Below, one piece after another: positions 1 through 30,186 of a DNA stretch of 30,186 nt. The notes below the pieces were generated by a model. It did not search any database. It had not been told where the DNA came from and was given only the letters and a program-made list of their open reading frames with translations. Both the position numbers and the translations under genes were made by a program. This DNA is from Nannochloropsis salina CCMP1776 (Eukaryota; Sar; Eustigmatophyceae; Eustigmatales; Monodopsidaceae): NCBI GenBank assembly GCA_004565275.1, contig SDOX01000142.1, forward strand, positions 10,692 to 40,877, written 5' to 3'. The first letter of the stretch is position 1. The number at the start of each line of letters is the position of its first letter.

Positions 1-6
1 TTATTC

Positions 7-34
7 TCCCTCCCTCCCTCCCTCCCTCCCTCCT
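7..34 (+). repeat. CCCT tetranucleotide tract in an intron
   Basis: Uninterrupted run of CCCT units at the window edge. On the minus strand, the sense strand of the calnexin-like gene, it reads as GGGA immediately downstream of the donor of the 38-89 exon (donor at 37-36). It is an example of the donor-side G-rich tracts seen in several introns here. Confidence 0.9.
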
Positions 35-37
35 CAC

Positions 38-573
38 CGGGGAACCCGGCACCCTACTGCTGGAAACCTCTATGGGCTGCTCCGCATACCTGATTGTCGA
101 GCAGGATCGCAAGGGCGGGGGTAAACGTGACGGGGGGGGAGAATAAGATCGGAAAGTGGGGAGGTAAGTGGGGGAATGCGTCGATCGCTGCACCTCATTC
201 AGGTTTGAGCGTCTACATTCTGCATGACACCGCTTCCGTTGAGACCTCAGCCCCCGTGTTATTTCCCCTCACACCGATCGTGGCACGTACTTCTCTTTCT
301 TGGAAAGGTGCCATTGAGACAGGGGGTTGTCTGTCCCTTGGAACTCTTCTAGGAACAGGGCCTTCCCGAGAGTGCTCACAGGCGTGAAGGCGGCGAGGAC
401 CACTAGTAGGAAGGAGGACGCTGTGGATGGAAAAGGAAGGGAGGGAAATCGATGTTTGTGGAGGAAGAGTGGGCCGGGGGGCTGGGATGAGGCGAGAACC
501 GGCAAAAGCAGGCGGGGAGTGCTGTGATGAGAGGTGACGTACGGACGCAATCAAAGCACTTACCAAGACGCAT
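38..573 (-). CDS. Probable calnexin/calreticulin-family ER chaperone, N-terminal exons only
   Basis: Lectin-type chaperone of the ER lumen or membrane, if the family call is right. Three minus-strand exons join in phase: 573-564 (ATG plus 7 nt, donor GTAAGTGC), 420-291 (acceptor CACAG, donor GTACGT) and 89-38 (acceptor ATCAG, donor GTGAGG). The product starts with a clear signal peptide (MRLASSFLLVVLAAFTPVS, then TLGKA). After it come FLEEFQG, SQWHLSKKEKY and AEQPIEV, which fit the start of the calnexin/calreticulin globular domain (Phe-Glu-x-Phe, Trp-x-x-Ser, Lys-Tyr). The very short first exon falls inside the signal peptide; the rest of the gene lies beyond the window start. The family rests on about 40 residues, so another secreted protein is possible. 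The signal peptide and splicing are more certain than the name. Confidence 0.5.
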
Positions 574-1673
574 GATGCCACGATGCAGAAGGAGTCGATC
601 AACCTAGGAAGCGGAAATGACAGTCCGCAAACGGCGCCTGTGGTGTGCCGAGGGGCAAATGACTTCATTGACTGGCGTATTAACTGCCTTCCTGGCCTTC
701 CAGAACGAAAAAAGCAGGTCTCGAGACGAACACGCGACTCAGCACAAAAAGCGCCACACTCCTTCCAACAAACACCGACGGAAACACACAGTAAGGCTTT
801 TCATGAGTTCAAGGGGAGACTGGGCAGCAGGCACCATTCGTTGTCATGGTTTCGTTCGTGTTCTTCAGGTGATATTGGCCTGAAGAATAACAGGACTTGG
901 CGAAAGGGAAGGCGCAGCGAATGCGACGGCGAGGCTAGATTCAAGGAAGGAAAAACAAAATAATTCCGACAAACAGCACGCAGGAAGGACGCTGTTTGCA
1001 TTTCTGGTAGGGTTTGGCTTGTCGTAATTCTTGTCATGGACCCTTTGACTTACGTCAAATAATTTCATGAGAAAAAATGCGTCAAAAAATATGGCATGTA
1101 TTATGCCAGGGGGGGCAGGGGATGAGGGTGTACCACCCACGTACACTCCTGACCAAGATTAACACATCGAAAAAGGATCGATGGGGGCAAGGGGGTGTCA
1201 CAGGTCGACATGGTTTTTCCACAAAATAAGGGTGTAACATGGTCTTCCACGATATGAAAGGTTTTGGCCCCGTATCTCGAACGACCCGGATGACTTGCTC
1301 GTGTGGAACAAATGGGCCCACCAGAAATGTGCGTCGAGTATTGCGGAGGAAAATGCGATTTTCTTGTCCGTAAAACACATGCTTTACTACTACGCGTGGA
1401 AGTAAAACTGCTGCAGAGGGGTCAAAAGTAGCGGACTTGATGGCGTGATAGCCGCTGCCGGAAGGGAAGGACACCGGGGATAAGGGTGAGAAGGCGGGAG
1501 GATGAAGGAAACGAGGACGCCATCAAAGAAATGGGGACGATCAAGAATGTGAAAATATGAAAAAGCCGCGTCTATCACTCGATTGCTGTGTTCTTTTTTC
1601 CGAACGAGGCATTTACAATGAGCATTCTCACTTCCTCAATCTCCTGGTCCCTGGCTGCCACCCCCTCCCATTT
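574..1673. other. Intergenic, no gene recognised
   Basis: Between the start of the calnexin-like gene and the 3' end of LSM7, both on the minus strand, so it holds the promoter of the first and the trailer of the second. A 130-codon minus-strand reading frame (1474-1082) has no motif I recognise. A small inverted repeat TGGCAT-5 nt-ATGCCA lies near 1091-1107, and a TGACGTAA element in reverse near 1050. Confidence 0.6.
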
Positions 1674-2362
1674 TCATGCCTCGTCTTCCGCTTGGATGAA
1701 AGGGTTTGCTATCTCTTCAGTCCCTTCCACAGGACTGATCAAGGATACCTGCGTGCCGCGACAGATGACCAATCCGAGCTCCCTGGTCTCGTCTGTGAGA
1801 CGGTACGGATCCAGGGGGTCTAAAGGGGCGATTGAGGGAGGAAAGGCGGAGGAGGGGACGAGGAAAACAGGGAGTAAAGGGGGAAGGGTGGGGTCGATGA
1901 CGCGCGCATGGGGAGGGGATGCGGGGAGGGATGGGAGAGGAGAAAGGAAGGAGGGAAGACACAGGGGCGACGGACGAGACGTAGATGCGACAGAATAGAA
2001 AGAAGGAGTAAGGAATCCACAGGAAGAAAGGGAAGTGAAGAGGTCATGTGCCAGCCACCGGGGGAACGCACCTCGGAGGGTCTCCTTGCTCTCGTCCAGT
2101 ACCAGATTGATGAGCTGATCGAACCCCCTCAGAATCCCCGTCACTAGGGAGGAGGACGTGGAAAATCGTGAGTCAATGGGCGCATATCCAAGACCTCCTA
2201 CTATGCACGTCTCTCTTGCCTTCTCAGCACGGAGCGCTCCCATCCCTCTGCCAGACCTCCCTCGGCAAACCCTCACGTACCTTCCCGCCCGCCCTGGAAC
2301 CGCACACAAACAGCTTTGTCCAAATATTTGTTCAGATCAAGGACCGTGTCTTTTTTTGTTGC
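1674..2362 (-). CDS. LSM7: LSM7, U6 snRNA-associated Sm-like protein
   Basis: Subunit of the Lsm1-7 ring (cytoplasmic mRNA decapping and decay) and the Lsm2-8 ring (nuclear, binds the U6 snRNA 3' end). Three exons on the minus strand: 2362-2281, 2143-2072 and 1819-1674, stop TGA at 1676-1674. They join in phase to 99 residues plus an initiator; human LSM7 has 103. Sm1 motif: DLNKYLDKAVCVRFQGGRE, VTGILRGFDQLINLVLD. Sm2 motif: ELGLVICRGTQVSLISP, then the family tail ending NPFIQAEDEA. The exon starting at 2362 follows CCCGTTGTGCAG, so the initiator ATG lies in a still shorter upstream exon. I could not place it; a bare ATG followed by GT near 2573 is one candidate. Divergent with the CRT-like gene. 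Confidence 0.93.
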
Positions 2363-3491
2363 CTGCACAACGGGAAACATAAACGTGGGAGGGTGGGAGA
2401 GAAGAGAGAGGGGAAAGGGAGGGAGGGAGGGAGGGAAGGAGGGAGGGGTGGGAAAAGAGAGGGTTCCGTGAAATGGAGGGTAGGCCTCAAAATCCTAAAA
2501 AAGATGCCAGATGTTATGAAACATGAGAGGAGTTTCACGCGCGATTTGCGATATCCTGGTGTCAAAACCATTCAAGCGTGAGGCTCCCCCGTAGTCGTCT
2601 ATTATCTGTGGAAGCAACCCCCTTCCAATTTTTCCAGGCAAACGCCCGACCACGCCGCAACAAGTACAAACAATGACAAATACAGCTTTTTTAAATATTA
2701 TGAGTGGCTAAAGCGGCACTGAAACCCAAAATTGTGGGTGGAACCGCCTCGCACGCTCCCTCCGCATATCTTCAAGGCACCCCAGCCGACTCACCATGCT
2801 AACCTCGAGCCCTCTGCCCTTTTGGGAAACCTCAAGCCGTCAACACTCTGCAGCTACCTAAAATTCTGTGCTCACAAGGTGGAAACCATAGAAACAGTTT
2901 TTGAATGCATTAGAAGCGCGAGAAGTGGAAGGGTGGTCCGAGCAGGCTCTCATCAGGTTCTACCATGCCGGGAGCTTCTCTCTAAATTTCTTTTCCAACG
3001 ACTTAAACATTACGCTTTGGTAGATTCCGGCACCGAAATCACGTTCTCCTCTTTTTTTATATGCTTTCCAAGGCATTTAGATACAAGGCACGGGGTAATT
3101 GATTGGTTTCGCCCAGTTTCCCACCCATCGGCCATAGTCAAGGTACCTCCCCCCCTCGGACAGCACCGCTCGCGCCAGGCGAGTGCTGAGTTAGGCGTTG
3201 GAAAGCCGCAGCGACAGTTCAGGGGCAAGGCAGGGCTGAGAGGGCAGCAAAGTGGCGAAAGGCAGTGCGCGAACGGCAGCAGTAGGCTCGGGTATGTGGA
3301 AATCAGGGGTCATAGGGCGTGGCGGCATGTATGTGAGCGTTCTGGGAGGGCACCTGAGGCCTGAGGCGAAAAGAACTAAACCTTGAGAGTCCAAAGTGTG
3401 ACAAGGAGTGTGATGGGAGTCAGCAAGCTTCAAAATGGAGTAGTGGGGCGGATCTCGACGAAAAGCCCTTCTGACGTAAAATTTATTTCGG
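2363..3491. other. Divergent intergenic region between LSM7 and the CRT-like gene
   Basis: Contains the unresolved first exon and promoter of LSM7 and the promoter of the CRT-like gene. A GGGA tract occupies about 2411-2449 (CCCT on the LSM7 sense strand, upstream of the 2362 acceptor, so probably intronic). A 210-codon plus-strand frame (2732-3364) shows no recognisable domain. Confidence 0.6.
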
Positions 3492-3499
3492 TATAAAAG
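3492..3499 (+). promoter_or_regulatory. TATA box of the CRT-like gene
   Basis: TATAAAAG lies 83 nt upstream of the proposed ATG at 3582, which would put transcription start near 3520-3530 with a 5' leader of roughly 55 nt. A TGACGT element (bZIP-type) sits at 3472-3477, 15 nt upstream of the TATA box. Called from sequence and spacing only. Confidence 0.5.
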
Positions 3500-3581
3500 G
3501 GGAGGGCACGTGGCCTGGGGGGAAAGCAAAAGCAAATTCGGTAGCACGCATCGGTCACGCGAATTCTAAAACACTGGAAGG

Positions 3582-5803
3582 ATGAGGGAATCCAGGGCGC
3601 TAGCGGGATCAAGCAGCCGACGGAGCGAGTACGGAGCCCTCTCGTTAGGGTGAGAAGTGAGGGAAGGAGGGAGGGAGGGAGGAAAGGGGGGAAAGAGGGA
3701 GGGAGGGAAGGAGGGAAGATAGGAGGGAGGGAGGGAGGGAGGGAGGGAGGAAGAGAGGGAGTCCCATGGGATGTGGAAAGGGAAGAAGCCTGGTTCTAGG
3801 CAGTCCGGTCACCTTGCATCCCCTCTCTCCTCCCCACCTCCTCCCCAGGACCCCGCCGTCCCCCCCCTCCGTCGTCATCAACGAGGTGGAGCGCGCCCGT
3901 AGGTCTCGGCGGAAGGTACGGGGGAGGATCGGGTGGGATTGAAGTCTCCTTAAATTGGGACGAGTCCTGGCACGGCGGGATCTCGCTGAAGAGGGAGGGT
4001 GCGTGGGACGGGCGCGAGGGCGTACCTCGGCGTTCCGAAGGGGGTGTCCGGAGTTTCCTTCCAGAAGCTTCCAGAAGCTTCCACAGGCCCTCGGAAACCT
4101 TCATTCACCCCTTCGCTATCCTTCCTGCCAGGGCTGTCCCTGCTGGCGCCCGCCCTCCCCCTGGACTTTGTACGGCTTCGTCCTCCTGGTGGGGCTGGCG
4201 GCGGCGGGGGAGCGGGTCGCCTTCAAGCTCGCCATCGACCAGATGGAGCCCTTTCGGGTCTTTCTCGCCCTCGTCGTCAACCTTGGCCTCGTCCTCGTCT
4301 CGGGAAGCATCGTGCTCTACAAGAAGGCCCGGCGTCCCTCCGGTGCGTTCCCCCCTCCCTCCCGCCCTCCCTCCCTCCCTCCCGCCCTCATCCTCACCCT
4401 CCCTCCCTCCCGCCCTCCCGCTCCCCCTCCCCAGAGATCACTCCCGCCATGCACCGCTTCCCCCGCCGCTCCATCCTCCTGATCGCCCTTCTCGACACGC
4501 TCTCCCTGGTCGTGATGGTGGTGGCGGGCGCCTCCACCCCCCCCGTCCTCACTGTCCTCTTCATGCAGGCCACCCTCCCTTTCCTCCTCCTCCTCTCCTC
4601 CTGCCCGCCTTCCTTCCCTACCTGCTTTGCCACTGCCAAGCGCCGGGAACGGAAGCGCTTTCACCGCGCGCACTGGCAGGGGGGGGGGTTGATCCTCCTA
4701 GGCATTGGTGTCGCGATGGCCCCCACCGTGCACGTTGCCTTTTGGCACCGACAGACTGACATTGGTGGGGAGGGAGGGCGGGAGGAGGGAGGAAGGGAGG
4801 GTCTGGTCTTGTGCAAGTCCATCGTCCGATAGGCGGCAGACAGACACACAGACATGGACACAACATATATGTATAGATGTATATGTATCTGTTTAGCAAT
4901 TTATGATTTTCCCCACACATACACACACACATCCAGGCATCAACACTCTCGCCTACGTGCTCTGCTGCCTGCCCGCCGCTGTCTCCCAACTGGCGAAGGA
5001 ACAAGCCATCATCGAGTTCGCGCAACCTATGAATTTTTACTACTTGAATCTCCTCCTGGGAATATACCAGTTCGTCCTCCTGCTGGTGCTGTCCCCCCTG
5101 ACGTACCGGCTCCAGGTGGGGAGGGAGGGAGGGAGGGAGGGAGGGAGAGGGGACGAAACCAGTCAGGAAATCTCGTTGGGTCTTGCCTCGTCACGTCGGT
5201 GCGGACCTAGAGCCTGAGGCCTTTTCCATCCTATTTCCAAACCCCTCCCACTGTCTGGAAACTGGGAGGCTGAGGCCTTTTCCCTCATGCTTCCCATTGT
5301 CTCCCACTCTTTGTGGACCGGGAGGCAGCCTCTGATTCCCCTGTGTCTCCCCCCCACTCCAGGGGCTGGGAATGGGCTGGGACCCGTACGGGGCCACCGA
5401 TCTGGGCACGGCGGTCTCGGACCTGTGTTTGTGCCTCTTCACCGCCCGCAGCATTCCTCCAGGGCGCTATCCGATCGAGCCACAGTGTCGGTACGCCTCT
5501 TTAGCCACGTTTTTGTACATACTCTGCACCCTGCTGGTCACCTTTGCGGTCAACGGCGTGCTTGCCTCGGGCACCCCTCAAATGCTCTATCGGACCATCA
5601 ATGGGTCGGTTGCACTGGCTTTTCTGGCCCTGGCCGTGTATTCCGTGAATAAGTGGGCCTGGGTTTCCTCCTATGCTCTCAATGTCTTCGATTTCATCGG
5701 CCTCTTTTTGGTCCTGGCAGGCATGGAGTGGTACCACAGTCAGCCCGAGCCCGACACGGAGATGCTCACGCATTTTTCGCTGGAGGACGGGGAATTCTTC
5801 TAG
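3582..5803 (+). CDS. CRT-like (chloroquine-resistance-transporter family) membrane transporter
   Basis: Member of the drug/metabolite transporter superfamily; relatives include the Plasmodium digestive-vacuole transporter PfCRT and plant plastid CLT thiol transporters. Substrate and compartment cannot be read here. Six exons: 3582-3649, 3849-3915, 4132-4342, 4435-4764, 4937-5115 and 5363-5803. All junctions are GT-AG and in phase, giving 431 aa (PfCRT is 424). A short basic N-terminus (about 45 aa, ERARRSRRK) precedes TM1 (LYGFVLLVGLAAAGERVAFK). About ten hydrophobic segments follow, including SILLIALLDTLSLVVMVVAG, a helix before KEQAIIEF and a long C-terminal hydrophobic block ending in an acidic tail (LEDGEFF). 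Introns after 3649, 4764 and 5115 begin with GGGA tracts, and intron 4343-4434 ends in CCCT. No plastid presequence is evident, so a vacuolar or endomembrane location is as likely as plastid. Confidence 0.83.
3659..3760 (+). repeat. GGGA-rich tract in the first intron of the CRT-like gene
   Basis: About 100 nt of GGGA/GGAA units starting within 15 nt of the 5' splice site at 3650. The purine strand is the sense strand and contains many GGGAGGGAGGGAGGG segments, which are textbook G-quadruplex motifs with single-nucleotide loops. The same intron ends in a pyrimidine stretch before CCCCAG. Confidence 0.85.
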
Positions 5804-5865
5804 AAAGTCGAGAAGACCTTCGAGGACGCCGCTCCTCCGGCTATGCGCGGATAATACATACAAAG

Positions 5866-5871
5866 AATAAA
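5866..5871 (+). terminator. Poly(A) signal of the CRT-like gene
   Basis: AATAAA 62 nt after the stop codon at 5801-5803, followed by a T/G-containing stretch. Confidence 0.6.
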
Positions 5872-6504
5872 GTTTGTGGACTGGAAAAAGGCGGATGCAC
5901 AGGGCTCTGAAGGAGCCTCCCATTTTTTCTTCGCTTACACCCCCGTCACGTTATGTTTTGAAATCTCCTTTGTAAAATCAAACTTTAAGCGTTATTAATT
6001 TTTCCGCCGTAGACGTACCTCAATGTGTCCATCGCGGTCAGCGTGTGGAGGGCAAACATATAGCATTCAATGACACTCCTTTTTTCATTCCAAAATTTAA
6101 AGAAAACCTGTATCTTTTGGTTTGTTCGCATTTTAAAATACGAGAGAGACACATCCACGATCGTCAAGGCAATCGAAGTCACACGGAAAGTGATTTGTTT
6201 GCCTCCTCAGGCCCTTTCCTCTTTCACGGCGATGCCAGATCCTCATACCCGGATTTAACGGCAGTTCAGGAACGGCTGAGCAGCGCCTTTTGTAGATAAT
6301 TTTGTTGATATGCATGCATAATTTGGGGAAAATTATGGGTGCTTCAGAGGCAGCAGGCAATAAAATCTCTCAACCAAACGTAAACACACTGGACCCTTGC
6401 AAGACTTTTGCGGATGTCGGTTCCGCCGTTTTTACGCGATAAGACCCACCCGATTCATGTGCTTCGCGTTGCTCCCCTTTTCATTTCCATGTCCGGGCAG
6501 GAAA
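5872..6504. other. Intergenic: CRT-like 3' flank and PheRS alpha upstream region
   Basis: More AT-rich than its surroundings, with no tetranucleotide tracts and no recognisable gene. The PheRS frame is open back to an ATG at 6397, but a CAG directly before GAAAATG at 6501 could be the acceptor of a 5' leader intron. A second AATAAA at 6359-6364 may be chance. Confidence 0.5.
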
Positions 6505-9342
6505 ATGGTGACCGTCATGGACGAAAGCACTTTTCTGCAGCTCTTCCAGCAGGAAGGAGGTGAGGATGGCATACCCGACTCTTTCCTGTTTGCAGCTGCG
6601 CATGCGGCCGATCATCAAGCTCTGATAGGTCTCCTCAACTCACTTGCTGCCGATGGCCTGTTGGAACTCACCTCCCGGGCCAGCACGTTCCTCGAACTCA
6701 CTGAGGAAGGGAAGAAAGTGCTTGCCGACGGTTCCCCCGAAGCCAAGGTGTTCGCTGCCATCAGTCCTACAGGGGAGGGCACTACTCAGGAGGCACTCTT
6801 GAAGGCCTTGGGAAAGGACTGTGTCAAGATCGGCATGGGGCCTTTGATGAAAGCCAAAGCGGTCCGAAAGGAAGGCGATAAACTCGTGCGGGCCATGCCT
6901 GAATTCCAGGACGGGACTCAAGCCGTGTTGCGGCAAGTGACGGGCCAGGAAGGGAAGGAAGGACAGGCTGAAGGCCTGTCGGAGGAGGTGGTCAAGACGC
7001 TGCGGAAGCGGCAGCTCGTCACGCAGGTGAAGGCGTCGATGGGCGCGATATAGGGAGGCTGAGAGGTGGGAGGGACTGTGGAAGGCCCTGGATTCCCGGG
7101 TAGCCTTTGTTCACCTCCTCACTCTCCCTCCCTTTCCCCTTATGCCTCGGGAGACAGGTCACTCGAAAATCGTTTTCCGTCCGTCGCGGGCCGCATTTCG
7201 CCCTCCAACGGACCAGAAAAGCGGCCGAGCTGACCAAGGAGATGCTGGACTCCGGGGAGTGGCGCACCACGGCCTTCAAAAGCTACAATTTCCAGACCCT
7301 TGGCGCCCCCGTCCAGGGCGGTTATTTCCATCCCTTGTTGAAAGTGCGTGCCCGCGGACCGCCCCTCTCTTTCTCCCTCCCTCTCGCCCTCCCTCCCGCC
7401 CTCCCTCCCTTCCTCGTCCCCACAGCCATGTTTCCTCCCGACCTGACATCCTTGATCATGGTCCCGTTCCCATGGTGCTCCCCTGGAGGCCGTCCTCCCT
7501 CCCTGCCTCCCTCTCGCCCTCCCTCTCTTCCTCCCCCTTATCGCCCCCCCGACACTCATCCACACGCTTCCCTGCCTTTTTTTCCTTCCCTCTCGCACCG
7601 GTTGTGCCTCCTTCCCCTCCCTCGGACAGGTCCGTGCTCAGTTCCGCCAGATCCTGCTGGCCATGGGCTTCACGGAGATGCCGACGAACAAGTGGGTCGA
7701 GTCTTCCTTCTGGAACTTCGACGCCCTCTTCCAGCCCCAGTCCCACCCGGCGCGGGACGCTCATGACACCTTTTTTGTGCAAGAACCCCGAGAGTGTCTG
7801 TCGGTGCGTCGGTGGGCTCCTGCTTCGTTCCTGGGCGGGGGGGCGGACCGCGGTCCTCATGTCTTCCCCTCCCTCCCTCCCTCCCTCCCTCCTTTCCTCC
7901 CTCCCTCCCTCCCTCCAGGTCCCTCCGGATTACTACGAGCGCGTGAAGCGCACGCACCAAGAGGGAGGCTACGGCTCCATCGGCTACGGGTGCGCCTTTC
8001 AACGGGAGGAGGCGTTCAAGAACCTCCTGAGGACCCATACTACCGCGGTCTCCGCCCGCATGCTCTACCAGTACGGTTTTCGCGCCAATTTTCCCCTTCC
8101 CGTCCTTCCCTCCCTCCCCTCGGTCACCTCAGTCGCTGCTCACCCCTGCCTCCGCCCCTCCCTCCTAGGCTCGCGACTCAACCGGGCGGCTTCAGTCCTC
8201 GGAAGTACTTCAGCATCGACCGAGTCTTTCGAAACGAGAGCATGGATGCCACCCACCTCTGCGAGTTTCATCAGGTCGCCTTCCTTCCCAGGCTCCCCTT
8301 GACTCCTCCCTTGGCTTGTCCCCCCTCCCTCCCTTCCTCCCCTGCCTGTTCTCACCCTCCTCCCTCCCTCCCTCCCTCCCTCCCTCCCGCCCTCCCCCCC
8401 TCCCCAACAATGCTCCTACACAGGTGGAAGGCCTGGTCGCGGACAGGAATTTGACCTTGGGGGACTTGATTGGCACCATTAAAACTTTCTTTGAACGCAT
8501 CGGTAGGGCGGGCGGGGGGGGCATGGGAGGGCGTTGTGGACTCCGGCGTGAGCCCCAACGCCTTGGGAGCTGGCCTTTGGGACGAACAGGCGTCCATTTG
8601 GGCGAGAGACGTTCGGATGATAGAGGCTCTCGGAGGGAAGCTTTCGACGACGAGATCGTCTGACACAGTCCGCCCCAAAATTCTCCTCCCCCGGCCCTTC
8701 CCCGCAGGGATCACGGACCTCAAGTTCAAGCCCGCCTACAACCCTTACACGGAGCCTTCGATGGAGATCTTCGGCTACCACCCCGACCTGAAAAAGTGCG
8801 TCGGTCGCCGTCTCCTTCCCGCCACTGTCTTTCCTTTCCCCTTTCCCGGGGACCGAGGGGGGATGCCCGCCGTACCAATGTCGAGCTTCCTCCGCCTACC
8901 TCACACCGTCTTTGTCCCTTTCCTCCCCCCTCCCCCGTGCAGATGGACGGAGATTGGGAACAGCGGCATGTTCCGACCGGAAATGCTCCGGCCCATGGGG
9001 TTGCCGGAGGACGTGCGGGTCATCGCCTGGGGGCTCTCCCTGGAGCGACCTACCATGATCAAATACAGGTACGCCTTGTTTTTCTCAGAGAGAGGCCGTC
9101 CACCCCAACCCTGAAACGGCAAGGGTGGAGTATCGTTCTTATTTTCTGTGGTGACGCGCTGGTTGTGGGGGAAGGCGGTTCGATTCCCAGTCAACGGCTT
9201 GTCTCCTCGGGCCCCTCTCATGAAAAGTTTTCTTTTTTCCTCTTTGTGTGATAACTTTCTCAGAATCTCGAACATTCGGGAGCTTTTCGGACACAAGGCG
9301 GCCTTGGACCGGACACGCGCGGCGCCGATATGTCAATTCTAA
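6505..9342 (+). CDS. FARSA: Phenylalanyl-tRNA synthetase alpha subunit, cytosolic type
   Basis: Catalytic subunit of the (alpha-beta)2 enzyme charging tRNA-Phe in the cytosol. Nine exons: 6505-7026, 7158-7343, 7630-7803, 7919-8070, 8169-8274, 8424-8502, 8708-8795, 8943-9068 and 9264-9342 (stop TAA). All introns are GT-AG and phases close to 503 aa (human FARSA 508). Residues 1 to about 170 form the N-terminal winged-helix tRNA-binding region. The class II core follows: motif 1 around [19 protein letters not shown] (from 232), motif 2 [17 protein letters not shown] with the Arg-Asn-Glu at 366-368, then [16 protein letters not shown] and motif 3 [13 protein letters not shown] (465-477, key Arg 471). 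The C-terminus (FGHKAALD...CQF) is the family's usual end. The start at 6505 gives MVTVMDEST, matching the length of relatives; an in-frame ATG at 6397 would add 36 residues. Convergent with the EF-G gene. Confidence 0.97.
7868..7917 (+). repeat. CCCT tract forming the polypyrimidine tract of PheRS intron 3
   Basis: The intron between 7803 and 7919 ends in about 50 nt of CCCT units running straight into the CAG acceptor at 7916-7918. Similar acceptor-side tracts precede the exons at 4435 and 8424. Confidence 0.9.
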
Positions 9343-10009
9343 GGCAGCCAAAAACGACCAGTAGAGGGGTTCAAAAGCAATGTATGACGTTGAATTGACG
9401 CCGGTCAGGCCGACACAGCAGGGCCGATGCGATGTGCATCCTCTGAACGTTCATTTGCTTGCCTTTGAGAGCCTAGCCACGACCATTTCCTCTCCCCGAA
9501 CTTTTTTTCCTTTCTTCCCGAGGGCACAACGGCAGCCGAATGCAGCCAGCAGATGACGGCCCCGCCAGGTGACACATTTGTCCCGGGGCTTTCCTCGCTC
9601 CTGCTGCCCACCAAGGCCCTAGACTGCTCCCAAACTCGCCTCCCACGGGCGTCCCTAGAGACCGGGAGCCATTCGATTTCCAGACATTCTGGAACTTTCT
9701 CCTTCTCGCCCGTGGCACTCCGGCCTACGCATGGCCAGCACACATGCCCGACAGACGTCCCCCCCGTGCCCACAGCGTCCTCCACCCTCCCCAGCCGGGG
9801 CGCAATCGAAAGAGAAGGAAAGCTTCGATGGCCGCCGTCCTAGGACACAGACAGGCTCAGATTCTCTATACCCTTTTCGCCCCCTCCCCCCCTCCCTGGG
9901 CCCGTCTTCGTGCTTCGCCCCCAGACCCCTCCACCCCGCCACCTGCCTTCCCATCCTTGATCCCACATCCCATGGCCCCCGCCGCTCCCACCCATACAAA
10001 ATTGCCGAG
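9343..10009. other. Convergent intergenic region, PheRS alpha and EF-G trailers
   Basis: Both flanking genes end here. No AATAAA is visible just after either stop. Several open frames are C-rich by-products with no motif. The EF-G gene could have one more small 3' exon here, because its last exon contains a possible donor (GTAAGG) shortly before the stop. Confidence 0.5.
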
Positions 10010-13000
10010 TCACCCCCCCGTCCAACCCTCCCCCAGCACCTTACTTGTCCTCCCCCCCCCCGCCGACGCCTCCCGGTATTTCTTCACCAATTGCTCCTGG
10101 ATATCCCTGGTCACGGGGAGGTGCGTCTTGTACTCCATCGTGAACTCGCCTGAGGGAGTGGTGGTTGTGGGGGAAAAGAGAGGAAAAATGGGGCGGGAGA
10201 GGCCCCGGGCGGATTGAGCGGGTTTGGGGATGGAAATTGCCCAACGCTCACGTTTCAAAAGGGCAAAGCTGTTACATAATATACTCTTCCTGGGGCATCA
10301 TGACACGTATGGAGGCGAACGCACAAGGCGGGAAGGGGGGGAGGACGTTCCACACTCCTTCCTATTCCCTCTTTTTCAACGATGAACTTCCAAATCAATC
10401 ACGAACCTTTCCCTTGGGTAATACTTCGCAAGTCGGTGGAATACCCAAACATCTGGGCGAGGGGGGCGTCGGCCTTGATGCAAACCGTCGCGCCATCCTC
10501 GCTCACATCGTTGCTCTGAGAAAGGGAAGGGAAGGGGGGGAGGAGGGGAGGAGGGAAGGGATTCGGGTCAGGCCGGTCTTCTCGCGCAGTCTCGGCTGTA
10601 CTACTACGGCGGGTCCGGTCAAGTTTCTTGCCTGAATGACGGCCATGCGTCGATTGAGCTGGCCCATAATGTTGCCCTGGAATTCCGTGGGGGAGGTCAC
10701 CTGAAAGGAGTCGCAGGGAGGGAGGGAGGGAGGGAGGGAGGGAAGGGAGGGGAAGGGAACGAGGATACATGAATAGACATATATATAATTGCAAACAGAC
10801 GTTATGTGTCAACACCTCTTTGCTATTTCCACCACTTCCCACTCTCCCTTCTCCCTCCCTCCTTCCCGCCCTCCCTCCTTCCCACCCTCCCTCCTTCCCG
10901 CCCTCCCTCCCTCCCCCTTACCTGTCAACGGCCCCTTCTCCATCGCGTCCCGGGCGCCCTTCTCACAGCTGGGAATGTACTCGGGGGGGATGTTGGTCCC
11001 CACCACCTTGTTCACAAACTCGAAGCCCAGCCCGCCCTCCTGCCCGCCCTCCTTCCCGTCCTCCCCCTCGCCCTCCTCCAATGGCTCCACGTAGCCGACG
11101 ACCCGGGCGTACTGACCCTGGCCTCCGGATTGCTTCTTGTGGAGGTAGTTGAAGTTCGCTTTTTTTCGGATCGTTTCTCGGTAATTTACGTTCGGGTTGC
11201 CGACGCTGCAGTCCACGTTGTACTCGCGCTTGAGACGCTCCACGTAGATCTGACGGTGGCAGGGAGGGAGGGAGGGAGGGAGGGAGGGAGGGAGGGACGA
11301 AGCAGAGGCCAATCAGTTCCAATGACAAATGTGCCTCCGGAAAACAAACGGATGACACCAGCTTCCCCTCCCCTCAATTCCCCCCCCTAAAAGCGGGATA
11401 ATCAGACAAGGACGGGGACGGGAAGCGGCGGATCAAGACGCCAAGGGCAACGAGGACGGCCGCAAAGCCCGCGAGGGACCGCGACGTGAACTCAGGAGCC
11501 AATCCCGGAGGCGATGGCCCCAGCGCGAGGAAGACACAGCCCTCAAAGCGGCCTCTTACCTCCAAATGGAGCTCGCCCATCCCGCTAATAACGGTCTCTT
11601 TGGTCTTCTCGTTGAAGGCGACTTGGAGGGTGGGGTCCTCCTTGCAGAAGCGTTGCAGGGCCTGAGGGAGGGAGGGAGGGAGGGAGGGAGGAGGGAGGGA
11701 GGGAGGGAGGGCGTGAGAGGGGGATGGCAAGGCTAACAGGACGCACAGAAACGAAGAACGTCCTGGCAGTATCTTTGAAACACGTCAAGCGCCAAGGAAG
11801 AAAAGAGACAATGCCAGAAATGGCGCGAAGAAAACGAGGCCGGAACGGGCATGGAGGAGACGCGACGTAAGGAGTGGAAGAGGAGGAGAAAGGAAAGGGG
11901 AAGGCAAAGAACAGAAGCTCTTTCCCCACCCACCTCCCAACAGACACCATGAACGTGAGCAGACATGAGAAAGGGGGGCCACGCCAGGGTTGGAAACGAA
12001 CAAAGAAACAAAGACGTCTGCGTAAAACCTCCACGAATAGAGCGAAAAGGCGACCAAATCACCTTGGAAAAATTGGCAAACATGGCCGACTGCTTGGGCT
12101 TCACCGCCAAAGAGATGACGGGCGCGGGCACGAACATGCTGGTCAACGCGTACTTGACCGTGCCGTCCGTGAAGGAATCCATTGAGGAACAATCCACCCC
12201 GAACATGGCGCACACGTCTCCAGCGCTGATGCTCTCGATTTCTTCCAGCTGCGGGAGGGAGGTGGGAAGGGAGGGAGGGAGGGAGGGAGGGAGGGAGGGG
12301 AGGGAGGGAGGGAGGGAGGGAGGGAGGGCGTGACCGTCCTGGAGGATCATGTCCGTGTCCATCGTCATCCATGCCGTCTTCCTGCACGTGAGGCTTTCCG
12401 ACGCCTGCTGCGTTCTTCCTCCTTTCCCTCTCTCCACCCATTCTTGCCCCTCCTCCGCCCCCTCCTACCCTCCCTCTACCCCTCCCTCCCGTGCCAGCCA
12501 CAGGCACCACCCAACCTTCTGTCCCACGAAGTCCACCGCCATCTGAGACGGGCACCATGTCGTCGAGATTCATCACCCTAACCCTAACCCTATTCCGAAC
12601 CCCAACCTCAACCCTAATTCTAACCCTAACCCTAACCCTACCTCGTTCGAATGCATCCGGACCAGGCGCGGGACTTTCACTTTCTTGTCGTTCCGCATGT
12701 TGAAGAGCCAGCCGCCTCGCTTAATCGTCCCTTGATAAACCCGCATGTACGTCAACTGCCCGAATTTTCCCTCCTCCAACTTAAATGCGAGGGCGACTGC
12801 CGGAAGATTCTCCTTGCAAGGGACAGGGACACGGGCTTCGTCTGGAGAAAGGGAGGGAGCAAGGGAGGGAGGGAGGGAGGGAGGGAGGGAGGGAGGGAGG
12901 GGAGGAAGAATGACGGTCAGGGGGATCGGGGCTTTGCCTCGATGGAGATGGTAAGGAGAAGAAGATGGAAGGGAAAGAAGGGAAAAGAATTCAAATGGTG

Positions 13001-15206
13001 GAAGGGGGGATGGCATCGGTCATCATTGCGGAAGGCAAAAGGAGGAGGTCAAACGCGAGGAATAGAACGAGGGAGGGCGGGGGGGAGGGAGGGAGGGAGG
13101 GCGGGGGGGAGGAAGCATGTACCTTGGGTCAGGTCGAGGGCATAATTGGTCACCTGGGACGGATTGGGGAGGTAATCCACGACCCCATCCAAAAGGCGTT
13201 GCACCCCCTTGTTCTTAAACGCGGAGCCCATGAAGACAGGCACGAAGGCCAGAGCCAGCGTTTGCCGTCGAATGGCCGCCCTCAGGACCTCGGGGGGAAC
13301 CTCGGTTTCGGCCAAGAAAAGCTCGGCGATTTCGTCGTCCACGTCGGCGAGCCGCTCGATCATCTCGTTCCGTTTCGCCAGGACCGTGGCCTCCAGCCCG
13401 CCCTCTATCGGCACCTCCGTCACGACCTCCCCCCGGTCCCCCTCGAAGACATAGGCTTTGCGATCGATCAAGTCCACGACTCCCTTGTGCTCCGCTTCCA
13501 AGCCAATGGGGACCTGGACGGCTGCCGCGTTGAGTCTTGGAAGGACGGCGAGGGGGCGCATGGGAGGGGTGGTGGGAGGGAGGAAAGGGAGGGAGGGAGG
13601 AAAGGGAGGGAGGGAGGGAAGGGAGGGAGGGAGAGAGGCGTGGGAAGGAAGGAAAAGAGGGCGAGCATGGAGGAGGAAACGAATGCCGACAGAAGGAACC
13701 AAGCACCCTGCACGCGTGACGTGCAAGGGGCGGAGGGAGGGAGGGAGGGAAGGAGGGAAGAGGGAGGAGGAAGTTCCGTTCTTTTTCGCACTTTCCCCCC
13801 CTTCCGCCCAACCCCTTTCCCCCCCCATGTTGCTTGCACACGAATGCCGAGAAGGTACGGACAGACGCCTGTTCTTTCCCTCACCTTAAGTATTGGCGTA
13901 AATCCCCGACGACCTTCCAGGGGTTGGCGCCCGCCCGGTCGAGCTTGTTGATGAAGGCGAGGCGTGGCACGTTGTAGCGTTTCATCTGTCGGTCGACAGT
14001 GATGCTCTGGGACTGGACGCCGGCCACCCCACAGAGAACCAGGACGGCCCCGTCCAGGACGCGGAGGGCGCGTTCGACCTGGGCGGGAGGGAGGGAGGGG
14101 AGGGAGGGGGGGAGGGAGGGGAGGGAGGGGGTCCAGTCTGTGATCTCACGTACTTCGACAGTCGTACCCCTCTTCCGTGGCCACGAGCGTCCACAAAGGG
14201 GAGGGGGGGGGGCCATGCGGGGGAAGGAAGGGAGGGAGGAAGAAAGGAAGGAAGGGAGGGAAGGAGAGAGGGAGGGAGGGAGGGAGGGAGGGCGGGCAGG
14301 TACCTCGATGGTGAAATCCACATGGCCGGGCGTGTCGATGATGTTGATGTGGTGGTCGCCCCAGGAGCAGTAAGTCGCAGCCGACTGGATGGTAATCCCC
14401 TTCTCCCGCTCCAAATCCATGCTGTCCATCTTAGCCCCTACGCCGTCCTTGCCCTGCACCAACGCCAGAGAGAGGGAAGGCATCAACACAGTGTGCGCTT
14501 CCTGTTTCTCCTCCCTTTGCCCCCCCATCTTTCGCTTCCACCCCTCTCCCCCCGAGCGATCACAGGAACCATGGCTGCCCTCTTTCCCTCCCTCCCTCCC
14601 TCCCTCCCTCCCTCCCTCCCTCCCTCCCTCCCTCCCTCACCTTCACGTCGTGGATCTCCCGGATCCTGCCCGTGTAGAAAAGAATGCGCTCCGTCAAGGT
14701 CGTCTTCCCGCTGTCGATGTGGGCCGAGATCCCGATGTTGCGGAGCTTGGCGATGTGTTCCGGTATCTCGTCCTTTTTGAAAAAGAAGGAGGGGGGTGAC
14801 AGGGAAGGGGAGGGGAAAGGAAGTGTTTGCGCCGGCAGTAGAGGCAACTGGACAGGATGGAGCCATGAAAGGGCTTCTATACAGAATCGATACTGATTAG
14901 GACTCTATTTTGTGAACTAGAATCCAAAAGAACTCCAAAAGGCCCGAAAAATGCACATTCCTGCCCATGAGGCTCGAGCACTTCAAGACATGCGTGGCGG
15001 TCCCGCCAACTAGACAGACGTACCGAAGCCGCTGATGCCAAACCCCGGACCCAAAAAGACGTTTGCGGGAGAACTGAATGATTATGTTTCGTTGCATGTT
15101 GCCGTTGCAGCAGCCATGAACTGCTGGTGTAGAAATTGCGGGCGTTCAAGCCATGACATGCTGAGGCCCGTCGACGTCCGTACCGGGAAAGGAGAGAGAG
15201 GGGCAT
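10010..15206 (-). CDS. GFM1: Mitochondrial elongation factor G1, one internal exon missing
   Basis: GTPase that translocates tRNA and mRNA on the mitochondrial ribosome. Exons on the minus strand: 15206-15024, 14772-14641, 14453-14304, 14078-13885, 13535-13123, 12841-12642, 12248-12063, 11661-11560, 11249-10922, 10700-10632, 10515-10407 and 10149-10010. Exon 1 (61 aa, ATG at 15206) is Arg/Ser/Leu-rich, with [20 protein letters not shown] near its start, and looks like a mitochondrial presequence. G1 is AHIDSGKTT (the Ser is typical of mitochondrial EF-G1), G3 DTPGH, G4 NKLD. Domains II, III (MGELHLE) and the start of IV ([14 protein letters not shown]) follow, then V ([21 protein letters not shown]). 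Between exon 9 (ending GPLTG) and exon 10 (VTSPTEFQG) about 53 conserved residues of domain IV are absent and the phases do not match. All other junctions close. The stop at 10012-10010 gives a C-terminus of normal length. Confidence 0.94.
10516..10631 (-). other. GC-AG intron in the EF-G gene
   Basis: The exon ending ATT CAG (10632) is followed by GCAAGA rather than GT; the acceptor is CTCAG before AGC AAC GAT at 10515. This gives the exact family alignment [19 protein letters not shown] is the usual context of GC donors. Confidence 0.7.
10701..10921 (-). other. Intron of EF-G where an exon is expected
   Basis: Sense strand: donor GTAAGG, a GGGA-rich tract (10918 to about 10845), about 85 nt of AT-rich unique sequence with no suitable frame, a CCCT tract (about 10759-10714) and acceptor TTTCAG. 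The flanking exons differ in phase (1 versus 0), so the missing exon must be 2 mod 3 nt long; about 160 nt is expected from relatives. Confidence 0.65.
12251..12327 (-). repeat. CCCT tract (sense) before the 12248 exon of EF-G
   Basis: About 75 nt of near-pure GGGA on the plus strand, read as CCCT on the sense strand and ending in CCCGCAG at the acceptor. Confidence 0.9.
12576..12641 (-). repeat. Interstitial telomere-like block at a 5' splice site of EF-G
   Basis: About eleven TTAGGG-type units on the minus strand (CCCTAA on plus). Units at both ends are perfect; those in the middle are degenerate (TTCCGAA, CCCCAA, CCTCAA and TTCTAA on plus). The exon ends ...CAT TCG AAC GAG at 12642 and the donor GTAGGG is the first repeat unit. 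Splicing to 12248 gives [16 protein letters not shown], which aligns without gap to yeast Mef1 MHSDT-MEDVQEVSAGE from memory. Confidence 0.9.
14585..14638 (-). repeat. GGGA tract (sense) abutting the donor of EF-G exon 2
   Basis: Pure CCCT on the plus strand. On the sense strand the exon end GACGTGAAG is followed directly by GTGAGGGAGGGAGGG, so the donor merges into the repeat. Confidence 0.9.
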
Positions 15207-16000
15207 CAAACCTCCTGCTCAGAAGTGTGGGAAGGAAAAGGAAGATAACAATCACCGGCAGTTATGTATGCGAAGGCCCAATGTACATATGGCATCCGCG
15301 CCAATGAAAAGTCTGTCTTGTATAAAGCAAACATTGATTGAATAGATGCTGGTGAGGGGCCATCAGGGCCGCCCATCTCCCAAGTCGTGTGGGGGTGGGG
15401 AGGTTAGAACACAGCCAGAAATATCGACGACAACTACTTCAAACACTCATCAACATCTTCCCGGGGGGGTAATATGAATACGATAGCATATGTCTACTAT
15501 GATGACAATGAAGAAGTGTCTATAACGATGAAAAAAAAATTTAACATGCATCCCGAATCCTAGTGAGATCAAAGTCACATGGGCCGTTGGCGTGTGTCAT
15601 TCGGATGGAGAATTGCTTTTCTGGCGTCAACTGTCCTCCACTCATTGGCACATATGCAAAGAATAAAAAAATGCAAGGCTTATGAAGGAGTGATCTGTGG
15701 GGGCCTTGAAGTGGAGGAAGACGATTGGAATTGTGAGAACGAGAGGTAAACTTTGGCTATAAACGGTACGAGACAACAAAGATCGACATCTTTTAAAATT
15801 ATTCATTTTTCCAAGCTCATTTACGAAACAGTTTCCCGGACATCAAGGGCCTCTCTTGTCCACGGCAGTTTCCTATCCCGCAGGGTGCAATTTCCTTCCG
15901 CCCCATACGAAGCTAATTTCCACACTCTGAACCCTCCTGTTTCTTCCCCCTCCGCTTAATTTTATTTTACAATCTGGCCTTACTCGACTTCTACCCTCCT
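15207..16000. other. Intergenic between rotatin-like gene and EF-G
   Basis: Promoter side of EF-G and trailer of the rotatin-like gene, both on the minus strand. AT-richer, without tetranucleotide tracts. No gene, tRNA or clear hairpin seen. Confidence 0.55.
15961..15966 (-). terminator. Poly(A) signal of the rotatin-like gene
   Basis: AATAAA on the minus strand, 35 nt after the TGA at 16003-16001. Confidence 0.55.
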
Positions 16001-19000
16001 TCAATTCGACGCATCCGCCCTCCTACCCATACCGACACTACCCTCCCCCCTCCTCACCATCGACTGCCCCGGAGTTCTGGAAGGTTTCCGGGCGGAGAGA
16101 GCGGACGCCGGCAGCGAGAAAGAGGAGAGCAGCGCCGTCACATTCTCTAAAGCCCTTTGGAGCCCCCTGAGCATCAGCTCCTCTTCCTCCGCACGCCCTT
16201 CCTTGCCCTCTTTCTCGTCCAGAGCTAACAACCGCTTGGCCGCCGCCAGCGACTCCCACACCCGGAGGCAGGGAGGGGGGGAGGGCGTAGGGGAGGGAGG
16301 GGGGTTGGAGGGGATGGAAAGCACCTGCCCTCGCAGGAGCATGGCGGTAGATTTCTCACTGTGGTGGAGAAGGGACCAAAGAGCGACGGTGGCTGGAAAT
16401 CGGATTTGAATTTTTGAATGCGTCAACGCGTCCGTTACCAGAAACGTTAGCAGGAGGGGAGACGACAAGACGCTCGCCTTCCCTCCCGCCCCAGGCCCGC
16501 GTAGGAAGGAGAGGTTGCGAAGGAGATAGCATATCTGAGCCATCAGCTCCTCCACCTCCCCCTCCCTCCCGCCTTCCCCCCCGCCCTCCGTCCCTCCCTC
16601 CCGGACGAACAAAATCACATCTTCCAACGTGGAGGGGACGAGGGCGGGAGGGAGGTGCCGAACGAGGAGCTGCTGTCCTTCCGCGCTTAAGGTGATGTTG
16701 ACCAGGAGCTTTAAGAGGCCCAAAATTCGGATCCAGCCCTCCACGGAGAGCTCCGAAGGACGTCGGCGCCGGTGGGAGGGAGGCGGGGTGAGGAGGAGGG
16801 AGGGGAGGAGGGAGGTGAGGGAGGAGGCAAGGAAGGAGGGGCAGGAGGGGGAGGGAAGGAGGAGGAGGTGGCGGCCGCCGGGGAGGAGGGAGAGGGAGCG
16901 GAGGAGGGAGAGGAGCGGGAGTGCGAGGGAGGGGGGAGAGCGGGACGGAGGGCGAGGTGAAGAAGGGACGGGAAGAAGGAGGGGAAGGAGGCCGCCGCCT
17001 GAAGAAGATTTTGTTTGGCAGGGTCATGGAAGGCCAGGAGGTTGCAGAGGGAGGAGAGGAGGACGGCGAGGAGGGAGGGGGGGAGAAGGGCCGGAGGGCG
17101 GGGGGGAGGAGGGAGGGAGGGAGGGAAGGAGGCCGCGGGGCTGGTCGAAGTGGAGGGAGAGGGCGAAGGGCCACAAGTGAAGAAGGAGGAGGAGGGGGAG
17201 GAGGGGGAGGAGGAGGAGGAGGAGGAGGAAACGCTATTGACGAGGGCGAGAAGGAAGGAGAGCACGTCGTCGAGGAGATCCTTCGTCTTCTGATCTTGCT
17301 CCTCCTGCATGTGAGGGGTGAGGGAATAGGGAGACAGGGTCTTGGCCCGCCCTCCCTCCCGGCCTCCCTCCCGCCCTCCGCGTTGGAGGACGGGCACGAG
17401 ACACTCCATCGCCACCGCGGTGAGGAGGGGAAGGAAGGAGGGGGGGAGGAAGGAGAGGAGGAGCCGAAGGAGGAGGAGGGAGTCTTGGAGAAGCTTGTCG
17501 TCTCGACGGGTGAGTGGCGGGGCAGAAAAAATGCGCGAAAGGGCCGAAAACCAGTCCGGTCGGGCCAGGAGGGAGGGAGGGAGGGAGGGAGGGAGGGAGG
17601 GAGGGAAGGCGAAGGAGGGCGTTGCAGGAGGCGATGGAGGGCCTGGGAGAAGGAACGGTGAGAGGTGGCCGTGTGAAGGTCGTGTAGGAGGGAAGGGAGG
17701 AGGAGGGACGGGGCGTTGAAGCAGACCAGGGGAGGGAGGGAGGGAGGGAGGGAGGGCGGGCAGGCGGCGGCGAAGGCAGCGTCCCACAGGGGAAGGAGGG
17801 TCTCAAGGAGGTGAAGGAGGGTATTCCCGGTAGGGAGGGAGGGGGGGAGGGAGGGAGGGAGGGCATAGACGGGGAGGAGGCGGAAAGGGCTAGAGAGGGA
17901 AGAAGCAGGAGGGAGGGAGGGGAAGTGGAAGGCGCGAAGGAGGAAGGCCATGATGGGGAGGGAGGGGGAGGCGGGCGGGGAGGGAGGGGAGGAAGAGGGA
18001 GGAGGCATGAAGAAGGTCAGAACCTTCTCCCTGTCCGCAGCGCCAAAACCTCCCCGCTGACGAACGATGACCTCCTCGGGCGGGAGATTTCCGACCTCCT
18101 CCCTCCCTCCCTCCCTTCCTCCCTCCCGCCCGCCCTCCCTCCCACCCTCCTGCCCCCCCGCCCACCAGGGAAGGCGGGCATGGAAGAGGAAGGGGACAAG
18201 GGCGAGCTTGAGGGAGCGACGGAGGGGGGGGGAGGGGTGGAAGAGGTAGGGGAGGAAGGGACGGAGGTGCCGAAGGAGGAAGGGAAGGGAGAGCTTCTCA
18301 GGGGACCACAAGGAGCTCCAGGCCAAGCTGAGGAGGAGCTCCACGCCCGCTTCTTCGAGGAACGAGGGGGGGGAAGGCGGGGGGAGGGCGAGGGGGAAGG
18401 CGGGGGGAGGGCGAGGGGGAGGCAGCGACGAGGAGGGAGGCGGCGGCGGCGGCCACGTGTTCGAGCAAGGAGGAGGAAGGGAGGGAGGGCGGGAGGGAGG
18501 GCGGGGAGGGAGGGGTGGGACGTGTCCTCCTTCGAGCTCGAAGTGTTTCGCTTCCAGGTGATGAGGAGGGAAGACAGATCCTGGGCAGCCAGCTGTCGTT
18601 CCGTGGGACTTAAGGAGGCGGAGGGATCCCGGACAAGCTGGCAGAGCGCCAGGACCCGCTTCTCCTCCCTTCCTCCCTCAATCCCTCCTTCCTTCCTTCC
18701 CTCCTTGCCACGAGACGCTAGACGAGCCCAGACTGCCGCAAGGGGAGGCCATCCTCCCTCCCTCCCTCCCTCTCTCCCTCCCCCTCCCTCCCTCCCTCCC
18801 TCGCCTCCTGCTGCCACCCTCCCTCTCTCGCTCCCTCCCCGGGCACCGGGGCCATCGGCCCATTGAAGCCGCGATCCATCCTGGCTCCTCTTTTTTGAAT
18901 TCAAACTCAATCGGGCATTCAAACGTCGGAGGCCTTCCTGTCGCTGCTCTCGCTGCGACTGGTCCTTCCGCCTTCCTCCCGCGAGGGAGGGAGGGAGGGA

Positions 19001-21435
19001 GGCAGGGAGGGAGGGAGGCAGGGAGGCAGGGAGGGAAGAGGAGGGAAAGCTCTCTCCGATGCCTTCCGAGGCCAGCAAGAAGCGTCCCTGCAGGTCCCGG
19101 AGGAGGCGAAGGAGGAAGGGAAGGAGGGCGGGAGGGAGGTCGGGGCGGAGGGCGTCTTCTCGGTTCTTCTGGGAGGAGTCCAAGCAAGCAGCCATTCCGA
19201 CGGCCAGAAGGACGCGCTCCTGCACCTCGCCCTCCCCCTCGCCCTCGCCCTCGCCCTCCCCCTTGCCCTTCCCCTCCACCTCTTCCACCTTGCTTGCACC
19301 CACTCTTCCTGCCATGCGACGGGGTCGACCCTCTTCTTTCCCGCCCTCCCCCCCGCCCTCCTTATCCCCCCCAAACACCTTTCGAAACCGCTCCACCCAC
19401 CAATTCCAGAGCCCGTCCTCCGCCCCGCCCTCCCTCCCGTCCTCCCTCCCGCCTTCCCTCCCGCCTTCCTCCCTTCCTTTCCAGGCGGCTCGGCATCCGG
19501 GCTCGGACAGAAGGAGGGTCAGGAGGGCGAGCGCCCGCAGGTAGAGGCCTCCCCGCCCTCCCTCCCGCCCTCCCTCCCTCCCTCCTTCCCCTCCTCGACG
19601 GACGATCAGGGACAAATTTTCCACATCCCGGAGGACCAATGATCTGGGCAAGAAGGCCTGGCTCCGCCCTCCCTCCCTCCCCCCTCCCCCCCTCCCTCCT
19701 CCTCTTCCTCTTCCAGCACCAGACCGTAGACAGCTGTCGCCAGCTGACAGGCCACCGTTAGCACCTGAGAAACTACTGGTGCGTAGGGAGGGAGGGAAGG
19801 AGGGGCGGAGGACGCAGACGCCGCAGGTACCCACACCCAGTCCTCCTCCTTCCCTTCCTCCCTCCCTTCCTCCCTCCCTTCCTCCCTCCCTTCCTCTCTT
19901 TCTTCCTCGAACTCCCACGCCCAAGCCCCCAAACAACTTCCCACCGCCTTCACCAGACCTGACTCCCCCACCAAGCGCTGGGCCTCCCTCTTCCCCGCCC
20001 TCCCCCCCTCCTTCCCGCCAGGGGGGGGGGAGAGGAGGAGGAGGAGGAGTCGCATGCCCTCGATCTGTGCAGCTGCAGCCAAGTCGCGCCCTCCCTCCCG
20101 CGTCCACGAAGCCGCCACGACGCTCCCTCCCCAAGCTTTCCCTTCCCTCCCCCCTGCCCTCCCTCCTTTTCCCTGCTCTGCCCAGGGGGAGGAAGGCGGG
20201 AGGGAGGGCGGGGGGGAGGGCAAGTGGAGGGCTTCGGTGGCAGCTTGCGCATAGTTGGCTTTCAAATGATGGGACTGGTGGAGGAAGCGGACCAGATCCC
20301 GAGGGAGGCCTTGCTCCCACACCAAGCGGCGCACAAGCCCGCCCTCAAGCCCGCCCTCAAGCCCGCCCTCCCTCCCGCCCTCCCTCCCTGGTGGCCGGGA
20401 ACAAGGCAGGACAAGCGCTACCACGCATTCCAAGGCAGCAGCCAACCTCGGCCATCCCCGCCCCTCGCCCTCCCTCCCGCCCTCCCTCCCGCCTTCCCGC
20501 GCTCCCTTCCTGACAGATCCCGGTAGGCGTAGGCGGAGGGGAGGTCGAGGGGGAGGAAGGGAGGAAGAATCTTCTAAAAGTTCCCGCCGGAAGAACCGAA
20601 GGAGGTGGAGCTGGCTCCCCCGGTCCGTAACGGTCCCGAAGCGAATTTGAAATTCAAACAACCGTTTCTGGTCCCGCCGGGATAGAGGGACGGTGGGGAA
20701 AGTGAAGCCCGAGAAGAGGAGCAAGGTGGTGTCGAAGGCGGTTGGCGGACCATCTCCGCCGTGGGCCTCCGTCGCCCCCGGTGAAGGGGAGGTGGAGGGA
20801 GGGGGGGAGGGCGGGGAGGTGGAGGGAGGGGGGGAGGGCGGGGAGGACAAGGAAAGCGACGTGGGAACGAACGGCACGGCCGCCGGCTGGCCGTAACTGT
20901 CGGGACTCTGGATGCCGCCGTCTTTCCGGCGGCGGCTGCCCGTCGTGCTACTACTGCTGGAATAACCTCTGCCGTACCCACCGCCGCCCCGGCGGCTCTT
21001 CCCGTCGCTGCTGTCATGGCTCCACGAGCGACTGTCCGAGCTTTTCTCCTCGTCACCTTCCGAAGACGGCGTGGCCAAGGGTACCAAGGACGGTGCCTGC
21101 CTCGACAAGCCCTCAACCGCCAAGGTCCTTCGGATCTCCTCCGCCAGCGCCTCGACGTCTCTCGCCATCCCGTCCTCCCTCGGGACCTCCTCCACGGCCT
21201 CCCTCGTTTCTTCTTCCTCGCTCATGATCCCACCGGTAGGATTGCACCAAATGCGGGGCTGAGACGCGTAGAACGCCTGGTCAAAGCGGAATCTTACTTC
21301 CCAAGCCGCGTCCCTGAAGGCGATGGGAGGGGGTAGGAGACCCAGGTGTCCAGGCAGCGGCTGTAGGACTGAGGGAGAGGAAAGGTAAAGGAGGAGGGAA
21401 ATGAGGGCATCAATGAGGAGTGGGGCTGCTTCCAT
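16001..21435 (-). CDS. RTTN: Rotatin-like armadillo-repeat centriole/basal-body protein
   Basis: Rotatin (Drosophila Ana3) is a large armadillo protein needed for centriole elongation and basal bodies. Five overlapping open segments on the minus strand carry alpha-helical ARM-like sequence: 21435 to about 19690, about 19700-18550, about 18344-17600, about 17600-16800 and about 16750-16001. Best matches to rotatin are at the ends. Near the N-terminus, FSGFTFPTVPLSRRDQKRLF resembles human STFPWLPLTTTDRHVL. At the C-terminus, ILGLLKLLVNITLSAEGQQL, CYLLRNLSFLRGPGAGGKAS, IRFPATVALWSLLHHSEKST and LQRALENVTALLSS match human rotatin in order to its last residues. Much of the rest is Glu-Gly-Gly-Arg or Ser-Leu-Pro-Pro low complexity from the tetranucleotide repeat. 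The frame changes four times in or near such tracts. I cannot tell introns from indels, so exon limits are not given. ATG at 21435 is the first usable start; relatives have some 60-90 more residues upstream. About 1500 aa against 2226 in human. Confidence 0.72.
18373..18418 (-). repeat. Perfect 23-bp tandem duplication in the rotatin-like gene
   Basis: Two identical 23-bp copies (starts 18373 and 18396). 23 is not a multiple of 3, so it shifts any frame crossing it. It lies where the reading frame of the gene appears to change. Confidence 0.8.
20790..20843 (-). repeat. Perfect 27-bp tandem duplication in the rotatin-like gene
   Basis: Two identical 27-bp copies encoding the nine-residue unit STSPPSPPP twice in the open N-terminal segment. 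The length keeps frame. Confidence 0.85.
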
Positions 21436-23523
21436 GGCATCAGGTCGTGCAAGTCAGACATAATACTAAGAGGAACGGGCTTCGTGAACCAAGAGATAGC
21501 GAGTAATCAAGGCGGGGGAAAGTGAGCTTCCCATGAATGAACGTCCGATCGCAATAGTGGGCGCTCAAAATGGGAGATGTATATTGCCAGACGTATTTTG
21601 CCGTCATAAGTGGAATTTAGCGTGCATGCTGTGCTAAAGACACACTCCGCTCTCGGAGGGCAGGCGCCTCGTATCACGCTTCGCGCGGCAAAAAACACGG
21701 ATAAATTGTACACAGTGGTCGACAAAGACATCAACCATGATTTCAAAGAATATTCATGGATGGAAATACTGCTGTGAGGACAGAAGGGAGCGTGACTGAG
21801 CATTTTAGGGTGAAGGGTGGGGGGTAAAGAACATCGAGTAGAAGGAGTAGAAAAGCCGCTTGTTCTTTTGGAGAGTTAGGCAACACAATGCAACTCAACA
21901 GAAACAACCTTGCCATCCTGCATCAAACGTTGCAAAACATTCGCCCAGTCATACTAAACCAAAAGGCATACCATCACACCTTATGGAAAGGTAAAGTGGA
22001 AGGGAACCCAACAGAAACTGTACGTGAATACTCCCGCCTTTTTTTCTCAAAAAAAAGCGTCCGATCTTCGATCCTTCTATAGTTTTATAAAATAAGGCAT
22101 GCCCGGACCAGAATTAACAAGTCGGTCTTCGGAGGGTGAGAAGTGGGGGCGTGGTGTGTATGGGATACAAATGTCAGGAGGAAAGCATAAATTGATTGTT
22201 GCCTTTCAGGGGTCACGGCTGGGGCTTGACATGCGGGCTTGAAGCGACGCTCACAGAATTGTCCTTTCTTACATACTGCAGATCCACGTCATGCCACGAC
22301 GTCAATAATTATGTGTGATTGAATACATACATATGATTTTCCATGCATTAGAAAATACTCGGATGCCGGGTTGGCTCATTAAGCTCACTAAATGGAACAA
22401 AGGAGCTGGTGCCGTCGTGATAAAAACACTCGTGCATGCCTCTGTCTCGCGTCTTTCACTTTTAACTCAGCAACTTCATTCAGAAGAATTAAATAAGGCG
22501 ATGGTGGCGGATGAATCCGTGATTGTCGTATAGGTCGCCGTAAACGTGTACTAGACTGCTACTCGGCGTCATTATCTGTAATGACAGTAAAGTGCTGAAA
22601 CTATGGGGGGCAAGGATCTTGTCATCTTCATTCGCTTATCAGTGAGAAACAGCCTCGTCGCCTGGTTTGTTGCATGCCAGTCCCTCACGATCACCTATCA
22701 CAGAGTGGAGATGCGTGATATCGTGGTGTGTCTCATTCGAAACTTGCAACTCTGCATAATGCCCAGAGACAATTCTTCCATTGTGTTGCGTCGGGCCAAA
22801 CGTATAAGCACCCATCCGAAGCAAGTAAGGCAAGTAGTATGCCATGGTTTTTTATTTAAGACCGTAGAACAAAGTCTCGTTAAAAAGAATCATGGACAAA
22901 TTCTGAGTCGCGCTATGGTTGTGAAAGGGGCGGGCGCAGGACTAGGACTTCTCCTTATAGGGCTTGCAGGCTCTTCTAAACCCCATAGCCATAAGATCAC
23001 AATCCTTTGAGCACCTTGACGTCAAAAATCATTTAAAACAAGTAATTCCACACATTTACTGTGATTTAACCAGTTTTTAGGAGGGAGTTTGCTTTAACTT
23101 TGATCGACAAGGGTGCGAGAAACATCAGCATTTTGAAGGAGTGTAACGGCTAGAACTTTCAAATTAACGGCGCAACCGCTCAACGGGCAAGCCGCGGGAT
23201 GCAGTCACCACACAAGTGAGATGTGATGTCGCGTACTTAGCAGGATGTTTAGACCTGTTTACCATACTTATAAACGCCAGAATGGCAGGGAAGCTCAGTA
23301 CACTGCCCCCCGATTCGTGTATTAAATTGTCTCCCCTTGGCGTGCCTAGTAACAAGGATTGCTCAAGTCACGGTGCTCTTTAGTCATACTTGTCCACGTA
23401 CATGCTTTAAAACACCATCCCTCTAAATAACTATACTTAAAGGTCATAGATGAAACCTTCGACATTTTTGTGCATTCTTTCGTTGGCCTGGGTAGCACGG
23501 CGTAACTAAGCAGGCTATAGCCG
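21436..23523. other. 2.1-kb divergent intergenic region, rotatin-like and FUSC-like genes
   Basis: AT-rich and free of tetranucleotide tracts, unlike its neighbours. Reading frames present (for example 22603-23010 plus, 135 codons) have no motif and atypical composition. Contains a palindromic TGACGTCA. A missing 5' exon of the rotatin-like gene could lie here, but I could not find one. Confidence 0.5.
23017..23024. promoter_or_regulatory. Palindromic TGACGTCA (bZIP/CRE-type) site
   Basis: Perfect octamer about 500 nt upstream of the FUSC-like ATG. bZIP factors, including the light-sensing aureochromes of stramenopiles, recognise TGACGT cores. One octamer in 2 kb could be chance. Confidence 0.3.
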
Positions 23524-26500
23524 ATGAAATCCGAAGAGAACACTCCATCGGAGCCCACTCCTTCCTCGTCCGCCCTCACGAACCCTCCTATGCCCCGTCA
23601 CACGCCCTATCGTCCATCTTTGGATCGGCTGCCGCAAATACGCGAGAGCACTGAAAGCGATAAGGAAGCTGATATCGGACCAGACAGCGCCCCGTATAAA
23701 GACGAGCTGACGGATACTGCCACTTGGCCCCCCCCGCCTTCGGGTTCCGGCGACTCAGCTCCCTTCCATCCACATCCCTCCCTATCCTCCCCCACTGAAG
23801 TGAGGGAAGCAAACGGGGAATCGGGAAACGACGAGGCGCACGGCAATGCCCAGGCGGACGGGAACAACCCGAGGCGTCCGCCAACCTCTTCTCAGTCCCC
23901 AGCACGTATCAGTATCCACGTCCCGCCCACCTCGACAGGAGGAGAGCATCCCACATCAATAAACAACGACCGCAGCCATGTTGAAAGCACCCAGGAAAGC
24001 TCACCCTGCCGTCACCATGCAGGGCATCGGCGCCCCGTGGGCAAACGGAGATCCTCCCGGTCCAAGCGGCCAGCGTGGCATCCCATGTCCTTCTTCCAGC
24101 GTCGATCTGCCCGACGCCGGGCCACCGCTCCAGTAAAGGCTGCACAGGGCCCTTCGCCCTTGCTCGGCGCGGCTCTGATGCATTTCCACCGCAAACTCCG
24201 ACTCGGATTCCGGACGGCGTTGGCCATCGCCCTCGCCACGACCACCTCCCAATTCTTTTGGAACTGGGCCCATATCCTCACCTGGTTCAGCGTGACCCTG
24301 GTCGTCTCGGGGACGCACGAGAGCCTGGGGCGGACCTTGCGAACGGCCTTCGACTTCTGGAAAGGCTTTACAGTGGTGCTTCCCTTGGTGTACTTGATCC
24401 GCCCCAATCGCGACAGCACGCCCTTGACCATCACCGGTCTCTTCTTCTCCGTGGCGTTCCTCATCTGGCTCCCGGGCATTTCCGACCCGGGAAAACGCAT
24501 GGCTACGATTTTTTTGACGATCGTCGTCATTTACTGCGTCCTCGACCCCGCGCTGCTGTACAACCACATGGTCCGAGACGTGTGTTTCACGCTCCTTTTC
24601 GCCAACGCCTTTTCCATCATCGCCCTCCTCCTCCCCTTCCCTTCCCCCTCCTTGGCCCTTCTCGACGTCCGAGTCAAGCTCGGGACGGTCCGGCACCGGC
24701 TGGGTTCGATTCTCCGCGGGTGCAACGAGGCTTTCAGTTTAGGCGAGGAAGTGCACTACAGCATGCTCGAACAGCTTTTGCAGGAGACAAGTGCGACCGT
24801 CGCGGACATCAAGGAACAAATTCCTTTCGTGAAGTGGGAAGCTGTCTTGTTGCGCCTGCCCGTGTCGATGCCGGATCAACTCGAAAGCTTCCTCACCACG
24901 ATCGAGGCGCAGCTCGAGCTGTTTCGGGGCATGCGCTTATCCCTTCGGCGGATGAGCAACAATGCGACTCATCAGGTAGGCACACCTTTTTGTTCTTGGA
25001 AAGATCTTTTTTGGGGAGGTGATCTCATCTGGTTTCGGGAGCCGGGGGGGTGCTGTGAAGCTGGGTAGGTTGTGTTGTCTCTCTTTTCTTTTTTCAATCT
25101 CTTTATCCCCACTTCAGGTGTCATTTTTTTCTTTTCTATTTCCAATTTCTTGACCCCCAATCAAGTACGTGACCTTACCATATGTCGTCCGCTCGATGCC
25201 AATCATTCTTGTCCCTGCGCCTGGTGTTAAGGAGGTGCTGGTGGCTACCGATTGATGTCCGCCGCAGACTGTGGTGTCACACTATCTAATGCCCACCCAT
25301 CCATTTGTATCATTCCAAGCTCATTTATTTGTATCATTGTAGGCCCCAGTATCTTATCTTTTCCCCCCTCTCCAACCCTATAACCGCGTGAAACTCCTCC
25401 CTTTCCATTGCCTCGTTGCGCCCGGATTGTCCCCGACATTTTCTTCTTGTTTTCGGATTTTTTCTATCCTTACAGGAATTTCTCAGGTACCTTCAGGAGC
25501 CCCTGAGCCAGGTCGTCAAAGCCAGCGTGGCCGTCTCTGATGCCGCCGCCCTCCATATCGAAGCCGAGCTGGTCCTCTTTCCTTCCCGCCCTCCCCCTCG
25601 CCCTCCATCTGCTCACGCACAGGACACGACCGCCCATTCCTCCCAAGCCCATTCTCTTCCATCGCCCACGTCCATCCTCCCCCCCGGTAAGCCCAGCCAG
25701 GATGCGGCACACCCACAACCCTCTCCATCTCCCCACCCTCGCGCACCCCTTTCCGACCTGGCGGTGGAGGAGTGCAGGGAGCTCGAAGAAAGCCTCCGCC
25801 ACGTCGATCGTGCATGGGCCACTCTGATGAGCGCTTTTGTCCAAGCCCGTTTGGCGATTTTTTACGGCTTGAAACCCGCGATGGAGTCGGCCTCTGGCCT
25901 GTTTACCCGGCAAGAACGGCATTCCTCCATGATGCTCGCGACCGTGTCAGGCACCCACGTCTCGGCGTTGCCAGTGCCCGCGGGAATGGGGCAAGAGGGA
26001 GGGCGGGAGGGAGGGCGGGAGGGAGGGCGGGAGGGAGGGCGGGAGGGAGGGCGGGAACGAGGAGGGAGTGGGCAAAGTTTCCTGTCTCTTAGCTTGAGCG
26101 GGGCGCAGAGTCGAGGCAAGCACAGCCGCGGGAGCAGTCTGGGAAGGGATTACCCGGCTTTCACTTCCGGGTATGAAGCCGGAGGCGCCCGTCCCGGTCG
26201 AAGTCCATCCTCTTCCCGTTCGCGCGCTTTTTCGCAGGGGAAAGTGTCCTATTCGCCCCCGCCCACCCTGCAAGTCTTGCACACGACCGAGGGCTTGGAG
26301 CTGATCCGGCGCCGGGCGAGTGGCCAGGCGGTCTATGACGCCTTTACCCACGAATACACCAAACTGGGGTATTTCAACGTCCTCCCCCGCAACACATTCC
26401 TCTTGGAGCTGGGCAACTACGTGAACACCTTTCCCGCCCTGGTGGCTGCCTGTCACGCGGAGGGCGTGCCGCCCTCCTTCTCGACCTCGTCCTCCCCCCC

Positions 26501-28292
26501 GCCCTCCACCAACGGGCGAACCTGGTCAACGCGAGCCCTCACGCTTCTTCAACGATTGCGTGTGATGGTTTACGACCCCATCGTCATACGCCTTGGTCCC
26601 CAAGGGCAGCATGGGACCGGTCTCAGGGGAAAGCGAGGCGAGGAAGGGGAGAGCAGTCCGGCCGCAGAAAAGGCAGGGGGTGCACGTGATGACCCCAGGC
26701 GGGGAGGATTACGCAACTCACAGGAGGCCACGATGGAGGGGACCGAGGGCGGGGAACGGCGACATGGAGACGGGAATGACGCGAGCGAGGAAAAGGCGCC
26801 TGCCCCCGCCACCTCGTCCTCCATCCCTTCCTCCCCCAGCACCTCGCCTCGCCCGGCCTTGCCTTCCCTCCCCTCGCCCACACCTACCCCTTGTTCACCC
26901 ACCACCAGTCCTCCCTCCGCCCCTCTCTCCCTCCCTCCCTTCACCCGCGGCTTGGAAATGGCCCGGCAACCCTTGAAAGTCGCCTTGGCCTACGTCCTGG
27001 TCACCCTGACCATGCTCATCCTCACTGGTCCCCGCACCCCCTGGGGACTGATCGCCGTCTGCCAGTCCCTCTCCTCTCATCCGGGTAGCAGTTTCAAGGC
27101 CGGGCTCCAACGGATCCAAGGCACGGTATTGGGAGGGATGTTCGGGATCGTGGTTTTGAATTGGCTGCAATGGGACAGCAAGCTGGCAGTCGTGCTTTCC
27201 TTGACCGGGTGGGTGTTCTTCTGTGCCTTCAACCGCCTCTCCCCTCTCTACGGGGAGGTCGCGCTCATGGCGGCGGTCACTGCCCCCATCATCCTCATGG
27301 GGCCGATATTGGGCGAAGCTGGGGCGATGATACGGATCCAGCAGACGATTTTGGGTTCTTTTATTTATGTCTTCGTCGACAATGTCTTTTGGCCGGTCCG
27401 GGCCAAATTGGACCTTCGTCGGGAGTTGTTGACGTCCCTCGGGCTTTTTCGGGACCTGTGGGGACGGACATTTTCCATCTTTCTCCAAAAGACCGACGAC
27501 CCGGTCCACGCCATTCAAACTGCCCAAAGAGTGCACGCGGCCTTGACCGCGTCCTGTGCGATGCAGGAGACCTATATTACCCTGGCCGTGGACGAGCCCG
27601 AGCTATGGCACAAACCTTTCCATGCGCAAGCCTACCGGAGAGTCGCCAAAGCCCTGGCACGGGTCTCCCTCTTCATGGCCATGCTGATTCGGGCTTCTCA
27701 GAATTTTCCTCTGGAAATTTCCGAACGGGACTGGGCCCTGCTCACGTCCATCCAAGAGGCGGTGCAAGAGCTGGAAAGAATGACAGCACATGCCCTCGAC
27801 CAGGCCTGGGAGGCCGTGGCGCGAATGACGGAGCGGGAAGAATGGAGGGAGGAGGAGGAGGGAGAGGAAGATGAAACGGAGACGGAGGGGAAGGGGCGGA
27901 GCTCGGCGGTGATGCCGCTAGGGGATAGAGGAGACTTGCCCCCGCCACAGCCAAGAGAGGGACGGGCCTCCGGCCATGGAGCCCACAGGGAGAGCTCGGG
28001 CCATCGACCCACACGCTCTGCCACCCTACCGCCCGACACGGTCCCGGCCTTGGCCTTGCTGCAGCTGGGGGAGGCCTACGTGAAAATTCAAGACTGGGTG
28101 GACGGGTATTTCGAGGAACACATCAAAGGGAACTGGGCGAACGACCAGCTCGTCCTGGTCTCGGCGGATTTGATCCTCTCTTTGAACGGGATGATCTTCG
28201 CGGTGGAGGCCTTGGGCCAGGGTTTGTTGGGGGTGGGACACGCCTTGCGAGAGTTGGTGGAACGGGAGAAAGGCAACTACTACATGCTGTAG
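23524..28292 (+). CDS. Large FUSC / aromatic-acid-exporter-like membrane protein
   Basis: Resembles the fusaric acid resistance/AaeB/Bre4 family of putative efflux transporters; substrate unknown. Two exons, 23524-24975 and 25476-28292, joined GT-AG in phase 0 give 1422 aa. Residues 1 to about 215 are a Ser/Pro/Asp-rich, probably disordered cytoplasmic tail. Membrane module 1 (about 225-385) has about six helices, including FRTALAIALATTTSQFFWNW and MATIFLTIVVIYCVLDPALL. A long soluble stretch with acidic and Pro-rich parts follows. It holds an EGGR array (658-677). Module 2 (about 983-1130) starts PLKVALAYVLVTLTMLILTG and has the FUSC-like pattern of helices ending FIYVFVDNVFWPVRAKLDLR. A helical cytoplasmic tail follows. 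Two modules flanking soluble helices match the duplicated architecture of fungal and bacterial relatives. The ATG at 23524 is the first in frame. AATAAA follows the stop by 40 nt. Confidence 0.75.
25995..26054 (+). repeat. Five perfect 12-bp units encoding (EGGR)5 in the FUSC-like exon
   Basis: GAGGGAGGGCGG five times without a mismatch, in frame as Glu-Gly-Gly-Arg. The 12-nt period, with one C per unit, differs from the pure 4-nt GGGA period of the intronic tracts. Confidence 0.95.
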
Positions 28293-28331
28293 AAATGCTG
28301 ATCTTTGAAAGACGAGGGTCTGCACGTTTAT

Positions 28332-28337
28332 AATAAA
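28332..28337 (+). terminator. Poly(A) signal of the FUSC-like gene
   Basis: AATAAA 40 nt after the stop at 28290-28292. Confidence 0.65.
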
Positions 28338-29355
28338 GCCTAGCGAGGCATGACACCAGATAGAGAGCCTGAATGGGCGCCGACACGGTGCCTGGCATGG
28401 GTGAGAGTGAAAATTATAGGGTGGAATTGAAAATTTACCAACAATGTCTTGCTCATGATCGAATTCGCGGTTGCCTGGGAAGCACAGGTGCTTCCACTTA
28501 ACTGTCCCTTTTACTACTTTTTCGTCGTGAAACAATTCTATACGGAATGACAGAGCATTTGTCATCGCTCTTACCTTGAATACATGTGGCGCTGTATTCA
28601 CATGCAAACGTAAAATATGCCAATAACCATGGCTTCCTGTAGTGCGACATGGAAGAGGTAGGAACACAGCCTTCATGACGCCCCTCAGCTTCAATATGCA
28701 CGCTTGCAATGCTGTCTGACACTCTTCCCACTTTTTTTTTTAAAATCATACCTCTCTGAGTGTCTCATTGGGTAGGTGTGCTAGCTTTCTTATTCAAGCA
28801 TTGCGTGTGTAGTACTAATATGGGCCAGGCGACAAGGACTAGCACCACATACCTGTGAGCTGTGAGCTCTCTTGTTATACACCGTCCATGAAATGACGCA
28901 ACCGTTTTTTTGCATGTACAAACATGATGCAATGTGACTTGGAAAAAGAAACTGCGTGTCGTAGATATTTTGCGGTAGGTCGTAGTTGTACGTATGCCAA
29001 AATGATTCCTTCCCACTGCCGCCCTCTTCAAGAGTTTATCAAACATGGGTCTCCACCAAGGGTGATATCTCCTTGAAAATCCCGCTCTCGTAGTTTTATG
29101 CTTGTCATCTTTTCTTTTTCTACCCATAGCCGGCGAGGAGCTCGTCGGACCTATCTTGAATTACGTATGTTCTTATGGATTTTACCATTCATCTAACCTC
29201 CTCCACAGAGCGCTTAGACCTTTCACATTTCCCGGCCGTACTTAGCCAATAGGATGGAGGCGAAGCATGGCCTTTTTCGATTGACACGTTCTGTAAAGCT
29301 GATTGTCCTCCTTGTGAGCGTTTGGCACCTTTCTTTCTTTTTCCCCTCTACGTGT
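28338..29355. other. Intergenic between FUSC-like gene and HPRT
   Basis: AT-rich, no tetranucleotide tract. A 120-codon minus-strand frame (29127-28765) has no recognisable domain. Pyrimidine-rich from about 29300, just before the HPRT reading frame. No TATA box seen. Confidence 0.5.
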
Positions 29356-30186
29356 ATGGCTTCTGCATTCTATCTCCACCCTACCCTCCCCACCGCCTTC
29401 ATCCGCTGTCCAAGCTTTCCATCGTCCAACACGTCGCCTAAGCCCAAATGCTTCCCTTTCGCACTCTGTTTCTCCTCGGCCTCTTCACTACCTACCCCTC
29501 CCTCCGTCTTCTCACCTCCCATCGTCATCGCCGACGCGCAACCCCTCTACCCCTTGAGCGCCTTCGCCCTCCCTCACCAGTTTCTGGCTGCAGGGGAACT
29601 CGAGGCCGTGCTGTTGCCGTCCGGGCTCATCGAAGATCGGATCGATAAGATGGCGCAAGACCTCCTCGACGACCTTTTTTCCGCGCCATTTCCACCTCCG
29701 GGAGGATTGCTTCCCGTGTGCGAGCTCCACCTCCTGTGCGTCCTAAAAGGCGCCAGCCGTTTCTTCCACGCCCTCCTGGCCAGCCTGCGTCGTCGAGCCC
29801 AGGCCCAACGGTTGCCGTTACAGATTCAAATTGAATTTATCACGGTCCGGAGCTACGCAGGGATGCAGAGCACGGGCACGGTGGACGTCAGCGGGTGTGT
29901 CCTCGACAACCTCCAAGGCCGGAACGTGGTGCTGGTGGAGGACATGATCGACACGGTACCTGCCCTCCCTCCCTCCCTCCCTCCTTTCTTTTCTATCTTC
30001 TTTTTTCTTCGCCCCGGTCTCAACACTGATTGGGACTCCTCTCCTCCCTCTCTCTCCTCTTTCCTTCTCCCCTGCCTTCCTCCCTCCTCCCCTCCCTCCC
30101 GCCCTCCCTTCCTCCCTCCTCAAGGGCAACACCTTGCGGAAACTCGTCCCCCTCCTTCAATCCCATCGTCTGTCCTCCCTCCGAAT
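29356..30186 (+). CDS. HPRT1: Hypoxanthine-guanine phosphoribosyltransferase, 5' part
   Basis: Purine salvage: joins hypoxanthine or guanine to PRPP, giving IMP or GMP. Exon 1 is 29356-29955 (200 codons, donor GTACCT); exon 2 starts at 30125 after CAAG and runs off the window. Conserved parts in order: PPIVIADAQPLYPLSAFALP (human [21 protein letters not shown]), SGLIEDRIDKMAQDLL, LCVLKGASRFFHALL, IEFITVRSYAGMQSTGTVDV and the PRPP-binding loop VVLVEDMIDT-GNT split by the intron, then LRKLVPLLQSH. The only in-frame ATG before the core is at 29356, giving about 52 extra N-terminal residues (MASAFYLHPTLPTAF..., Ser/Pro/Phe-rich). They may be a targeting sequence, or the true start may lie in an unseen exon. 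The intron of 169 nt is CCCT-rich toward its acceptor. Confidence 0.92.
   Translation, partial: MASAFYLHPTLPTAFIRCPSFPSSNTSPKPKCFPFALCFSSASSLPTPPSVFSPPIVIADAQPLYPLSAFALPHQFLAAGELEAVLLPSGLIEDRIDKMAQDLLDDLFSAPFPPPGGLLPVCELHLLCVLKGASRFFHALLASLRRRAQAQRLPLQIQIEFITVRSYAGMQSTGTVDVSGCVLDNLQGRNVVLVEDMIDTVPALPPSLPPFFSIFFFLRPGLNTDWDSSPPSLSSFLLPCLPPSSPPSRPPFLPPQGQHLAETRPPPSIPSSVLPPN

Follow-up and report, generated by a model that had tools for sequence, protein, structure and literature searches.

Frame changes along a long putative gene of Nannochloropsis salina CCMP1776 are probably small length errors in low-complexity stretches of the assembly

The stretch of DNA analysed here (the window) comprises 30,186 nucleotides of Nannochloropsis salina CCMP1776 and corresponds to positions 10692-40877 of contig C27 in a genome set of 26,503,672 bases and 103 contigs. 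On its minus strand lies a putative single protein-coding gene of ~1,810 codons at 16001..21435, which opens with an ATG at 21435-21433 and closes with a TGA at 16003-16001. The gene region is G/C-rich and packed with GGGA/CCCT tracts, and the predicted product is leucine-rich and carries many REGG or PSLP low-complexity inserts. The window has a tract density of 83 nt per kb, one other piece of the genome (L044) has 79, and 16 further pieces have 0-39. On the plus strand of the window, a single long ORF at 25392-28292 has FUSC_2/FUSC domains over the cut-off, and an ORF that leaves the window (29218-30186) has a phosphoribosyltransferase domain over the cut-off.

Several other repeats were seen in passing. 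The telomere repeat TTAGGG, which is typical of this genus, stands at several contig ends, and some 11 imperfect ACCCTA units (78% matches) form an interstitial array at 12575-12640 of the window. Many GGGA tracts are found in the first 5.5 kb of contig C1. Within the gene, at 20646-20658, there is a near-palindrome, TTTGAATTTCAAA, with 7 copies in the genome versus 0 for its reversed control, and similar AT-rich words occur near 18.9 and 16.42 kb.

Read from stop to stop, the gene falls into five overlapping minus-strand ORFs in successive frames (19606-21453, 18017-20344, 16356-18677, 16711-17802 and 16001-17023). A codon-phase model, whose training set was 32 long ORFs from 16 other genome pieces (a 33rd, in L021, is mostly N and was left out), places the coding signal in turn at codon first-base positions of 0, 1, 2, 0 and 1 modulo 3. 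The five open segments listed in the initial annotation are thus confirmed both by the ORFs and by an independent model. Combined with a path search, the model delimits coding segment 1 (frame 0) at 19678..21435, segment 2 (frame 1) at 18472..19677, segment 3 (frame 2) at 17606..18410, segment 4 (frame 0) at 16939..17605 and segment 5 (frame 1), which ends in the TGA, at 16001..16938. A short alternative segment of ~20 codons in frame 0, at 18411..18471, lies between segments 2 and 3 when that change is taken in two steps, a reading that beats a single jump by 6.42 nats. An earlier remark held that an alternative frame near 18465 weakens the third step of the ladder; the short segment turns that step into two.

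The fitted path comprises 1,812 codons and has a terminal stop only, whereas over the gene the other two minus-strand frames contain 20 and 28 stops and the plus-strand frames 19, 25 and 36. Because jumps were allowed when the path was fitted, the absence of internal stops is support for one gene and not proof of it. Coding signal is present in all segments and runs on to near each switch, and directly upstream of the ATG at 21435 the model finds no consistent coding signal. In leave-one-out trials with 40-codon windows, phase calls were right in 148 of 151 cases at a margin of at least 6, in 155/175 at margins of 4-6, in 164/221 at 2-4 and in 135/250 below 2; the short segment at 18411..18471 has a margin in the first class but only about half the length of such a window. 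The deposited sequence does contain these frame changes.

The places of the switches were defined as all positions within 2 nats of the best one. Switch 1 (19640..19693) contains runs of G7 and G6, and switch 2 (18357..18513), which may comprise one step or two (2a and 2b), contains C6, C6 and C8 runs together with a CCCT-rich stretch. Switch 3 (17500..17642) holds a 38-nt pure CCCT tract at 17605-17568, the longest of the gene's eight pure tetranucleotide tracts of at least 16 nt and the only one at a switch, but no homopolymer of 6 or more. Switch 4 (16754..16960) has a C6 run at 16936-16931. This last switch had been placed around 16.8 kb; it does exist, but its best place is 16938, within a wide interval. 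The earlier description of the switches as lying near tetranucleotide tracts likewise holds for the one at 17.6 kb and not for the others, which hold G/C runs of 6-8. Low-complexity elements number 34 in the gene, with 6 inside the switch intervals, at least one in each, and 28 outside, and when four random intervals of equal lengths were drawn, all of them held such an element in 7.7% of 20,000 trials.

The initial annotation also stressed that the frame always changed by the same step. With jump costs of 8, 12, 15 and 20, the path search does return four jumps, all in the direction described there; with costs of 3, 4, 5 and 6 it returns five, and the bases to be dropped are then 2, 1, 1, 2 and 2 modulo 3. 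Four non-zero shifts share one sign with a chance of 2 x (1/2)^4 = 1/8 in any case; for this reason, and because the extra segment breaks it, the uniform ladder was rejected as evidence. The case for a special regularity of the frame ladder is weak.

The name of rotatin (RTTN, Drosophila Ana3) had been attached to this gene, and it remains a lead from that first reading, which the searches of Pfam and of PDB sequences did not support. The product resembles rotatin in being long, leucine-rich and helical-looking by eye, and the genome encodes a SAS-6 N-terminal domain, so that at least this part of a centriole is present. Pfam gave no match over the cut-off for any of its five ORFs or for 10 sub-segments. 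Among the sub-segments the sub-threshold matches were HEAT_EZ (PF13513), at E = 0.013 in one sub-segment within coding segment 2, and TetR, at E = 0.16. RTTN_N (PF14726) had no match in the genome, nor in any of 14 control genomes, which makes the control uninformative. When two segments were searched against PDB sequences, the best hits, at E-values of 0.44 and 0.031, were unrelated proteins. Structure models of two segments, each built from a single sequence, were helical but too poor for use (pLDDT 44 and 40). Within the genome, the gene matched only itself at full length among the matches listed, a part of 341, which revealed no second copy or haplotype; the other listed self-matches were short, up to about 210 bp, and apparently tract matches. 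A 56-aa stretch scanned against viral contigs and prokaryote genome contigs gave no confirmed relative.

Our preferred reading, to which we assign a probability of about 0.58, is that this is one long gene whose frame breaks stem from small length errors that a 454-era assembly carries in its low-complexity stretches. The deposited sequence would carry a few such errors in G/C homopolymers and CCCT/GGGA tracts, introduced during the assembly of 454 and early Illumina reads, and each of them would alter the reading frame as it appears. Tracts of period 4 encode one peptide, free of stops, in all three frames (G-R-E-G for GGGA and P-S-L-P for CCCT), so a break is silent within the tract and visible only downstream of it. 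We infer that it is the assembly, and not the organism, that contains the errors. It is quite possible that one or two of the switches are nevertheless missed introns or true indels.

The sequencing platform fits this reading. The published description gives 454 Titanium and Illumina GAII data assembled with Newbler, Velvet and Phrap, a result of 27.6 Mbp in 194 scaffolds with an N50 of 828,788 bp, and 254 million transcriptomic reads (PMC6953503); the set analysed here, at 26.5 Mb and 103 contigs, differs from it and is a subset or another version. In a pyrosequencing test, 6-mers were correctly genotyped in 72.1% of cases on average, with over- and undercalls beyond four bases (PMC5822529). 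The breaks in this gene resemble 454 indels in falling within intervals that hold G/C runs or a tetranucleotide tract, and a few similar breaks at G runs occur in other genes of the same assembly. They are unlike such indels in that switch 3 has a CCCT tract and lacks a long homopolymer, and in that the other switches have runs of no more than 6-8 bases, a length that nearly always stays in frame elsewhere in the assembly. Three explanations had been offered at the outset, namely under-calling in the assembly, repeat contraction in a decaying gene and unusual splicing. Under-calling is the best supported of these, by the hybrid origin of the assembly and the other G-run breaks, though in a modified form; decay and splicing stand as its rivals. 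In particular, the idea that one 4-bp unit was lost at each tract fits the 17.6 kb switch only.

Frame switches elsewhere in the assembly provide the comparison. Outside the window, 44 rows between strong neighbouring coding segments were collected and, after removal of 4 duplicates from overlapping loci, 40 distinct switches remained, for which a direct join was compared with any GT-AG intron of 35-500 nt at costs of 8 and 4 that we chose ourselves. The direct join scored better in 6 of the 40, by margins of 0.5 to 3.6 nats. Two of the six are in L021; the other four, which were inspected, all lie at G-rich runs. Two of the four belong to the same gene, on the minus strand of L018, which breaks twice with no good intron, at 4079-4067 (G13) and at 2680-2672 (G9). 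The remaining breaks are in L009, at G8/G10, and in L016, at a stretch with two G5 runs. One further switch, in L023, was also inspected; there an intron scored better and no long run was seen. Three of the four switches of the present gene are absent from this survey, apparently because antisense segments at 16915-18425 won the overlap filter, and for these the path search and the analysis of switch intervals were used instead.

In the DNA outside the window, homopolymers as a class are no more prone to frame breaks than other coding positions. A frame change was found at 3 of 45 distinct homopolymer elements (runs of at least 6 with confident flanks), compared with 158 of 1,970 control coding positions, introns included, and there is thus no general excess. 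The other 42 keep their frame, as do 29 of the 30 runs of 6-7; with stricter flanks, the frame is kept at 8 of 9 runs of 8 or more and changed at one. For elements made of tetranucleotides only, the frame is kept in 2 of 3. Two to three errors at runs of 6-8 bases in one gene exceed this average rate, unless tract-dense regions are worse than the rest. Homopolymers alone are insufficient at the average error rate, and some of the breaks would call for a higher rate where tracts are dense, for real indels or for introns.

Other tract-dense DNA was also viewed. A kinesin gene that lies beside it in L044 stays in one frame across three tracts, apart from a brief segment near 3660 in which a different frame has the higher score; this counts against the assembly reading. 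Separately, on the plus strand of L044, the coding signal shifts from frame 0 to frame 1 among tracts at 5650-5900, through an intron or a break. The fetched DNA contains three N runs, two of which adjoin tracts and speak for the assembly reading. In L022, exactly 100 N (4168-4267) sit inside a coding-scored stretch, bordered by a CCCT-rich tract and, at the opposite end, by a long GAG repeat, and the sole intron of that coding stretch is away from the N run; in L044, the N run follows a GGGA tract and extends as far as the DNA was fetched. In the third case, at the start of L021, no tract borders the end that is visible. These N runs may mark stretches that were withheld rather than gaps in the assembly. 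A first path search over whole sequences, which allowed introns and frame jumps, bridged intergenic DNA and was dropped as a control; only the extent of the one coding stretch in L022 was taken from it.

A first alternative is that the indels are real, the gene being in decay or its repeat lengths having drifted in this culture, with a truncated protein as the outcome. Such tetranucleotide tracts should be mutable, as microsatellites are, and the coincidence of the longest pure CCCT tract with switch 3, together with a tract density above that of the 16 other genome pieces, speaks for such a history. The homopolymers that mostly keep their frame elsewhere point the same way, since they weaken the artefact reading. 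On the other hand, a fitted path free of internal stops and a coding signal that persists in every segment argue against real indels, as do the many low-complexity elements that lie outside the switch intervals. We consider real indels possible but unlikely as an account of the gene.

Introns with weak or unusual splice sites could also explain one or more switches, above all switches 1 and 2, and real introns are common in this genome. Two chaperonin genes, inspected by eye, supplied reference introns; on a generic matrix, scores in one of these genes range from 1.2 to 4.9 for four donors and from 3.8 to 5.3 for four acceptors. By comparison, a path through the present gene that uses introns only requires donors of -0.4, -2.4, -4.6 and -4.9, and the median GT on the window's minus strand scores -3.5. 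The initial annotation saw no good GT-AG pairs at the switches, which is mostly right, as switches 3 and 4 have no usable pair, but weak candidates exist at the other two. At switch 1, a GT-AG pair of 191 nt combines a fair acceptor (2.8) with a donor of -0.4 and scores 74.9 versus 76.9 for the direct join, but such an intron would excise a stretch with coding signal (rows 19780-19720). The candidate at switch 2 is a pair of 104 nt (donor -2.4, acceptor 1.8), and a combined search run without site thresholds takes it (123.8 versus 122.2 without it). All frame-joining pairs at switch 3 have a summed site score of -4.2 or lower, and at switch 4 the top five candidates, all AT-AC or GC-AG, score 1.1 or less, the AT-AC pairs being scored on the GT-AG matrix. 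It also counts against introns here that 34 of the 40 distinct switches outside the window score better with an intron or have an intron option only. Splicing is accordingly a doubtful explanation for these switches.

Finally, ribosomal or transcriptional slippage at homopolymers could restore one product from the genome as deposited, and in-frame XXXYYYZ heptamers at switches 1, 2b and 4, with a direction of shift at switches 1 and 4 (and at most switches) like that of programmed -1 ribosomal frameshifting, speak for such recoding; yet switches 2a and 3 have no heptamer, switch 2b needs the opposite direction, the steps of the five-jump reading are not uniform, composition alone yields a heptamer wherever six G or C in a row stand in the right phase, and four or five serial slips would probably leave very little full-length product, which makes recoding highly improbable. 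Equally far-fetched is its more specific form, in which the deposited letters are right and one centriole-type protein is made by serial slippage at G/C runs and at frame-neutral GGGA/CCCT tracts; if it were true, tract length in this tract-dense region would switch the output between truncated and full-length products.

The frame changes of this gene are thus most likely due to letters miscounted in G/C-rich stretches by older sequencing, rather than to unusual biology. If they are an artefact of this kind, their relevance is mainly to annotation, where genes in the tract-dense parts of this assembly may have been split or labelled as pseudogenes. A period-4 tract also conceals a frame break and, because all three of its frames encode the same peptide, a reader who relies on ORFs sees a smooth ladder of overlapping ORFs.
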